This document shows, in pieces, positions 1 through 64,000 of a stretch of DNA of 64,000 nt. The DNA is taken from contig NZ_JAGYHC010000001.1 in the NCBI RefSeq assembly GCF_019837165.1, positions 1 to 64,000 on the forward strand, read 5' to 3'. The DNA comes from Virgibacillus sp. NKC19-3. Its GTDB lineage: Bacteria > Bacillota > Bacilli > Bacillales > Amphibacillaceae. The notes below the pieces were generated by a model. The model did no database searches and had not been told where the DNA came from. It saw nothing but the letters and a program-made list of their open reading frames with translations. A program made the position numbers and the translations under genes. The first letter of the stretch is position 1. Every line of letters starts with the position of its first letter.

Positions 1-1344
1 ATGGAAAACCTGAACGAATTGTGGGTTGCTACACTAGAGAAGATTGAAGAAGAAGTTAGTAAACCCAGCTTCGAAACTTGGCTGAAAAGTACAAAGGCTG
101 AAAAGTTGGAAGAAAACACGTTGATCATCTCCGCACCAAACGAATTTGCCAGAGACTGGTTAGAAACACAGTATACGGAACTGATTTCCAATATTCTCGA
201 AGATGTTACCGGGACACGATTAGCTACAAAATTTATCATCCCGGACTCTGTTACCCAGCCAGAGGAAGAAGAAAAAGGACCGAAACCGAAGTCATCAGGA
301 AATACAGGAGACGTATCAAAAACAATGCTCAATTCCAAGTACACCTTCGACACCTTTGTCATTGGAGCTGGAAATCGCTTTGCACATGCTGCATCATTGG
401 CAGTCGCAGAAGCACCGGCAAAAGCATATAATCCGCTTTTTATTTATGGCGGTGTTGGTCTTGGGAAAACGCACTTAATGCATGCAGTTGGGCACTATGT
501 ACAACAGCACAATCCCGAAGCAAAGGTTGTCTATATGACATCTGAAAAATTTACCAATGAATTTATTAATGCCATCATGGACAACAAAACGTTAAATTTC
601 CGCAATAAATATCGAAATGTCGATGTTCTATTAATCGATGATATTCAATTTATCGCGGGAAAAGAATCAACACAGGAAGAATTTTTCCATACATTCAATA
701 CATTACATGAGGAAAACAAACAAATTATTATCTCTAGTGATCGACCACCTAAAGAAATACCGACACTCGAAGATCGTTTGCGTTCCCGCTTTGAATGGGG
801 ATTAATTACAGATATTACACCACCGGATTTGGAAACGAGAATTGCTATACTAAACAAAAAAGCAAAGGCAGAAGGACTGGATATTCCAAATGAGGTAATG
901 CTGTATATCGCTAATCAAATTGATACGAATATTCGTGAGCTGGAAGGTGCATTAATCCGTGTTGTCGCCTACTCTTCTTTGATTAATCAAGATATTGACG
1001 CCCCGCTCGCTGCAGATGCCCTAAAAGATATCATCCCTAGTAATAAACCAAGAACCATTACCATTCAAGGCATCCAGGAAGCAGTTGGAGAGAAATATAA
1101 CGTTCGTCTGGAAGATTTTCCTGCAAAGAAACGTACAAAAGCAATCGCCTTTCCCAGACAAATTGCCATGTACCTCTCCCGTGAATTAACCGATTTCTCA
1201 CTGCCTAAAATTGGGGAAGAATTCGGCGGACGTGATCATACAACAGTCATTCATGCCCATGAGAAAATTGTAAAGTCAATGGAGAATGACACGAATTTAA
1301 CAAGTGAAATCGAAGAAATTAAAGAACAGTTAAAATCATTTTAG
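1..1344 (+). CDS. dnaA: Chromosomal replication initiator DnaA
   Basis: A 447-residue protein of normal length for Bacillaceae DnaA. It binds DnaA boxes at oriC, oligomerises with ATP and opens the duplex. Visible parts: an N-terminal helicase-loading domain (about residues 1-80), a variable acidic linker (about 81-110), an AAA+ core with Walker [10 protein letters not shown] at about 151-159 and Walker [10 protein letters not shown] at about 208-216, and the domain IV DNA-binding signature [15 protein letters not shown] near residue 409. The ATG is base 1 of the window, so its promoter and the upstream (incA-type) box cluster are not visible. It heads the classical dnaA-dnaN-recF-gyrBA order. 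Confidence 0.99.
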
Positions 1345-1525
1345 GAAAAATCCACATGTGCATAATGTGTAAAACAGAACAGATCGATGCACAAGTTATC
1401 AACATGTGCATAACTTGTTTCAGACGTTTATCTCTTACTTATCAACATAATCACAGCTCTTATTACTGGTATTACTGTATTTTATAATAAAAAATAATTA
1501 AGTATGTCTATAGGAGGATTCATTC
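1345..1525. other. oriC segment (dnaA-dnaN intergenic) with DnaA boxes and AT-rich tract
   Basis: Between dnaA and dnaN there are two forward DnaA boxes TTATCAACA (1396-1404 and 1439-1447) and two reverse boxes reading TGTGCATAA on the plus strand (1357-1365 and 1405-1413). A weaker box-like AAATCCACA lies at 1348-1356. The central pair sits in a perfect 9-bp inverted repeat, ACAAGTTAT at 1391-1399 and ATAACTTGT at 1410-1418. An AT-rich stretch at about 1475-1502, before the dnaN ribosome site, is the likely unwinding element. In B. subtilis the incC part of oriC is in the same place. Only this half of the bipartite origin is in the window. Confidence 0.85.
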
Positions 1526-2662
1526 ATGAAATTTGTAATCAGACGTGATCAATTAATTGCCAGTGTACAAGATGTTATGAAGGCAATCTCATCTCGTACT
1601 GTTATTCCAATTCTGACGGGAATCAAAATCGAAGCAAAAAAACATGGCATTATACTAACAGGAAGTGATTCAGATATTTCGATTGAATCCTACATTCCAG
1701 CTGAAGAAGATGGAAATGTAAATATCGAACTTATTGAAGAAGGAAGTATTGTCCTCCATGCCAAATATTTTCCCGATATTGTCCGCAAATTACCAGAAAA
1801 GACATTAGAAATTGAGTCTGATGAAAATTTAAAACTAACCATTCGGTCTGGAAAAGCGGAATTTAATTTAAATGGACAAGATGCTGAGGAATATCCACAG
1901 CTCCCTTCTTTGCAGACAGATGAAAGCTTTGAACTGCCAACAGATTTATTAAAAAGTTTAACGAAGCAAACGGTTTTTGCTGTTTCCACAATGGAAACTC
2001 GCCCAATCCTGACAGGGGTGCATATGAAGCTGAACGAGAATACATTAACGTTTACAGCAACCGACAGCCATCGACTTGCATCACGAAAGATTCCTGTAAA
2101 CGAGACAAACGTCGAATTTTCCAATATTGTTGTACCGGGAAAAAGTTTAAGTGAATTAAATAAAATTTTAGATGATACGCCGGAATCTATTGAAATTAGT
2201 GTGACGAATAATCAAATCCTATTTCGAACGAAACATTTGAAATTCATGTCTCGTTTACTCGACGGAAATTATCCAGAAACATCACGACTTATTCCGGAAC
2301 AAAGTAAAACAGTGCTTCATGTAAAAACGAAGGAATTATTAAATACAATAGATCGTGCATCCCTTCTGGCGAAAGAAGAACGCAATAATGTGGTGAAATT
2401 GTCAACAGAAGGTAATCACTTAGTCGAAATTACAGGTAACTCGCCGGAAGTTGGAACAGTCGCTGAAGAAATTAACGTTCAATCCATCGAGGGAGAGGAA
2501 TTAAAAATCTCGTTTAGTTCCAAATACATGATTGATGCATTAAAAGCGATTGAATATGAAGAGGTAAAAATAGAATTTACCGGTGCTATGCGGCCATTTA
2601 TCATTCAACCAGCCAACGAAGATCCAATTTTACAACTGATTCTTCCAGTTAGAACCTATTGA
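1526..2662 (+). CDS. dnaN: DNA polymerase III beta sliding clamp
   Basis: A 378-residue protein, the standard clamp length, with the three-fold clamp-domain organisation. It forms the dimeric ring that tethers polymerase III and other partners to DNA. The start follows a strong site (TAGGAGGATT, 1512-1521) with good spacing. The C-terminus ILPVRTY matches the typical clamp ending (LPVRTY), which forms part of the partner-binding pocket. It lies directly downstream of the origin, as in other Firmicutes, and is followed by a terminator-like hairpin at 2851-2889, so it may be transcribed separately from yaaA-recF. Confidence 0.98.
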   Translation: MKFVIRRDQLIASVQDVMKAISSRTVIPILTGIKIEAKKHGIILTGSDSDISIESYIPAEEDGNVNIELIEEGSIVLHAKYFPDIVRKLPEKTLEIESDENLKLTIRSGKAEFNLNGQDAEEYPQLPSLQTDESFELPTDLLKSLTKQTVFAVSTMETRPILTGVHMKLNENTLTFTATDSHRLASRKIPVNETNVEFSNIVVPGKSLSELNKILDDTPESIEISVTNNQILFRTKHLKFMSRLLDGNYPETSRLIPEQSKTVLHVKTKELLNTIDRASLLAKEERNNVVKLSTEGNHLVEITGNSPEVGTVAEEINVQSIEGEELKISFSSKYMIDALKAIEYEEVKIEFTGAMRPFIIQPANEDPILQLILPVRTY

Positions 2663-3027
2663 GAAAAACATGATTCACCTTTTTTCTGGAGAATCTTCGT
2701 ATGTGATAAAAACTGTGACGTAGTGAAAGTAACTTTATGAGAAGGTTCTCGTTCTAATGATAGTTGAGCGTAGCGAATGCTTCAACCAATGCTTGGAAAG
2801 AGAATGGCACATTACGTCGCTGTTTCGATGTTTAATGCTATAACATACATAAAAAAGCGCTTATCTTTTTTGGGGTAAGGGCTTTTTTTACGATAAAAGC
2901 CAAATTAAAGGCCAAATGAGCATTTTTTAAATAAAATGAGGGGTTTACCTTCCCTAAATGCTAAAACTTTAGTAAAATAGATATATGAAACGTTTAAAGC
3001 CAAATAACAAAAATGATGAAATGAAAC
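2663..3027. other. Intergenic region between dnaN and yaaA
   Basis: This 365-base gap has no convincing gene. Its left part (2690-2830) is unremarkable mixed sequence. A terminator-like hairpin lies at 2851-2889. Its last 130 bases are AT-rich and probably hold the promoter for yaaA-recF, though I could not fix the boxes with confidence. Confidence 0.6.
2851..2889 (+). terminator. Putative rho-independent terminator after dnaN
   Basis: AAGCGCTTATC and GGTAAGGGCTT form an imperfect stem around a T-rich loop, followed by a run of seven T (2883-2889). It would separate dnaN from yaaA-recF transcription. Confidence 0.6.
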
Positions 3028-3261
3028 TTGGTGAGTGAATTGCATGAAGAAATTGAAATAAATACGGAATTTATTACGTTGGGTCAATTTATCAAGCTTG
3101 CGAACATACTTGAATCCGGTGGAATGGTCAAAACATTCCTGCAGGAAGAAGGCGTCTTGGTAAATGGCGAATGGGAACATCGACGCGGAAGGAAGCTTTA
3201 CCCAAGTGATGTGGTCAAAGCTCAAGATGTTGGATCATTTATCGTAGCAAAGAGCAATTAG
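3028..3261 (+). CDS. yaaA: S4-domain RNA-binding protein YaaA/RlbA
   Basis: A small S4-like protein of up to 77 residues. The motifs [19 protein letters not shown] and [12 protein letters not shown] are those of the YaaA family found between dnaN and recF throughout Bacillales. S4 folds bind structured RNA, and family members are linked to ribosome biogenesis. There is no ATG in frame. The annotated start is TTG at 3028; GTG at 3031 and TTG at 3040 (with GGTGAG four bases ahead) are alternatives, so the first four residues are uncertain. recF begins 25 bases downstream and is probably co-transcribed. Confidence 0.9.
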
Positions 3262-3286
3262 TCGCAGAAAGAATGAGGAATCCTGC

Positions 3287-4405
3287 ATGCACATTGATCA
3301 ACTTAACTTAAAACATTTCCGTAATTACCAAAAATTGGATATTCCTTTTGATGATAAAGTCAATGTTATTATTGGGGAAAATGCACAAGGGAAAACCAAC
3401 TTGATGGAAGCTATATATTTGTTGGCCTTTACGAAATCCTACCGCACCCCACGTGAAAAAGAACTTATCCTTTGGGACGAAGAATATGCTAAAATAGAGG
3501 GTAGGATTACCAAACGCAACCAGACGTTTCCACTTGAAGTTGTTATTTCATCTAAAGGGAAAAAAGCAAAGTTAAATCGAATGGAACAGAAACGATTAAG
3601 TGACTATATTGGTGCATTAAATGTAGTGATGTTTGCACCGGAGGACTTAACACTTGTGAAAGGCTCTCCGCAGAATCGCAGACGATTTATCAATATGGAA
3701 CTGGGGCAAATTCAGCCAAGGTACATTTATCATTTAGCACAATATCAAAAATTAATCAAACAACGGAATCATTTATTAAAGAAAATGCAGCGGCAGGCAA
3801 ATCCCGATAACAATAAAACAATGCTGCATGTATTAACCGAACAACTAATTGAACATGCTGCAATATTGCTGGAGAGGCGGTTTGTTTTTCTGGATTTACT
3901 GAGAAAATGGGCCAAGCCAATTCATCATGGTATCAGTCGCAACCTGGAGGACCTTGAAATCAGGTATGATCCCACAATTGAGGTATCAGAAGAGGCAAAT
4001 AAGGAGAAAATAGAAACGATCTATTTAAATAAATTTCAAGAAATACAGGAAAAAGAAATCGAACGTGGAACAACATTGATCGGACCTCATCGCGATGATC
4101 TGATTTTTTATGTGAATAATAAAAATGTTCAAGTCTATGGTTCTCAGGGACAGCAGCGAACCACCGCTTTATCTGTGAAATTGGCAGAGATTGAACTTAT
4201 TTATAATGAAGTCGGGGAATACCCTGTTTTGCTCCTTGATGATGTATTAAGTGAACTGGATCATTTCCGGCAATCACATCTGTTAAATACCATTCACGGA
4301 AAAGTTCAAACCTTTGTATCGACAACAAGCGTTGATGGAATTAACCATGAAACATTACGAAAGGCTGAGTTGTTTCAGGTAAACGAGGGAGAAATAGATA
4401 TATGA
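3287..4405 (+). CDS. recF: DNA replication and repair protein RecF
   Basis: A 372-residue SMC-like ATPase, normal length for RecF. It binds gapped duplex DNA and helps load RecA with RecO and RecR. Walker [10 protein letters not shown] is near residue 30, the ABC signature region [12 protein letters not shown] near 285, and Walker [11 protein letters not shown] near 310. It overlaps no neighbour and is followed 19 bases later by remB, consistent with a yaaA-recF-remB-gyrB operon. Confidence 0.98.
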
Positions 4406-4424
4406 TTCAAGGGGGCACGCGCCT

Positions 4425-4703
4425 ATGTTTATTCATATAGGCAATGATCATGTGATCAGATCGAGTGATGTTATTGCGATCGTTGATTATGATTTAATCG
4501 ATTCATCTTCCATTATGGAAGAGATGATGACTGAATGGAACAAACAAAAAAGGGTTGTTGGATCAATGCATGATGCCAAATCGGTCATGATTACGACGGA
4601 AATTATTTATTACAGCACATTATCTGTTGCTACCTTAAAAAAACGAGCAAGTATGATTTCAACAATTAGTAAATTAGATGATTTTTCAGAGGAAATAGAA
4701 TAA
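4425..4703 (+). CDS. remB: RemB-like (DUF370) extracellular matrix regulator
   Basis: A 92-residue DUF370-family protein in the position of B. subtilis yaaB/remB, between recF and gyrB. RemA/RemB proteins are DNA-binding regulators of biofilm matrix operons. Family hallmarks are the N-terminal MFIHIGNDHVIRSSDVIAIVDY and the later VMITTEIIYYSTLS. The ribosome site is GGGGGCACGCGCCT-type (4410-4423), G-rich but unusual. The highly acidic C-terminal tail DDFSEEIE is seen in related proteins. Confidence 0.9.
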   Translation: MFIHIGNDHVIRSSDVIAIVDYDLIDSSSIMEEMMTEWNKQKRVVGSMHDAKSVMITTEIIYYSTLSVATLKKRASMISTISKLDDFSEEIE

Positions 4704-6680
<1,977 letters not shown>

Positions 6681-6758
6681 CAGCTAGGTTAGAAGTAAAA
6701 GTCAGAGGTCGGATAGAAGACCCGACATTCTGACTCTTGTGTTTTAGGAGGGAACTAA

Positions 6759-9215
6759 ATGGCAGAGGAACGATCAAACGTTCAGGAAATTAATCTTAGT
6801 AAAGAGATGCGTACATCATTTCTTGATTATTCGATGAGTGTTATTGTGTCACGTGCATTACCTGATGCACGCGATGGATTAAAACCGGTGCACCGGCGAA
6901 TTTTATATGCAATGAACGATTTAGGGATGTATACGGATAAACCACATAAAAAGTCAGCACGTATTGTTGGTGAGGTAATCGGGAAGTACCATCCCCATGG
7001 AGACTCCGCCGTTTATGAAACGATGGTTCGGATGGCACAAGATTTCAGTTACCGTTATATGCTCGTAGATGGGCATGGAAACTTCGGATCTGTAGATGGC
7101 GATTCGGCAGCTGCCATGCGTTATACAGAGGCAAGAATGTCCAGGATTTCCATGGAATTATTACGTGATATTAATAAAGATACAGTCGATTATCAGGACA
7201 ACTATGATGGAACAGAACGTGAACCCGTTGTTTTCCCTGCTCGTTTCCCCAATTTACTGGTAAATGGTACGTCAGGAATCGCAGTAGGTATGGCAACAAA
7301 TATTCCACCGCATCATTTAGGTGAAACCATTGACGGGGTACTGGCACTTAGTGAAAATCCGGAGATAACGATTGATGAACTAATGGAAGATTATATACAT
7401 GGACCAGACTTCCCCACAGCAGGGAAAATTTTAGGAAAAAGCGGTATTCGTAAGGCATATGAAACCGGCAAGGGCTCTATTACAATACGTGCAGAAGCTA
7501 ATATTGAGGAACAGTCAAATGGCAAGGAAACCATCATTGTTACAGAGCTACCTTATCAAGTAAACAAGGCAAGACTCATTGAAAAGATAGCAGAACATGT
7601 TCGTGAGAAACGAATCGAGGGAATTGCAGATTTACGGGATGAATCCGACCGTACAGGGATGCGTATTGTGATTGAAATCCGGCGTGATGCCAATGCCAAT
7701 GTTGTTTTGAATAATTTATATAAATATACAGCTCTGCAAACGACATTTGGTATTAATATACTTGCCCTGGTTAATGGTCAACCAAAGGTACTGAGCATTA
7801 AGCAATGCCTGGAGCATTATCTTGAACATCAAAAGGATATCATCAAACGCAGGACCGCATTTGAACTGCGTAAAGCAGAAGCGCGTGCCCACATTTTGGA
7901 AGGTTTACGTATTGCACTGGATCATTTGGATGAAGTTATATCCTTGATTCGAAATTCCAAAACAACGGACATTGCGAAAGAGGGTTTAATGGAGCGCTTT
8001 GAATTATCCGAGAAGCAATCACAGGCTATTTTAGATATGCGTCTGCAGCGTTTAACCGGTCTAGAGCGTGAAAAAATTGAAAATGAATATAGTGAGTTGA
8101 TGGCTCTCATTGCTGAATTGAAGGCTATTTTAGCAAGTGAGGAAAAAGTACTGGAAATCATTCGCGAAGAACTGACAGAAGTGAAAGAACGCTTTAGCGA
8201 CAGCCGTCGTACAGAAATTGCTGTTGGTGGTACAGACTTTTTCGAGGATGAGGATTTAATTCCTGAGGAGAATATTGTTATTACCCTTACGAATAAGGGT
8301 TATATCAAACGTCTGCCGGCATCAACCTATCGTAGACAAAATCGTGGTGGTCGCGGTATTCAGGGAATGGGTACGAACGAGGATGATTTCGTGGAACATC
8401 TTGTCTCCACCTCCACCCATGATACGATACTATATTTTACAAACAAAGGGAAAGTATACAAAACAAAGGGTTATGAGGTTCCCGAATTCAACCGAACTGC
8501 AAAAGGGATTCCGATTATTAATCTACTGCAGGTCGAAAAAGGCGAATGGGTTAATGCCGTCATTTCGGTTAATGAATTCAGTGAGGATTATTACTTTTTC
8601 TTTACGACCAGACTCGGTATATCCAAGCGAACGTCCCTTTCCCATTTTAAAAATATCCGAAAAGGTGGTTTGATTGCAGTCGGGCTGCGCGAAGAGGATG
8701 AATTAATTTCTGTTCGGCTGACCGATGGAACGAAGGATATGTTAATTGCAACGAAAAACGGCTACCTTATTCGATTTGAGGAATCCCAAATTAGAACCAT
8801 GGGAAGGACTGCTTCCGGGGTAAAAGGTATTTCGCTTCGAGGAGAAGATGAGGTCGTCTCCATGGAAATACTGGAGGAAGGGTCGAATATCCTTCACGTT
8901 ACGAACAAAGGATACGGGAAACAAACACCAGAAGAAGAATACCGGAGAATAAACCGAGGTGGCAAAGGTATTTTTACATCTAAATTATCGGATAAAACCG
9001 GACATGTTGTCGCCGTAAAAGCTGTATCCGGATATGAAGATTTGATGCTGATAACGGTAGCAGGTGTTTTAATACGTATTCCAGTTGAGAGTATTTCAGA
9101 AACCGGTCGTAATACAATGGGGGTACGCCTCATTCGTTTGCAGGAAGACGAAGAGGTAGCAACCGTTACGCGAATTGAGGAAGAAGACGAGCAGGAAGAA
9201 GCGGAAAAAGAATAA
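6759..9215 (+). CDS. gyrA: DNA gyrase subunit A
   Basis: An 818-residue breakage-reunion subunit. The catalytic tyrosine is Tyr122 in [11 protein letters not shown]. The quinolone-resistance region [10 protein letters not shown] carries the common Ser-type residue. The C-terminal beta-pinwheel includes the GyrA box [12 protein letters not shown] needed for DNA wrapping. The tail is strongly acidic ([12 protein letters not shown]). AGGAGGGAACTAA precedes the ATG. A long hairpin at 9303-9352 probably ends transcription. Confidence 0.98.
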
Positions 9216-9302
9216 AATAAACAGTGATCAGGTGAGATTTACCGGCGTTTGGGAACTGCTTATCAGCGCTTACCTGTTCATAAACGAAAATAGATAAAAC
9301 AC

Positions 9303-9360
9303 AAGGTAACGTAGTAAGACAAATGTTATCATTTCGTCTGAGGCGTTACCTTATTTGCTT
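9303..9360 (+). terminator. Putative terminator after gyrA
   Basis: AAGGTAACG (9303-9311) pairs with CGTTACCTT (9344-9352). Inside it AGACAAATG nearly pairs with CATTTCGTCT, giving a long hairpin. A T-rich tract follows (TTATTTGCTTTCT). The next gene is on the opposite strand, so it may serve both directions. Confidence 0.65.
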
Positions 9361-9395
9361 TCTAATCATAAAGTTTGGCAATGAAGGGGTATAGA

Positions 9396-10289
9396 TCATC
9401 CCCCTACTTGATCAGCGGGAACTTTATTGGAGCCACTTTGTTGTTTGAGGAAGAGATAGATTCCGAGTAAAATAAGACAGCCGCCAATGACTTCTACGCC
9501 AGTTATCATTTCATGTAAGAAGACCATTGCTAAAATAGACGCTCCAACTGGTTCTCCGAGTGTGGCCATGGATACAGTTGTTGTATTGACATAGTTTAAT
9601 AATAAATTAAAAATAATATGTGCTGCTGATGGGAAAAGCGCAAGCAGTAAAAATACACCCCAATCGTTAGCTGTATAACCTGTAACAGGGATGTTACCAA
9701 TGACATTATAAACCAGCAACGTTAAACCGGCTATGAGAAAGACGAGAAAGCTGTATATCCAGTGATTGACGTATTTGACGTTTTTTTGTCCGATGAATAA
9801 ATAGAAAACAACAGAAAAGACGGCAAGTAATGATAATATATTTCCCAATAGTACACCTTGCCCTAAATTTACATTACCCCCTCCTACAATTACCACACCT
9901 ATAAATGCAATTCCGATCGTGATAAGTGTACGTATATGTATCTTCTCCTTGAAGAAAATGAAACCACCAAACAGAGCTATTACAGGTTGCGATGCTAAAA
10001 TTAACGTAGAACTGGCTACAGTCGTATGATTTAGAGATTCAAACCATAAGCCAAAATGACCACCCAAAAAGATACCTGCAAAAATGAATGCGAACCATTC
10101 CTTCTTTTTAATTTGGGGTATGGTTTTCATATGTTTAAAGACAAAAGGCAATAGTAAAATACAACTAAGAAACATGCGATACATGCCCATTATCGTTGAC
10201 GGTGCATCGGATAATCGAACGAAAATGGCGGATAACGATATACAAATAATAGCTGCGATAAGTAATGTATTTATCGTTCTTGATTTCAT
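9396..10289 (-). CDS. EamA/DMT-superfamily transporter
   Basis: A polytopic inner-membrane protein with about ten hydrophobic segments arranged as two EamA-like halves; it is predicted to export or import small metabolites, with the substrate unknown. The open frame runs nine codons further upstream, but AAGAGGTG sits just before the ATG at 10289 (MKSRTINTLL), giving 297 residues. The first half holds SAIFVRLSDAPSTIMGMYRM and the second GEPVGASILAM, both typical of the family. It occupies the interval where B. subtilis has an rRNA operon, between gyrA and guaB. Confidence 0.9.
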   Translation of the reverse strand: MKSRTINTLLIAAIICISLSAIFVRLSDAPSTIMGMYRMFLSCILLLPFVFKHMKTIPQIKKKEWFAFIFAGIFLGGHFGLWFESLNHTTVASSTLILASQPVIALFGGFIFFKEKIHIRTLITIGIAFIGVVIVGGGNVNLGQGVLLGNILSLLAVFSVVFYLFIGQKNVKYVNHWIYSFLVFLIAGLTLLVYNVIGNIPVTGYTANDWGVFLLLALFPSAAHIIFNLLLNYVNTTTVSMATLGEPVGASILAMVFLHEMITGVEVIGGCLILLGIYLFLKQQSGSNKVPADQVGG

Positions 10290-10565
10290 AGGAACACCTC
10301 TTTCAAACTTGAGCAATTAAGTCACTATGGCATATAGTAATAGTAAAAAGACTGAAAAAGCAAGTCAAATGCTACAAGATAATTGGGAAAACAGTTTAAC
10401 ACATATCGTACATTTACGTAATGATTCGTATGATTAGGGAAATGTTTGCTTTTTGTAGATGGATCCCAAATGATTTGCTATCTAATTAACGATTATTTAT
10501 CATTGACAAGTCAAAATGGTATACTAGTTATGTATGTATATGAACAAGTAATTCAGGAGGAAAAA

Positions 10566-11780
10566 ATGAGTAATTTACCTTTTATACCGATTATTGTTGG
10601 AACAGATATCAATGCCTATAATATGGCTATCTCATTTCATCAGGCATATGACGTAAAACCGATTTTAATTGGGAAACAGCAAATGGCATTTACCGATTTG
10701 AGTTCTGTCATTGAAAAAATAGAAATACACCCAACCTTGGCAGACGAAGGACAGTTTGTACCCACACTCACTACACTGGCTACGAAACTTGAACCTACAG
10801 ATAAAAAACTTCTATTAGTAGGAACAAATGACGTATATATTCGGTTGATGATTGAGAATGAAGCACAATTAAAGGAACATTTCGTATTTGATTTAATCGA
10901 CGAATCGTTAATGAATCAGCTTCAGAATAAATCGAATTTCTATAAGCTTTGTAGAGAATATGGTATTGATACGCCTACCACTCACTTTTATGATTGTAAG
11001 CACCCAAAACCTTTCGAAGAAGAGATGATGTATCCTGTCATCATTAAACCAAGTAATGGCATTGCCTATTACAATCACTCATTTGACGGGCAGCAAAAAG
11101 TATATAGGGTGGAATCGAAAGAAGAAGTGCAGCAAGTTATTGATAAGATCACTGCAAGTGGTTATCAAGATGAGCTTATCATTCAGGATTTTATTCCAGG
11201 GGATGATACATACATGTGGGACAGCGTTATATATGCAAATGCAGGAGGGCAGACACAACTTGTTACATTTGGACAAGTCGTACTTCAAGAGCATACGGCT
11301 ACTGCAATAGGAAATTACACGGCAGTGATTTCACGTTATAATGAAGAAATGATGAAAAAATTACAGCATTTCCTAGAAGCTGTCGGCTACGTCGGGTTTG
11401 CAAATTTTGATCTAAAATATGATACCCGCGATGGTAAATTTAAAGTGTTCGAGGTAAATATTCGCCAAGGGAGATCCAGCTATTATGTGACTGCACTCGG
11501 GCACAATATGGCAACATATATTGTTGATGACAGCATTTACAGAAAGGAAAAGCCACTAACCTATCTAAACGAAGAGCATTTATTTACCGTTGTACCTAAA
11601 ATCGTGCTTCGCAAGTTTGTCCGAAACGAAAAGGTGCTGGCGGATGTAAAACAGCTCATTAGACAAGGTAAATGGGGAAACCCATTATTTTACAAAAAGG
11701 ATCGCAATCTTAAACGAAAACTCTATCTATTCATACGTCAAATCAACTATTATCGTAAATATAAGAATAATAAATGGTAA
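10566..11780 (+). CDS. ATP-grasp carboxylate-amine ligase, D-aspartate ligase-like
   Basis: A 404-residue ATP-grasp enzyme when started at the ATG at 10566, which follows TTCAGGAGGAAAAA; the frame is open 40 codons further but without homology. From recollection it resembles the Enterococcus faecium D-aspartate ligase along its whole length: FIPIIVGTDINAYNMA at the N-terminus, VIIKPSNGIAYYNHSF, IIQDFIPGDDTYM, GYVGFANFDLKYD and EVNIRQGRSSYYVTALG, plus a basic C-terminus. Those enzymes add D-Asp to the stem-peptide side chain of the peptidoglycan precursor. Family membership is firm; D-Asp specificity is inference. It stands alone and converges with yaaC five bases away. Confidence 0.85.
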   Translation: MSNLPFIPIIVGTDINAYNMAISFHQAYDVKPILIGKQQMAFTDLSSVIEKIEIHPTLADEGQFVPTLTTLATKLEPTDKKLLLVGTNDVYIRLMIENEAQLKEHFVFDLIDESLMNQLQNKSNFYKLCREYGIDTPTTHFYDCKHPKPFEEEMMYPVIIKPSNGIAYYNHSFDGQQKVYRVESKEEVQQVIDKITASGYQDELIIQDFIPGDDTYMWDSVIYANAGGQTQLVTFGQVVLQEHTATAIGNYTAVISRYNEEMMKKLQHFLEAVGYVGFANFDLKYDTRDGKFKVFEVNIRQGRSSYYVTALGHNMATYIVDDSIYRKEKPLTYLNEEHLFTVVPKIVLRKFVRNEKVLADVKQLIRQGKWGNPLFYKKDRNLKRKLYLFIRQINYYRKYKNNKW

Positions 11781-11785
11781 AGGCT

Positions 11786-12748
11786 TCATTCCGTTTCAGG
11801 GGCCCTTTCATACAGCCATTCTCCGATTAAAAAATATATCTTTTCAGCGGCTATATTGACGTAATGGGAAATGATTGCATAATCCTGTTCCGATTTGGTG
11901 GATATAAGCTCTCCCCAATATTCTGTCTCATAGCGGCTGATCATGCTTAAATTATATAATAATAAATAATGGACCATGATTTCATTTATAGATAGGTAAT
12001 AGTCGCGGGAACAAGGAAAGTATATTTCTTGTTTATCAAGATGGACGTAAAACGGACCGGTTATATGCTGCAATGGTTTTTCCAGTTTAATATGAAGCCG
12101 GTCATTTGAAGTTTTTATATCCAGCATAGCTGGTAAATAAATACGGAGACGCTGTATGAATGCGGTCTTTGTTAAATGATAGCTATCCAGCAGGTGAAGT
12201 GGAAACGTTATGTTTGTGGCTCCTTTTTTACCGATCGAAATACTTTTTACCTCTTTCCGATAGGAGTAAAAATCATTCATTTCAGGGATTAATCCAAGCA
12301 ATAGATTCATGTTAATCTTTTGGAATGGCGGGGTTTCTGCATGGAATAGGTGGTTGTAGGCATAACAGAATAGACCATTTTGTTGGATTTTCACTTCATC
12401 TCCTGTAAAAGAATAGTTCTTTTTCTTACGTTTTCTGGCCGTTACACCATGCGCCAGGACTGCTGTGGATTCCGGATAATCGGGGCGGTTTGTAAGGAGG
12501 CATGCCTTTAGCAAATGGACGAGGCCATAAAAATATAACATTGGCTTCAACCGAATATCTGCATGCTCCCCTTCTGTTAAAAAAATACTTCCATGATCCA
12601 GGTAATACATAAATGTTCCACTGTTTTCAAAGCTTTTGGCATTTGCATCGCTATTGGGCAGATCCCTGTAGCATTTTTTCAAAAAGATCTGGCTTGTTTG
12701 CAGTGTTCGTAAATAGGTATAAAGTGATTCCACTGTCCTTTTCTCCAT
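11786..12748 (-). CDS. yaaC: YaaC-like protein
   Basis: A 320-residue protein on the minus strand just before guaB, the same place and orientation as B. subtilis yaaC. Family function is unknown. No signal peptide or clear membrane segment is visible. It is rich in aromatic and basic residues, with a KRKKKNY patch near residue 110. Its stop lies five bases from the end of the convergent ATP-grasp gene, with no obvious terminator between them, so the two 3' ends may overlap. Confidence 0.85.
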   Translation of the reverse strand: MEKRTVESLYTYLRTLQTSQIFLKKCYRDLPNSDANAKSFENSGTFMYYLDHGSIFLTEGEHADIRLKPMLYFYGLVHLLKACLLTNRPDYPESTAVLAHGVTARKRKKKNYSFTGDEVKIQQNGLFCYAYNHLFHAETPPFQKINMNLLLGLIPEMNDFYSYRKEVKSISIGKKGATNITFPLHLLDSYHLTKTAFIQRLRIYLPAMLDIKTSNDRLHIKLEKPLQHITGPFYVHLDKQEIYFPCSRDYYLSINEIMVHYLLLYNLSMISRYETEYWGELISTKSEQDYAIISHYVNIAAEKIYFLIGEWLYERAPETE

Positions 12749-12904
12749 GACGATTCTCCTCGTGAAATAATATAAAATTTCGAATCCAATTATTTTTAAG
12801 TATCGACTTGAAAAAGCTTTATGGATGGCGTATTGTAAATGAAAATAAGCATTACTTATGTAGCTTAACCAAGTTGCCTATTCGCATTCATAATTCATAA
12901 TTGA

Positions 12905-14386
<1,482 letters not shown>

Positions 14387-14410
14387 TACTGTCGTTAAAA
14401 TAAAAAAGTT

Positions 14411-14440
14411 ATAGATGGGTACATTACCCATCTATTTTTT
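14411..14440 (+). terminator. Rho-independent terminator after guaB
   Basis: A perfect 11-bp stem ATAGATGGGTA (14411-14421) / TACCCATCTAT (14425-14435) with a CAT loop, followed by TTTTT and a pyrimidine-rich tract. Confidence 0.9.
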
Positions 14441-14506
14441 CTCTTTTTTCTGTGGTAAAATAAGAGAGATATATAAGATTTAAAATTTAGGTGGAGGTAC
14501 GGGGAA

Positions 14507-15838
14507 GTGAAACAGATAAAAAAAAGGTTACTATTTTTAATTGCAAGTCTCGTGTTGATAACGTCGGTAATGGTACAACCATTTTCAACTCAAGCTGCAG
14601 ATACATTGGATTTAGATGCAGAATCAGCGATTTTAGTTGATGCCGAAACTGGTAAAATATTATACGCAAAAGACCCGGATGTAGCCTTGCCACCAGCCAG
14701 TATGACGAAAATGATGACAGAATATCTTGTGCTTGAGGCGATTGATTCCGGTGATATTAGTTGGGATACAACAGCTGAGATCAGTGATTATGCGTACAGC
14801 ATTTCTGCTAATGCATCATTTTCCGGCGTAGGTTTAGAGCAGGACAAAGAGTATACAGTTCATGACTTGTATGACGCTATGGCAGTTAATTCAGATAATG
14901 CTACAACAATTGCACTTGCTGAGCTGATAGCAGGAACAGAAACTGAATTTGTCGCTTTAATGAATGAAAAAGCGGATGAATTAGGTCTTCCTGAATATAA
15001 GTTTGTCAATTCAACCGGCTTGGATAATTCATCCTTGGATGATAATCGTCCGGAGGGTACGGATGCAGACGAAACAAATTTATTATCAGCTGAATCGTCT
15101 GCCTTGCTTGCTTATCATTTAGTGAATAAATTTCCGGAGGCTTTGGAGATATCCAGTCAACCGGAAATAGAATTTGAAGGTGAAAGTCTAGATAATTGGA
15201 ATTGGATGCTTCCACATGAAGCTACATTCCTGGAACAATTTTATTATGAAGGTATGGATGGACTGAAGACAGGAAATACAGATCTAGCTGGCTATACGTT
15301 TACAGGAACAGCAGAACGTAATGGGAAACGTTTAATTTCAGTAGTGATGAAAACAGAAAGTGAAGCAGAACGTTTTAACCAAACAGAAAAACTGATGGAT
15401 TATGGCTTTGAACAATTTGAAACCACTGAATTATTTCCTGCCGGCTATCAGGTAGAGAATGAATCCAGTATTCCGGTAGCGAAAGGAAAAGAAGATGCCT
15501 TGAATATTTCCACAGCGGAAAGTTTCACGGTTCCAATCAAATCCGGAGAAGAAGAACAATATAGCGTGGACTATACGATTGACGAAGATTATTTAAACGA
15601 AGATGGAGCGTTAACTGCACCAATTGAAGAAGGCGAATCAATAGGAACAGCAGAGCTTGTGTATGATGGGGAAGCGGATTATGGTTATATTTTTGATGAT
15701 AACCGTAATACAGTTGATCTTGTGGCAAATGAATCCGTGGAAAAAAGTAATTGGTTTATGCTTACATTAGGTGCAATTGGCGACTTTTTCGCAAATTTAT
15801 TCACTTCATCTGTGGATTGGATTAAAGGGTTATTTTAA
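14507..15838 (+). CDS. dacA: D-alanyl-D-alanine carboxypeptidase (PBP5 type)
   Basis: A 443-residue low-molecular-mass penicillin-binding protein that trims the terminal D-Ala from peptidoglycan stem peptides. It starts at GTG 14507, nine bases after GGAGG. A Sec signal peptide covers about residues 1-31, ending ...STQAADT. The catalytic motifs are SMTK (SxxK, near 66), SDN (near 130) and KTG (near 255). A C-terminal beta domain ends in an amphipathic anchor, ANESVEKSNWFMLTLG onward. It lies between guaB and pdxS, as in B. subtilis. Confidence 0.97.
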   Translation: MKQIKKRLLFLIASLVLITSVMVQPFSTQAADTLDLDAESAILVDAETGKILYAKDPDVALPPASMTKMMTEYLVLEAIDSGDISWDTTAEISDYAYSISANASFSGVGLEQDKEYTVHDLYDAMAVNSDNATTIALAELIAGTETEFVALMNEKADELGLPEYKFVNSTGLDNSSLDDNRPEGTDADETNLLSAESSALLAYHLVNKFPEALEISSQPEIEFEGESLDNWNWMLPHEATFLEQFYYEGMDGLKTGNTDLAGYTFTGTAERNGKRLISVVMKTESEAERFNQTEKLMDYGFEQFETTELFPAGYQVENESSIPVAKGKEDALNISTAESFTVPIKSGEEEQYSVDYTIDEDYLNEDGALTAPIEEGESIGTAELVYDGEADYGYIFDDNRNTVDLVANESVEKSNWFMLTLGAIGDFFANLFTSSVDWIKGLF

Positions 15839-15860
15839 GATTACATAAGGGGGAATGGAA

Positions 15861-16745
15861 ATGGTTCATACAGGAACAGAACGAGTAAAACGTGGGATGG
15901 CAGAAATGCAAAAGGGCGGCGTTATTATGGACGTTGTCAATGCTAAGCAGGCAAAAATAGCCGAAGAGGCTGGGGCAGTTGCTGTTATGGCATTGGAGCG
16001 TGTTCCATCTGATATTCGTGCGGCAGGTGGTGTAGCACGTATGGCTGATCCTACTGTTACAGAAGAAGTTATGAATGCTGTATCGATTCCGGTTATGGCA
16101 AAGGGACGCATTGGTCATATTGTTGAGGCGCGTGTTTTAGAGGCAATGGGCGTTGACTATATTGATGAAAGCGAAGTGTTGACACCGGCCGATGATGTCT
16201 TTCATCTGAATAAATCAGATTATACGGTACCATTCGTATGTGGCTGCCGTAATCTAGGGGAAGCTATGCGTCGTATTGGTGAAGGTGCTTCTATGCTTCG
16301 GACAAAAGGAGAGCCCGGTACAGGTAATATTGTTGAAGCGGTTCGTCATATGCGCCAAGTGCAATCTGAAATTCGCAAGTTAACGGCAATGTCTGAGGAT
16401 GAAGTGATGACATTTGCAAAGGAAATTGGAGCCCCATATGAATTATTATTGGAAGTTCGCGAGGAAGGTCGCCTTCCCGTTGTGAACTTTGCAGCAGGTG
16501 GTATTGCAACTCCAAGTGACGCAGCGTTAATGATGGAATTAGGAGCAGATGGTGTATTTGTTGGATCCGGTATTTTCAAGTCCGATCATCCGGAAAAATT
16601 CGCAAAGGCCATTGTTGAAGCGACAACTCATTATACGGACTACAAATTGATTAGTGAGCTTTCAAAAGGGCTTGGTACGGCTATGAAGGGTCTGGAAATG
16701 AGTACGATCGAAGGACATGACCGTATGCAGGATCGCAGCGAATAG
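15861..16745 (+). CDS. pdxS: Pyridoxal 5'-phosphate synthase subunit PdxS
   Basis: The synthase subunit of the PLP synthase complex, condensing ribose 5-phosphate, glyceraldehyde 3-phosphate and glutamine-derived ammonia. The barrel motifs [40 protein letters not shown] (Schiff-base Lys) and [19 protein letters not shown] are diagnostic. Two ATGs are possible: the one at 15855 is only one base from the AAGGGGG site, while 15861 has proper spacing and gives the usual 294 residues, so I chose it. pdxT follows 14 bases later. Confidence 0.97.
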
Positions 16746-16759
16746 AAAGAGGGAATCGT

Positions 16760-17350
16760 ATGACAACAATTGGTGTACTTGCCTTGCAAGGTGCAGTTCG
16801 TGAACATATTCGGTCGATTGAAGCTTGTGGCGCAAAAGCCATGGAAATAAAGCGTAAGGAAGAACTCGAGGATATTGATGGTTTGATTTTGCCAGGCGGG
16901 GAAAGCACAACAATGCGCCGTTTGATTGATAGCTACGGCTTTTTTGAAGCCATTCAGGAATTTGGCAAGCAAGGTAAACCTGTGTTTGGTACCTGTGCCG
17001 GTCTGATTTTAATGGCAAGTGAATTGGAAGGTGAGGAAACCTCTCATCTAGGCTTAATCGATATGAAGGTAGCTCGTAATGCATTCGGACGCCAAGTAGC
17101 AAGCTTTGAAGCTGCGCTTACGATTACGGATGTGGCGGATGACTTTAATGCTGTATTTATTCGAGCCCCCTATGTGACAGAAGTGGGTACTGATGCAGAG
17201 ATCCTTGCAGCGCATGCAGGGCAAATTGTGGCAGTGAAACAGGGGCATTATATTTGTACTGCATTCCACCCCGAGCTAACGGACGATAATCGTGTTATTG
17301 CATATTTCGTGGAAATGGTGGAAAAATCAATACAAACACTTGCATCTTAA
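16760..17350 (+). CDS. pdxT: Pyridoxal 5'-phosphate synthase glutaminase PdxT
   Basis: A 196-residue class I glutamine amidotransferase that feeds ammonia to Pdx[10 protein letters not shown] forms the oxyanion region, the nucleophile Cys is in GTCAGL near residue 79, and the His-Glu pair is in FHPEL near 170. It is translated from AGAGGGAATCGT before the ATG and forms an operon with pdxS. The T-box leader of serS begins within about 20 bases of its stop, so the pdxST transcript either ends weakly here or runs into that leader. Confidence 0.97.
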
Positions 17351-17369
17351 GAAGAAATTGATTATGATG

Positions 17370-17636
17370 AAACATAACAAAAGTTGCGATAGGAACGAGT
17401 AACAGTAGATCTTTCGCTAGAGAGTCGATGGTTGGTGTAAATCGATGGGAGTATACTGTGAATCCATCCTTGAACTGGTTTACGGAAAAGGTCTCTAGTA
17501 CATGAGTGACATGAAAGTAAACTCGGTTACGTGCCGTTACACACGAGAGCCGGAAGAGTGCGTCTCTTCAACAAGGGTGGCAACGCGGGAATGAGACTTC
17601 CGTCCCTATTATTCAGGGATGGGAGTCTTTTTATAT
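17370..17636 (+). ncRNA. T-box leader (serine) upstream of serS
   Basis: A tRNA-sensing T-box. In order it shows AGAGAGTCGATGG followed by the GNTG region GGTTGGTG, a specifier-loop candidate GAATCCATCC with the serine codon TCC at 17463-17465, the T-box itself AAGGGTGGCAACGCGGG (17573-17589), and a terminator stem GACTTCCGTCCCT (17594-17606) / AGGGATGGGAGTC (17615-17627) with a T-run. Uncharged tRNA-Ser should pair with the specifier and the T-box and favour the antiterminator, switching serS on. The 5' boundary is approximate. Confidence 0.93.
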
Positions 17637-17710
17637 ATGGAGGAGCTGTTTCCCAACATCAACGCATGGGGTACAGATCCTTTACAGCGAATATGAAGGA
17701 GGTAATGAAC

Positions 17711-18985
17711 ATGTTAGATATGAAATTTTTACGGAATAATTTTGATGATGTCAAGGAGAAGCTTTCTAAGCGTGGTGAGGATTTATCTGCATTGGATAGG
17801 TTTGGGGAACTTGACGGGCAACGCCGCGATTTAATTGCTGAGGTAGAGAAACGAAAAGCGAGACGTAACGAAACGTCCAAACAGATTTCAGCCTTAAAAA
17901 AAGAAAAAAAGGATGCAGAACCAGCTATCAAGGAAATGCGAGAGGTTGGCGAGCAAATTTCTACGCTTGATAAAGAGCTGAAGGAAGTGGAAGGACAATT
18001 AGATTCGATCATGCTCTCCATCCCTAATATCCCACATGAAAGTGTACCAATTGGAGAAGATGAGGACGATAATATAGAGGTGCGTACATGGGGGGATTTT
18101 CCGGAGTTTTCCTTTGAGACCCAGGCTCATTGGGATATTGCAACAAATCTAGATATATTGGATTTTGAAGCAGCTGGAAAAGTCACAGGAAGTAGGTTTG
18201 TCTTTTATAAGGGACTTGGTGCGAGACTGGAGCGTGCACTTTTGAATTTCATGATGGATTTACATGCAGATGAACATGGTTATGCGGAAATGTTACCGCC
18301 ATATATGGTAAACCGTGCAAGTTTGACAGGTACCGGACAGTTGCCTAAATTTGAAGAAGATGCGTTTCATATTTCAGATTGGGATTACTTTTTAGTTCCG
18401 ACAGCGGAAGTTCCTGTAACGAATTATCATCGTGGGGAAATTTTACCCTCAGCGTCTCTACCAAAAAAATATGTCGCATTCAGTACTAATTTCCGTTCAG
18501 AAGCGGGGTCTGCCGGCCGCGATACACGTGGATTAATCCGTCAGCATCAGTTTAACAAGGTTGAGCTTGTACATTTTACAAAACCGGAAGACTCTTATGA
18601 AACGCTAGAGACGTTAACTGGGAATGCGGAAAATGTATTACAGTTGTTGAATCTACCATACCGTGTGATGAGTATGTGCACAGGTGATTTAGGTTTTACC
18701 GCAGCGAAAAAGTACGATATTGAAGTATGGATCCCTAGTCAGGATACGTATCGCGAAATTTCTTCATGCTCCAATTTTGAAGCTTTCCAAGCAAGACGTG
18801 CAGGCATCCGTTTTCGGCGAGATGAAAAGGGAAAGCCGGAATTCGTTCATACGCTTAATGGATCCGGACTCGCCATCGGTCGCACAGTCGCAGCTATTTT
18901 AGAAAATTACCAGCAGGAAGACGGATCAGTAATCGTTCCTGAAGTGTTGCGATCTTATATGGGTGGGAAGGATGTTATAAAGTAA
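17711..18985 (+). CDS. serS: Seryl-tRNA synthetase
   Basis: A class II synthetase charging tRNA-Ser. The frame is open back into the T-box leader, but AAGGAGGT at 17694-17701 precedes the ATG at 17711 ([14 protein letters not shown]), giving the expected 424 residues. The N-terminal coiled-coil tRNA-binding arm spans about 30-100. Class II motifs appear as [32 protein letters not shown] (motif 2) and [19 protein letters not shown] (motif 3). Serine-responsive attenuation by the upstream T-box is expected. Confidence 0.98.
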
Positions 18986-19079
18986 GAGAGGTCTGTCCCT
19001 CGGAATATTAATGCGATAAAGTAGTAAGGACAGTTCCCAGCCTAGTTTGTAGACACAAAAACTGTAGCGGACATGGTGC

Positions 19080-19195
19080 TTCGGCATTCAGCGCAATTGG
19101 TTCGGTATTCCGAGCGTCGGTTTCGGCAATCGTGGCTTATTCATCGGCATTCAGCGTTTTATGTTCGGCATTCATGTCTGAACTTCGGGTTTCAG
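19080..19195. repeat. Degenerate 21-bp tandem repeat after serS
   Basis: Six copies of a TTCGGCATTC-like core start at 19080, 19101, 19122, 19143, 19164 and 19184, a period of 21 bases in four steps and 20 in the last. Most continue as CAGCG or a variant, and the inter-core bases differ. The array is bounded on the right by a G-rich/T-rich stretch (19199-19216). No ribosome site is associated with it. The function is unknown; it could be a repetitive intergenic element. Confidence 0.75.
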
Positions 19196-19282
19196 TATAG
19201 GGGGGCCTATTTTTTCCTACGTTAATACGTTGATGTATCGAAGACACTCCCCTTACAAGAAAATAATTTCTAAAAAAAACAA

Positions 19283-19311
19283 TTGACAAATTAAAATAAC
19301 GATAGTATTGT
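19283..19311 (+). promoter_or_regulatory. Promoter of the metNIQ transcript
   Basis: A sigma-A-type promoter: TTGACA (19283-19288), a 17-base spacer, and TATTGT (19306-19311). It is placed correctly to start the SAM-I leader at about 19318-19325. Confidence 0.75.
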
Positions 19312-19339
19312 ATATAGCAATACAAATTTAATAATTATT

Positions 19340-19508
19340 ACTTCTTATCAAGAGAGATGGAGGGACTGGCCCTGTGAAATCTCGGCAACGAACTTTTTTT
19401 ATAAAAGTAACGTGCCAACTCCAGCAAGCGATGAGCTTGAAAGATAAGAAGAGGATGAATACACGCGTTACCTCTTCTTATCTTTATAAGAAGGGGTATT
19501 TTTATTTT
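19340..19508 (+). ncRNA. SAM-I (S-box) riboswitch upstream of metN
   Basis: The aptamer (19340-19452) has the conserved S-box pieces: CTTATCAAGAGAGATGGAGG, GGCCCTGTGAAATCTCGGCAAC, GTGCCAACTCCAGCAA and the closing GATAAGAAG. The platform is unusually readable. AAAGATAAGAAGAGG (19440-19454) can pair with P1 or with CCTCTTCTTATCTTT (19471-19485). If it is held in P1 by SAM, CCTCTTCTTAT (19471-19481) is free to pair with ATAAGAAGGGG (19486-19496), a terminator followed by TATTTTTATTTT. It therefore turns the operon off when SAM is plentiful. Confidence 0.95.
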
Positions 19509-19523
19509 CGAGGGGGAGAGAGC

Positions 19524-20555
19524 TTGATTACATTTGAACATATGACAAAGGTTTATCAGGGTACGTCTCAAGAAGTGAAGGCCTTAGATGATGTTAATCT
19601 GCATATTGAAAAAGGCGAAATATATGGTGTGATCGGCTTCAGTGGTGCTGGGAAGAGTTCATTAATTCGGTGTGCCAATCTACTTGAGCGTCCGACATCG
19701 GGGAAGGTTATTGTGAATCATCAAGATCTATTAAGCCTTTCAACGAAGGATTTAAGGGAAGCCAAACGTAATATTGGAATGATTTTCCAGCACTTCAATT
19801 TATTGAATTCGAAAACGATTTTTACAAATGTAGCAATGCCTTTGTTACTTACCAAAACACCAAAAGAAGAAATAAACAAAAGGGTTTATGAACTGTTGGA
19901 GTTCGTTGGATTACGTGATAAGGCGGATAACTATCCAGATCAGTTATCCGGCGGACAGAAACAGCGTGTAGGCATTGCACGATCACTCGCTACACAGCCT
20001 GAAGTTCTGTTATGTGATGAGGCGACGTCAGCTCTGGATCCGGAAACAACCAATTCAATTTTGAAGCTATTGAAGCGCGTCAATCAGGAGTATAATATTA
20101 CGATATTAATTATTACGCATGAGATGGCGGTTATTCGTGAAATTTGCGATAAAGTAGCGGTGCTGGATAATGGAAAAGTAGTTGAGTCAGGCTCTGTATT
20201 CGATGTGTTTTCCCAGCCTAAAACAGAGGTTGCCCATAATTTTGTCCGTTCCGTTATGCATGATGAGATACCTGAATCGGTGCACCAACTGCTTCAAAGG
20301 CAAGACGGGGATCATCAAATTTATCGCATTGTATTTACCGGTGAGTCAACAGGAGCACCACTGCTTTCCCAAATAGCGAAACATTTTAATGTCGAAGTGA
20401 ATGTATTATTTGGAAGTATTACCGAATTACAAGGGACACCATTTGGCAATTTGATTGTGAAATTTGAAGGGGACGAAAAGGAGATTAATCGTGTCATCAT
20501 GCATGTTCATCAGAAAAAAGTAACGATAAAGGAAGTGTTAGCAGATGTTAGTTGA
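19524..20555 (+). CDS. metN: Methionine ABC transporter ATP-binding protein
   Basis: The ATPase of the MetNIQ methionine importer. The start is TTG at 19524 after CGAGGGGGAGAG; an apparent longer frame runs through the riboswitch and is not translated. At 343 residues it has Walker A GFSGAGKSS, Q-loop MIFQHFNLL, signature LSGGQKQR, Walker B VLLCDEATSALD and switch H in ITHEMAVI. A C-terminal NIL (methionine-sensing) domain begins near residue 255. It overlaps metI by 11 bases and is controlled by the S-box. Confidence 0.96.
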   Translation: MITFEHMTKVYQGTSQEVKALDDVNLHIEKGEIYGVIGFSGAGKSSLIRCANLLERPTSGKVIVNHQDLLSLSTKDLREAKRNIGMIFQHFNLLNSKTIFTNVAMPLLLTKTPKEEINKRVYELLEFVGLRDKADNYPDQLSGGQKQRVGIARSLATQPEVLLCDEATSALDPETTNSILKLLKRVNQEYNITILIITHEMAVIREICDKVAVLDNGKVVESGSVFDVFSQPKTEVAHNFVRSVMHDEIPESVHQLLQRQDGDHQIYRIVFTGESTGAPLLSQIAKHFNVEVNVLFGSITELQGTPFGNLIVKFEGDEKEINRVIMHVHQKKVTIKEVLADVS

Positions 20556-21195
20556 TTGGCAGCAAATTTCAGGCGCATTATGGGAAACAACTATCATGGT
20601 AATTGTCTCTTTACTATTTGCCGCTATCATAGGATTGCCGTTAGGAATTTTACTTGTTGTAACACGAAAAGGGCATTTATGGGAGAATAAAATAGTTTTT
20701 ACCATTTTAAACGCTATCGTAAATATTTTCCGATCCATCCCGTTTATTATTTTAATGGTTGCAATCATTCCATTCACCCGCTTAGTTGTTGGAACGTCGA
20801 TTGGAACTGCGGCTGCAATTGTGCCAATGATACTTTTTTCAGGGCCTTATATTGCAAGATTAATAGAAAGTTCCTTGCTTGAAGTTGATCCGGGTGTGAT
20901 GGATGCTGCCCAGTCGATGGGTGCTACGCCTGTACAAATCATTACTCGCTTTCTTATTCCTGAAGCATTAAGCTCGCTTATGCTCGGTCTAACCATTGCA
21001 ACGATCGGTTTGGTTGGTGCTTCTGCAATGGCTGGGGCCGTCGGCGGTGGGGGGCTTGGCGATCTAGCAATTACATTTGGGTATCAGCGCTTTGACACAA
21101 TTGTCATGTTAATCACCGTTGGTATTCTTGTCATTATGGTCCAAGGGTTACAGTCAGCCGGAAATATATTATCGAAAAAAATTAGAAGAAGATAG
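20545..21195 (+). CDS. metI: Methionine ABC transporter permease
   Basis: A 216-residue inner-membrane permease with about five hydrophobic helices. The EAA-loop AAQSMGATPVQIITRFLIPEA docks on MetN. Its ATG overlaps the end of metN, implying translational coupling. GGGGLGDLAITFGYQRF near residue 170 is typical of methionine permeases. metQ follows 15 bases later. Confidence 0.96.
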   Translation: MLVDWQQISGALWETTIMVIVSLLFAAIIGLPLGILLVVTRKGHLWENKIVFTILNAIVNIFRSIPFIILMVAIIPFTRLVVGTSIGTAAAIVPMILFSGPYIARLIESSLLEVDPGVMDAAQSMGATPVQIITRFLIPEALSSLMLGLTIATIGLVGASAMAGAVGGGGLGDLAITFGYQRFDTIVMLITVGILVIMVQGLQSAGNILSKKIRRR

Positions 21196-21210
21196 AAGGA
21201 GGAAAACAAC

Positions 21211-22029
21211 ATGAAAAGATTTGGCTTCCTATTTTTCATTAGTTTTTTAGCTATTGCTCTTGGTGCCTGTTCGGATAGTGAAGCAGCAACAACCGTGAAA
21301 ATTGGAATTAGCGGGTCCGATACGACAATTTGGGATTATGTTGCTGAAAAGGCGGAAGAGGAAGGAATTGAGGTTGAAATTGTCCGCTTTTCTGATTATG
21401 TGCAGCCGAACCTAGCACTGGCTGAAGGAGAGATTGACGCGAATGCGTTCCAAACAATTTCTTACTTTGATGCCTTTATTGATGAACATGATTTGGATCT
21501 CACACCGATCGCAACAACGGTTATCGCTCCAATGGGGTTATATTCAGAAAAACATGATGCGGTAGAAGACATTCCAGAAGGTGGAACCATTGCACTTGGT
21601 AAAGAAGCAACCAATATGGGACGTGGTTTGCAACTGCTTGAAGATGCAGGATTGATTGAGCTTGAAGAAGGCTTTGACGGCAATGGTTCCCTTGATAAAA
21701 TTGTCGGAAATCCTAAAGATTTGGATTTTGAATTACTTGAAGCTGGGCAGACACCCCGTGTCCTACCGGATGTGGATGCATCCATTATTAATAATGGCAT
21801 CGCAGTAGATGGCGGCTTTAGCCCCTTAGATGATTCGATTTTCCATGAAGATGAAACAGCGACACCTTATATTAATATCATCGCGACCCAAGTCGAAGAC
21901 AAAGACGATGAAGTTTTAAACAGATTAGCAGAAATATATCAATCGGATGATGTGGCAGAATTTATTATCGAAGAGCGTGACGGGAATTCCATCCCGACAA
22001 CTGTACCATTAAGTGAAATTGGTTATTAA
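21211..22029 (+). CDS. metQ: Methionine-binding lipoprotein
   Basis: A 272-residue NlpA/MetQ-family substrate-binding lipoprotein. The signal peptide ends in the lipobox LGAC, with Cys20 as the lipid anchor. VKIGISGSDTTIWDYV and AEGEIDANAFQTISYFDAF follow the family pattern, and NNGIAVDGGFSP lies late in the protein. AGAAGGAGGAAAACAAC precedes the ATG. With metN and metI it makes the complete importer. Confidence 0.96.
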   Translation: MKRFGFLFFISFLAIALGACSDSEAATTVKIGISGSDTTIWDYVAEKAEEEGIEVEIVRFSDYVQPNLALAEGEIDANAFQTISYFDAFIDEHDLDLTPIATTVIAPMGLYSEKHDAVEDIPEGGTIALGKEATNMGRGLQLLEDAGLIELEEGFDGNGSLDKIVGNPKDLDFELLEAGQTPRVLPDVDASIINNGIAVDGGFSPLDDSIFHEDETATPYINIIATQVEDKDDEVLNRLAEIYQSDDVAEFIIEERDGNSIPTTVPLSEIGY

Positions 22030-22051
22030 AAAAATAGATGAGGTGATAAGT

Positions 22052-23257
22052 ATGACAGTAGTGACAGATACGTTAGAGACAGTGAAAAAAAGCATTTTGG
22101 AAAATATCGAGGAAAATAAGGAACGTTACATTCAAACAAGCCATGAGATTCATGATAATCCTGAAATTGGCAATGAGGAATATTTTGCCTCAGGGCGCTT
22201 AATCCGTATTTTAGAAGAAGAAGGCTTCCATGTAGAGAAGGGAGTTGCCGGGCATGAAACGGCATTTTTGGCCAAAAAGAAAGGCAAGAAAGACGGACGC
22301 TCGATTGGATTCCTCGCCGAATATGATGCACTTCCTGAAATTGGTCATGCATGTGGTCATAATATAATTGGTACAACAAGTGTAGCTGCTGCTGTTGCTT
22401 TAAGTAAGGTCATTGATGAAATCGGCGGAGAGCTTGTCGTGCTCGGGACTCCGGCTGAAGAAGGCGGGCCAAATGGAAGTGCGAAGGGAAGTTTTGTGAA
22501 GGCAGGTTTAGTGGAAGGGATTGATGCAGCCATTATGCTTCACCCGGGAGCAGAAACGAATCTAACAGGTCCAAGTTTAGCGGTTGATCCACTGGATTTT
22601 GAGTTTTTTGGAAAACCGGCACATGCTTCTGCACATCCGGAAGAAGGAATCAATGCATTAGATGGCGTACTGCAGCTGTTTAATGGGATCAATGCCTTGC
22701 GTCAGCACATACCATCCGATGTACGCATCCATGGTATTATTACCGATGGTGGGGATGCGCCGAATATTGTACCTGAATATGCAAATGCCAGATTTTTCAT
22801 ACGTGCTCCCTCAAGGACGGTGTTGAATGACATCACCACGAAGGTAAAAGCTATTGCAGAGGGTGCAGGACTTGCAACCGGCGCAACAGTGAAGGTGAGC
22901 GCTTTTCAAAATGAAGTGGATAATTTCATTGTAAATAAACGCTTTGATCACGTATTTAAAGGCGTCGCTGAGCATTTAGGAGAACGGGTAAGTACAAAAG
23001 AAAGAGCGGCATTAGGCTCAACGGATGCAGGCAATATAAGTCAAGTTGTTCCGACGATTCATCCCCATATTAAAATAGGTCCAAGTGATTTAATTGGGCA
23101 TACGGTCGAATTCCGGGAAGCAGCTCGCTCCGAAAAGGGTGATCATGCCTTAATTACAGGAGCAAAAGCATCTGCATTAACAATATTAGAACTCCTTACC
23201 AATCAAGAAGTGTTTGATGAAATTCAGCAGGAGTTTGCGGAACGATCAGAAGGATAA
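22052..23257 (+). CDS. M20-family amidohydrolase/peptidase
   Basis: A 401-residue zinc-dependent M20 hydrolase (aminoacylase / p-aminobenzoyl-glutamate hydrolase-like branch). The start at 22052 follows GATGAGGTGATAAGT; the frame is open 13 codons further, overlapping metQ. Likely metal ligands are in GHACGHN, AEEGGPNG and the C-terminal GHTVEFREAA. A dimerisation insert covers about 190-300. As the fourth gene behind the SAM-I switch it probably releases methionine or a sulfur amino acid from an N-acyl or peptide conjugate taken up by MetNIQ. The substrate is inference. Confidence 0.9.
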   Translation: MTVVTDTLETVKKSILENIEENKERYIQTSHEIHDNPEIGNEEYFASGRLIRILEEEGFHVEKGVAGHETAFLAKKKGKKDGRSIGFLAEYDALPEIGHACGHNIIGTTSVAAAVALSKVIDEIGGELVVLGTPAEEGGPNGSAKGSFVKAGLVEGIDAAIMLHPGAETNLTGPSLAVDPLDFEFFGKPAHASAHPEEGINALDGVLQLFNGINALRQHIPSDVRIHGIITDGGDAPNIVPEYANARFFIRAPSRTVLNDITTKVKAIAEGAGLATGATVKVSAFQNEVDNFIVNKRFDHVFKGVAEHLGERVSTKERAALGSTDAGNISQVVPTIHPHIKIGPSDLIGHTVEFREAARSEKGDHALITGAKASALTILELLTNQEVFDEIQQEFAERSEG

Positions 23258-23258
23258 A

Positions 23259-23335
23259 TGCTTATCAAGGGACTGTCCCTGCTACAATGTATTCATGTAG
23301 CAGGGACAGAACTCATAGCCATCAAGTCATGATAA
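23259..23335. terminator. Bidirectional terminator between the met operon and mgtE
   Basis: A perfect 14-bp stem CTGTCCCTGCTACA (23273-23286) / TGTAGCAGGGACAG (23296-23309) with a nine-base loop. It is enclosed by a weaker outer stem (GCTTATCA near 23260 with TGATAAGC near 23330). It lies between convergent genes. There is no strong T-run, so its termination strength is uncertain. Confidence 0.6.
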
Positions 23336-23350
23336 GCGCATGGGATTAGC

Positions 23351-24712
23351 TTATAGAAACTCCATTAGCTGCGTTGCAATGGAAAAGTAAATCATCAATC
23401 CAATAATATCGTTCAAGGTTGTAATAAATGGCCCTGAAGCAATGGCAGGATCAAAATTCAGTTTGTTGATGATTAATGGAATAACCGATCCCACAACGGC
23501 TGACACGCTCAGGGTACAAAGGGTGGATATGCCCACAATGACTCCTAACATGCCATTTCCATAAATAACAAGGATAATGGCAGCGATGATCACCATACAA
23601 ATGAGCCCCAGGAGTGCCCCTGTACTGAACTCTCTTCGTATCATTCGCCAGAGATTACTTTTTTCCACGGTCCCAAGTGCAAGTCCACGCACAGAAACAG
23701 CCAGTGACTGAGTGCCCACATTTCCCCCGGAACCCATGATCATGGGGATGAAGGCGGCAAGCAGCACAACGGATTCGAGTGTCTCTTCGAATCGATCGAT
23801 GACCCCACCTGTAATTAAACTCAAAAGCATCAGTACGATAATCCATGGTGCACGCTTTTTAGCAGCTTTAAAAGGGCTTATACTAACATCTGTTGCTCCT
23901 TTTGTTGCGGAAATCTCGCCAAAGTCTTCCGTTGCCTCTTCTTCCAGAATATCCAACACATCGTCAACGGTGACAATACCCAGCAGCTGATTCTGATGGG
24001 AGACAACAGGGACGGCTAACAAGTCATATTTTTTGATGACCATCCCGACTTCTTCCTGGTCCATATCTTCAGAGACGGATACAACGTTTGTACTCATTGC
24101 GTTTTCGATGGTGGTATCCGGTTTAGCTATAATTAAATCGCGGAGGGAAACGACACCGACAAGTTCCTTCTGAGCATCAACCACATATAAATAATAAATA
24201 ATTTCGGCATCCGGGGCCTCATTCCTTAACTTGTCTAACACAGCTTCTACAGTTGCGGAGGCTGGGATACTAATCAATTCTTTGGTCATTATCGCTCCGG
24301 CAGTTTCATGTGCATAAGATAAGATCGCCCTTATTTCATGCGCTTTTTTATCATCCATTTGTTCTAATATTTCGTCTGCCCGATGACTGTTGATTTCCGT
24401 TAAAAACTGGACAACATCATCGGTAAATAAATGATTAAATATGCTTGAGGCATAGTTTTCATCCATCTCCAGGAAAAACAGTTTCTGATCCTGGATATCC
24501 AAATTACTGAAAATCGCTGTGAATTCCTTCGGGCTTAAAAAGGAATATACAAGGTTGCGTGCTTCCACATCCATTGTTTTAAACATATCGGATTGGTCGA
24601 ATGGATGCAGTTCTAAAAAGGTATCACGAAACTGTTGCTTTTTTCCGTTATGCAGTGCATCCAGTACCGTTTTCGTATATATGGCGCGCTTTTTTTTCGT
24701 TAGTTTACCCAT
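23351..24712 (-). CDS. mgtE: Magnesium transporter MgtE
   Basis: A 453-residue Mg2+ channel. A cytosolic N domain (about 1-130) and a CBS pair (about 135-255: GAIMTKELISIPASATVEAV, NVVSVSEDMDQEEVG) gate five C-terminal helices, with the pore motif PMIMGSGGNVGTQSLAV. AAGGAGGATTTTTA precedes the ATG. An M-box riboswitch lies upstream on the same strand, so expression should fall when Mg2+ is high. Confidence 0.97.
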   Translation of the reverse strand: MGKLTKKKRAIYTKTVLDALHNGKKQQFRDTFLELHPFDQSDMFKTMDVEARNLVYSFLSPKEFTAIFSNLDIQDQKLFFLEMDENYASSIFNHLFTDDVVQFLTEINSHRADEILEQMDDKKAHEIRAILSYAHETAGAIMTKELISIPASATVEAVLDKLRNEAPDAEIIYYLYVVDAQKELVGVVSLRDLIIAKPDTTIENAMSTNVVSVSEDMDQEEVGMVIKKYDLLAVPVVSHQNQLLGIVTVDDVLDILEEEATEDFGEISATKGATDVSISPFKAAKKRAPWIIVLMLLSLITGGVIDRFEETLESVVLLAAFIPMIMGSGGNVGTQSLAVSVRGLALGTVEKSNLWRMIRREFSTGALLGLICMVIIAAIILVIYGNGMLGVIVGISTLCTLSVSAVVGSVIPLIINKLNFDPAIASGPFITTLNDIIGLMIYFSIATQLMEFL

Positions 24713-24794
24713 TAAAAATCCTCCTTATCTTGAAAGGAGTCTATACTGCTTCTAGAAGCTTTAGACACAAGTTTCATAATACGGACATGCGGTT

Positions 24795-24935
24795 ATTTAG
24801 AACCCCGCTCCAGAAATATACTTCGCGCACCTTAGGGCGGCTGGTGGGCCTCCGAAGTGCTAGCGCACTTCGGAGTCTCACCTATGCCTTTCCTCCCGCA
24901 GGAGTCTACGTATATTTCTTCCGCTAAACGATGTA
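24795..24935. repeat. Palindromic intergenic element in the mgtE leader
   Basis: A G+C-richer block flanked by inverted AGAAATATA (24812-24820) and TATATTTCT (24911-24919). It contains a perfect 10-bp hairpin TCCGAAGTGC (24851-24860) / GCACTTCGGA (24865-24874). The adjacent wording (CCCGCTCC, CTCCCGCAGGAGTC) is like a structured repeat scattered through many Bacillaceae genomes, as far as I recall. It has no coding potential. It sits between the M-box terminator and mgtE, inside the transcribed leader. Confidence 0.6.
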
Positions 24936-25100
24936 TTATTCGTTTACAGGGTTGATCATTTTACTTTTGTCCAAGGCCTCTAGCTAAGGATGCAGGAATG
25001 GACTCCTTGATACTTGCATATTTTTAACATAAATCGAAAGGGGTCTGAGTCAGTTGATGTACTTTGCTGCATATCCATTCCACATCCTTTCCTAATGGTG

Positions 25101-25136
25101 TACTAAAAAAACACCTCCTCGAAAGAAGGTGTTTTG
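25101..25136 (-). terminator. Attenuator hairpin of the M-box leader
   Basis: On the minus strand, AAACACCTTC and GGAGGTGTTT form a stem around a short loop, followed by seven T. This is the regulated terminator of the Mg2+ leader. Confidence 0.85.
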
Positions 25137-25189
25137 TATCTAGCGTTGATGATAAAGCCAATGTCGAATCAGGCTTATTCAAATAGGCG

Positions 25190-25358
25190 TAACAAAATTC
25201 CCTCAATCGTAGAGCTTTAGCACTGTGCGGCATAGGAAAAAATCCAGCTACATTAAAAACCACCTTATGTCGATGGTTTCTGTTGACCCATTGGCGTCTT
25301 TGGACATTTTTGGGCAGTAGCGTATCTCCATCACAGGAGCCTTACCTAACGAGGTATC
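25190..25358 (-). ncRNA. M-box (ykoK) magnesium riboswitch
   Basis: Read on the minus strand, the leader carries the M-box core in order: CGTTAGGTAAGGCTCCTGTG, ATACGCTACTGCCCAAAAA, GACGCCAATGGGTCAACAG and CGACATAAGGTGG. Mg2+ binding compacts the aptamer and lets the terminator at 25101-25136 form. The only downstream gene is mgtE, about 390 bases beyond the terminator. The aptamer limits are approximate. Confidence 0.93.
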
Positions 25359-25480
25359 TTTTTATTCATAGGTGATAATACAGGTCTTTGTTCCGTTTGT
25401 CAACCCAATCCCCTTCGTTTCTTAAGCTGCTTATTTCATTTAATCTCGAGTATAACAATGTATCACCCGGGACAGTCTCT
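25359..25480. other. Region between RDD gene and M-box leader
   Basis: This 122-base gap should hold the mgtE promoter on the minus strand and the 3' end of the RDD transcript. No clear terminator or gene is seen. Confidence 0.4.
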
Positions 25481-26266
25481 TCAAAATTCCCATTCATCCT
25501 TCAGTATCAGGTATAGTGTCAGAAGCATATTTTCCAGTTCCCGTTCATTCTTCCTGTTCACTCCTATACCTGCTTTTGGTAAAAGAGTCTGAGCCATCTT
25601 ATACGTAAGCTGCATTCTTTCAGCTTGAGGTAATTGCAATATTCGATTACTGTATGTATTCAATAAGTTCCATTCTTTTATTCCAAGTGAATGAAGGGCT
25701 CCGTCTTCTATAGATAGGCTTTCCTTCGAAAGACCACGTGATTTGATTTCTTTTTCAATCGCGGTGGCTTTATGTTCTTTCTTTGGTCTAGGTTCATGTA
25801 CAACAAGCGTTCCGGCAACTAAATCACCCAGCCTTTTATGTTTGGAATGGAAGAAAATCATGATCATTCCAGTAAGATACATTGGAATCATATCGATCAC
25901 GCGCAGTAGATTTCGGATCAAACTGGAAAGCAATGTGATGCTATGCCCATTATCCTGAATCACTCGAAGCCCCATTAATCTTTTTCCAAGTGTTCTGCCA
26001 CCAAAGAAATATTCACATACGAAAAAATATCCCCAATAGGCGAGAAACATAAGAATAACGACAATAGCAGCAGCGGAATCCGTTACGAGCAAGTCCATGT
26101 CAGCGTTAATAGCGAATACTAAAAATAAGGTAATGACTATATTGAAAATCGTCAACACGATCTGATCGATAATCATTGCTCCTGCTCTACTCCCCAAACC
26201 TGCCAGCTTAAATTGGAGGGAGACGAATTCCGGTGTTTTAATCGCTACTTGTTCTTCTTGATTCAT
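25481..26266 (-). CDS. RDD-family membrane protein
   Basis: A 261-residue protein whose first 165 residues form an RDD domain with about four hydrophobic helices. The R-D-D-type residues are in LGSRAGAMIIDQI and in LRVIDMIPM. The C-terminal 100 residues are soluble and charged. RDD proteins often accompany SpoIIM-like and MoxR/DUF58 genes, as here; the function is unknown. It is divergent from the SpoIIM-like gene, 105 bases away, rather than in one operon with it. Confidence 0.88.
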   Translation of the reverse strand: MNQEEQVAIKTPEFVSLQFKLAGLGSRAGAMIIDQIVLTIFNIVITLFLVFAINADMDLLVTDSAAAIVVILMFLAYWGYFFVCEYFFGGRTLGKRLMGLRVIQDNGHSITLLSSLIRNLLRVIDMIPMYLTGMIMIFFHSKHKRLGDLVAGTLVVHEPRPKKEHKATAIEKEIKSRGLSKESLSIEDGALHSLGIKEWNLLNTYSNRILQLPQAERMQLTYKMAQTLLPKAGIGVNRKNERELENMLLTLYLILKDEWEF

Positions 26267-26371
26267 CTTTATTACCCCATTTCATTCATAATAGTTTTCA
26301 TTAAGGTACGTACAGCTTATAATAGACAATAGCCTGAGAAAATATGGAATCTAGTGAAAGAAGGTGTTGGC

Positions 26372-27352
26372 ATGAACCTCAATCAATTCGTGAAACAAAA
26401 TCGCAAAGACTGGAAACAGCTTGAGCAATATATAACAATCTTACAGAAAAGCCAACGAAAACAAACCGGTGAGACCATTCATCAATTCAACCAACTTTAT
26501 CAAAAAGCGGCACAGCACCTGTCTTATAGTCAAACATTTTTTCCGGATGAGGAGATTACTTCCTATTTAAACGGGCTTGTTGCCAAATCTCACAATCTAT
26601 TATACAAGGACCAAGTTTCCAGTATGAAGCAGATCCGGACTTTTTTCAGTACAACGTTTATTGGGCTGCTTTTGGAGCAGTGGAAGGCGGTCACCGTAGC
26701 GATGGCCCTGTTTATTATTGGAATGCTTGCTGCCTTTCTTTCGGTACTAAGTGATCCACTACATCTTTACGGGCTACTGCCGGAACAAGTAGCGCAATCG
26801 GTTAGCCCGGAGGAATTAGGTGCTAATCACGATGCCATTAATCATTCTATGATGTCTGCTTCGATTATGACAAATAATATTCAGGTAGCATTTCTCGCCT
26901 TTGCAGGAGGGATTACATTTGGAATCCTGACCGTCTATGTCATGGTTTATAATGGGATCATGATTGGCGCGCTGGCCGGCCTTTTCTGGCATTACGGGCA
27001 ATCTTACGAGTTCTGGGCTTACATTGTTCCGCATGGCATCATCGAACTCACGGCTATATTTATTGCAGGTGGCGCCGGCTTGCTGATGGGATATAAGTTG
27101 TTTGTCCCCGGTCCATACGCTCGTGGATACCAATTAAAAAGGCAGGCGAAGCGATCCGTCCAGCTATTGCTTGGAACGATTCCTTTATTCGTGATTGCTG
27201 GTATTATTGAAGGATTCATTACCCCAGCATCATTTTCACTAGAGGTGAAATATATCGTTGCCATTGTAACCATTCTTGCACTCATTCTTTACATGGTAAG
27301 TGGAAAAATGCTGTATCTTAAAAACAGTACTAAAGCAAGCCTTGATTCATAA
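26372..27352 (+). CDS. SpoIIM-family (DUF95) membrane protein
   Basis: A 326-residue integral membrane protein of the stage II sporulation protein M family, with about six hydrophobic segments. The start at 26372 (MNLNQFVKQN) follows GAAAGAAGGTGTTGG; a GTG six codons upstream is also in frame. The conserved centre includes NNIQVAFLAFAGGITFG and the HGIIELTAIFIAGGAGL motif. It is probably not the sporulation SpoIIM itself but the paralogue that travels with RDD/MoxR/DUF58 clusters. Its last 23 bases overlap the convergent DUF58 gene. Confidence 0.87.
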   Translation: MNLNQFVKQNRKDWKQLEQYITILQKSQRKQTGETIHQFNQLYQKAAQHLSYSQTFFPDEEITSYLNGLVAKSHNLLYKDQVSSMKQIRTFFSTTFIGLLLEQWKAVTVAMALFIIGMLAAFLSVLSDPLHLYGLLPEQVAQSVSPEELGANHDAINHSMMSASIMTNNIQVAFLAFAGGITFGILTVYVMVYNGIMIGALAGLFWHYGQSYEFWAYIVPHGIIELTAIFIAGGAGLLMGYKLFVPGPYARGYQLKRQAKRSVQLLLGTIPLFVIAGIIEGFITPASFSLEVKYIVAIVTILALILYMVSGKMLYLKNSTKASLDS

Positions 27353-28691
27353 TGTCAATATAACGAGAAACGGCTGTCGTGGCAAGATGCTCCTCTGTTG
27401 TCTCGACCAGGAGCAGTCCCTGTCTCTCCCATTTGACTTTTTCCCGTTTTTTCGTTTGTATTTGTTGCTGGGCCATGCTTTTTAACATGGCCTGTTGCAC
27501 TTGCATTGGTTCCTGTTTAGAAGTAGTAAGAAGCGTCTCATCTGCTACAGCGATGATCATAAATAAATGCTGTTGCCGCAACCGTTTTAACTGGATGAGG
27601 ATGGTTTCTTCCTGCAAGAATGTATGGACATCACTAAATAAAAGAATCAGACTTCGCTTTTTTTGTACGTTTTGTACATAGGCAAAGGCGGCCGGATAAT
27701 TGGATTCATTCGTATCTACGTTTACATTGTATATTGCCTGTACTATTTTTTGCAGGTGATTCATTCCTTTGGCAGGAGGCACAAATACGTTTACCTGTTT
27801 CGAAAATGCAAGTACTGCCACGTAATCCCCATTTTTGAGTGCTGCTGTAGCTGTCGTTAATGCTGCTTCCAGACTTTTTTCCAAGCGGTTTCCATTTCTT
27901 AGTTCGGCGCCCATCATTCGTCCGCAATCGATTAAAATCGTGATATATTTTCCATGCTCCGGTTCATACTCATTCGCCATCAGCGTTTGCAGTTTTGCCG
28001 TCTGTCGCCAGTTGATTTTTCGCGGATCATCCCCCACTACATAATTTCGGATCTGGGTAAATTCCCCTGTACGATCTCGTTGTTTTCGAATCTTTGCTCC
28101 TTCATACAATAAAAATCGCTGTGCATGCTTTAAATACTGCTTTGTTTCCGTCAAATCAGGAATAACCTTCACCATATTTTCCAGCTCGATTGCCATTTGC
28201 TTTTCCCATAATCCGAAGACACTCTGGTAGCGAATGTACATTTTGTTAACTTCATATTCCCCTCGGACTGGTGCAACGATGTTATACGACAATATAGCAG
28301 ACTCCTGTCTATTTATATTCCCCTTTAATGGGAAAGGAGCCTGAAATGATTGTGGCACCCCATCTATTAAACGTACGTTTACTGCATAAGCGGAGGCGTT
28401 ACTCAGTTTCATGTGAGCGGTGTAGGTGATGCCCTTTTCCATTTCACTGGGTATTTGGCGTTGCCCCGTTATTTCCTTCCTTTTTGGTGAAAAAGATAAA
28501 TCGATTAGACTCATCCCTAGAATAATACCATTCACGATAAATAGCCAAAGCCATGAAAGACCTGAAAAATTGGAAATCACAATGAGACCAATGGAAAAAA
28601 TGAGAAAAATCACAAGCAGTTTCCTTGTTGGCAAGATCCCTCTATCTTGGAACAGGAACCGCGCCCACAAGCTCTTCAATAATTTGGTCAA
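27330..28691 (-). CDS. DUF58 domain-containing protein
   Basis: A 453-residue protein with two N-terminal hydrophobic helices (about 25-65) and a DUF58 domain around GDDPRKINWRQTAKLQTLMANEYE. The following stretch (TILIDCGRMMG) resembles a von Willebrand A fold. The start is TTG at 28691 after GGAGGGAGTGGGCC, which lies inside the last codons of the MoxR gene, so translation is probably coupled across a 50-base overlap. DUF58 proteins are typical partners of MoxR ATPases and probably act in membrane-protein assembly or stress responses. Confidence 0.88.
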   Translation of the reverse strand: MTKLLKSLWARFLFQDRGILPTRKLLVIFLIFSIGLIVISNFSGLSWLWLFIVNGIILGMSLIDLSFSPKRKEITGQRQIPSEMEKGITYTAHMKLSNASAYAVNVRLIDGVPQSFQAPFPLKGNINRQESAILSYNIVAPVRGEYEVNKMYIRYQSVFGLWEKQMAIELENMVKVIPDLTETKQYLKHAQRFLLYEGAKIRKQRDRTGEFTQIRNYVVGDDPRKINWRQTAKLQTLMANEYEPEHGKYITILIDCGRMMGAELRNGNRLEKSLEAALTTATAALKNGDYVAVLAFSKQVNVFVPPAKGMNHLQKIVQAIYNVNVDTNESNYPAAFAYVQNVQKKRSLILLFSDVHTFLQEETILIQLKRLRQQHLFMIIAVADETLLTTSKQEPMQVQQAMLKSMAQQQIQTKKREKVKWERQGLLLVETTEEHLATTAVSRYIDIMNQGLL

Positions 28692-29574
28692 GGCCCACTC
28701 CCTCCAATTCCATCTGTGGCGCTAATTGTAACCGATGCCTTAATGCTGGCTTTGCAACGATTTTAATATCGTCAGGGGTTACATAATCACGACCGGTCAA
28801 ATAGGCCCAACTCCTGGCTGCTTTCACCATGGAAATAGCTGCACGTGTACTTGCCCCGAACTCGATAGCATCTATTTCTCTTGTCCGTCGTACAATTTGC
28901 ATCGTATACTCAAAAACATCATCACTTAATGTGACATTCTCAATCTCATGGCGTATGGAAAGAAACGTCTTCATGTTCATCACAGCATCTATTCCTGCTT
29001 CTGCTGTATTGTTTTCCATGACTTGTTTTAACACATTTGTTTCATTTTCAAAGGAAGGAAAATCGATATTCAATTTCAATAAAAAACGATCCTGCTGCGC
29101 TTCCGGTAACGGATATGTCCCTTCATATTCGATGGGGTTTTGTGTAGCCACAACGAAAAAAACTTGCGGCAATGGATACGTTTCTCCTTGAATCGTCACT
29201 TGCTTCTCTTCCATTGCTTCCAATAAAGCAGCTTGCGTTTTTGCTGGTGTCCGGTTAATTTCATCCGCCAACAATATATTTGAAAATATCGGCCCTTTAA
29301 GGGTTTGAAAACGACTGTCCTGCATATTGTAAATGGTGCTCCCGGTGATATCACTCGGAAGTAAGTCCGGTGTAAACTGTATTCGTTTAAAATCTCCATC
29401 CATTAAATCGGCAAGGGTTCGAACCATTTTTGTTTTACCGGTGCCGGGGACACCCTCAATCAATACATGCCCATCTGCTAAAATTGCAGCTAACAGGAGT
29501 TTCAAGTTTGACGTTTGACCAAGAACGCTTTTTTCATACGCTTCCAGTAAAGACGTTAATTCATTTCTCATCAT
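28642..29574 (-). CDS. MoxR-family AAA+ ATPase
   Basis: A 310-residue AAA+ ATPase of the MoxR branch. Walker A is GVPGTGKT (near 41-48), Walker B is ILLADEINR, sensor 1 is FVVATQNPIEYEGTYPLPEAQ, and the arginine-finger region is QDRFLLKLN. MoxR proteins act as chaperone-like partners for VWA/DUF58 proteins. AGAGGTGGAAG precedes two adjacent ATGs (29574, 29571). It overlaps DUF4350 upstream by 14 bases and DUF58 downstream by 50. Confidence 0.93.
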   Translation of the reverse strand: MMRNELTSLLEAYEKSVLGQTSNLKLLLAAILADGHVLIEGVPGTGKTKMVRTLADLMDGDFKRIQFTPDLLPSDITGSTIYNMQDSRFQTLKGPIFSNILLADEINRTPAKTQAALLEAMEEKQVTIQGETYPLPQVFFVVATQNPIEYEGTYPLPEAQQDRFLLKLNIDFPSFENETNVLKQVMENNTAEAGIDAVMNMKTFLSIRHEIENVTLSDDVFEYTMQIVRRTREIDAIEFGASTRAAISMVKAARSWAYLTGRDYVTPDDIKIVAKPALRHRLQLAPQMELEGVGLDQIIEELVGAVPVPR

Positions 29575-30706
29575 CTTCCACCTCTTTTTGCAATCTATCT
29601 AACTTTTTCGACCATAAAAGGTATTCTTGTTTGTTCACATGCGCCTTATGTAAAACATCGATAAGACCATTCAGAAAGACGTCAACCCCTTCGTTCGGTT
29701 GCTTCTCCCATCTTTGATTCAGCTCCCCCTTTATGTCTGCCCAGTTCTTGTGGTAGGGAATGCCCCACCGCTCCTGCAATAATTGTTTTACATAATCTGC
29801 TTGAATAGCTAAGGAATCTTGATATCGATGTCCCTTTTGATACCAGGATGCCAGTGCCCGGATCCGTTCATCACTGAATCGAGCGGTTTCTTCCCTTGGC
29901 TCCACAATGGGGCCAAAGCGTTTCCCTTGTAGCCAAAGCCACATGAGAGTAAGCAAAATTGCTTGTATCCCGAGCACCAAGATCCAGTCGGGATAAAGGT
30001 TGGTTAGACTTGAAGCATGCCCTGTTTCATGCATATATTCATCAAAAAAAATCGTGTTCCAGTTTTGTTTTTCTTCCTGCATGAGTTCCTGCAGCAGCGG
30101 TATATGATCTTCATCCAGAATTCTACTATTGGTCATCCAATCAGGAGCCGTTGCTGCAATTAATGTTCCATTGCCATAAGCGCGTTTGATGGCGATTGCG
30201 CCAGCCTGATCATGCAATAAAACATCATCTTCCGTGCTTGCCTCTATACGAACGGAAGAACTTTTTACGGCTTGGTAATCTGTTCCGGTACTGTTATGTA
30301 TGATTTCATTACTTGTATCTTCCTCGACAGCTGTCGTATTCAAACCAAACATCCCATCCGGATTGGTTTTTAATAAAAGAATGGAGTTCCCGGATTCCAT
30401 AAAGGAAATATAGTCATCCATTTTTCCTTGGTCAGGGATGAAAAATGGTTCAGCCATAATAAGCAGTTGATCTTCCTCTTGCGCCGGTAAATGTTCCGGT
30501 GCAAACGGCCATCTTTCAACCGAATCCATTTCCTTATTCATGGATGTGTAAATGGCCTTCACTCCTGTTGGCGAAGGGGACTGTGAAACAAAAGCAGGAT
30601 ATTCTTCCGGTTTATCTGGTGCAATAAAATAACTGATTACTCCGACAAATAGAAGAAGAACAGCGAGCCAGATCAACATTCTTCTGCCTGAAATTGGTTT
30701 TTGCAA
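29561..30706 (-). CDS. DUF4350 domain-containing membrane protein
   Basis: A 381-residue protein with an N-terminal membrane anchor (about 10-27), an extracytoplasmic DUF4350-like domain and a second helix near 247-265 (WILVLGIQAILLTLMWLWL). The conserved motif FFDEYMHETG is typical of the family. It begins with TTG at 30706 after GGGGAGGGACAACG. The role is unknown; it is a constant member of MoxR/DUF58/DUF4129 operons. Confidence 0.82.
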   Translation of the reverse strand: MQKPISGRRMLIWLAVLLLFVGVISYFIAPDKPEEYPAFVSQSPSPTGVKAIYTSMNKEMDSVERWPFAPEHLPAQEEDQLLIMAEPFFIPDQGKMDDYISFMESGNSILLLKTNPDGMFGLNTTAVEEDTSNEIIHNSTGTDYQAVKSSSVRIEASTEDDVLLHDQAGAIAIKRAYGNGTLIAATAPDWMTNSRILDEDHIPLLQELMQEEKQNWNTIFFDEYMHETGHASSLTNLYPDWILVLGIQAILLTLMWLWLQGKRFGPIVEPREETARFSDERIRALASWYQKGHRYQDSLAIQADYVKQLLQERWGIPYHKNWADIKGELNQRWEKQPNEGVDVFLNGLIDVLHKAHVNKQEYLLWSKKLDRLQKEVEDDEK

Positions 30707-30719
30707 CGTTGTCCCTCCC

Positions 30720-31352
30720 CTAATCTTTCGTGTGTCTTTCTCCTATATCTTCTGTGAGCCACCCCATGATCTCATCGCGAAATGGGATATATTCGCTCTT
30801 TTGTAAATGGCGTTCGCCATAGACCACTTGATCAAATACCAACGCCAGGTGATAAAATGGATCTGCGATTTGCTGATTTACTTCCTTAAGTTCAGCAACG
30901 TATTCCCCATTTGTCTTCCAATTTCTCACTATCAGCCAATTTTTCGCATGAAAGTAAAAGAGAAGCGCCAGGAACATATGACGCGTGGCACCTGTATAAT
31001 TTTCGCTATTTTCCTGTTTGCGGGCCTCTGTTAGATGATCGTGGTATGTCCAATCTTTTTCGTTCATGGACTGCAGCGGCTGATAATCGCGAAATGTACG
31101 GCTTCGTCTTCCTTTCCGAAAAGCGAGAAAAACGACGAATCCAATGAGAACGACCACAATACCAATAAGTACCATAAGTATGATACTCGCAACCCCCTGC
31201 GTTGGTTCTAGTGAAGGTAATATATCGGATAATAGGTCATGAAACCAATTTTTTAACTGATCCCACCAAACCTCCAGAAAATTTCGATTATCTTCATAAT
31301 AAATCTGATATTCCGGTTGGTCTAATATATCCTCTAGTTCTTCCCTCTCCAT
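30720..31352 (-). CDS. DUF4129 domain-containing protein
   Basis: A 210-residue protein with one strong transmembrane segment (about 55-77, ASIILMVLIGIVVVLIGFVVFLA interrupted for length) and a C-terminal DUF4129 domain rich in Trp, Tyr and Arg (ATRHMFLALLFYFHAKNWL). In the family this domain is often fused to a transglutaminase; here it stands alone. GAGGTGATCAAAA precedes the ATG. It sits 13 bases upstream of the DUF4350 gene. Confidence 0.82.
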   Translation of the reverse strand: MEREELEDILDQPEYQIYYEDNRNFLEVWWDQLKNWFHDLLSDILPSLEPTQGVASIILMVLIGIVVVLIGFVVFLAFRKGRRSRTFRDYQPLQSMNEKDWTYHDHLTEARKQENSENYTGATRHMFLALLFYFHAKNWLIVRNWKTNGEYVAELKEVNQQIADPFYHLALVFDQVVYGERHLQKSEYIPFRDEIMGWLTEDIGERHTKD

Positions 31353-31389
31353 TTTTGATCACCTCCATCTCGACCCTCCCCGGTACATG

Positions 31390-32295
31390 TTAATTACCGG
31401 GGGTTTGATAGTCATCGATCATTTCATTTAAGTCATCGCCATCATGCCGTGTTTTTAAATCAAAATAAAGAATGGCATACCCCACCATAAATACCATCGA
31501 CGTAAATAGGGTTACCAGATTAATGATAAGTGTATATAGGACGCTTGTTCCTAAAAGCATAATGAATATGGATTCGATGGCCACACTTATAATAAAAAAT
31601 ATGAGGGAAAGGACTAAATAGATCCCCAGTACTTTCCATACTTGTTTACGTGTTAAGCGCCAACTCCTTGCCAGTCCAGGCATGTTATCGTCAAACACGG
31701 TAGCCCCAAGGTAAAGGCTCCAGCGACTCATGAAAAAGAATACAGTGAATCCAAGACCTAAAAATAGAATAATCATCATTATAATTCCTGCAACCGGGGC
31801 TGCCATCGTACCGATAACACCGAAGATTGTAATGATAATAGTTGGGACAAAAACCATGCCAAAAAAAATGACGCCAAACAGTAAACTACTGCCTAGGATC
31901 TGCCAAAATTTGGAAAACGCTTGTTTTATAACAGATTTCACTGTAAATTCCTGCCCTTTATTCAACTGATTGATAGCAAATAAACCAGCTGCTAATGCAA
32001 CAGGATACAATATCAACATTGGAAAAGTCACGACAATATTCGCCAAATCTTCTCCTAACGTTGTATTAGCACTCGCCTCCACACTTGAAAAAATTTGATC
32101 AAACCTACTGCTTCCACTACCCATTTCTCTAAAAAAGCTAGTTCCGGATAATAATAAAATGATAGCTTGCAGTAAATAAATCGGACCAATAAGGATAAGT
32201 ACAATCTTGAAAAAATCCGAAAAATGATTTTTGCATAAACGAAATGCTGCATCAAGGATTTCACCAAACCCCTTGGTTTGTTGTTGTTTATTCAT
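31390..32295 (-). CDS. Polytopic membrane protein, GPDPase membrane-domain-like
   Basis: A 301-residue protein with about six hydrophobic segments and a soluble N-terminal 35 residues (GFGEILDAAFRLCKNHFSDFF). The motif W-R-L-T-R-K-Q-V-W-K-V-L near residue 210 and the overall helix pattern resemble the glycerophosphodiesterase membrane domain and related proteins. It starts at ATG 32295 after AGGAGGGGGAG. It is the first gene of the five-gene minus-strand DUF4129/DUF4350/MoxR/DUF58 operon. Confidence 0.75.
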   Translation of the reverse strand: MNKQQQTKGFGEILDAAFRLCKNHFSDFFKIVLILIGPIYLLQAIILLLSGTSFFREMGSGSSRFDQIFSSVEASANTTLGEDLANIVVTFPMLILYPVALAAGLFAINQLNKGQEFTVKSVIKQAFSKFWQILGSSLLFGVIFFGMVFVPTIIITIFGVIGTMAAPVAGIIMMIILFLGLGFTVFFFMSRWSLYLGATVFDDNMPGLARSWRLTRKQVWKVLGIYLVLSLIFFIISVAIESIFIMLLGTSVLYTLIINLVTLFTSMVFMVGYAILYFDLKTRHDGDDLNEMIDDYQTPGN

Positions 32296-32468
32296 TTATT
32301 CTCCCCCTCCTGGAATTTGTAGTATGCCTATTTTAACATTATTTTCTACAATTTGGGTGTTTGGTTGAATAAAATCCGATAATGTACAAAAGGTCTGGTA
32401 CCATTAAGTTAATAAGTGGGATGATGGCAGTTCCGTAAACTGATCCTACTGCTAATTATGATTTTTAA

Positions 32469-32529
32469 TTGACTTCATTTCAACTATATTTTACTATTAC
32501 GTTATACGTTATATCGTAAAACGTAATAG
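32469..32529 (+). promoter_or_regulatory. Promoter and 36-bp palindromic operator of the padR operon
   Basis: TTGACT (32469-32474), a 17-base spacer and TACTAT (32492-32497) form a promoter. A near-perfect palindrome at 32494-32529 overlaps the -10 box and transcription start: the arms CTATTACGTT and AACGTAATAG match exactly, and inside them TACG / CGTA and a TATA centre continue the symmetry with only four of 36 bases off. This is a strong candidate PadR operator for autorepression. Confidence 0.85.
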
Positions 32530-32549
32530 TTGTAAAAAGGAGTGAGAAC

Positions 32550-32855
32550 GTGCCTAAAAAAAGTAAATTCTCAGAACCTAGCTTGCTCATTTTGATAAGC
32601 CTTGCTGAGAAGAACCGTCATGGTTATGCCATTATGGAAGACATTGAGGAAAGTTATAACATCAAAATAGGACCAGGGACATTATATGGAGCTATTTCTC
32701 GTTTAGAGAAATGGGGATATATACGTGTGCTTACGTCTGAAGAACATAAAAAACCATACAAACTGACAGAGGAAGGACAACAATACGTAACGGAACAAAT
32801 TAAAGAAATGCAAAAGGTAACGAATCTTGGTTTAAAAAGGCTTGGTCTAGTATGA
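32550..32855 (+). CDS. PadR-family transcriptional regulator
   Basis: A 101-residue winged-helix repressor. SLAEKNRHGYAIMEDIEE, GPGTLYGAISRLEKWGYI and KPYKLTEEGQQYV are the classical PadR sequence path. It starts at GTG 32550 after AAAAAGGAGTGAG. It overlaps the following membrane gene by four bases (ATGA). PadR genes paired with small membrane proteins often repress their own operon and respond to membrane stress or antimicrobial agents. Confidence 0.93.
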   Translation: MPKKSKFSEPSLLILISLAEKNRHGYAIMEDIEESYNIKIGPGTLYGAISRLEKWGYIRVLTSEEHKKPYKLTEEGQQYVTEQIKEMQKVTNLGLKRLGLV

Positions 32856-33304
32856 AGTGGTTTGTTTATTTGTATCCTAAAACGTGGAGAAAACGTTATG
32901 GCAATGAACTAATGGATGTATTAGAACATACCGATAAGTCATTTAAAACAATCGTTGATTTGCTTTTTGGTATCATTGACGCCTGGAATATGGAGTTAAC
33001 AGAACGGAATAATTATTGGATTCGTATCGGTCAAATGTTAGTTTTTATCACGTTAATCAATGCTATTATTGTGTTAAAAGTGAAGCCGCTAAACGAAGTT
33101 ATATTGGTAGAACAAGTGGCGATGGCGGCAGTTTTGATAGCTATGCTTTCTTTATTGGCAGCGGTTGTTGCTTTTATCGTAGGCTTATTTAAGTTTGGCG
33201 TCGAAGAAGGCTATTCCTTTAAAACAAAACTATTGAAAACTTCCGTAGGTTTCATGGGAGTATATGGGATTTTTACTGTAACATTTTTGGTCTTGATAAA
33301 ATAA
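32852..33304 (+). CDS. PadR-associated membrane protein
   Basis: A 150-residue protein. The N-terminus YLYPKTWRKRYGNELMDVLE is a hallmark (YPxxWRxRYGxE) of proteins encoded beside PadR regulators, followed by a cytosolic segment and three hydrophobic helices. Its ATG overlaps the padR stop. The function is unknown; it is likely the direct target controlled by the regulator. Confidence 0.85.
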   Translation: MKWFVYLYPKTWRKRYGNELMDVLEHTDKSFKTIVDLLFGIIDAWNMELTERNNYWIRIGQMLVFITLINAIIVLKVKPLNEVILVEQVAMAAVLIAMLSLLAAVVAFIVGLFKFGVEEGYSFKTKLLKTSVGFMGVYGIFTVTFLVLIK

Positions 33305-33358
33305 CGAGGTATCAGGCAAGGAAGACGACTCCAACGATATGAAAAGGAGAGGATTATT

Positions 33359-33781
33359 ATTTATCTAGGAAATTATAAAATTTTGCAATCGTGGGTAAGT
33401 TTATCAACGATGATAGTGGCCTTTGCTGCTTTAGTAATAACTGCTAATACCACACCAGCTTCTGACACTGTGGTATTGGATGAACCAACTGATATGTGGT
33501 CATCCATTGGAAAGCTAATGGTTTTATTTTTACCACCTTTCATTTTATCGTTGTTTAAACATTCTTCTGTGAAAATTATAGCTGCGATTTATCAAGTTTT
33601 TATTATTCTTGTTTTTTTAGGTGTGATTCTTTTAGGCATCATTTTTTCTAATGGTTTTCATCTATCTCTTTCTAGTGGCGGATTTTGGATAAGTGCTCTT
33701 GGTGTGATAGGTATGATTGGTAGTATGGTTAGTATCATCAGTACTGTGAGGGAACTTAAAAGAAATTCAGTTATTCATTAA
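33359..33781 (+). CDS. Small membrane protein, paralogue of its neighbour, start unclear
   Basis: A hydrophobic protein of about 132-140 residues with four membrane segments. It shares an ANT-x-E-P-x-FLPPFILS pattern with the next gene (residues TANTTPASD, FLPPFILSLF). No ATG lies near a ribosome site. TTG at 33383 has none; AAAAGGAGAGG (33342-33352) is placed for an ATT at 33359 (reading MYLGNYKILQ). So this is either a rare ATT start or a gene whose ATG has been lost. Coordinates assume ATT. Confidence 0.6.
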   Translation: MYLGNYKILQSWVSLSTMIVAFAALVITANTTPASDTVVLDEPTDMWSSIGKLMVLFLPPFILSLFKHSSVKIIAAIYQVFIILVFLGVILLGIIFSNGFHLSLSSGGFWISALGVIGMIGSMVSIISTVRELKRNSVIH

Positions 33782-33831
33782 ACACATTTTAAGACAGATA
33801 AAGCCATGAAACGTGTAGGAGGATTAGTTAA

Positions 33832-34218
33832 ATGTTGAAAAGGCTCTCCATGGTCCTGTTAACGTTGATAGTAGCTCTTATTGGGGTTTTATTAGCTGCA
33901 AATACGAAAACAGGTGAAACAATCTCTTTTGAGGAACCCATTCTATTTTGGATAGGTATTGGAGTAGTTATTATATTATTCTTACCATCTTTGATCTTAT
34001 CTATCTTTAATAATAATGGCGCAAGAATTGCATTTGCAATGTGTCAAGGGTTTATTGCATTATTATTTTTGGGGCTTATCCCCTCTTGGTTTTTAGGTTT
34101 TAATGGCGGTGCCGGGGCCAGTATAATTGGAATTGTAGGCACTGTTGTTAGCGCTTGTAGTATAGCGGTTACTTTTTTTGATGGGAAAAATAACGGCAAT
34201 AAAGGAGTAGTGTCATGA
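33832..34218 (+). CDS. Small membrane protein, tandem paralogue
   Basis: A 128-residue protein with four hydrophobic segments, recognisably a copy of the preceding gene (AANTKTGETISFEEP, FLPSLILSIF). It has a strong site TAGGAGGATTAGTTAA before the ATG. It overlaps the DUF4870 gene by four bases. It has no assigned family that I recognise. It is part of the PadR-headed operon. Confidence 0.75.
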   Translation: MLKRLSMVLLTLIVALIGVLLAANTKTGETISFEEPILFWIGIGVVIILFLPSLILSIFNNNGARIAFAMCQGFIALLFLGLIPSWFLGFNGGAGASIIGIVGTVVSACSIAVTFFDGKNNGNKGVVS

Positions 34219-34547
34219 GTAAAAATAATAACGTTTTGGCGTCACTAAATTATTTTGGCATTTTTTTTGCTCCGTTTTTATTTCCACTTGTTATGATGCT
34301 TGTAACCAAAGATGATAAAGTACGGTTTCACGCAAAACGAGCAATCTTATCTCATTCGCTCATACTTATCATAATAATCGTAGTGATGGGGTTAAGTACG
34401 ATCTTTTATCTTTTTCATCCAGCGAAATTGACAGCTGGTGTTTTGGTAATTGGTTACCTCGTAGCAAGTGTAATAAGTGTCATTCTTTTTATATGGAATG
34501 TGGTACAGGGCGTTGAAGCGGTGACTTCAAACAACATTGCTAGATAG
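34215..34547 (+). CDS. DUF4870-type membrane protein
   Basis: A 110-residue protein with about three hydrophobic helices. ASLNYFGIFFAPFLFPLVMML followed by FHAKRAILSHS is the typical DUF4870 pattern (an H-A-K-x-A motif after the first helices). It overlaps the previous gene through ATGA and ends the PadR operon. The role is unknown; such proteins are common in stress-inducible membrane operons. Confidence 0.8.
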   Translation: MSKNNNVLASLNYFGIFFAPFLFPLVMMLVTKDDKVRFHAKRAILSHSLILIIIIVVMGLSTIFYLFHPAKLTAGVLVIGYLVASVISVILFIWNVVQGVEAVTSNNIAR

Positions 34548-34793
34548 ATACCGTTTTTTAGGGTGAAGTTGTATTCCTCCCCTTTTTCCCATTCTGATAA
34601 CGTGCAAATGAACGTTTCTTCATGTTAGAATGGTCATACGTTATCGTGAATGACTCCGTATGGTTTTGAGTTCGTCAACCTTAATGATACGTGGTTTCAC
34701 GATGACTTTTTATTGATTTTGATGTTGTTGCATTCATTTGCTAAATCATAATTTAAACACTTTACCCATTTTTAGAGAAAGAAGGTTTCCCTT
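34548..34793. other. Gap between PadR operon and YdcZ-type gene
   Basis: A 246-base AT-rich interval. It has a loose inverted pair (GATAACGT near 34597, ACGTTATC near 34638). No gene or clear terminator is seen. Confidence 0.3.
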
Positions 34794-35711
34794 TTGTATA
34801 TGTTAATTATCGTGGGAATGATTGCTGGTATGATGGTTCCTATGCAGACTGCGGTAAATAATCGGCTGACGGTATTTACAAAAGCTGTTTTGCCGACATC
34901 TTTTTACTCTTTTTTAACGGGGACTATTATTCTATTTATCATTAATCTTATCGTGGATCCTGGCAAATTCACGCTTTCATTTTTTGGGTCCCAATCATAC
35001 TCTTATGTCTGGTTTGCAGGCGGTGTATTGGGTGTTATTTTTTTGACAGGGAATATTCTGTTATTACCCAGAATCGGTGCAGCTTTGACGGTTATTGTGA
35101 CAGTCACAGGACAAATGGTCATCGGTATTTTTATTGATACATTTGGCTGGTTTGATGCAGACGTAAAGCCTTTGCATGTGATGCATATTGTTGGTGTACT
35201 CCTATTAATTGCCGGGATTATTTATATGAACGTGAAAAAAAGGGGAGCTGTTACAAAGAGTTCTTCCCTCCTTTGGATTTTATTCGGCTTAGGTACAGGA
35301 ATGATGCCGCCGATGCAAACAGCTATCAACAGCAGTTTGCGATATGAGGTAGATTCCTTTATTTACGCGGCTTTCATATCATTTCTTGTAGGCACCATCG
35401 TGTTATTTATGATGGCAATCCTTATTCATAAGGGAATCAAATTAACACGTACTTCCGGAGATATGACATTAAAGCCATGGCATTTTGCCGGTGGTGTTCT
35501 TGGTGCTGCATATATTGCTTCCAATATTATGTTAATGCCTTACCTTGGTGTAACACTGACGTTGATGTCTACGATTTTAGGGCAAATTGTTATGGGGCTC
35601 GTCATCGATCACTTTGGCATGTTTAACTTACCGAAATATCCGGTTGATCAAAGAAGAGTGATTGCTGTATTGATGATTATCAGTGGCATTGCATTATTAA
35701 ATTTCTTTTAA
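34794..35711 (+). CDS. YdcZ/DUF606-type DMT transporter, two-domain
   Basis: A 305-residue membrane protein made of two homologous halves: GMIAGMMVPMQTAVNNRL in the first and GLGTGMMPPMQTAINSSLR in the second. Each half has about five hydrophobic helices, so it is a fused DUF606 pair. The start is TTG at 34794 after AAAGAAGG; an ATG two codons later is possible but less well spaced. The substrate is unknown. It is monocistronic by appearance. Confidence 0.88.
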   Translation: MYMLIIVGMIAGMMVPMQTAVNNRLTVFTKAVLPTSFYSFLTGTIILFIINLIVDPGKFTLSFFGSQSYSYVWFAGGVLGVIFLTGNILLLPRIGAALTVIVTVTGQMVIGIFIDTFGWFDADVKPLHVMHIVGVLLLIAGIIYMNVKKRGAVTKSSSLLWILFGLGTGMMPPMQTAINSSLRYEVDSFIYAAFISFLVGTIVLFMMAILIHKGIKLTRTSGDMTLKPWHFAGGVLGAAYIASNIMLMPYLGVTLTLMSTILGQIVMGLVIDHFGMFNLPKYPVDQRRVIAVLMIISGIALLNFF

Positions 35712-35814
35712 AAAAGCCGTTTTTAGGGGGATGCATCAAACGCTAATTCCCCTAATGGGAAAATATGGAATTGAAAAACAAAGAGATTAAGCGAGTAAAA
35801 TGTTTATAAAATAA

Positions 35815-35843
35815 TTGACATCAAAAACAAGGCATGATATATT
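35815..35843 (+). promoter_or_regulatory. Promoter of tRNA-Ser
   Basis: A near-consensus sigma-A promoter: TTGACA (35815-35820), a 17-base spacer and TATATT (35838-35843), eight bases or so ahead of the tRNA. Confidence 0.85.
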
Positions 35844-35858
35844 AATCCTTGTCGTTAC

Positions 35859-35951
35859 GGAGGTATACCCAAGTTCGGCTGAAGGGATCGGTCTTGAAAA
35901 CCGACAGGCGGGTCAAACCGCGCGGGGGTTCGAATCCCTCTACCTCCTCCA
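35859..35951 (+). tRNA. tRNA-Ser(UGA)
   Basis: A 93-base class II tRNA. The acceptor GGAGGTA pairs perfectly with TACCTCC. The anticodon loop CTTGAAA gives anticodon UGA. A long variable arm GCGGGTCAAACCGC and T-loop TTCGAAT follow. CCA is encoded. The discriminator base appears to be T (position 35948), whereas bacterial tRNA-Ser normally has G. It stands alone with its own promoter and terminator, in the equivalent of the single tRNA-Ser gene after serS in B. subtilis. Confidence 0.97.
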
Positions 35952-35983
35952 TTTTATAAATTAGCGCATAACGATTGGAGATA

Positions 35984-36012
35984 AAAATCGCTACATTGTA
36001 GCGGTTTTTTTA
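35984..36012 (+). terminator. Terminator after tRNA-Ser
   Basis: AAATCGCTACA and TGTAGCGGTTT form a tight hairpin, followed by a long T-run. Confidence 0.85.
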
Positions 36013-36118
36013 TATATATGTGCTTTTAACCATTGTAATAAAGACTCTTATATAGCATACTTACTGTACATGTTGACGAGGAACGGACTATTTTTCGGCA
36101 AAAAAGGTGGATATCAAA

Positions 36119-36934
36119 ATGAATAAAAACATTGCATTTATTGGTGCAGGATCGATGGCAGAAGCAATTATTTCAGGCATTGTGAAGGCTGAGATATTAC
36201 ATAAGGAGCAAATAATCGTTACAAATAAAAATAATCAGGAGCGTGTGCGTCAGCTTCAACAAAAATATGAAATCCGGAGTATGATGGATAAAGAGAAAGT
36301 AGTGCGTGAAGCAGATATTATTATCCTTGCTACGAAGCCATATGATCTAAAAAATGCGGTTGAGACCATAAAAGCATATATCAAGCCGAATCAGTTGATT
36401 ATTTCCGTCATTGCTGGAATTTCTACAGATCATATTTCCGACTTAATCGAAGGTGATTTCCCGGTAGTACGTACCATGCCCAATACCTCTGCTACCATTG
36501 GCTATTCCGCAACAGCAGTTACGGCAGGCAAATTCGCTACAGAGGAACATCTCGAACAAGCGAAGGCGTTGTTTCAAACCATTGGAACCACAACCATTGT
36601 CGATGAAGCAGACATGCACACGGTTACAGGCATCTCTGGAAGTGGACCAGCATATATTTATTATTTCGTGGAAGCCATGGAAAAAGCTGCTGTTGAATTT
36701 GGACTGGATCAAGATGTTGCGCGCAAGCTTGTTATCCAAACGATTGTAGGGGCAGGTGAAATGCTCCAACATTCCGGTGAATCCGCATCTACATTACGAA
36801 AAAAAATCACCAGCCCAGCAGGAACAACAGCCGCCGGCATTGACACTTTAGATCAGTATCACTTTGAAGAAATTATGAAGCAATGCGTGCAAAGTGCAAG
36901 AGAGCGTTCGATTGAATTGGGTAAGAAGGAGTAA
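36119..36934 (+). CDS. proC: Pyrroline-5-carboxylate reductase
   Basis: A 271-residue enzyme making proline from pyrroline-5-carboxylate with NAD(P)H. The Rossmann motif FIGAGSMAEAIISG is at the N-terminus. SVIAGIS and VVRTMPNTSATIG lie mid-protein, and the C-terminal signature SGSGPAYIYYFVEAM through SPAGTTAAGIDTL is diagnostic. The ATG at 36119 follows AAAAAGGTGG; the frame extends four codons further from a GTG inside that site. Proline is a common compatible solute in halotolerant Bacillaceae. Confidence 0.96.
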   Translation: MNKNIAFIGAGSMAEAIISGIVKAEILHKEQIIVTNKNNQERVRQLQQKYEIRSMMDKEKVVREADIIILATKPYDLKNAVETIKAYIKPNQLIISVIAGISTDHISDLIEGDFPVVRTMPNTSATIGYSATAVTAGKFATEEHLEQAKALFQTIGTTTIVDEADMHTVTGISGSGPAYIYYFVEAMEKAAVEFGLDQDVARKLVIQTIVGAGEMLQHSGESASTLRKKITSPAGTTAAGIDTLDQYHFEEIMKQCVQSARERSIELGKKE

Positions 36935-37255
36935 AGGAGAGATTTCTAGATAGGGTGCCTACATGTGCTCTCGGTAGAAGCTAAAGTTATGTTGAAGCGG
37001 TTCCTTCGTGTGAGGGTGATCTGTCCTTACTTCGAGGAGAAGTGTTTCATTTACTAAAAATATAATGTAAGAGAAGGACTTCGCTATTCAGCATAGAATA
37101 AAAGTACAATCACAAAAAAGCCTTATAGTTAAGGAGTTACAGCCATCCAATTCCCTAACTATAAGGAGATCGCACTGATAATAGAATGATAAAAACAATA
37201 TTTAAGGCCGGGTGGTTCCATGCCTCCTAATCAATAGTAAAATAAATCCATCCAA
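36935..37255. other. Gap between proC and dck
   Basis: A 321-base interval. The right half holds the terminator of the dgk-dck transcript (37114-37166). A 22-codon frame near 36991 lacks a ribosome site. Nothing else is supported. Confidence 0.5.
37114..37166 (-). terminator. Terminator of the dgk-dck transcript
   Basis: A perfect 11-bp stem CCTTATAGTTA (37121-37131) / TAACTATAAGG (37156-37166). On the minus strand it is followed by CTTTTTTG, correct for ending the dgk-dck operon about 90 bases past dck. Confidence 0.75.
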
Positions 37256-37939
37256 CTATTTCATGAATTCCCTCGATTTCCATCGCCGTGACTGCTGGAT
37301 AAAATGTCCTATTCTTTCTAAAATCGGCTCAATGGATCCTTCTTCCTTCATTAAATCATAATCGGAGATACTAATGCGCAGAATGGGACAGGCATTGAAA
37401 TTATTAATCCAATTTTCATAGCGTGTGTACATTTCCTCCCAATAGGAAATAGGTGTATTTTTCTCCATTTCGCGTCCACGTTCATGAATTCGCTCAATAA
37501 TCTCATCAAATGTCCCTTCTAAATAAATGAGTAAGTCCGGGTGTGGGAAATACGGAGTCATTACCATGGCGTCAAATAGATTTTTATATGTTTCATAATC
37601 TGTTTTGGGCATGGTGCCATTTTCATAATGCATACGTGCAAAAATTCCTGTGTCTTCATAAATGGAACGATCTTGAATGAATCCACCGCCATATTCGAAT
37701 ATTTTCTTCTGTTCCTTAAATCGCTCTGCTAAAAAATAAATTTGTAAATGAAAGCTCCAACGTTCAAAGTCTTCATAGAATTTTTCCAAATAAGGGTTTG
37801 TATCTACCTTTTCCAAGGATGTTTTAAATTGCAATGCATGTGCCAGTGCGTTCGTCATGGTAGACTTTCCGACACCAACTGTACCTGCTACTGTTATGAT
37901 GCTGTCATTTGGAATTTGGTATTTTTCTCTTAATTTCAT
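37256..37939 (-). CDS. dck: Deoxyadenosine/deoxycytidine kinase
   Basis: A 227-residue deoxynucleoside kinase that phosphorylates dAdo and dCyd for salvage. The P-loop is GTVGVGKSTMT. The DRS motif is in QDRSIYEDTGIFA, and the LID region carries RIHERGREME. It closely follows B. subtilis Dck as I recall it (NPYLEKFYEDFERWSFHLQ). It begins 26 bases after dgk on the minus strand with AGAGGAG upstream. The C-terminus is slightly longer than in B. subtilis (about 217). Confidence 0.95.
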   Translation of the reverse strand: MKLREKYQIPNDSIITVAGTVGVGKSTMTNALAHALQFKTSLEKVDTNPYLEKFYEDFERWSFHLQIYFLAERFKEQKKIFEYGGGFIQDRSIYEDTGIFARMHYENGTMPKTDYETYKNLFDAMVMTPYFPHPDLLIYLEGTFDEIIERIHERGREMEKNTPISYWEEMYTRYENWINNFNACPILRISISDYDLMKEEGSIEPILERIGHFIQQSRRWKSREFMK

Positions 37940-37965
37940 TATGTTTATTCTCCTCTATCAATCGT

Positions 37966-38613
37966 TTATCGTTTCGCCTGAATAGCACGGGACTCGAGCT
38001 GCATCCGCACCTGCTCAATCACACGATTTAAATCTTCCTGATGGTGCACAAAGTCTGTCTTATCTCCGTTAATCCGTATGACCGGAATATCCGGATGCAT
38101 GACCTCAAATTTATTCATGTAATCTTCATAGTCTCGTGCGAGTTGAGCCAAATAGGATGGCTTCATATTTTGCTCCACATCCCTCCCGCGTCGACGAACA
38201 CGCTCGACTAGCGTATCAATGCTGCCGTGCAGGTATATCATCATATTCGGAACGGGCATGTCACTCGTCAAAATATGATAAATCTGTTCATACTTCTCAA
38301 ATTTATCCGCTGGTAATGTACGTTTCGCAAAAATCATGTTTTTCGATATATGATAATCAGCAATAACTGCTTTATGCTGCTTTAGGAATTGTGTTTCAAT
38401 ATCCTCTAATTGCTTGAAACGATTGCATAAAAAGAACATTTCCGTTTGAAAACTCCAAGCCTTGATATCATCATAAAATTTGCCGAGAAATGGATTTTCC
38501 TCGACGATTTCTTTAAGCAAATGAAAATCAAAATGGACAGAAAGTTTTTTTGCAAGGGATGTCTTTCCAATACCAATGGGCCCTTCTATTGCAATAAATG
38601 GAACCTCTGTCAT
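37966..38613 (-). CDS. dgk: Deoxyguanosine kinase
   Basis: A 215-residue deoxynucleoside kinase of the same fold as Dck. The P-loop is GPIGIGKTSLA, ADYHISKN replaces the DRS motif, and the LID region has RVRRRGRDVEQ. The ATG at 38613 follows TTGGAGGAGTATCT; the frame is open six codons further. dgk and dck adjacent on the minus strand is the ancestral B. subtilis order. Confidence 0.95.
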   Translation of the reverse strand: MTEVPFIAIEGPIGIGKTSLAKKLSVHFDFHLLKEIVEENPFLGKFYDDIKAWSFQTEMFFLCNRFKQLEDIETQFLKQHKAVIADYHISKNMIFAKRTLPADKFEKYEQIYHILTSDMPVPNMMIYLHGSIDTLVERVRRRGRDVEQNMKPSYLAQLARDYEDYMNKFEVMHPDIPVIRINGDKTDFVHHQEDLNRVIEQVRMQLESRAIQAKR

Positions 38614-38756
38614 AGATACTCCTCCAATCAATAATCAATCTGGACAGATGTGTTTTATTTTATCATAGAATGAAGCGATCATCTATGAGATAAAAACTTC
38701 CACTTTTCAACAAAGCCTCATTTATGTATAATGGGTTTACTACAATTAACACATGT

Positions 38757-38829
38757 GGCTCCGTAGCTCAGGGGATAGAGCGTTGGTTTCCTAAACCATG
38801 CGTCGCAGGTTCGAATCCTGCCGGGGCCA
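38757..38829 (+). tRNA. tRNA-Arg(CCU)
   Basis: A 73-base tRNA cloverleaf: acceptor GGCTCCG / CGGGGCC, D-loop AGCTCAGGGGATAGAGC, anticodon loop TTCCTAA (CCU, reading AGG) and T-arm GCAGGTTCGAATCCTGC. The discriminator is A. CCA is not encoded. It is a single-gene unit in the gap between dgk and the symporter gene. Confidence 0.97.
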
Positions 38830-38910
38830 TTCACTTAAGTTCTACGATTTTCGATAGGATATAATTCCATTCGCTACTCCACTACAAATGACAACAAGAG
38901 AGGGAATAGT

Positions 38911-40146
38911 ATGAGTCTTACAAAGAAAATTCTTATCGCCCTTATTTTAGGGGTGATTGTTGGTATAGGTTTTACCTTTGTATCACCAGAGGTGTTTTCC
39001 CCTGTTGATACGTATGTATTAACTCCGGTTGGACAAATATTCTTAAACCTCATCATGATGATTGTTGTGCCGATTGTGTTTGTATCTATTGTACTAGGTA
39101 CAGCCGGTTTAGGTGATCCGACAAAGCTTGGGAAAATCGGGCTTAAGACGATTAGTTTTTATCTGGTTACTACAGCGGTTGCATTAATGATTGGGCTGGG
39201 AGTTGCTTATGTGCTTGAGCCTGGTACGGAGGGAACTTTTGATGTAGAAAATGCGGAATTTGAAGCGGAATCTACCCCACCGGTCATGGATACGCTGATC
39301 AATATTATTCCGGAAAACCCTTTTGAAGCACTGGCCTCCGGGGAAATGTTGCAGATTATTGCGTTTGCATTATTCATTGGGATCGCACTTGCTTATCTAG
39401 GTGAAAAAACGGCTGGAATATTTCGGTTGTTTGAACAGGCAAATGAGCTTTTGATTTGGCTGGTTCATGTTATTATGAAAACAGCACCATACGGAGCGTT
39501 TGCTCTGATTGCATCAGCGATCGGTGATGCGGGGCTGGATGCGATTGGATCCATGGCGATGTATATGGTTGCCGTGGTATTAGCCTTAGTTATACATGGA
39601 GCTGTTACGTATAGCATAGCCATTTGGGGACTTGGAAAGGCAAGTCCGATTAAATTTTATAAAGGATTTTTCCCTGCGATGTCAGTAGGCTTTAGTACCT
39701 CTAGTTCCAGTGCTGCCTTGCCTATTGCTATGCAATCAGCGCAGGAAACCTTAGGTGTGAAAAAATCGATCAGCAGCTTTGTTCAGCCATTAGGTGCAAC
39801 GATTAATATGGATGGAACCGCTATTATGCAAGCTGTTGCAACGGTGTTTATTTCACAGGTTTATGCGGTACCGTTGGAATTTACGGACATTATTCTAATT
39901 ATATTGACGGCAACACTTGCGAGTATTGGAACAGCAGGAGTTCCAAGTGTTGGTTTAATCATGCTAGCGATGGTCTTACAACAAATCGGATTACCGGTAG
40001 AGGGAATCGCATTAATTGTCGGCGTTGACCGCCTACTGGATATGCTTCGTACCTCTTTAAATATTACAGGAGATGCAACAGCCGCATATGTCATCTCGGA
40101 AAGTGAAAAGCGGAAAGAAGCAAACACAGCTGAATCTGCAAAATAA
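38911..40146 (+). CDS. Dicarboxylate/amino acid:cation symporter (DAACS family)
   Basis: A 411-residue Na+- or H+-coupled transporter for glutamate, aspartate or C4-dicarboxylates, related to GltT/GltP. It has about eight helices plus the two re-entrant hairpins: the serine-rich STSSSSAALPIAMQ, and the substrate/ion motifs NMDGTAIMQ and DRLLDMLRTSLNITGDA. GAGAGGGAATAGT precedes the ATG. The C-terminus is short and charged. A strong terminator follows. Confidence 0.94.
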   Translation: MSLTKKILIALILGVIVGIGFTFVSPEVFSPVDTYVLTPVGQIFLNLIMMIVVPIVFVSIVLGTAGLGDPTKLGKIGLKTISFYLVTTAVALMIGLGVAYVLEPGTEGTFDVENAEFEAESTPPVMDTLINIIPENPFEALASGEMLQIIAFALFIGIALAYLGEKTAGIFRLFEQANELLIWLVHVIMKTAPYGAFALIASAIGDAGLDAIGSMAMYMVAVVLALVIHGAVTYSIAIWGLGKASPIKFYKGFFPAMSVGFSTSSSSAALPIAMQSAQETLGVKKSISSFVQPLGATINMDGTAIMQAVATVFISQVYAVPLEFTDIILIILTATLASIGTAGVPSVGLIMLAMVLQQIGLPVEGIALIVGVDRLLDMLRTSLNITGDATAAYVISESEKRKEANTAESAK

Positions 40147-40155
40147 TAAACAAAG

Positions 40156-40190
40156 AAGACCGCCCTTATGATTAGGGGCGGTCTTTGCTA
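40156..40190. terminator. Terminator between the symporter gene and tenA
   Basis: AAGACCGCCC and GGGGCGGTCTTT form a strong G+C-rich hairpin across a short AT loop. The flanks are A-rich on the left and T-rich on the right, so it can act for both convergent genes. Confidence 0.8.
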
Positions 40191-40194
40191 ATAA

Positions 40195-40887
40195 TCAGGC
40201 TTTACCAACAGAATCAGTCTGCCACATTTCTAATTTTTCGGCCATTTCCCAAAACATGTATTCAAATTGACTGGTCTTGATCACGATTTCTTCTAATGCT
40301 ACAAGTTCATGTTCAGGTTTGTCTTTCGTAAGTTCATTGATTACATCCATACAGTCATTTGCCAATGTGGTAAAATCATCAGAGGAATACATTTTCACCC
40401 ATTCTCCATAAAATTCATGATCCAACGCTCCAGGTATTAAAGCTAAATGTTTCCCAATAAAATTATAGCTCCATGCACAAGTAAGAATAGCTGCAATCAC
40501 ATTTTCCACTCCGCCTCGTTGGGACATATTCAACATATAACTGGTGTATGCAGTTGTCGTAGACGCAGCTTCCGTCTCTTCCAGTTCTTTAGTTGATATG
40601 TTAAATTTGCTAGCATACTTACGATGTAAATCCATTTCTACATGCAATGTTTCATGTAATAGATTTGCAAATGTTGTCATAGTCTTCAAGTCAGGTGCTT
40701 TCGCACTACCTAAAGCAAAAAGCCGAGCATACTCGATGAGATATACATAATCTTGCTTCAAATAGTGTTTAAACTTTTCTTGATGCAGCGTACCATCCCC
40801 AATTCCTTTTACAAAAGGATGCTCCAAATAGGCATTCCATATTGGTTGGACTCGGTTCCATAATCGATCTGTAAATAAATTCTCCAT
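40195..40887 (-). CDS. tenA: Aminopyrimidine aminohydrolase / thiaminase II TenA
   Basis: A 230-residue all-helical TenA enzyme that salvages thiamin pyrimidine by hydrolysing aminopyrimidines. The active-site cysteine is in ILTCAWSYNFIG, and the glutamate motif EYMFWEMAEKLE is near the C-terminus. The ATG at 40887 follows AAAGGAGTGTATATA. The longer frame upstream runs through the riboswitch terminator and is not real. Thiamine pyrophosphate represses it through the TPP leader. Confidence 0.95.
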   Translation of the reverse strand: MENLFTDRLWNRVQPIWNAYLEHPFVKGIGDGTLHQEKFKHYLKQDYVYLIEYARLFALGSAKAPDLKTMTTFANLLHETLHVEMDLHRKYASKFNISTKELEETEAASTTTAYTSYMLNMSQRGGVENVIAAILTCAWSYNFIGKHLALIPGALDHEFYGEWVKMYSSDDFTTLANDCMDVINELTKDKPEHELVALEEIVIKTSQFEYMFWEMAEKLEMWQTDSVGKA

Positions 40888-40932
40888 TATATACACTCCT
40901 TTGATTTTTTCCCACATTAGAGGAGTGAAAAG

Positions 40933-40969
40933 AAAAAACCCCATCCACTAGCACAGTAGTAGAATGGGG
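40933..40969 (-). terminator. Attenuator of the TPP leader
   Basis: On the minus strand, CCCCATTCTACTA pairs with TAGTGGATGGGG, followed by six T. It lies between the TPP aptamer and tenA. Confidence 0.9.
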
Positions 40970-40987
40970 AGCCATCATCAAACATGT

Positions 40988-41080
40988 ATACATAGCCACT
41001 TTCCTACGCTAGTATGAACTAGATCAGGTTCGAAGGGTCAAGTATCCTCTCTCAGCAAATAAATATGCTCCCCTAGTGAA
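40988..41080 (-). ncRNA. TPP (THI-box) riboswitch upstream of tenA
   Basis: The minus strand reads AGGGGAGC, then GCTGAGAGAGGATAC, ACCCTTCGAACCTGATCTAG and AGCGTAGGAAAGTGG, the diagnostic THI-box series (CTGAGA, ACCCTT, GAACCTGATC, GCGTAGG). Thiamine pyrophosphate binding should favour the terminator at 40933-40969. Confidence 0.96.
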
Positions 41081-41235
41081 AAATGAAATAATATGAAGTT
41101 ATTTATTATGAATTAAACCATAAATATAAGTATAAATCAAAAAATAAGCCTATAACTTAAACCAAATCACTTTAAAAAAGTCATAAAATGTTCTAAAATA
41201 GAAATCAGTTAGCTTAATGTTTGGATTTTTTCTAA

Positions 41236-41251
41236 TTGTAATCGGTTGCAA
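41236..41251 (+). promoter_or_regulatory. CcpA cre site before acsA
   Basis: TTGTAATCGGTTGCAA matches the cre consensus WTGNAANCGNWWNCAW at every fixed position. It lies 23 bases ahead of acsA, so glucose repression through CcpA is expected, as for B. subtilis acsA. Confidence 0.75.
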
Positions 41252-41273
41252 AAACTTAAATTGAGGTGATTAG

Positions 41274-42989
41274 ATGGATGTACAAAAAATCCCGGCAAGA
41301 GAAGGGAATTATAATCTACAAAACTACGAAAAAATGCGTGAAACATTTAAGTGGGATGACGTTAAAAAGAACTTCAGCTGGAATGAAACCGGCAATGTTA
41401 ATATGGCATATGAAGCCATAGATCGTCATGCCAATGATCCAAATAAAAAAGATCAGGTTGCTTTATTATATTCCGCTCCGGACCGGGAAGAGCGGGTTAC
41501 CTTTGAGCAACTTCGGCAAGAGAGTAATAAATTCGCTAACGTACTGAAGAAGTATAATGTGAATAAAGGTGATCGTGTCTTTTTGTTTATGCCTAGGAGT
41601 CCGGAATTCTACGCATCTTTCTTTGGTATATTGAAGACAGGGGCAATTGCCGGTCCGCTGTTTGAGGCGTTTATGGAGCAAGCTGTACGAGATCGTCTGC
41701 AAGACAGTCAGGCACGTATACTTATTACGACCCCGGATTTATTAGACAGGGTGCCACAGGAGGATTTACCTGATCTTGAAAGAATTGTCCTCGTTGGGGA
41801 TCACAGTGAAACCGCTGATATGTATATTGATTATAAAAAAGAAATGAACGTGGCATCACCGGATTTTTTGATCGAGTGGGTTGACCTGGAGGATGGCATG
41901 CTGATTCACTATACATCCGGTTCGACAGGCAAGCCCAAGGGTGTATATCATGTACACAATGCGATGATTCAGCATTATGTCACTGCTGAATGGGTGTTGG
42001 ATCTCAAGGATGACGATATTTATTGGTGTACCGCTGATCCGGGCTGGGTGACCGGCACAAGTTACGGGATATTTGCCCCATGGTTGAAGGGGGTTACGAA
42101 TGTTGTTCGTGGCGGGCGCTTTACGCCGGATGATTGGTACGGGACCCTGGATAAATATAATGTAACCGTATGGTATACCGCACCAACAGCATTAAGGAAG
42201 CTTTTAAGTGCCGGCGAAGAGGCTGTGAAAAGACATGATTTATCACATTTGAGACATGTGCTAAGCGTTGGAGAACCACTGAATCCGGAAGTTGTGACAT
42301 GGGCATTAAAAGCATTTGGTTTACGTATTCACGATACATGGTGGATGACTGAAACGGGTGCACAACTGATTGTAAATCTTCCATCAGAAGAAATTCGCCC
42401 TGGGTCAATGGGTAAACCAATTCCAGGAATCGAAGCGTCTATTGTTGATAATGAAGGTAACGAAATTCCACCAAACCAAATGGGGAATTTAGCAATTAAA
42501 AAAGGCTGGCCTGCGATGATGCGTACGGTGTGGAATCGCCCGGAGAAATTTGAAAGTTATTTTATAAATGGCTGGTACGTATCCGGAGACAGTGCCTATA
42601 AAGATGAAGATGGGTACTTCTGGTTTCAGGGCCGTTTGGATGACGTCATTAACACTTCGGGGGAGCGCGTTGGGCCATTTGAGGTAGAAAGTAAATTACT
42701 CGAACATCCAGCAGTTGCAGAGGCCGGCGTCATTGGTAAACCGGATCCAGAGCGCGGGGAAATTGTTAAAGCATTTATTACACTAAATGATGGCTACGAG
42801 AAATCGGATGAGTTGCTTGAAGAAGTTCGACAATTTGTGAAAACTGGATTGAGTGCACACGCAGCACCTCGTGAAACAGAGATCACCGATAGTATTCCAA
42901 AGACACGCAGTGGTAAAATCATGCGTCGTCTTCTGAAATCATGGGAACTTGGCTTGCCGACAGGGGATACGTCGACATTGGAGAAGTAA
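41274..42989 (+). CDS. acsA: Acetyl-CoA synthetase
   Basis: A 571-residue AMP-forming acetate:CoA ligase. The ATP-binding motif is HYTSGSTGKPKGV, the adenylate signature is WWMTETG and the hinge YVSGDSAYKDEDGYF. The acetylatable lysine motif TRSGKIMRR is near the C-terminus. GAGGTGATTAG precedes the ATG. The cre site above it suggests it works when preferred carbon is exhausted. A hairpin at 42995-43031 ends the transcript. Confidence 0.96.
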   Translation: MDVQKIPAREGNYNLQNYEKMRETFKWDDVKKNFSWNETGNVNMAYEAIDRHANDPNKKDQVALLYSAPDREERVTFEQLRQESNKFANVLKKYNVNKGDRVFLFMPRSPEFYASFFGILKTGAIAGPLFEAFMEQAVRDRLQDSQARILITTPDLLDRVPQEDLPDLERIVLVGDHSETADMYIDYKKEMNVASPDFLIEWVDLEDGMLIHYTSGSTGKPKGVYHVHNAMIQHYVTAEWVLDLKDDDIYWCTADPGWVTGTSYGIFAPWLKGVTNVVRGGRFTPDDWYGTLDKYNVTVWYTAPTALRKLLSAGEEAVKRHDLSHLRHVLSVGEPLNPEVVTWALKAFGLRIHDTWWMTETGAQLIVNLPSEEIRPGSMGKPIPGIEASIVDNEGNEIPPNQMGNLAIKKGWPAMMRTVWNRPEKFESYFINGWYVSGDSAYKDEDGYFWFQGRLDDVINTSGERVGPFEVESKLLEHPAVAEAGVIGKPDPERGEIVKAFITLNDGYEKSDELLEEVRQFVKTGLSAHAAPRETEITDSIPKTRSGKIMRRLLKSWELGLPTGDTSTLEK

Positions 42990-42994
42990 ACATA

Positions 42995-43038
42995 AAACGT
43001 TGGCTCTTTATTATATGAAGAGCCAACGTATTTTGTTT
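42995..43038 (+). terminator. Terminator after acsA
   Basis: ACGTTGGCTCTT and GAAGAGCCAACGT form a 12-bp stem with an AT loop, followed by ATTTTGTTT. Confidence 0.8.
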
Positions 43039-43083
43039 GTGCAATTGGGAAGTTTTCTATAAGGATAGCAAGACCAGGCACCT

Positions 43084-43501
43084 TCTCAAGTACATGATAT
43101 GCTGAAATTTATCCAATTGATGTGTCGGAGAGCCCATCTCAAGAACATGATAAAGCTGAATTAGACCCAACCATGTGCTATAGAGCGCGTCTCAAGAACA
43201 TGATAAGGCTGAATTAGACCAATTGATGTGTCGGAGAGCCCATCTCAAGAACATGATAAAGCTGAATTAGACCAATTGATGTGTCGGAGAGCGCGTCTCA
43301 AGAACATGATAAGGCTGAATTAGACCAATTGATGTGTCGGAGAGCGCGTCTCAAGAACATGATAAAGCTGATTAGTCCAATTGATGTGTCGGAGAGCCCA
43401 TCTCAAGAACATGATTAGACTGAAATAGTCCCAACCATGTACTATAGAGCCCATCTCAGGAACATGATAAGGCTGAATTAGACCTAACCATGTACTTGAG
43501 A
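43084..43501. repeat. 53-bp tandem repeat array, eight units
   Basis: Eight direct repeats start at 43084, 43137, 43190, 43243, 43296, 43349, 43401 and 43454. Units are 53 bases, apart from one of 52 and a final partial of 48. Each starts TCTCAAGAACATGAT. The second half has two versions (CCAATTGATGTGTCGG or CCAACCATGTGCTATAG) and the unit joins are either CCCA or GCGCG, so segments look shuffled. The array is bounded by a perfect 13-bp inverted repeat: TCTCAAGTACATG at 43084-43096 and CATGTACTTGAGA at 43489-43501. It is non-coding and between two unrelated genes. Confidence 0.9.
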
Positions 43502-43650
43502 TCCTTACTCATGTACGTAACTACACCGATTCTACATCATTCATATACAATAGAATCCCGAATTTGTAGCGGTGAAGCCGCGAATTTAGAATCAAGGAAT
43601 CCCGAATGGGTAGTGTCGCAGCTTCCTTAAAAAGCCCCTCCCTCCGCACA
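43502..43650. other. Short GAATCCCGAAT direct repeats before hmp
   Basis: GAATCCCGAATTTGTAG (near 43553) and GAATCCCGAATGGGTAG (near 43597) are direct repeats about 44 bases apart. A small hairpin GCGGTGAAGCCGC lies between them. No gene is seen. Confidence 0.5.
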
Positions 43651-44883
43651 CTAAGCTGCAGTAATATCTTCTGCTGGTCCGAAAATCTCAAAATGAAGAT
43701 CCGTATCTCTCACACCATATTTTCGTAGAATTTGATAGGACGCGCGCATGAACCCTTTTGGTCCGCAGAAATAAAACGCAGCATCATTTGTCGGCAGCGT
43801 TTCACTCAGCCATTTATAATCAATACGGCCTTCTTTATCACAATAATCGCCTGCAGAAGGATTGCCATATACAACATGACTTGTAACTTGCTTGTTATCT
43901 TCAGTAATCTCACGTACACGATCCTTCATGGCATGGTAATTGCTCGATCTGGCGGAATGGATAAAGATGACCTCACGATTAGGCTGTTCTTTAATTACTG
44001 TCTCCAGCATACTCATCATCGGTGTTAGTCCCACACCACCACTCATTAAAACTAGTGGTCGCCTGTCCTTTTGATCAAGTATGAAGTCACCAGCTGGCGC
44101 GCTAATTGGTAAAATGCTTCCCTCATGAACGTCTCTATGCAAGAAATGGGATACGATTCCCGCCGGACTATTCCCTTGTGCCTCTTCCCGTTTTACACTG
44201 ATTCGATATCTGCCTTCTCCCGGTGCGCAGGATAGGCTATATTGACGCAAGTGGGTATAAGCTTCTCCCTCAATCTCTGCTTTTATGGTAATATATTGTC
44301 CCGGTTGATAAGTAGGAACGGTTACCCCATCTGCTGCTTCTAAATAAAATGATGTAATAACATCACTCTCTGGTACCTTCTTTACCACTTTAAAATTACG
44401 GAAACCAACCCAGCCACCAGGTTTATTTTGGGTCTCTTCATACAGCTCCTTTTCAACGTTGATAAACACATCCGCTATCGCATCATAAGCTTTCCCCCAG
44501 GCATTGATGATGTCGTCCGTAGCCGCATCTCCCAGCACATCTTTGATCCCCAATAATAAGTATTTTCCAACAATTTTATATTGGTCTGGTTTGATATTCA
44601 AGCTTTTATGCTTTTGGGCAATCTGTTTAACTACTGGTAAAATTTCCTCCAAATTATCGATGTGTACTGCCGCAGCATACACCGTTTTCGAAAGTGCTTT
44701 TGGTTGTTCTCCATTTACTTGATTGGTTTGGTTGAAAATGTTCTTTAATTCAGGATGGGCTGTAAGCATCAGTTCATAAAATCGATTTGCTATTGCATCC
44801 CCATGTTCTTGCAAAACTGGTACAGTTGCTTTTACAATGTCTCTAGTTTCTTTATCTAACCTTGCAGTCGTTTCAATTGCCAC
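43651..44883 (-). CDS. hmp: Flavohemoprotein (nitric oxide dioxygenase)
   Basis: A 410-residue protein that converts nitric oxide to nitrate using O2 and NAD(P)H. It has an N-terminal globin domain (about 1-138, haem ligand His within AAAVHIDNLEEI through HKSLNI), an FAD domain (about 150-260, RQYSLS motif) and an NAD domain (LMSGGVGLTPMMSML, FYFCGPKGFM). The start is GTG at 44883 after GGGAGTG. An NsrR-type operator lies between it and divergent nsrR. Confidence 0.96.
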   Translation of the reverse strand: MAIETTARLDKETRDIVKATVPVLQEHGDAIANRFYELMLTAHPELKNIFNQTNQVNGEQPKALSKTVYAAAVHIDNLEEILPVVKQIAQKHKSLNIKPDQYKIVGKYLLLGIKDVLGDAATDDIINAWGKAYDAIADVFINVEKELYEETQNKPGGWVGFRNFKVVKKVPESDVITSFYLEAADGVTVPTYQPGQYITIKAEIEGEAYTHLRQYSLSCAPGEGRYRISVKREEAQGNSPAGIVSHFLHRDVHEGSILPISAPAGDFILDQKDRRPLVLMSGGVGLTPMMSMLETVIKEQPNREVIFIHSARSSNYHAMKDRVREITEDNKQVTSHVVYGNPSAGDYCDKEGRIDYKWLSETLPTNDAAFYFCGPKGFMRASYQILRKYGVRDTDLHFEIFGPAEDITAA

Positions 44884-44906
44884 AACAATGCACTCCCTTT
44901 TAAAAA

Positions 44907-44935
44907 ATAAACATGTATTTCGTATACATGTTTAT
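44907..44935. promoter_or_regulatory. NsrR-type operator between hmp and nsrR
   Basis: ACATGTATTTCGTATACATG (44911-44930) is a near palindrome extended by ATAAA and TTTAT. It matches the B. subtilis NsrR consensus ATGTATTTTAAATACAT closely. Its position about 25 bases from the hmp start suggests repression of hmp until NO damages the regulator's iron-sulfur cluster. Confidence 0.8.
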
Positions 44936-45019
44936 TATATAAGAAACATTGTAACTGTATCAATAGTGTAAACGGGTTTTGTGTTACAATATTGTGAAGA
45001 CGATATAAGGAGAATACTA

Positions 45020-45457
45020 ATGCAATTAAAAAAATATACCGATTACGCATTACGCGTATTAATTTTTACAGGAATGAAGCGAGATGGAGAGCTTGCGAGT
45101 ATTAAAGAGATTTCCGAGGTATATAACATCTCGCAGCATCATCTCGGGAAAATTGTTTTCGAGCTAAATAAAATGGAACTTTTAGAAACGGTTAGAGGGA
45201 GAGGCGGTGGGATTCGGCTTGCGAAGCCAGCAAATGAGATTAATGTTGGTCTTGTTGTTCGGCGGCTGGAGAATGATTTTAACTTACTGGAATGTTTTGA
45301 TAAAGGAACCAATCATTGTGTAATCTCCCCGGGATGTACGTTGAAGCATGCGCTGAACAAAGCATTATTTGCATTTTTTCAAGTGCTCGATCAATATACA
45401 ATCAAAGATTTAGTAGCCAATGAGGATGAATTACGTGAATTGATGGGAATCAAATAG
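45020..45457 (+). CDS. nsrR: Rrf2-family nitric oxide-sensing repressor NsrR
   Basis: A 145-residue winged-helix Rrf2 protein. MQLKKYTDYALRVLIFTG and SQHHLGKIVFELNK are the DNA-binding part. Three conserved cysteines, C-x8-C-x5-C in ECFDKGTNHCVISPGC, should hold the iron-sulfur cluster. The ATG at 45020 follows ATAAGGAG; the open frame extends 13 codons further. Divergence from hmp supports the NO-response role. Confidence 0.94.
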   Translation: MQLKKYTDYALRVLIFTGMKRDGELASIKEISEVYNISQHHLGKIVFELNKMELLETVRGRGGGIRLAKPANEINVGLVVRRLENDFNLLECFDKGTNHCVISPGCTLKHALNKALFAFFQVLDQYTIKDLVANEDELRELMGIK

Positions 45458-45524
45458 CGATGTTTTAAATCTGTACAAACGGGTATACTTATTTATGTAC
45501 TACTCGCAAAGGAGCGTATAAAAC

Positions 45525-46040
45525 ATGGCTAAAACAATAGCGACAGTCATTACAGATATGTTTGAAGATGTAGAGTATACAGAACCGGCAAAGGCATTTA
45601 AAGATGCCGGGCATGATGTAGTAACAATTGAAAAAGAAAAAGGAAAACAAGTGACAGGAAAACAAAATGAAGAAACTGTTACGATCGATCAGGGGATTGA
45701 TGACGTGAAACCGAGCGACTTTGATGCATTATTTATTCCGGGTGGATTTTCTCCGGATCAATTGCGTGCAGATGATCGTTTTGTACAATTTGCGAAACAG
45801 TTTATGGATGAGAAGAAACCTGTTTTCGCCATTTGTCATGGGCCACAGCTGCTCATTACGGCTAAATCATTAGAAGGCCGCAAAGCAACTGGGTTTAAAT
45901 CCATCCAGGTGGATATGGAATACGCTGGAGCCAATCTGGTCGATCAAGAAGTCGCTGTTTGCCAGAATCAGCTGGTAACAAGCCGTCAACCTGATGACAT
46001 TCCTGCATTTAACCGTGAATCGTTAAATGTGTTAAAATAG
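45525..46040 (+). CDS. DJ-1/PfpI family protein (general stress type)
   Basis: A 171-residue DJ-1/PfpI protein with the nucleophile elbow AICHGPQLL (Cys near 106) and an N-terminal VITDMFEDVEYTEP. B. subtilis YraA/YfkM are of this type and are stress proteins with proposed deglycase or protease activity; the precise reaction is unsettled. AAAGGAGCGTATAAAAC precedes the ATG. A strong terminator follows at 46051-46087. Confidence 0.92.
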   Translation: MAKTIATVITDMFEDVEYTEPAKAFKDAGHDVVTIEKEKGKQVTGKQNEETVTIDQGIDDVKPSDFDALFIPGGFSPDQLRADDRFVQFAKQFMDEKKPVFAICHGPQLLITAKSLEGRKATGFKSIQVDMEYAGANLVDQEVAVCQNQLVTSRQPDDIPAFNRESLNVLK

Positions 46041-46050
46041 CAATAAAGGG

Positions 46051-46087
46051 AGCCTCTAGCCATACATCATGGCTAGAGGCTTTTTTT
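46051..46087. terminator. Bidirectional terminator between the PfpI gene and yaaH
   Basis: A perfect 13-bp stem AGCCTCTAGCCAT (46051-46063) / ATGGCTAGAGGCT (46069-46081), followed by a run of T. Confidence 0.92.
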
Positions 46088-46093
46088 CGTCAT

Positions 46094-47380
46094 TTAAAGC
46101 TTTGTAATCGTAAAATTATCTTCAAGCAGCAGCCAGTTCTGTGGAAAGGCTAGCCCCAACTTCCAGTAAGCAATCCCAAGCAGGCCTAACTCCTTAATCA
46201 AATCAAATTTGGCTTGAATTGATCTGGCGTCTTCAAACCACACTTCATGTAATTTCCCCTGTGCATCGCGATATCTATAAAATGGCGCTTGAGCGGTATC
46301 ATCATATTCAATTGCTGTATGTTGCTGTCGAGCTCGCGTAATTGCTTGTTGTGGGCTAATCGCTTCTGCTGGCTCGCCGCCTTCTTCAAAGGGCAAGGTC
46401 CAATCATAACCGTATAAATTTTGCCCTAGTAAAATTTTATCTGCAGGTATTTCGGTTAATGCATATTCGACGACTTGCCGTACTTGATTCAGTGGGGAAA
46501 CAGCCATTGGTGGTCCGTAACTATACCCCCACTCATACGTCATCAGTACAACAAAATCGGCAATTTCCCCGTGTGCTGCGTAATCATGTGCCTCGTACCA
46601 TGCTCCTTCCTGCTCGGCGCTGGTTTTTGGTGCCAAGGCAGTTGACATGAATAAGCCGGCTTCTTCTATACGTTGCTTTGCTACTCGCAGGAAATTGTTA
46701 TAAGCTTCTCGATCCCCTGGTTGTAGGAATTCAAAGTCAAAATGTATATCTGTAAACCCCTCGGTTGTCGCTGTATTGATAATACTGTCCAGCAATGTAT
46801 TTTGAACAGCTTGGACAGTGAGGATAATATGTCCTAACTCTGCGCTAAAGGATCCTTCTTCCAAATTGGTTACCACAAGCATGAGTGATGTATTGTTGGA
46901 TGTTGCTATTTGTTGCAGGTTCCCCATTGGGGGCGCTGTGAGTGTACCGTCACGATTAACATTGTAGCTAAAGAGGTTGAGATATGTTAAATAGGGAGCA
47001 TTTTTCATAGCTGCATTTTCCAGCGTTTCCGAAACAGTGTTCCCAAAAGGCTCAATATAGGCGCTGGATGTGATCTCTCTTGTTGCTGAAGATGGAATAT
47101 ATAATCGGAAACCAATCTGCAATGCATGGTCTAGGGACAAATTATTGACTTGTGCTAATTCCTGATAGGATATGCCGAATGTTTGAGCGATGGAATAAAG
47201 CGTGTCGCCAGGCTGTACAAAATAAAAATTACCGATAATCGGAATAACAAGTGCCTGCCCAACAACAAGGTTATCCGGTGCATCCAGTTCATTCGCATCA
47301 ATAATGACATTCACCGTTGTATGGTATGTAGCGGCAATCTTATTTAGCGTATCCCCTTGTTCTACAACATATATTTGCAA
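46094..47380 (-). CDS. yaaH: Spore germination/cortex-lytic protein YaaH (LysM + GH18)
   Basis: A 428-residue protein with two N-terminal LysM peptidoglycan-binding repeats (about 2-47 and 51-96: VEQGDTLNKIA, VQPGDTLYSIA). A GH18 domain follows, with the catalytic DxxDFE motif in FTDIHFDFEFLQPG. Relatives act on cortex fragments during spore germination. No signal peptide is seen, as expected for a mother-cell-made coat/cortex protein. The start is TTG at 47380 after AAAGGAGGGGATTTT. Confidence 0.93.
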   Translation of the reverse strand: MQIYVVEQGDTLNKIAATYHTTVNVIIDANELDAPDNLVVGQALVIPIIGNFYFVQPGDTLYSIAQTFGISYQELAQVNNLSLDHALQIGFRLYIPSSATREITSSAYIEPFGNTVSETLENAAMKNAPYLTYLNLFSYNVNRDGTLTAPPMGNLQQIATSNNTSLMLVVTNLEEGSFSAELGHIILTVQAVQNTLLDSIINTATTEGFTDIHFDFEFLQPGDREAYNNFLRVAKQRIEEAGLFMSTALAPKTSAEQEGAWYEAHDYAAHGEIADFVVLMTYEWGYSYGPPMAVSPLNQVRQVVEYALTEIPADKILLGQNLYGYDWTLPFEEGGEPAEAISPQQAITRARQQHTAIEYDDTAQAPFYRYRDAQGKLHEVWFEDARSIQAKFDLIKELGLLGIAYWKLGLAFPQNWLLLEDNFTITKL

Positions 47381-47448
47381 AAAATCCCCTCCTTTTAAGT
47401 AAAATCATGCTACTTACACTTTATGCGGAGGGTGATTCAAATATAACG

Positions 47449-47982
47449 TTAAATGGGATTGATTGTTGCGTCCATTACCGTTCGCATTAGATACAATGCA
47501 TATTCGCTACCTTCCTTTTCTTCAGAGGCAATGCAATTTTCCGGAATATGCATATTAAAACCATACATATATGCATCTTTAGCCGTGAATAAAATACAAA
47601 TATCACCGGCAACACCCGCCAAAATTAGGTTGGTTTTTCCGATATCATGGAGCAATGATTGGAGTGGTGTCTGAAAAAATGCCGAGTGCTGTGGTTTAAT
47701 AATAAAGTAGTCATATTTATCAGGTTTCAGCGCATCTATTATGTGTTTGCTTCGTTCATTTTTACAGTGATCCATAATTTTATGGAAATCTCCTTGCCAC
47801 AACCCATAATGATCATTAATATAGATAGTAGGCAAACCATTTTCTTTAGCAAAGCTCTTTAATTTTTTCAGATTAGGTAAAATTTGGGTGGTATGCTTAA
47901 TCAAATTCTCTCCACCATCAAAGTCAAAATCGTTAATCACATCGATAAATAATACTGCTGTATTTTCAAGTGATTGCTTCAT
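47449..47982 (-). CDS. yaaI: Isochorismatase-family cysteine hydrolase YaaI
   Basis: A 177-residue isochorismatase-fold hydrolase. The catalytic triad is visible as Asp in VLFIDVINDFDF, Lys in IIKPQHSAF and Cys in LAGVAGDICIL. The substrate is unknown. The yaaI-yaaH pair on the minus strand ahead of tadA is the conserved B. subtilis order. AAGGAGAAATTAG precedes the ATG. Confidence 0.92.
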   Translation of the reverse strand: MKQSLENTAVLFIDVINDFDFDGGENLIKHTTQILPNLKKLKSFAKENGLPTIYINDHYGLWQGDFHKIMDHCKNERSKHIIDALKPDKYDYFIIKPQHSAFFQTPLQSLLHDIGKTNLILAGVAGDICILFTAKDAYMYGFNMHIPENCIASEEKEGSEYALYLMRTVMDATINPI

Positions 47983-48053
47983 CTAATTTCTCCTTTTGGC
48001 GATGTTATATGTATTATTTCCTATTTCTACTTTTTAAAACTTTAATGCAGTGA

Positions 48054-48529
<476 letters not shown>

Positions 48530-48651
48530 AGGATGGAAAGACGATGCTCCTTTTTCCTTCAAAATAACTAAAAAAATTTACACTTAAATTAATTGCTACT
48601 CAACAAATGAAGTTATCATTTAAAATTCCATAAATTTGCCTTCAAACATCA

Positions 48652-48680
48652 TTGCATTTCCAACAAAAAATCGTTATAAT
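48652..48680 (+). promoter_or_regulatory. Promoter of the SRP RNA gene
   Basis: TTGCAT (48652-48657), a 17-base spacer and TATAAT (48675-48680), about eight bases before the RNA start. Confidence 0.85.
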
Positions 48681-48687
48681 GAATAAT

Positions 48688-48956
48688 GTCGTGCTAAGCG
48701 GGGAGGTAGCGGTGCCCTGTACTCGCAATCCGCTATAGCGAGGTTGAATTCCCATCCGAGGTGAGGCGTCTTTATGGACTGCCTTATGGGATTGGTGTTG
48801 ACGCTTAGGTCCTGCGCAACAGGAACCCATGAATTCTGTCAGGTCCGGAAGGAAGCAGCAGTAAGTGGTATTTTCTGTGTGCCGCGGGGAAGCCTGGGCA
48901 GAGCCATGAACGTAAGTAACGCGTAGGGACGTCGCATCAACGATGGGTGCACGGCA
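48688..48956 (+). ncRNA. ffs: Signal recognition particle RNA (long Bacillus type, scRNA)
   Basis: About 269 bases, the long form with an Alu domain. The 5' part GTGCTAAGCGGGGAGGTAGC, the middle GTCCTGCGCAACAGGAA and the apical S-domain GTCAGGTCCGGAAGGAAGCA (the Ffh-binding loop) follow the B. subtilis scRNA. The end GGTGCACGGC pairs with the 5' end. It lies after tadA as in B. subtilis. Its own promoter and terminator are visible. Confidence 0.97.
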
Positions 48957-48966
48957 TACATATTCC

Positions 48967-49003
48967 AAAGCCCCTGCCATTGTAGAATGGGCAGGGCTTT
49001 TTA
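48967..49003 (+). terminator. Terminator of the SRP RNA gene
   Basis: AAAGCCCCTGCC and GGGCAGGGCTTT form a strong hairpin with a short AT-rich loop, followed by TTTTATATC. Confidence 0.9.
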
Positions 49004-49165
49004 TATCTTTTTCCATAAGAGGTACTTTATGAATGAAGAGTAGCATAAGGTATATTTTGGAAGTTATATGCATGTGTTATTTTTAAAAAAGGGGACAAAA
49101 TAGAGTTTGTAAGTGATTTTAGTCTACCAAGGTCACTTAACAAAACATCTAAGAGGTGTTTACCT

Positions 49166-49339
49166 TTGGACGAAAATAACCGTCGAAATCGTAATAATGA
49201 GTGCAAAGACCGTAACAATCAAAACGATGTAGACAATGTTGAATTTGCTAATGAGTTTCTTGATGATGTCAATCTGGATCAAGACCATAGCAACGAGCAT
49301 AATTACAATTTTAACAGAAACAATAATCGTAATAGGTAA
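49166..49339 (+). CDS. Small Asn-rich hydrophilic protein
   Basis: A 57-codon ORF starting at TTG 49166, preceded by AAGAGGTG (49151-49158), and followed by a terminator at 49351-49389, so it looks like an expressed unit. The product is nearly all Asn, Asp, Glu and Arg (MDENNRRNRNNECKD, then DNVEFANEFLDD and FNRNNNRNR). The EFANE string resembles the GPR protease site of small spore proteins (EFASE), which is only suggestive. I do not recognise the family. Confidence 0.65.
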   Translation: MDENNRRNRNNECKDRNNQNDVDNVEFANEFLDDVNLDQDHSNEHNYNFNRNNNRNR

Positions 49340-49350
49340 GTAATGTAGGA

Positions 49351-49389
49351 AAGTCTGTGTGCTGTGTGATCATACAGGCTCCTTTTTTT
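49351..49389 (+). terminator. Terminator after the Asn-rich small ORF
   Basis: AGTCTGTGTG pairs with CATACAGGCT across CTGTGTGAT, followed by CC and seven T. Confidence 0.75.
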
Positions 49390-49546
49390 GCTTCGTTATA
49401 AAATAGATGTATAAAGTCGGTATTTTTATACTGGTGGCAAGGTTTATTTTAAATATTCTTTCAAATAGATAACAGAAATGTTATGCTATCATTATTGACC
49501 GATAATTTGATTTAATCCGTAAAAAGCGCTTTAGGAGAGAGGTATA

Positions 49547-49975
49547 TTGGTAGTTTATAATGAAAAACAACTATATGAATTATGGGTAAAAGCTTGGAAT
49601 GAAGATATTTCCGTCATTGATAACATAACAAACCCTGGTTGTATTGTTCATTATGTGAGAAGAATGGATGGGAACTCCTTAGGTAATCTAACTGGTGTGG
49701 AAGCGTTGAAAGAGGTGATTAAAGACCGCAATACCTTTTTTAGCAATATAAAGATGACGGTAGAAGTTGGTCCTATCATAAATAAACCATATGTATTATC
49801 GCGTTGGAACCTTACAGGTATTTATAAAGGAGGTATATCAGAAGCCAAAGTGAAGGTTGGGAAGAGAATAAAACTCAAGGGTATGGATCTTTTTTTTATG
49901 GAGAAGGGAAAAATAAAAAACTATTGGTTTTCCTGGGATCGGGCACATCTAATGGAACAATTGAATATGTTATGA
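49547..49975 (+). CDS. NTF2/SnoaL-like fold protein
   Basis: A 142-residue protein with the SnoaL-like pattern: LYELWVKAWNEDISVID, GVEALKEVIKDRNTFF, then a beta-rich half (VLSRWNLTGIYKG, FMEKGKIKNYWFSWD). Such proteins bind or modify small hydrophobic molecules; no reaction can be assigned. The start is TTG at 49547 after AGGAGAGAGGTATA. A MerR regulator gene lies convergent 85 bases away. Confidence 0.75.
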   Translation: MVVYNEKQLYELWVKAWNEDISVIDNITNPGCIVHYVRRMDGNSLGNLTGVEALKEVIKDRNTFFSNIKMTVEVGPIINKPYVLSRWNLTGIYKGGISEAKVKVGKRIKLKGMDLFFMEKGKIKNYWFSWDRAHLMEQLNML

Positions 49976-50060
49976 ATGGTGCAACCGGGGAGTTCCCAGG
50001 TTGCAATGCTTAATAAGGATCCTTTTCTTCCATTGTTTTGAAAGGTTTAAGAAGATATAT

Positions 50061-50438
50061 TCACTCCTTCGCGTTTACAATAGGAGTAGGATAAGATTCT
50101 AATATATTCATTTTCGTTTCTAATTTATCCAATGCATCATCAATGTTCTTTTTTTGCATTTGTAATTTTGTCTTATGATCTTTAAAAATTCGAGTTCTCT
50201 CCTCTAGCGTACTTGATCCTTCCATATGTAGATGAGCCACATGTCTTAACGTTTCAATAGACATATTTGTTTCTCTCATACAACCTATCATTTCTAGCCA
50301 AAAAAGATCTTCCTCTTTAAACATTCGGTAACCGTTTTGGCTTCGTTCTATAAAAGGCAAGAGCCCTTCATCATCATAATAACGAATAGTAGATGGTGAA
50401 ATCGATACTTTATCAGCAGCCTGTTTTACTGTTAACAA
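50061..50438 (-). CDS. MerR-family transcriptional regulator
   Basis: A 125-residue MerR protein. The winged helix-turn-helix is MLTVKQAADKVSISPSTIRYYDDEGLLPFI, followed by GYRMFKEEDLFWLEMIGCM and a C-terminal coiled coil (about 80-115). It lacks metal-binding cysteines at the tip, so it is more like the YraB/AdhR group than a metal sensor. AATAAGGAGGTATTTTTT precedes the ATG. Confidence 0.92.
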   Translation of the reverse strand: MLTVKQAADKVSISPSTIRYYDDEGLLPFIERSQNGYRMFKEEDLFWLEMIGCMRETNMSIETLRHVAHLHMEGSSTLEERTRIFKDHKTKLQMQKKNIDDALDKLETKMNILESYPTPIVNAKE

Positions 50439-50581
50439 AAAATACCTCCTTATTATTTTGATTCATTTTACTTATGTATTTACAAGTTAAGGAACCTATC
50501 ACTAGCTATAATAGTTAATCACCGCCTATATATGTTCATCTTATATCACAGATGAGGGATATTCAAGTTATAAAAAGTTCT

Positions 50582-50734
50582 TTAGTGATCATTGTGATCT
50601 GATTGTTCAAGTGCTATTTGCAATAGATGAAAGATAGCTTGTGTACGAGTTCCAAACCCTTTTAAATCTTTAAAGTAATCTACTCGGTCTAAAAGTGTTT
50701 TGGGAAATCTTAATATGACTGATTGTTTATTCAT
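50582..50734 (-). CDS. Ribbon-helix-helix (CopG/Arc-like) protein
   Basis: A 50-residue ORF with a good site, CGAGGTGAAACA, before the ATG at 50734. QSVILRFPKTLLDRVDYF is the ribbon and first helix, and TRTQAIFHLLQIALEQ the second, typical of ribbon-helix-helix DNA-binding proteins. It could be an antitoxin or a small repressor, but no toxin gene is adjacent. It is the last of three small minus-strand ORFs. Confidence 0.75.
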   Translation of the reverse strand: MNKQSVILRFPKTLLDRVDYFKDLKGFGTRTQAIFHLLQIALEQSDHNDH

Positions 50735-50783
50735 TGTTTCACCTCGATCGTATACAAACTCACTATTTGTGCGAATTTATTTT

Positions 50784-50903
50784 TTATTTTTCTATTTCAA
50801 TACAACGCTTTCTTAATTCCGTTTTTAATAGCTCAATAAATTCAAAGTCCAATTCCAAAGATTTGGCTTCAAAATATGCTTCTATTAATAGCTCATTAGA
50901 TAT
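50784..50903 (-). pseudogene. Sda-like sporulation kinase inhibitor ORF lacking a normal start
   Basis: Read on the minus strand this frame gives ISNELLIEAYFEAKSLEL followed by a FEFIELLKTELRKR segment. That is close to the two-helix Sda protein of B. subtilis (LSDELLIESYFKAT and RDFIELIENEIKRRS, from memory), which blocks sporulation kinases when replication is disturbed. There is no ATG, GTG or TTG in frame; an in-frame TAA lies seven codons before the GAG of NELL. Either the start was lost or a rare start (ATA) is used. Confidence 0.6.
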
Positions 50904-50987
50904 TATGTTAAATTAACACACAACCTTTCTTTTTATTTTTTCAATAAAAGTAAGTTGTATAGACAATGTTGGCAACGATTGTGCCAT

Positions 50988-51140
50988 TCATCTATTGTTT
51001 TTTCGAATAGCTTTTGAAAGAGCCTCACCAACAGTATTAACAGTAGTTGTTTGCTTTGTTTTATTTTGGAAAGGTTCACTGTGATAAATTACTCCATTCT
51101 TGCGCCCTCCTACGTTTAAAGGTTTTTAAATTAATTCCAT
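50988..51140 (-). pseudogene. Small ORF with an in-frame stop after four codons
   Basis: AAGGAGGTCATAA precedes ATG at 51140, which reads MELI and then TAA (51126-51128). The same frame continues for 45 codons (KPLNVGGRKNGVIYH, SEPFQNKTKQTTTVNTVGEA, LSKAIRKNNR) to TGA. The composition looks protein-like. I do not recognise the family. It is either a recent nonsense mutant or a leader peptide with a decayed gene behind it. Confidence 0.55.
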
Positions 51141-51559
51141 TTATGACCTCCTTACAGAAGCGCATCCAGTATAAACCTTCGAGTGTACTTGTAAGCAAGA
51201 GATTTTTGATTGATTTTGTGTAAAAAGTTTAATAAAATGATATACAAAAGATATCTGTGGTGTTATAATAAGGATAACTAAAAAATGATGATACCATACT
51301 TTTGAAGGCTGGATGCGTCATTTTTAAAGTAACAAAATATGGATGACATGATTTCGGGAATGCGATGCTTGTTTTTTGGTCAATTCATAGCCATCGATCT
51401 CTTCTGGTTGAGATTTATGCACCCCCATTTCAGGTCAAGTTTTGTTGCTCTTATGTTTCATTTAAATTATATAGGGCTTGCTGAATACTTTTTATGAAGA
51501 GTTTCGTATTCAGCAGCCTCTATATAAATTCCGAAAGTTACGTTAAAACAATCCGTATG
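51141..51559. other. Gap between small-ORF cluster and amidase
   Basis: AT-rich, 419 bases. GCTGAATAC (near 51479) and GTATTCAGC (near 51510) form a hairpin just after the amidase gene on the minus strand and may terminate it, though no T-run is clear. No gene is supported. Confidence 0.45.
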
Positions 51560-52444
51560 TTATTGATTCAGGTATAAGTGGAGCCCGTCAAGAACACCTT
51601 TAGCTATGTTGTTTTGGTATTCCTTGGTTTTGATAGCTGATAGATCACTAGGATTTGTTATAAAACCTAATTCTAGTAATACACTAGGCGCATTACTTTC
51701 TCGAAGGACATAAAGATCGCTTTGTTTAATGCCACGACTTGCAAGAGGCGTGTTTTGTTCTAATGACGATTGCATTGCATTTGCTAAAGCATCGCTTTTG
51801 GCGCCTGAGTAATAATGTGTTTCTACACCATTTACATCCATAACAGGATGAGAATTAAAATGTAAACTAATAAAAGCATGTGTATTATATGAATTACTTA
51901 TGTACACCCGATTTGGTAAAGAAACAAAGTAATCACTATTTCTTGTCAAAATTACATTCGCTCCTGATTCCTGGAGAATGCTTACTATTTCATCGACTGT
52001 ACTCATAATAATATCTTTCTCAAATTTTCCATTAACAGCCTCTGCACCAGGGTCTGAGCCACCGTGTCCAGGGTCAATAACAATATTATAACCTTCTAAT
52101 GATTGATTATCCTCTTTTTGATGCTCCAAGACGTTGTCTGTTTTGCTATTTTGTTCTGAACCTTTGGATATAGATGCTTTATTTAAATAGTGTAAAGCAA
52201 CCCATGCCTCCTTTCCATCATAATAGGTCTGAGCCCAACCAAAGGATTCCTGTAAGACATTGATTTGATCGCCACTTTGTAATTCACCTATTACTGGTGC
52301 ATTTAGGGATGGAGATGATCTTACATTTAAGTTTGAGTTAGATGTTCCAACCTCATATATTTCCCCATTATCAGCGTCAATCGTCGGAATAATGAAGAGA
52401 AATGAAATGGTTGCTATGATTATACTCGAAAATAAAACTCTCAC
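51560..52444 (-). CDS. N-acetylmuramoyl-L-alanine amidase with SH3 domain
   Basis: A 294-residue secreted wall hydrolase that cleaves the MurNAc-L-Ala bond. A signal peptide covers about residues 1-25. A bacterial SH3 domain follows at about 28-90 (SNLNVRSSPSLNAPVIGEL). Amidase_3 occupies about 115-290: zinc ligands in IDPGHGGSDPGA and LHFNSHPV, catalytic Glu in VLLELGFITNPSD. It starts at GTG 52444 with a weak upstream site. It sits two genes from the surface protein/sortase pair. Confidence 0.93.
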   Translation of the reverse strand: MRVLFSSIIIATISFLFIIPTIDADNGEIYEVGTSNSNLNVRSSPSLNAPVIGELQSGDQINVLQESFGWAQTYYDGKEAWVALHYLNKASISKGSEQNSKTDNVLEHQKEDNQSLEGYNIVIDPGHGGSDPGAEAVNGKFEKDIIMSTVDEIVSILQESGANVILTRNSDYFVSLPNRVYISNSYNTHAFISLHFNSHPVMDVNGVETHYYSGAKSDALANAMQSSLEQNTPLASRGIKQSDLYVLRESNAPSVLLELGFITNPSDLSAIKTKEYQNNIAKGVLDGLHLYLNQ

Positions 52445-53325
52445 AATTTCTCACTCTTTTCCGTATAAAATTATTGGTGAGTACTCACGAAAAACGGGTA
52501 GTACCACGAGCTTTATCCAATCTTTCCTCCCTCCAAGTATATTTAATTTCAATTCTTGCGACTTTCTTGTTGACTATGAACATATGACAAGATTTTCCGG
52601 TTATATATTGTTCTGATTTCAAGTAATTCTCATTTCGCACAAGGAAGTAATAACTATTCCTCTTTCACATTACACTCTAGGTCTGGATGGAATCATCTTC
52701 GTATTGTATGTCTTCCGATTTTCTTAACGCATATGTCGATTTAACACGCTCCATTTCTATCTTGTTATCTATTTACAAATAAAACAAATATATTAAAATT
52801 CCCTACTGTTTTTAATAGTGGGTTTTTGTCTTATTTTGGTATGTTTTGGAGTGATTTTAAATAAAGTAGTTTTAATTAATTGTAATTACTATTATATTCC
52901 ATTTCAATAGTTTTACGTAAAATGAATAAAATGACTGTATTTTTTGACCGGTCATAGGTATAAATTATTATTTCATTTAAATTATTTGAATATATTTGAT
53001 TCAATGGACCTATTTTATTCTAGTTACTTTTGAGTTTTTACATGTTTATTCCAGCAATTTTTAAAATGTTACAAAAACCGCAATATTTGCTATACCTTGA
53101 CAAAATTATGACAGATCATATATGCTACAATTGATAAATACATAATTTCCATATTTTACCTAGATAGGAGGGACTCAACTTTTAATTAATTTAATTTTTA
53201 AGGGGGTGTTAAATGGTCAAATAACAAGGTGTCAATAAATTCATAGGGAGGAGTGATCTAACTAAAAAAGTGTAAGTTAACGTAGCATTTTTCACATAGC
53301 ATTTACATTTTTAGGGAGGTAAGGC
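52445..53325. other. Long AT-rich intergenic region before the surface-protein gene
   Basis: Some 880 bases. A small hairpin CCCTACT / AGTGGG with T-run at about 52801-52830 could be a terminator. No gene longer than about 30 codons has a ribosome site. The last 230 bases are the leader of the surface-protein gene. Confidence 0.5.
53098..53126 (+). promoter_or_regulatory. Promoter of the surface-protein gene
   Basis: TTGACA (53098-53103), a 17-base spacer and TATGCT (53121-53126). It leaves an untranslated leader of about 190 bases containing three SD-like sites (53166, 53199 and 53247) and a three-codon ORF, ATGGTCAAATAA at 53213. Confidence 0.7.
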
Positions 53326-56300
53326 ATGTATAGTTATCTAAAAAGTCAAAGTAGTTATTATGCTAAAATTCTGCTCATCCTTATGTTAATCAGTTCACTG
53401 CTTATAAATGGGTTGATCGCAGAAAGGGTATCAGCAGAAGAAATTATTCAAGAAGATGGAACGGGTTCTTATATTAATCCGGATGATAATCCAATTGAAT
53501 ATGAGGATTCCATCATTTCTAAAGAAGCTACGTATTCCGGGGATCCAGGGGAATACTTTATTGACTTAACTATTGAAGGGAAAGAAAAAGAACAAACAGA
53601 AACTACGGATATTGTTCTTGCCTATGATAACTCCAATAGTATGAGTGAGAATAATAGAGATAGTATTGCTCACGAGGCGACGTCCTCCTTCGTAACGGAT
53701 TTGTTGGATTCAAGTAGTAACGATAATGGAAATACGCAGATGGCATTAGTGACGTTTGGTTCGGATGTATTTGATGGTAGAGTTAATAGGCCTTATGACG
53801 AGGTACCTGAGATTCTTTTCCCAATTTATACAGAAGATCTATCCTATAAAGAATTGACTACTAATTCAGAAGATATTATTAGTCAATTACCTATGGATAC
53901 GCCAGCGGATAGGGATCCAGGGGATGGAAACCTTACAAACAATGGAGGAACATATACACAAGCAGCATTAGAGGAAGCGGAAGCTATTCTAGCAGAGAGT
54001 ACAGCGGATAATAAATATATCTTTACGATTACAGACGGTGTTCCAGTCTTTAGTGAGAACCCAGATGGAGATATAGTAGGTGCAGCAGATTTATATGAAC
54101 CTGGCTTTGAATTTAGTTTTTACTATGATTACAACGGATCGGAAAGAACACACGGCCAGGATACAATTGAAGAAGCTGAAAGAATCCAATCTCAGAATAG
54201 TGATTTTGACTTGTATTCCATAGGTATTGAAACCTCGGAAGATTATGGTGCAAGTGAGGAAGAAGCGATTGAAGTATTGGAGGGGATTTCCTCTTCGCCA
54301 GATCAACATTATGAGGCTTCTGATGTAGAAGAAATCGCTGATATGTTACGAAATTTATCTTCTCCGGTTGTTAATAGTATTAATAATGGTGTTGTTACGG
54401 ACCCAATGGGAGAATTATTTAATTTACAAGTAAGTGACAACGAATTTACGGAAGCAAGTGATGAAACGTTATCGGATGGAGACTACTACGTAACTGGAGA
54501 AATTGACGGTGAGTCTGATCAACAACTAATAGAGACAGTTAATGCTAATGTAGTAGATTCTGATTTATCCGATCAGACGATTCAAGTAGAAGGGTTGAAT
54601 TTGGGTGAAGGTGAACAGGTAAACGTAAGGTATAAAGTCCAGCTTGACACGGGACATGAAGACTATTCTGCTGATACCTATTTCCCAATGAATGAAAGAA
54701 CAACATTACAACCAGAAGGAGATGACGCAGATACACTAAGGGATTTCCCGATACCTGAAGCATTATTGTATGAAGCAGCACCGGTTACAGTGGAACACGT
54801 AGATGAAGAAGGAAACGAACTCGCGCCATCAGAGGATCTAACAGGAAGCATTGATGCTCCGTATGAATCGCAACCAGAAGAGATAGATGGCTATGAATTG
54901 ACCGAAACACCAGAGAACGCAACAGGCGAATTCACAGAAGAGCCACAGACAGTAACGTATGTGTATGCGCCGATAGAAGAAGATGAAGCAGCACCGGTTA
55001 CGGTAGAACACGTAGATGAAGAAGGAAATGAACTCGCACCATCAGAGGATCTAACAGGAAGCATTGATGCTCCGTATGAATCGCAACCAGAAGAGGTAGA
55101 TGGCTATGAATTGACCGAAACACCAGAGAACGCAACAGGCGAATTCACAGAAGAGCCACAGACAGTAACGTATGTGTATGCGCCGATAGAAGAAGATGAA
55201 GCAGCACCGGTTACAGTGGAACACGTAGATGAAGAAGGAAACGAACTCGCGCCATCAGAGGATCTAACAGGAAGCATTGATGCTCCGTATGAATCGCAAC
55301 CAGAAGAGATAGATGGCTATGAATTGACCGAAACACCAGAGAACGCAACAGGCGAATTCACAGAAGAGCCAAAGACGGTAACGTATGTGTATGCGCCGAT
55401 AGAAGAAGATGAAGCAGCACCGGTTACAGTGGAACACGTAGATGAAGAAGGAAACGAACTCGCGCCATCAGAGGATCTAACAGGAAGCATTGATGCTCCG
55501 TATGAATCGCAACCAGAAGAGATAGATGGCTATGAATTGACCGAAACACCAGAGAACGCAACAGGCGAATTCACAGAAGAGCCACAGACAGTAACGTATG
55601 TGTATGCGCCGATAGAAGAAGATGAAGCAGCACCGGTTACGGTAGAACACGTAGATGAAGAAGGAAATGAACTCGCACCATCAGAGGATCTAACAGGAAG
55701 CATTGATGCTCCGTATGAATCGCAACCAGAAGAGATAGATGGCTATGAATTGACCGAAACACCAGAGAACGCAACAGGCGAATTCACAGAAGAGCCACAG
55801 ACAGTAACGTATGTGTATGCGCCGATAGAAGAAGATGAAGCAGCACCGGTTACGGTAGAACACGTAGATGAAGAAGGAAATGAACTCGCACCATCAGAGG
55901 ATCTAACAGGAAGCATTGATGCTCCGTATGAATCGCAACCAGAAGAGGTAGATGGCTATGAATTGACCGAAACACCAGAGAACGCAACAGGCGAATTCAC
56001 AGAAGAACCGCAGACAGTAACCTATGTGTATGCTCCGGTTGAGGACCCCGCCTTCAATGGTGTTGTGTTTGTTGAACATGTTGATCAAGAGGGAAATTTA
56101 CTTGTTAGCACGGAGTCAATTACTGGTCCAACAGAAAGTCCATATGAAACTACATCTGAAGAGATAGATGGCTATGAACTAGTTGAAACACCAGAGAATG
56201 CAACAGGTGAATTTACAAATGATCCACAGACAGTAACCTATGTATATGCACCGGTCGAGGAAACGGGTTCTCCAGTAAACGTAGAACATGTGGATGAAGA

Positions 56301-58131
56301 AGGAAATGAGTTAATTTTACCCGAAGAAGTAACTGGAAATGTAGGGGATCCATATGAGACACAACCTGCAAATATTGGAGGATATGAATTAGTTGAAACG
56401 CCAGAAAACGCAACTGGCGAGTTTGGCGAAGACCCGCAAACGGTAACGTATGTATATACACCAGTTGAAGGTGAGCCACAGGGGACGGTTGTTACTGAAT
56501 ATGTAGATGAAGATGGTAATCCTCTTGTGAGTAGAGATACTGTATCTGGATTAGTAGAGGATCCGTATGAGACGCAACCAGAATATATCGATGGCTATGA
56601 ATTAGTAGAAACGCCAGAAAATGCAACAGGTGATTTTACAGAAGAGCTGCAAACGGTAACGTATATATATGCGCCTGTTGAACAGCCATCAGCGGATAGT
56701 GCTATAGCAATTCAGCATGTAGATGAAGATGGTAATCTAATTGCAAATCCTGATACTATGGCTGGCCCAGCAGGGGAACCATATGAAACCACGCCTGCAG
56801 CAATTGATGGTTATGAATTAATCGAAACACCAGCAAACGCAACAGGCGAATTTACAGAGGAGCCACAAACGGTAACGTATGTATATGCGCCAGTAGAAGA
56901 AGATGAGTCAGCACCAGTTACAGTGGAATATGTCGATGAGGAAGGAAATCCAATCGCAGATTCAGCAGAGTTAACTGGAGATGTTGAAGAGCCCTATGAA
57001 ACCGATCCGGTAAACGTAGATGGTTATGAATTAATCGAAACACCAGCAAACGCAACAGGCGAATTTACAGAGGAGCCACAAACGGTAACGTATGTATATG
57101 CGCCAGTAGAAGAAGATGAGTCAGCACCAGTTACAGTGGAATATGTCGATGAGGAAGGAAATCCAATCGCAGATTCAGCAGAGTTAACTGGAGATGTTGA
57201 AGAGCCCTATGAAACCGATCCGGTAAACGTAGATGGTTATGAATTAATCGAAACACCAGCAAACGCAACAGGCGAATTTACAGAGGAGCCACAAACGGTA
57301 ACGTATGTATATGCGCCAGTAGAAGAAGATGAGTCAGCACCAGTTACAGTGGAATATGTCGATGAGGAAGGAAATCCAATCGCAGATTCAGCAGAGTTAA
57401 CTGGAGATGTTGAAGAGCCCTATGAAACCGATCCGGTAAACGTAGATGGCTATGAACTAGTTGAAACACCAGCAAACGCAACAGGCGAATTTACAGAGGA
57501 GCCACAAACGGTAACGTATGTATATGCGCCAGTAGAAGAAGATGAGTCAGCACCAGTTACAGTGGAATATGTCGATGAGGAAGGAAATCCAATCGCAGAT
57601 TCAGCAGAGTTAACTGGAGATGTTGAAGAGCCCTATGAAACCGATCCGGTAAACGTAGATGGCTATGAACTAGTTGAAACACCAGCAAACGCAACAGGCG
57701 AATTTACAGAGGAGCCACAAACGGTAACGTATGTATATGCGCCAGTAGATGAAGACGAGTCAGCACCAGTTACAGTGGAATATGTCGATGAGGAAGGAAA
57801 TCCAATCGCAGATTCAGCAGAGTTGACTGGAGACGTTGGCGACCTCTATGGATCAATACCAAAAGATGTAGATGGTTATAAATTAGTTGAAACACCGGAA
57901 AATGCAGGCGGTGTGTTTGGAGAGGATGCACAGACGGTAACGTATGTGTATGAAAAAACGGAATCACTAGAAAGTCCTGTGACTAATCCAGATAGTGGTA
58001 ATACTGATTCAGGGCAAACACTTCCGGACACTTCAACGAATATATATAATTTACTATTCATTGGTTTGTCATTATTGGCTCTTGGTACAATGTTAATGAT
58101 GATTTATCAAAGAAAACAGAAACAATCTTAG
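53326..58131 (+). CDS. LPDTS-anchored surface protein: vWA domain + 15 MucBP-like repeats
   Basis: A 1601-residue wall-anchored adhesin candidate. A signal peptide covers about residues 1-37. A von Willebrand A domain (about 90-350) has the metal-ion site DNSNS at 101-105. A linker domain follows to about 484. Fifteen MucBP-like repeats of about 71 residues (about 485-1546) each hold YVDEEGN, a DGYEL and a QTVTYVYAP motif. The C-terminal signal is LPDTS (1566-1570), a hydrophobic helix and KQKQS. LPDTS is the class D sortase motif. The product is very acidic. The repeats are written in near-identical 213-bp DNA units. GGGAGGTAAGGC precedes the ATG. Confidence 0.93.
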   Translation: MYSYLKSQSSYYAKILLILMLISSLLINGLIAERVSAEEIIQEDGTGSYINPDDNPIEYEDSIISKEATYSGDPGEYFIDLTIEGKEKEQTETTDIVLAYDNSNSMSENNRDSIAHEATSSFVTDLLDSSSNDNGNTQMALVTFGSDVFDGRVNRPYDEVPEILFPIYTEDLSYKELTTNSEDIISQLPMDTPADRDPGDGNLTNNGGTYTQAALEEAEAILAESTADNKYIFTITDGVPVFSENPDGDIVGAADLYEPGFEFSFYYDYNGSERTHGQDTIEEAERIQSQNSDFDLYSIGIETSEDYGASEEEAIEVLEGISSSPDQHYEASDVEEIADMLRNLSSPVVNSINNGVVTDPMGELFNLQVSDNEFTEASDETLSDGDYYVTGEIDGESDQQLIETVNANVVDSDLSDQTIQVEGLNLGEGEQVNVRYKVQLDTGHEDYSADTYFPMNERTTLQPEGDDADTLRDFPIPEALLYEAAPVTVEHVDEEGNELAPSEDLTGSIDAPYESQPEEIDGYELTETPENATGEFTEEPQTVTYVYAPIEEDEAAPVTVEHVDEEGNELAPSEDLTGSIDAPYESQPEEVDGYELTETPENATGEFTEEPQTVTYVYAPIEEDEAAPVTVEHVDEEGNELAPSEDLTGSIDAPYESQPEEIDGYELTETPENATGEFTEEPKTVTYVYAPIEEDEAAPVTVEHVDEEGNELAPSEDLTGSIDAPYESQPEEIDGYELTETPENATGEFTEEPQTVTYVYAPIEEDEAAPVTVEHVDEEGNELAPSEDLTGSIDAPYESQPEEIDGYELTETPENATGEFTEEPQTVTYVYAPIEEDEAAPVTVEHVDEEGNELAPSEDLTGSIDAPYESQPEEVDGYELTETPENATGEFTEEPQTVTYVYAPVEDPAFNGVVFVEHVDQEGNLLVSTESITGPTESPYETTSEEIDGYELVETPENATGEFTNDPQTVTYVYAPVEETGSPVNVEHVDEEGNELILPEEVTGNVGDPYETQPANIGGYELVETPENATGEFGEDPQTVTYVYTPVEGEPQGTVVTEYVDEDGNPLVSRDTVSGLVEDPYETQPEYIDGYELVETPENATGDFTEELQTVTYIYAPVEQPSADSAIAIQHVDEDGNLIANPDTMAGPAGEPYETTPAAIDGYELIETPANATGEFTEEPQTVTYVYAPVEEDESAPVTVEYVDEEGNPIADSAELTGDVEEPYETDPVNVDGYELIETPANATGEFTEEPQTVTYVYAPVEEDESAPVTVEYVDEEGNPIADSAELTGDVEEPYETDPVNVDGYELIETPANATGEFTEEPQTVTYVYAPVEEDESAPVTVEYVDEEGNPIADSAELTGDVEEPYETDPVNVDGYELVETPANATGEFTEEPQTVTYVYAPVEEDESAPVTVEYVDEEGNPIADSAELTGDVEEPYETDPVNVDGYELVETPANATGEFTEEPQTVTYVYAPVDEDESAPVTVEYVDEEGNPIADSAELTGDVGDLYGSIPKDVDGYKLVETPENAGGVFGEDAQTVTYVYEKTESLESPVTNPDSGNTDSGQTLPDTSTNIYNLLFIGLSLLALGTMLMMIYQRKQKQS
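54778..56055 (+). repeat. 213-bp tandem repeats, block A (six copies)
   Basis: Six copies start at 54778, 54991, 55204, 55417, 55630 and 55843, exactly 213 bases apart and nearly identical at the DNA level. Each encodes one 71-residue MucBP-like unit of the VEHVDEEGNELAPSEDL type. Confidence 0.95.
56911..57960 (+). repeat. 213-bp tandem repeats, block B (five copies)
   Basis: Five copies start at 56911, 57124, 57337, 57550 and 57763. The first four are nearly identical, the last diverges in its second half. Each encodes a VEYVDEEGNPIADSAEL-type unit. Four more diverged units lie between blocks A and B (56056-56910). Confidence 0.93.
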
Positions 58132-58178
58132 TTTGATCCTCTTAAGAGAGGAGTGTTCCCTCCTTTTTATAAATATAA

Positions 58179-58215
58179 AAGAGTATTAACCAAATAAGGT
58201 TAATACTCTTCTTTC
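58179..58215. terminator. Terminator between the surface-protein gene and the sortase gene
   Basis: A perfect 13-bp stem AAGAGTATTAACC (58179-58191) / GGTTAATACTCTT (58198-58210) with flanking A and T runs. It can stop both convergent genes. A weaker hairpin, GAGGAGTGTTCCCTCC followed by TTTTT, precedes it at about 58148-58168. Confidence 0.88.
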
Positions 58216-58287
58216 ATCACAGTACAACTGGCTGTAAGACCTCCACTTCAAGAATAGAGGAAATGTTTACGCTCTCAGTTATATAAT

Positions 58288-58893
58288 TTAGTTTGCACTC
58301 TCTTCGTTTATCGGATATGCATAGGTAACAAAGCGCTCAGGGGCGCTGCCAACATAATGAAAAGGATAACAAGTGGTCACTACAAGAACTTCCTCTCCCA
58401 TTTCTCTAATGACCGAAGTATCATCTTCAGGTACAATTTCTGTTTCCCTAATCTCGTAAGTATAGGTGCCATAAGGCATATTGACAGTAAATTCATCCCC
58501 AATTTCAAGATTACCAAATTCACGAAAAACGGTGTCGCGATGTCCGGATAATACTATTTGTTCCCCTTGTCCAGGAAAAACGGAATTATTTAAATGACCA
58601 ACGCCTTTATCGAGGGAATCAGGGTCTGTTCCAGAAACGACCGGTAACGTTTTGTCTAATTTAGGTATTTCAAGTGTTGCGAATGATTCACCTTTATTCG
58701 TTTTAAAATTATCGGAAGCCTCTTCTTCGCTACTATTTTCTATATGGTTTTCCTTTTCATCATCCATATTAATTCTTTGGTTTGCTTCCGTTAGCGCGTG
58801 TTTTTCATTATTTTCCATTTTATAAAATTGATAGCTAAATATACCAATGAGTATTATTCCTACAAGTATTAAAATCTTGCCAATTGATTTCAT
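58288..58893 (-). CDS. Class D sortase
   Basis: A 201-residue sortase. An N-terminal membrane anchor (about 5-24) is followed by a charged linker and the catalytic beta-barrel. The catalytic His is in VLSGHRDTVF, the Cys in VVTTCYPF and the Arg in APERFVTYAYP. Class D enzymes use LPDTS-type signals, exactly what the convergent surface protein carries, so the two form a substrate-enzyme pair. AAAGGAGATAATAA precedes the ATG. Confidence 0.95.
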   Translation of the reverse strand: MKSIGKILILVGIILIGIFSYQFYKMENNEKHALTEANQRINMDDEKENHIENSSEEEASDNFKTNKGESFATLEIPKLDKTLPVVSGTDPDSLDKGVGHLNNSVFPGQGEQIVLSGHRDTVFREFGNLEIGDEFTVNMPYGTYTYEIRETEIVPEDDTSVIREMGEEVLVVTTCYPFHYVGSAPERFVTYAYPINEESAN

Positions 58894-59341
58894 TTATTAT
58901 CTCCTTTTCAAGTAGGATGAGTAAACAAGCATATATAAGTTACTACTAAATAATAGCAAAATTATGGAAAGTTTATATTAAGATTACCATATTTGAAATC
59001 ATATTCATATATTATATCCCATTTTCGCAGATTTAAAATATTGTCTATATATAAACTGTAGCATTGCATCACCGTGTAGATCGTATATCAGATGAAATTG
59101 AACAAGCAATCAAATCGTATATATGGTATGCGTTGAGGATGAAAGTCTTCTTTAAAAATGAAGGAAATCTGTACCGGTAGTATACCAGTTACTGGTCTTT
59201 AGTACTACGCCTTTCTGCCATGAACCTTGAGTTTGTCATACCTGCTGGTGTATTCATTTCTATGGGTAAAGATGTATTACGATTAAACCAGCCTTTGTTC
59301 ATGAATGTAATATCGAAGTAAAAGCTGAGAAAAAATAACTG
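58894..59341. other. Gap between sortase and gntR with possible decayed coding sequence
   Basis: On the plus strand two stretches read like protein without a start: HHRVDRISDEIEQAIKSYIW (near 59066-59128) and EFVIPAGVFISMGKD (near 59229-59275), in different frames with stops between. I do not recognise either. They may be remnants of a lost gene; no intact gene is seen. Confidence 0.35.
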
Positions 59342-59398
59342 TTTACATTAAAGCATTATTATAGTATAGTTGATTACACGACTAATCAACTAATCAAC
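59342..59398 (+). promoter_or_regulatory. Promoter and operator of the gntR-ABC operon
   Basis: TTTACA (59342-59347), a 17-base spacer and TATAGT (59365-59370). GTTGATTA (59369-59376) and TAATCAAC (59383-59390) form a perfect inverted repeat, and a second TAATCAAC follows directly (59391-59398). This is positioned for autorepression by the GntR protein. Confidence 0.8.
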
Positions 59399-59416
59399 CT
59401 TAGGGAGGGTCATTAT

Positions 59417-59785
59417 GTGAGGGCTGTTTTAGATGACTCAAGGCCCATCTTCCAACAAATATCTGAAATGATAGCCGATGATATTGTTGAAGGGGAGTTA
59501 CAAGAAGGGGACCAAATTCCATCTACTACGGAAATTTCGAAATTTTACCAAGTCAATCGTGCGACAGTGCAAAAAGGATTATCGATGCTCATTGATGCAG
59601 GTTATGCTTATAAACAGCGCGGTGTTGGGGTTTTTGTAGCCAGAGGGGCAAAAAGCCAGTTGTTGGAGAAACGTAAAGAAGACTTCCAGATTCAATATAT
59701 ACAACCAATGCTGGAAGAAGCAAAACGACTTCAAATGACAAAGGATGAAGTTATTCAATTCATTAGGAGGGACAATGATGTTTAA
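59417..59785 (+). CDS. GntR-family regulator, YtrA subfamily
   Basis: A 122-residue repressor with the N-terminal winged helix (PIFQQISEMIADDIVEGEL, PSTTEISKFYQVNRATVQKGL, GVGVFVARGA) and only a short C-terminal helical tail, as in YtrA-type regulators of ABC operons. It starts at GTG 59417 after AGGGAGGGTCATTAT. It overlaps the ABC ATPase gene by eight bases. Confidence 0.93.
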   Translation: MRAVLDDSRPIFQQISEMIADDIVEGELQEGDQIPSTTEISKFYQVNRATVQKGLSMLIDAGYAYKQRGVGVFVARGAKSQLLEKRKEDFQIQYIQPMLEEAKRLQMTKDEVIQFIRRDNDV

Positions 59786-60659
59786 TATACAAGATATCTG
59801 GTTTTCCTACGAGAACAAAAACGTTCTAAAAAACGTTAGCTTGCGGGAAGACGAACCGATCATCACTGGATTATGGGGACGCAACGGATCCGGAAAAACA
59901 ACAATCATGAAGTTGATTTCAGGGTTGGAAAAACCAAATCAAGGAAATATCAGCGTAAACGGAATTACACCGTATAACAATAGTCAAGCAATGAATCACG
60001 TCACTTTCATGCAGGAAGATCATCCCTTTTCCGATTTATGGGATGTCGAGGATGCACTCCGCTTTGGTGCTTATTTCAATGAAAATTGGGATCAAGCATT
60101 AGCTGAAAATTTGATAGACCTTTTTGAGCTGCCAAGGCAAAAGAAAATCAGGCATTTTTCAAAAGGAATGAAAACCATGATTAAGATTACGCTGGGGCTT
60201 GCTTGTAAGGCGCCTGTAACCATCATGGATGAACCTTCAAATGGTCTTGATGCCTATATGCGCAAACAATTTTATGATGTACTGTTGGATACGTACGAAG
60301 AAGATCCGCGATTAATTATGTTATCGACACATCATATCGAAGAACTGGAACCACTTTGTGAAAAAATCGCAGTAATCGATCAACAAACCGTCGTACGGTA
60401 TGAAGAAACAGAGGACTTAAAAAAACAAGGAGTGCACTTAAGTGGCACCGTTGAAGCAGTAAAATCAGTGATTGGAACTAGCCGGGTCATTGACGAACGA
60501 AAACTGGGGAAACAATTAAATGTTATGATTGACGATTTTCTCGGTGCAGGCTTGGAAGCAAAGGCAAAAGAAGCAGGCGTTACTATTGAAAAAGCACCAC
60601 TTCAAGATTACCTTGTGAATCTTACAAAAAAGGGGGCAAACAAACATGAACACGCTTAA
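59778..60659 (+). CDS. ABC transporter ATP-binding protein
   Basis: A 293-residue ATPase when started at the second of two adjacent ATGs (59775, 59778) after AGGAGG. Walker A is GRNGSGKTT, the signature region is HFSKGMKTMIKITLGLA and Walker B is VTIMDEPSNGLD. The C-terminal 80 residues are a small accessory domain. It is likely an exporter or membrane-sensing ABC with the next gene. The overlap with gntR suggests coupled translation. Confidence 0.92.
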   Translation: MFNIQDIWFSYENKNVLKNVSLREDEPIITGLWGRNGSGKTTIMKLISGLEKPNQGNISVNGITPYNNSQAMNHVTFMQEDHPFSDLWDVEDALRFGAYFNENWDQALAENLIDLFELPRQKKIRHFSKGMKTMIKITLGLACKAPVTIMDEPSNGLDAYMRKQFYDVLLDTYEEDPRLIMLSTHHIEELEPLCEKIAVIDQQTVVRYEETEDLKKQGVHLSGTVEAVKSVIGTSRVIDERKLGKQLNVMIDDFLGAGLEAKAKEAGVTIEKAPLQDYLVNLTKKGANKHEHA

Positions 60660-61350
60660 AGGGCCATTTCGGCTTATCATGAAAGAAATGAATCTAACCT
60701 TTTATATTAATATTGGTGTAACGCTCGCTTTAATGGCATTGTTTACCTTTTTGAGTTACTTTAATGTTGCAAATGAAACGTTAGGTATAACTTTTGGACC
60801 TATTTATGCCATTTTCCTTGCCTATCCATTTATCCTTTTTAAAGGGTATAAATATATTCTTTCTTTAGGAGGGACGAGAAAACAATTTATGCTTGTGACT
60901 TTTCTATCTGCCGCTATTTATATTGTGCTAAGCGCGATTATTTTGAATGGATTGTATTTCTTAAGTCCACTTCTCTTCAATGAAGGAGAGCTCTTCCACA
61001 TGGCTGACCTCGTTAACGGTTCTCAACCGCTCCTGTATTTCTGGGTAGATGTATTATGGATGTTCATTCTCTTCGGTTTTGCAATGATGATACAAGCCAT
61101 TTATTTTAACCTTGGGGGAGCAAGGACTTTAATTGGCGCTGCGGCATTGTTAATGATGGTACTTGTTGCAGTCTTTTTTGCTGATCTGACGCCACTCATA
61201 GAGTTTATATTTACGGACCATCTTTTGTTTGTTCACATCCTTGCTGGTATATCGCTAATATTCATGTCTCTCTCCTACCTCATTATGCGAAATGCACCTT
61301 TGGAACGCGGAGATAGAAAGATTATCAGACTGCAGCCAGCAGCAGATTAA
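60646..61350 (+). CDS. ABC transporter permease-like membrane protein
   Basis: A 234-residue protein with about six hydrophobic helices (for example AMMIQAIYFNLGGARTLIG near the fifth). No soluble domain is seen. It overlaps the ATPase gene by 14 bases and completes a GntR-ATPase-permease cassette of the YtrABC type. The substrate is unknown; such cassettes often respond to cell-wall antibiotics. A short hairpin AACGGGG / CCCCGTT lies at 61354-61373. Confidence 0.85.
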   Translation: MNTLKGPFRLIMKEMNLTFYINIGVTLALMALFTFLSYFNVANETLGITFGPIYAIFLAYPFILFKGYKYILSLGGTRKQFMLVTFLSAAIYIVLSAIILNGLYFLSPLLFNEGELFHMADLVNGSQPLLYFWVDVLWMFILFGFAMMIQAIYFNLGGARTLIGAAALLMMVLVAVFFADLTPLIEFIFTDHLLFVHILAGISLIFMSLSYLIMRNAPLERGDRKIIRLQPAAD

Positions 61351-61418
61351 ATGAACGGGGTAGAGTCCCCGTTTACATAGGTATAGTGTTCATATTCAGC
61401 TCTCTAAGAGGGGGGATT

Positions 61419-61817
61419 TTGATAAACACCCAAATTTCATATACAAGAGTTACGTTGGTTATTATAATTACTTTTATTATATCCTTTGCGTCGTACCAGT
61501 ATACAATACAAAGAATACATCACAACGCTTCGGATAATATACCAGATAATTATACAATAATAGAAGGATATATAGTGGCCAAAGAGTTCGGACAATTAAG
61601 AGTAGGCAATGAACCAATTAGTATGTGGGCAAGACTAACTGGAATTATTACTTCTAACTATAATCCGGAAATTATTATAGTTAGCAGCCATAGTAATTCT
61701 AACAACTATATATTAAAAGGGTTTAATTACAACCAAAAAGTTCGCATATATGGTGATAATCTTAAAGAATCATTTCCTCCAAGAGTTTCAGCGTATTACA
61801 TTGAAAAATTAGAGTGA
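61419..61817 (+). CDS. DUF3221-like small extracytoplasmic protein
   Basis: A 132-residue protein starting at TTG 61419 after GAGGGGGGAT. One N-terminal membrane helix (about 8-27) is followed by a beta-rich domain: IIEGYIVAKEFGQLRV, then KVRIYGDNLKESFPPR and SAYYIEKLE. This resembles the DUF3221/YobA pattern (GYIV-x-K, then G-x-KV-x(n)-ESYP). The role is unknown. It lies 68 bases after the permease gene and may be part of that operon. Confidence 0.65.
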   Translation: MINTQISYTRVTLVIIITFIISFASYQYTIQRIHHNASDNIPDNYTIIEGYIVAKEFGQLRVGNEPISMWARLTGIITSNYNPEIIIVSSHSNSNNYILKGFNYNQKVRIYGDNLKESFPPRVSAYYIEKLE

Positions 61818-62406
61818 AAAAATGAATCGGTGCCCGATGGTACATTTTCTTATACGATGGTGGGGGTTTAAATGGATGACCATATTTGCCTACTGGTCTA
61901 AGATGATTATATATGAACGCACCTAAGTCATAGGCTAAAACACCCTGTCATTGCATGTATAAATAGCCGGTTCATTACCACAGTGTTTTTAACTGTGGTA
62001 TCTTTGTGCGATGGATAGTCGCACCTAGCTAGGGTAAACACGACTCAGAACATCCTGGAAGGTATGTCATCTCGGCGGTGAAAGACCTCCCGCTAGAGTG
62101 CTGATACAACTGGTGAAGGCTAATTTAGTTGCCAATAAAGTGACCATTTCTTCCATTGTCGCTCTGAAGGGTGTGGATTTCCATTTTCCACAATGGTCGG
62201 TTATTCCAATTTGGTAGTATTGGGCTGTGCCCTTTGTCAATCAGGTTCGATTCACCTTTTTATCACCCTCCACCTGATTGATCCACATAAATGACTCCAA
62301 AAAAGGCCACCACCAAACTTTCGTAAATGTTTTACCCTTAAGGTTCACATTTACACCCGATATCGGGTATAATTACGGGGAGAGATCCTAAAGGGGAAAA
62401 TATATT
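61818..62406. other. Gap before dnaX, possible mobile-element remnant
   Basis: About 590 bases without a gene. GTGCGATGGATAGTCGCAC (near 62008) followed by GGCGGTGAAAGACCTCC (near 62074) resembles the 5' end and core of a group II intron domain I, but no intron-encoded protein or 3' end is present. A hairpin AATCAGGT / ACCTGATT lies near 62240-62280. Confidence 0.35.
62344..62373 (+). promoter_or_regulatory. Promoter of dnaX with a palindrome in its spacer
   Basis: TTCACA (62344-62349), an 18-base spacer and TATAAT (62368-62373). A perfect 14-bp palindrome ACCCGATATCGGGT (62355-62368) fills the spacer and touches the -10 box, an operator-like arrangement. Confidence 0.75.
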
Positions 62407-64000
62407 ATGAGCTATCAAGCATTATACCGCGTCTGGCGGCCGAGAAACTTTGCTGACGTTGTGGGGCAAACACATATAACACGAACATTGCAGAATGCGA
62501 TATTGCAGGAGAAGTTTTCTCATGCTTACCTTTTTTCCGGTCCGCGGGGAACGGGGAAAACAAGTGCGGCGAAGATTTTTGCGAAAACCATTAATTGTGA
62601 GCGCGCGCCGGTGAAAGAGCCCTGTAATGAATGCGATGCGTGTCTCGGCATTCAGGATGGTTCGATTTCGGATATCATTGAAATTGATGCCGCATCCAAT
62701 ACAAGTGTTGAGGATGTTCGAGATATACGTGATAATGTAAAATATGCTACGAGCTCTGTTCCGTACAAAGTGTATATTATTGATGAAGTGCACATGATCT
62801 CGACGAATGCATTTAATGCGTTGTTAAAAACGCTTGAGGAACCACCGAAGCATGTTGTGTTTATTTTAGCAACAACGGAACCGCATAAAATTCCACTAAC
62901 AATTCTTTCCAGATGCCAGCGTTTTGATTTTAAGCCGGTTTCCAATCAATCCATGGTTGAACGCATGCACACCATTTTGGACGCTGAGGGTATTTCTGTT
63001 TCCTCGGATGCTATGGAAACCGTTGCGTTAACGGCAGAGGGCGGGATGCGCGATGCGTTAAGCATCTTGGATCAAGCTATTTCATATAGTGAGGATAAGG
63101 TTGAATTAGATGATGTACTGGCGGTTACAGGTGGCGTTTCGCAAGGCATTTTAACAGATATTGTAAGAGCAATGCATGAGAAAGATGTTAAGCAAGCGTT
63201 AGAGCTTTTGGACAAATTAATTCAAAGCGGAAAAGACCCGGGACGTTTTGTATATGATCTGATATACTTTATGCGTGATTTATTACTATACAAAAACACG
63301 CGATCCCTGGAAGGATTGCTAGAGCGCGCAAGAGCAGACGAACGTTTTAATGCGCTCACGGAATCTGTATCGATTGACTGGATACAAGATGCGATTACGC
63401 AATTAAACCAGTGTCAGCAGGAAATTAAATCGACGAATAGTCCGAAAGTATTTATTGAAATTGCTATTATCACCATTACTAATCGTTATTATGAACAGGA
63501 ACAACAGGCTAGTAGCGCTGACTTTGAAGCAGTTACCGATCTTTCGAAAAGACTGGCTCAATTAGAGAAAGAACTAAATAAATTGAAGGAAAACCCTGTT
63601 GAAAGTCCACAGCCTACGTTGCGTCCTGAACAACGAAGACCACAATCCAGGGGTACAAAAAATGGCTATAAAATACCGTATGAACGGATTCGTGATGTGC
63701 TCAGGCAAGCCGAAAAGCCTAAGTTAAAAAATGTGCAGTCCCAATGGGCAAATTTTTTAAGCAAGTTAAAAACGACAAATGCCCCCGCACATGCGACCAT
63801 TCAGGATAGTAAGCCGGCAGCTGCGTCCGAGCAGGCGCTTGTTGTGGCATTTAAATATGAAATCCATTGTTCGCTGTTTTTAGATAACCGAGAAACAATT
63901 GAATCCGTATTAGCAAGTGTCATGGATAAAAATGTTACTATTATTCCAATTCCGGAGAAGGATTGGACAACATTGCGTACGGAATATATAAATAATCAAG
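62407..64000 (+). CDS. dnaX: DNA polymerase III subunits gamma/tau (partial, 3' end outside window)
   Basis: The clamp-loader ATPase, open to the window end (531 codons seen; Bacillus DnaX is about 560-600). The start MSYQALYRVWRPRNFADVVG is at ATG 62407 after AAAGGGGAAAATATATT. Walker A is SGPRGTGKTS, four zinc cysteines are in CERAPVKEPCNECDAC, Walker B is YIIDEVHM and the sensor is CQRFDF. A tau-type C-terminal part follows a charged linker (about 365-410). It is separated from the SRP RNA gene by 13 kb of accessory DNA. Confidence 0.97.
   Translation, partial: MSYQALYRVWRPRNFADVVGQTHITRTLQNAILQEKFSHAYLFSGPRGTGKTSAAKIFAKTINCERAPVKEPCNECDACLGIQDGSISDIIEIDAASNTSVEDVRDIRDNVKYATSSVPYKVYIIDEVHMISTNAFNALLKTLEEPPKHVVFILATTEPHKIPLTILSRCQRFDFKPVSNQSMVERMHTILDAEGISVSSDAMETVALTAEGGMRDALSILDQAISYSEDKVELDDVLAVTGGVSQGILTDIVRAMHEKDVKQALELLDKLIQSGKDPGRFVYDLIYFMRDLLLYKNTRSLEGLLERARADERFNALTESVSIDWIQDAITQLNQCQQEIKSTNSPKVFIEIAIITITNRYYEQEQQASSADFEAVTDLSKRLAQLEKELNKLKENPVESPQPTLRPEQRRPQSRGTKNGYKIPYERIRDVLRQAEKPKLKNVQSQWANFLSKLKTTNAPAHATIQDSKPAAASEQALVVAFKYEIHCSLFLDNRETIESVLASVMDKNVTIIPIPEKDWTTLRTEYINNQ

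Follow-up and report, generated by a model that had tools for sequence, protein, structure and literature searches.

Does a sortase encoded next to a surface protein serve that protein alone, and where did such a pair come from? The question is raised by a locus in Virgibacillus sp. NKC19-3, lying in a stretch of 64,000 nucleotides (positions 1 to 64,000 of contig NZ_JAGYHC010000001.1) that we refer to as the window. An earlier note, made from the sequence alone, had described there a large surface protein and a convergent class D sortase, and had taken them for a dedicated adhesion system. Both genes were found as claimed (Table 1). The reading that we prefer, with a probability of about 0.6, is that they form an imported adhesin-sortase cassette, in which a pilus-tip-type head is carried on a MucBP stalk, and that the sortase probably also serves resident substrates.

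The 1601-residue protein begins with a signal peptide, recognized by eye, that would direct its export, and continues with a head, 15 MucBP domains and an LPDTSTN sorting signal. Pfam matches comprised VWA/VWA_2, GBS104-like_Ig and 15 MucBP stretches, in line with the vWA head and the repeat number given in the earlier note. The LPDTS signal that it had reported begins at residue 1566, and the NCBIfam LPxTATN sorting-signal model NF058670 matched residues 1566–1597 with 41.0 bits, against a cut-off of 32. We propose that the protein would act as a single-chain, wall-anchored, metal-dependent adhesin.

Table 1. Positions of the features discussed. Plain numbers refer to the window; G000 is the window's own genome, and L numbers are loci from other genomes.
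Feature	Position	Strand	Basis
Pilus-tip-like stand-alone adhesin, MucBP stalk, 1601 aa	53326..58131	+	ORF, Pfam, NCBIfam
Signal peptide, about residues 1-37, cut near VSA/EE	53326..53438	+	sequence, by eye
Ig domain, first strands, isopeptide lysine K66	53473..53604	+	alignment to 2ww8, 3txa
vWA domain, metal site D101-S103-S105-T209-D237, short arms	53605..54372	+	Pfam, structure comparison
GBS104-like Ig domain, part 2, catalytic D359, isopeptide N456	54379..54762	+	PF21426, alignment
15 MucBP repeats, units of 70-72 aa, last one cut	54781..57954	+	TRF, Pfam
LPDTSTN sorting signal, hydrophobic stretch, positive tail	58021..58128	+	NF058670 over cut-off
Hairpins between convergent genes	58132..58212	.	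fold z -2.5
Terminator-like stem, 15 pairs	58177-58212	read on -	weak
Class D sortase, 201 aa, His118, Cys175, Arg187	58288..58893	-	NCBIfam models, catalytic residues
Block missing here from the two genus-mates; flanks are scr with a small coat-like gene, and dnaX	49411..62293	.	
MerR-like regulator in block; homologs in two other genera, close to sub-clade sortases	50061..50438	-	
SH3 + Amidase_3 amidase in block; homologs in two other genera, close to sub-clade sortases	51560..52444	-	
Other LPxTA-type signal, 394-aa protein without Pfam match	G000:C1 856408		
Other LPxTA-type signal, 2134-aa Cna_B/Collagen_bind adhesin	G000:C1 373951		
Other LPxTA-type signal, nuclease/5'-nucleotidase	G000:C1 1387920		
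Acid phosphatase, weak IPDTAS signal below cut-off	G000:C1 3729574		
LVLMTCYPFFSLT sortases	L113:17400-18035, L115:16224-16820, L129:10458-11105, L130:6863-7456, L131:11988-12608		

A domain search of the head went beyond the naming in the earlier note: the head belongs to the pilus-tip type of RrgA and GBS104, in which a vWA domain interrupts an Ig domain that forms an isopeptide bond. It matched PF21426 with 94.3 bits, over the cut-off, and phmmer aligned it with RrgA (2ww8, E = 2e-41) and GBS104 (3txa, E = 2e-37) in two blocks flanking the vWA arm region. The adhesin-like character proposed for the head was thereby borne out. A model of the head was predicted from a 13-row alignment (mean pLDDT 77, pTM 0.63). 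With this model, the top solved structures in Foldseek were GBS104, RrgA and SpaC (E = 2e-29 to 1e-27), followed by PitA and Mfa5, and VIA-align 2 gave Z scores of 24.5–26.3 across its first six rows. The fit was good with the vWA part of GBS104 (3tvy; Z = 26.3, rmsd 2.8 over 240 residues) and loose with whole RrgA (2ww8; Z = 26.2, rmsd 12.1 over 410 residues) and whole GBS104 (rmsd 12.6 over about 410 residues); values for whole SpaC (6m3y) were Z = 24.8 and rmsd 4.4 over 376 residues. Because superposition of the whole head on RrgA and GBS104 was loose (rmsd 12–14, TM-scores 0.26–0.46), the relative placing of the head domains stays unsettled.

In line with the metal-binding head of the earlier note, the metal site was complete, and its five residues (101, 103, 105, 209 and 237) were identical in all 13 aligned heads, as were K66, D359 and N456. 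In the phmmer alignment, read by hand, the latter three align with K188, D597 and N692 of 3TXA, i.e., the isopeptide triad of PF21426 as given in the available text of PMC12617251. Judged by this correspondence, the head should lock itself through a Lys66-Asn456 isopeptide bond. At position 455, just before the isopeptide Asn, the window head has Met, whereas 11 of the 13 heads have Thr and one has Ser.

RrgA, GBS104 and SpaC are tip adhesins of sortase-built pili. The window head shares with them the metal site and two marks of tip pilins, i.e., the vWA domain inserted in the PF21426 domain and the Lys-Asp-Asn triad. Unlike them, it is trimmed, carries a class D type signal and has no pilus genes beside it, the locus containing no pilus operon with a backbone pilin and pilin-type sortases. 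Landmark spacing revealed neither the long N-terminal part nor the long vWA arms of tip pilins, the latter described in the available text of PMC7835359. The metal site is preceded by 97–105 residues in 14 heads of the sub-family to which the window head belongs, versus 429 and 1382 residues in two pilus-type proteins, and the TDG-to-DP spacing was 108–123 in the 11 of these 14 heads where our script located both landmarks, versus 229 in one pilus-type protein. According to the same text, RrgA and GBS104 seem to project the vWA domain to ligands, presumably on host cells, which may not apply here.

The facing gene was confirmed as a class D sortase. It scored 201.2 bits with the class D model NF033746 (cut-off 165) and 238.6 bits with the "class D, LPxTATN-specific" model NF058671 (cut-off 140), and in a profile search that might have placed it elsewhere, its scores with the models for classes E, C and GN all remained below their cut-offs. 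The catalytic His, Cys and Arg were all present, and its best match among solved sequences was 2ln7. Going by its class, the enzyme would cleave after the Thr of LPDTS and link the adhesin to peptidoglycan. An LPDTS signal suits class D, as the earlier note had stated: in the available text of PMC3222306, surface display of Bacillus subtilis YhcR (LPDTS) and YfkN (LPDTA) depends on YhcS (SrtD), and a fusion bearing the YfkN signal was hardly displayed. The two window genes converge across a gap of 156 bases that contains hairpins; nothing points to a single transcript, and co-expression is not implied. Evidence for a terminator is weak, because there were 2 terminator-like sites in 7.2 kb versus 3.9 expected by chance; a promoter scan near the two genes returned 18 sites versus 23.9 expected by chance.

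That the sortase is dedicated to the adhesin, the pair being a closed system, now seems to us rather unlikely. The two genes do neighbor each other, and a sortase adjoined four of the nine related heads sequenced on both sides, far above chance by our own estimate for three sortase genes in 4 Mb. However, every sortase found in the genome, three in all, is an intact class D enzyme, and there are four or more signals that match this class: four of LPxTATN type exceed the cut-off, and a fifth is weak. In the system described in PMC3222306, moreover, two different substrates depend on the one YhcS for display, as far as its available text goes.

The genus supplies a further argument against a dedicated pair. 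In both genus-mates (G153 and G154), a sortase of the same sub-clade directly adjoins an LPDTATN surface protein of 1649 or 1680 residues, which in G153 has endonuclease/exonuclease, metallophosphatase and 5'-nucleotidase domains. The window's genome keeps an ortholog of this nuclease (78%–79% identical) with no intact sortase beside it. What adjoins it instead is a sortase relic, in which the 3' third of the gene known from the genus-mates survives at about 71% DNA identity (E = 7e-24, G154), with two recognizable protein pieces in different frames; the rest is deleted, and both flanks are colinear. Of six other stretches of the genome used as controls, five gave no match and one matched over 51 bases, within the sortase gene that this stretch itself carries. 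Since the resident sortase has decayed and the signals are shared, the imported one probably handles resident LPDTATN substrates too, although the decay may have come about independently of it, the genome having two more class D sortases.

A relative of the block sortase was present in 147 of the 159 family genomes; those with 58%–71% identity were a minority among the matches listed. The nearest (G074) was 71% identical, and the closest genus-mate copies 57%–60%. In a tree of 31 rows the window sortase grouped with that of G074 (support 98/90); this grouping was starred there, and unstarred in a reduced tree from which six long rows had been dropped and 25 kept (91/91). AU tests, on clades chosen after the first tree had been seen, rejected a clade of the window sortase with those of G153 and G154 (p = 3e-45) and weakly rejected a wider clade adding G053, G055 and G056 (p = 0.033). 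The block sortase is of the same sub-clade as the genus's nuclease-linked sortase, and is not its ortholog.

The adhesin and sortase genes probably came in together on a block of about 12.9 kb. In the window's genome scr ends at 48954 and dnaX starts at about 62407, some 13.5 kb apart. The site is variable: of 12 relatives compared, eight have a gap of 0.1–1.2 kb, the genus-mates have gaps of 2.4 and 3.4 kb, and two more reach 7.0 and 10.6 kb. With a range of 0.1 to 13.5 kb among the 12 relatives and the window's genome, the interval is a possible insertion hot spot. DNA similarity to G154 ended at 49410 and resumed at 62314, and similarity to G153 ended at 49333 and resumed at 62294. The interval in the genus-mates contained other DNA, with no similarity to the block, and a search there with eight block proteins (the sortase among them, the adhesin not) gave no match at E ≤ 1e-8. 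No integrase or transposase was seen among the block ORFs when the list was inspected by eye. Among the loci compared, both G074 and G046 have homologs of the MerR-like regulator and the SH3-amidase close to their sub-clade sortases, which suggests that these genes formed a linked module earlier on; the G074 locus also contains a surface protein ending in LPDTAAG.

That the block is missing here in the genus-mates, like the pilus-tip type of the head, had been overlooked in the earlier note. As side observations, a protein of 584–607 residues adjoins the sub-clade sortases in G074 and G046 (L055:9089-10843, minus strand, without a Pfam match; L066:120-1943, plus strand), and, among the matches listed, similar C-termini occurred near sub-clade sortases in at least G090, G088, G073 and G135. 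The tadA gene (48069-48404, plus strand) is shortened by a frameshift in a G run, its remainder lying in another frame; because tadA is normally essential, this may be a sequencing error. A tandem array of 53-bp units (43084-43493, 7.6 copies by TRF) lies between acyl-CoA synthetase-like and flavohaemoglobin-like genes, named by eye.

The same comparison could be read as loss, i.e., the block would be ancestral to the genus and lost in both genus-mates, and the two sub-clade sortases would be old paralogs. This account could draw on the small number of genus-mates compared, two, and on two other relatives that also have a long scr-dnaX interval. We nevertheless consider it quite unlikely, in view of the unrelated DNA in the genus-mate interval and of the sortase tree. 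Heads outside pilus operons, moreover, occur in five of the 159 family genomes, and among 397 genomes sampled from the order the window's own was alone in giving a head match at E ≤ 1e-30.

We surveyed such heads more widely. PF21426 matched in 16 of the 159 family genomes, in 14 of them over the cut-off; our counts of context omit G115 (34.1 bits, over the cut-off) and three matches under it, those in G051 and G156 and an additional one in G101. Among the 13 family genomes with a match at E ≤ 1e-18, seven (G055, G114, G139, G140, G141, G142 and G146) have the head in an operon of pilus type that also encodes an LPxTGG protein and two sortases, and five (the window's own, G065, G101, G112 and G123) have it outside such an operon; the thirteenth, G113, was left unassigned, its contig being 3.6 kb. 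The window adhesin was the sole PF21426 match of its genome, and neither genus-mate had a match anywhere. A scan of named genomes yielded 15 loci, of which 12 were of the sub-family (four of them coinciding with G065, G123, G101 and G112) and three pilus-type. With the window and a protein found by a plasmid protein search, on pKRIBB-KS-1-1 of Planococcus maritimus (L121), the sub-family totals 14 heads. No recent donor was identified, because the closest aligned head was only 56% identical to that of the window.

Around these heads, stalks, signals and neighbors differ. The stalk consists of MucBP repeats in the window, of Cna_B, DUF7507 and MucBP domains in O. bengalensis, S. halophilus and the Planococcus plasmid (at least two MucBP in S. 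halophilus, whose gene contains a masked or unresolved run), and of DUF7507/DUF11 repeats in Shouchella. Signals comprise LPDTSTN, LPKTATD, LPDTATD, LPNTATN, LPQTATN, LPxTG and LVQT[A/S]NN. The four heads with an adjacent sortase are those of the window, the Shouchella and Ornithinibacillus loci (L113 and L115) and the plasmid (L121). No adjacent sortase was found for L107, L110, L112, L114 and L116, with at least 1.4 kb seen downstream, in a scan that used the window sortase as query, recovered pilus-operon sortases and could miss class A; all four LPxTG heads (L110, L112, L114 and L116) fall among these five. The other 5 of the 14 heads (L106, L108, L109, L111 and L117) are limited by their contigs, and a pilus or sortase neighbor is possible there. 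In L108 a 665-residue protein with an LPTTA-like end lies directly upstream of the head, and in L114 an LPDTG protein lies about 3.4 kb upstream. The plasmid protein comes close to the window adhesin, with a head of the same family (42.5%), 22 MucBP repeats, an LPQTATN signal and an adjacent sortase. It differs in the codirectional arrangement of the pair and in its extra Cna_B and DUF7507 domains, and its sortase, 38% identical to that of the window, scored over the LPxTATN-specific cut-off and just below the general class D cut-off.

The repeats of the window adhesin form a tandem array whose TRF score of 2705 shows that it is not due to chance. Repeats R1–R5 are 96%–100% identical in DNA and R11–R14 97%–100%, two near-identical blocks which point to a recent change in stalk length; R7–R10 and R15 are 61%–80% identical to the others. 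We propose that the 15 acidic repeats would stand in for a pilus shaft and raise the head off the cell. Alternatively, the repeats themselves might bind mucin-like glycans, the vWA head being accessory, and all 15 stretches do pass the MucBP model. This appears very unlikely to us, since among relatives it is the head that is conserved and the stalks that vary, and since near-identical DNA in two blocks is what would be expected of length-changing stalk units. Annotation as a class 1 internalin, InlJ, was rejected: the score with NF033187 was 1295.9 bits, below the cut-off of 1700, with its best stretch in the MucBP repeats, which account for the high raw score.

The extreme acidity reported for this protein is real (25.4% D+E and 1.7% K+R, with 0.5% K+R in the stalk), but in negativity the adhesin ranks second, not first, among 106 ORFs of at least 200 residues from the window and seven other stretches of the genome. 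The median pI over these ORFs was 5.3, unlike that of a salt-in proteome. We rejected acidity as proof of a saline habitat, the other sampled ORFs being about equally acidic. Among 12 named genomes bearing such heads, three have halophile or halotolerant names.

Despite the head fold, it is extremely improbable that the adhesin is a pilus tip or minor pilin, since there is no pilin-type neighbor or second sorting-signal protein beside it in the window (ORF list read by eye), versus 7 of 13 family heads in pilus-type operons, no other PF21426 protein in the genome, and no sortase found there outside class D. A phage origin was rejected as well: when 50,697 phage records were searched by tblastn with the head, one record matched, at 26% identity. 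This record (OR846644.1, positions 11854-13083), an unannotated 15-kb entry filed as an Enterococcus phage, encodes a head of the same type.

The Ornithinibacillus sortase led to a distinct subtype. It had relatives in 4 of the 397 order genomes (E ≤ 1e-50) and in 1 of the 159 family genomes (two matches). Seven such sortases were inspected, and five (L113, L115, L129, L130 and L131) carry LVLMTCYPFFSLT around the active Cys. All five adjoin a substrate ending in LVQT[A/S]N, in which Val replaces the Pro of LPxT: LVQTANN at three loci, LVQTSNN at one and LVQTSNG, on a convergent gene, at one. The two more distant sortases (L132 and L133, 42%–47% identical to the query) had no LVQT protein and lie near LPETG and LPDTATN proteins. 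The substrates at L113 and L115 carry the vWA head, and those at L129 and L131 lack it. Scores were obtained for four of the five sortases, and every one fell below 165 with the class D model, and three also below 140 with the LPxTATN-specific model; the substrate signals at L129 and L131 scored about 20.6 bits, against the cut-off of 32. No description of an LVQT sorting signal was found in the titles and abstract openings given by a search of the open-licence literature. More tentatively than for the window itself, we suggest that pilus-tip heads may travel pilus-free across Bacilli, rewired in stalk, signal and often sortase, including the LVQT[A/S]N subtype, and that in the window's genome the imported sortase may have taken over the resident class D pathway, so that the resident gene was left to decay.

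Most of what we describe is a mix of known parts, since both the head fold and class D sortases with LPDTS/LPDTA signals have been published. The available text of PMC3222306 and PMC3617157 covers class D sortases whose substrates carry LPDTS/LPDTA or LPXTA signals and are often encoded by neighboring genes; the latter source includes adhesion proteins among the LPXTA proteins of Bacillus cellulosilyticus and, in that text, discusses mostly enzymes. The window pair resembles the YhcS, YhcR and YfkN system and the B. cellulosilyticus proteins in sortase class, signal type and the neighboring substrate. It differs in that its substrate is adhesin-like, where the available text of these two sources deals mostly with enzymes, and in that its sortase and the nuclease-linked copy of the genus are not orthologs. 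As far as a search of the open-licence literature shows, in whose titles and abstract openings no stand-alone vWA/GBS104-type head on MucBP repeats was described, the combination of parts and the proposed sortase displacement are new.

If the preferred reading of an imported cassette is right, the locus ties a class D sortase to an adhesin instead of an enzyme. The related heads suggest that pilus-tip heads function without pili in a range of Bacilli. The intact imported sortase, the resident relic and the retained resident substrate together make a clean natural case for asking how strict the pairing of sortase and substrate is.
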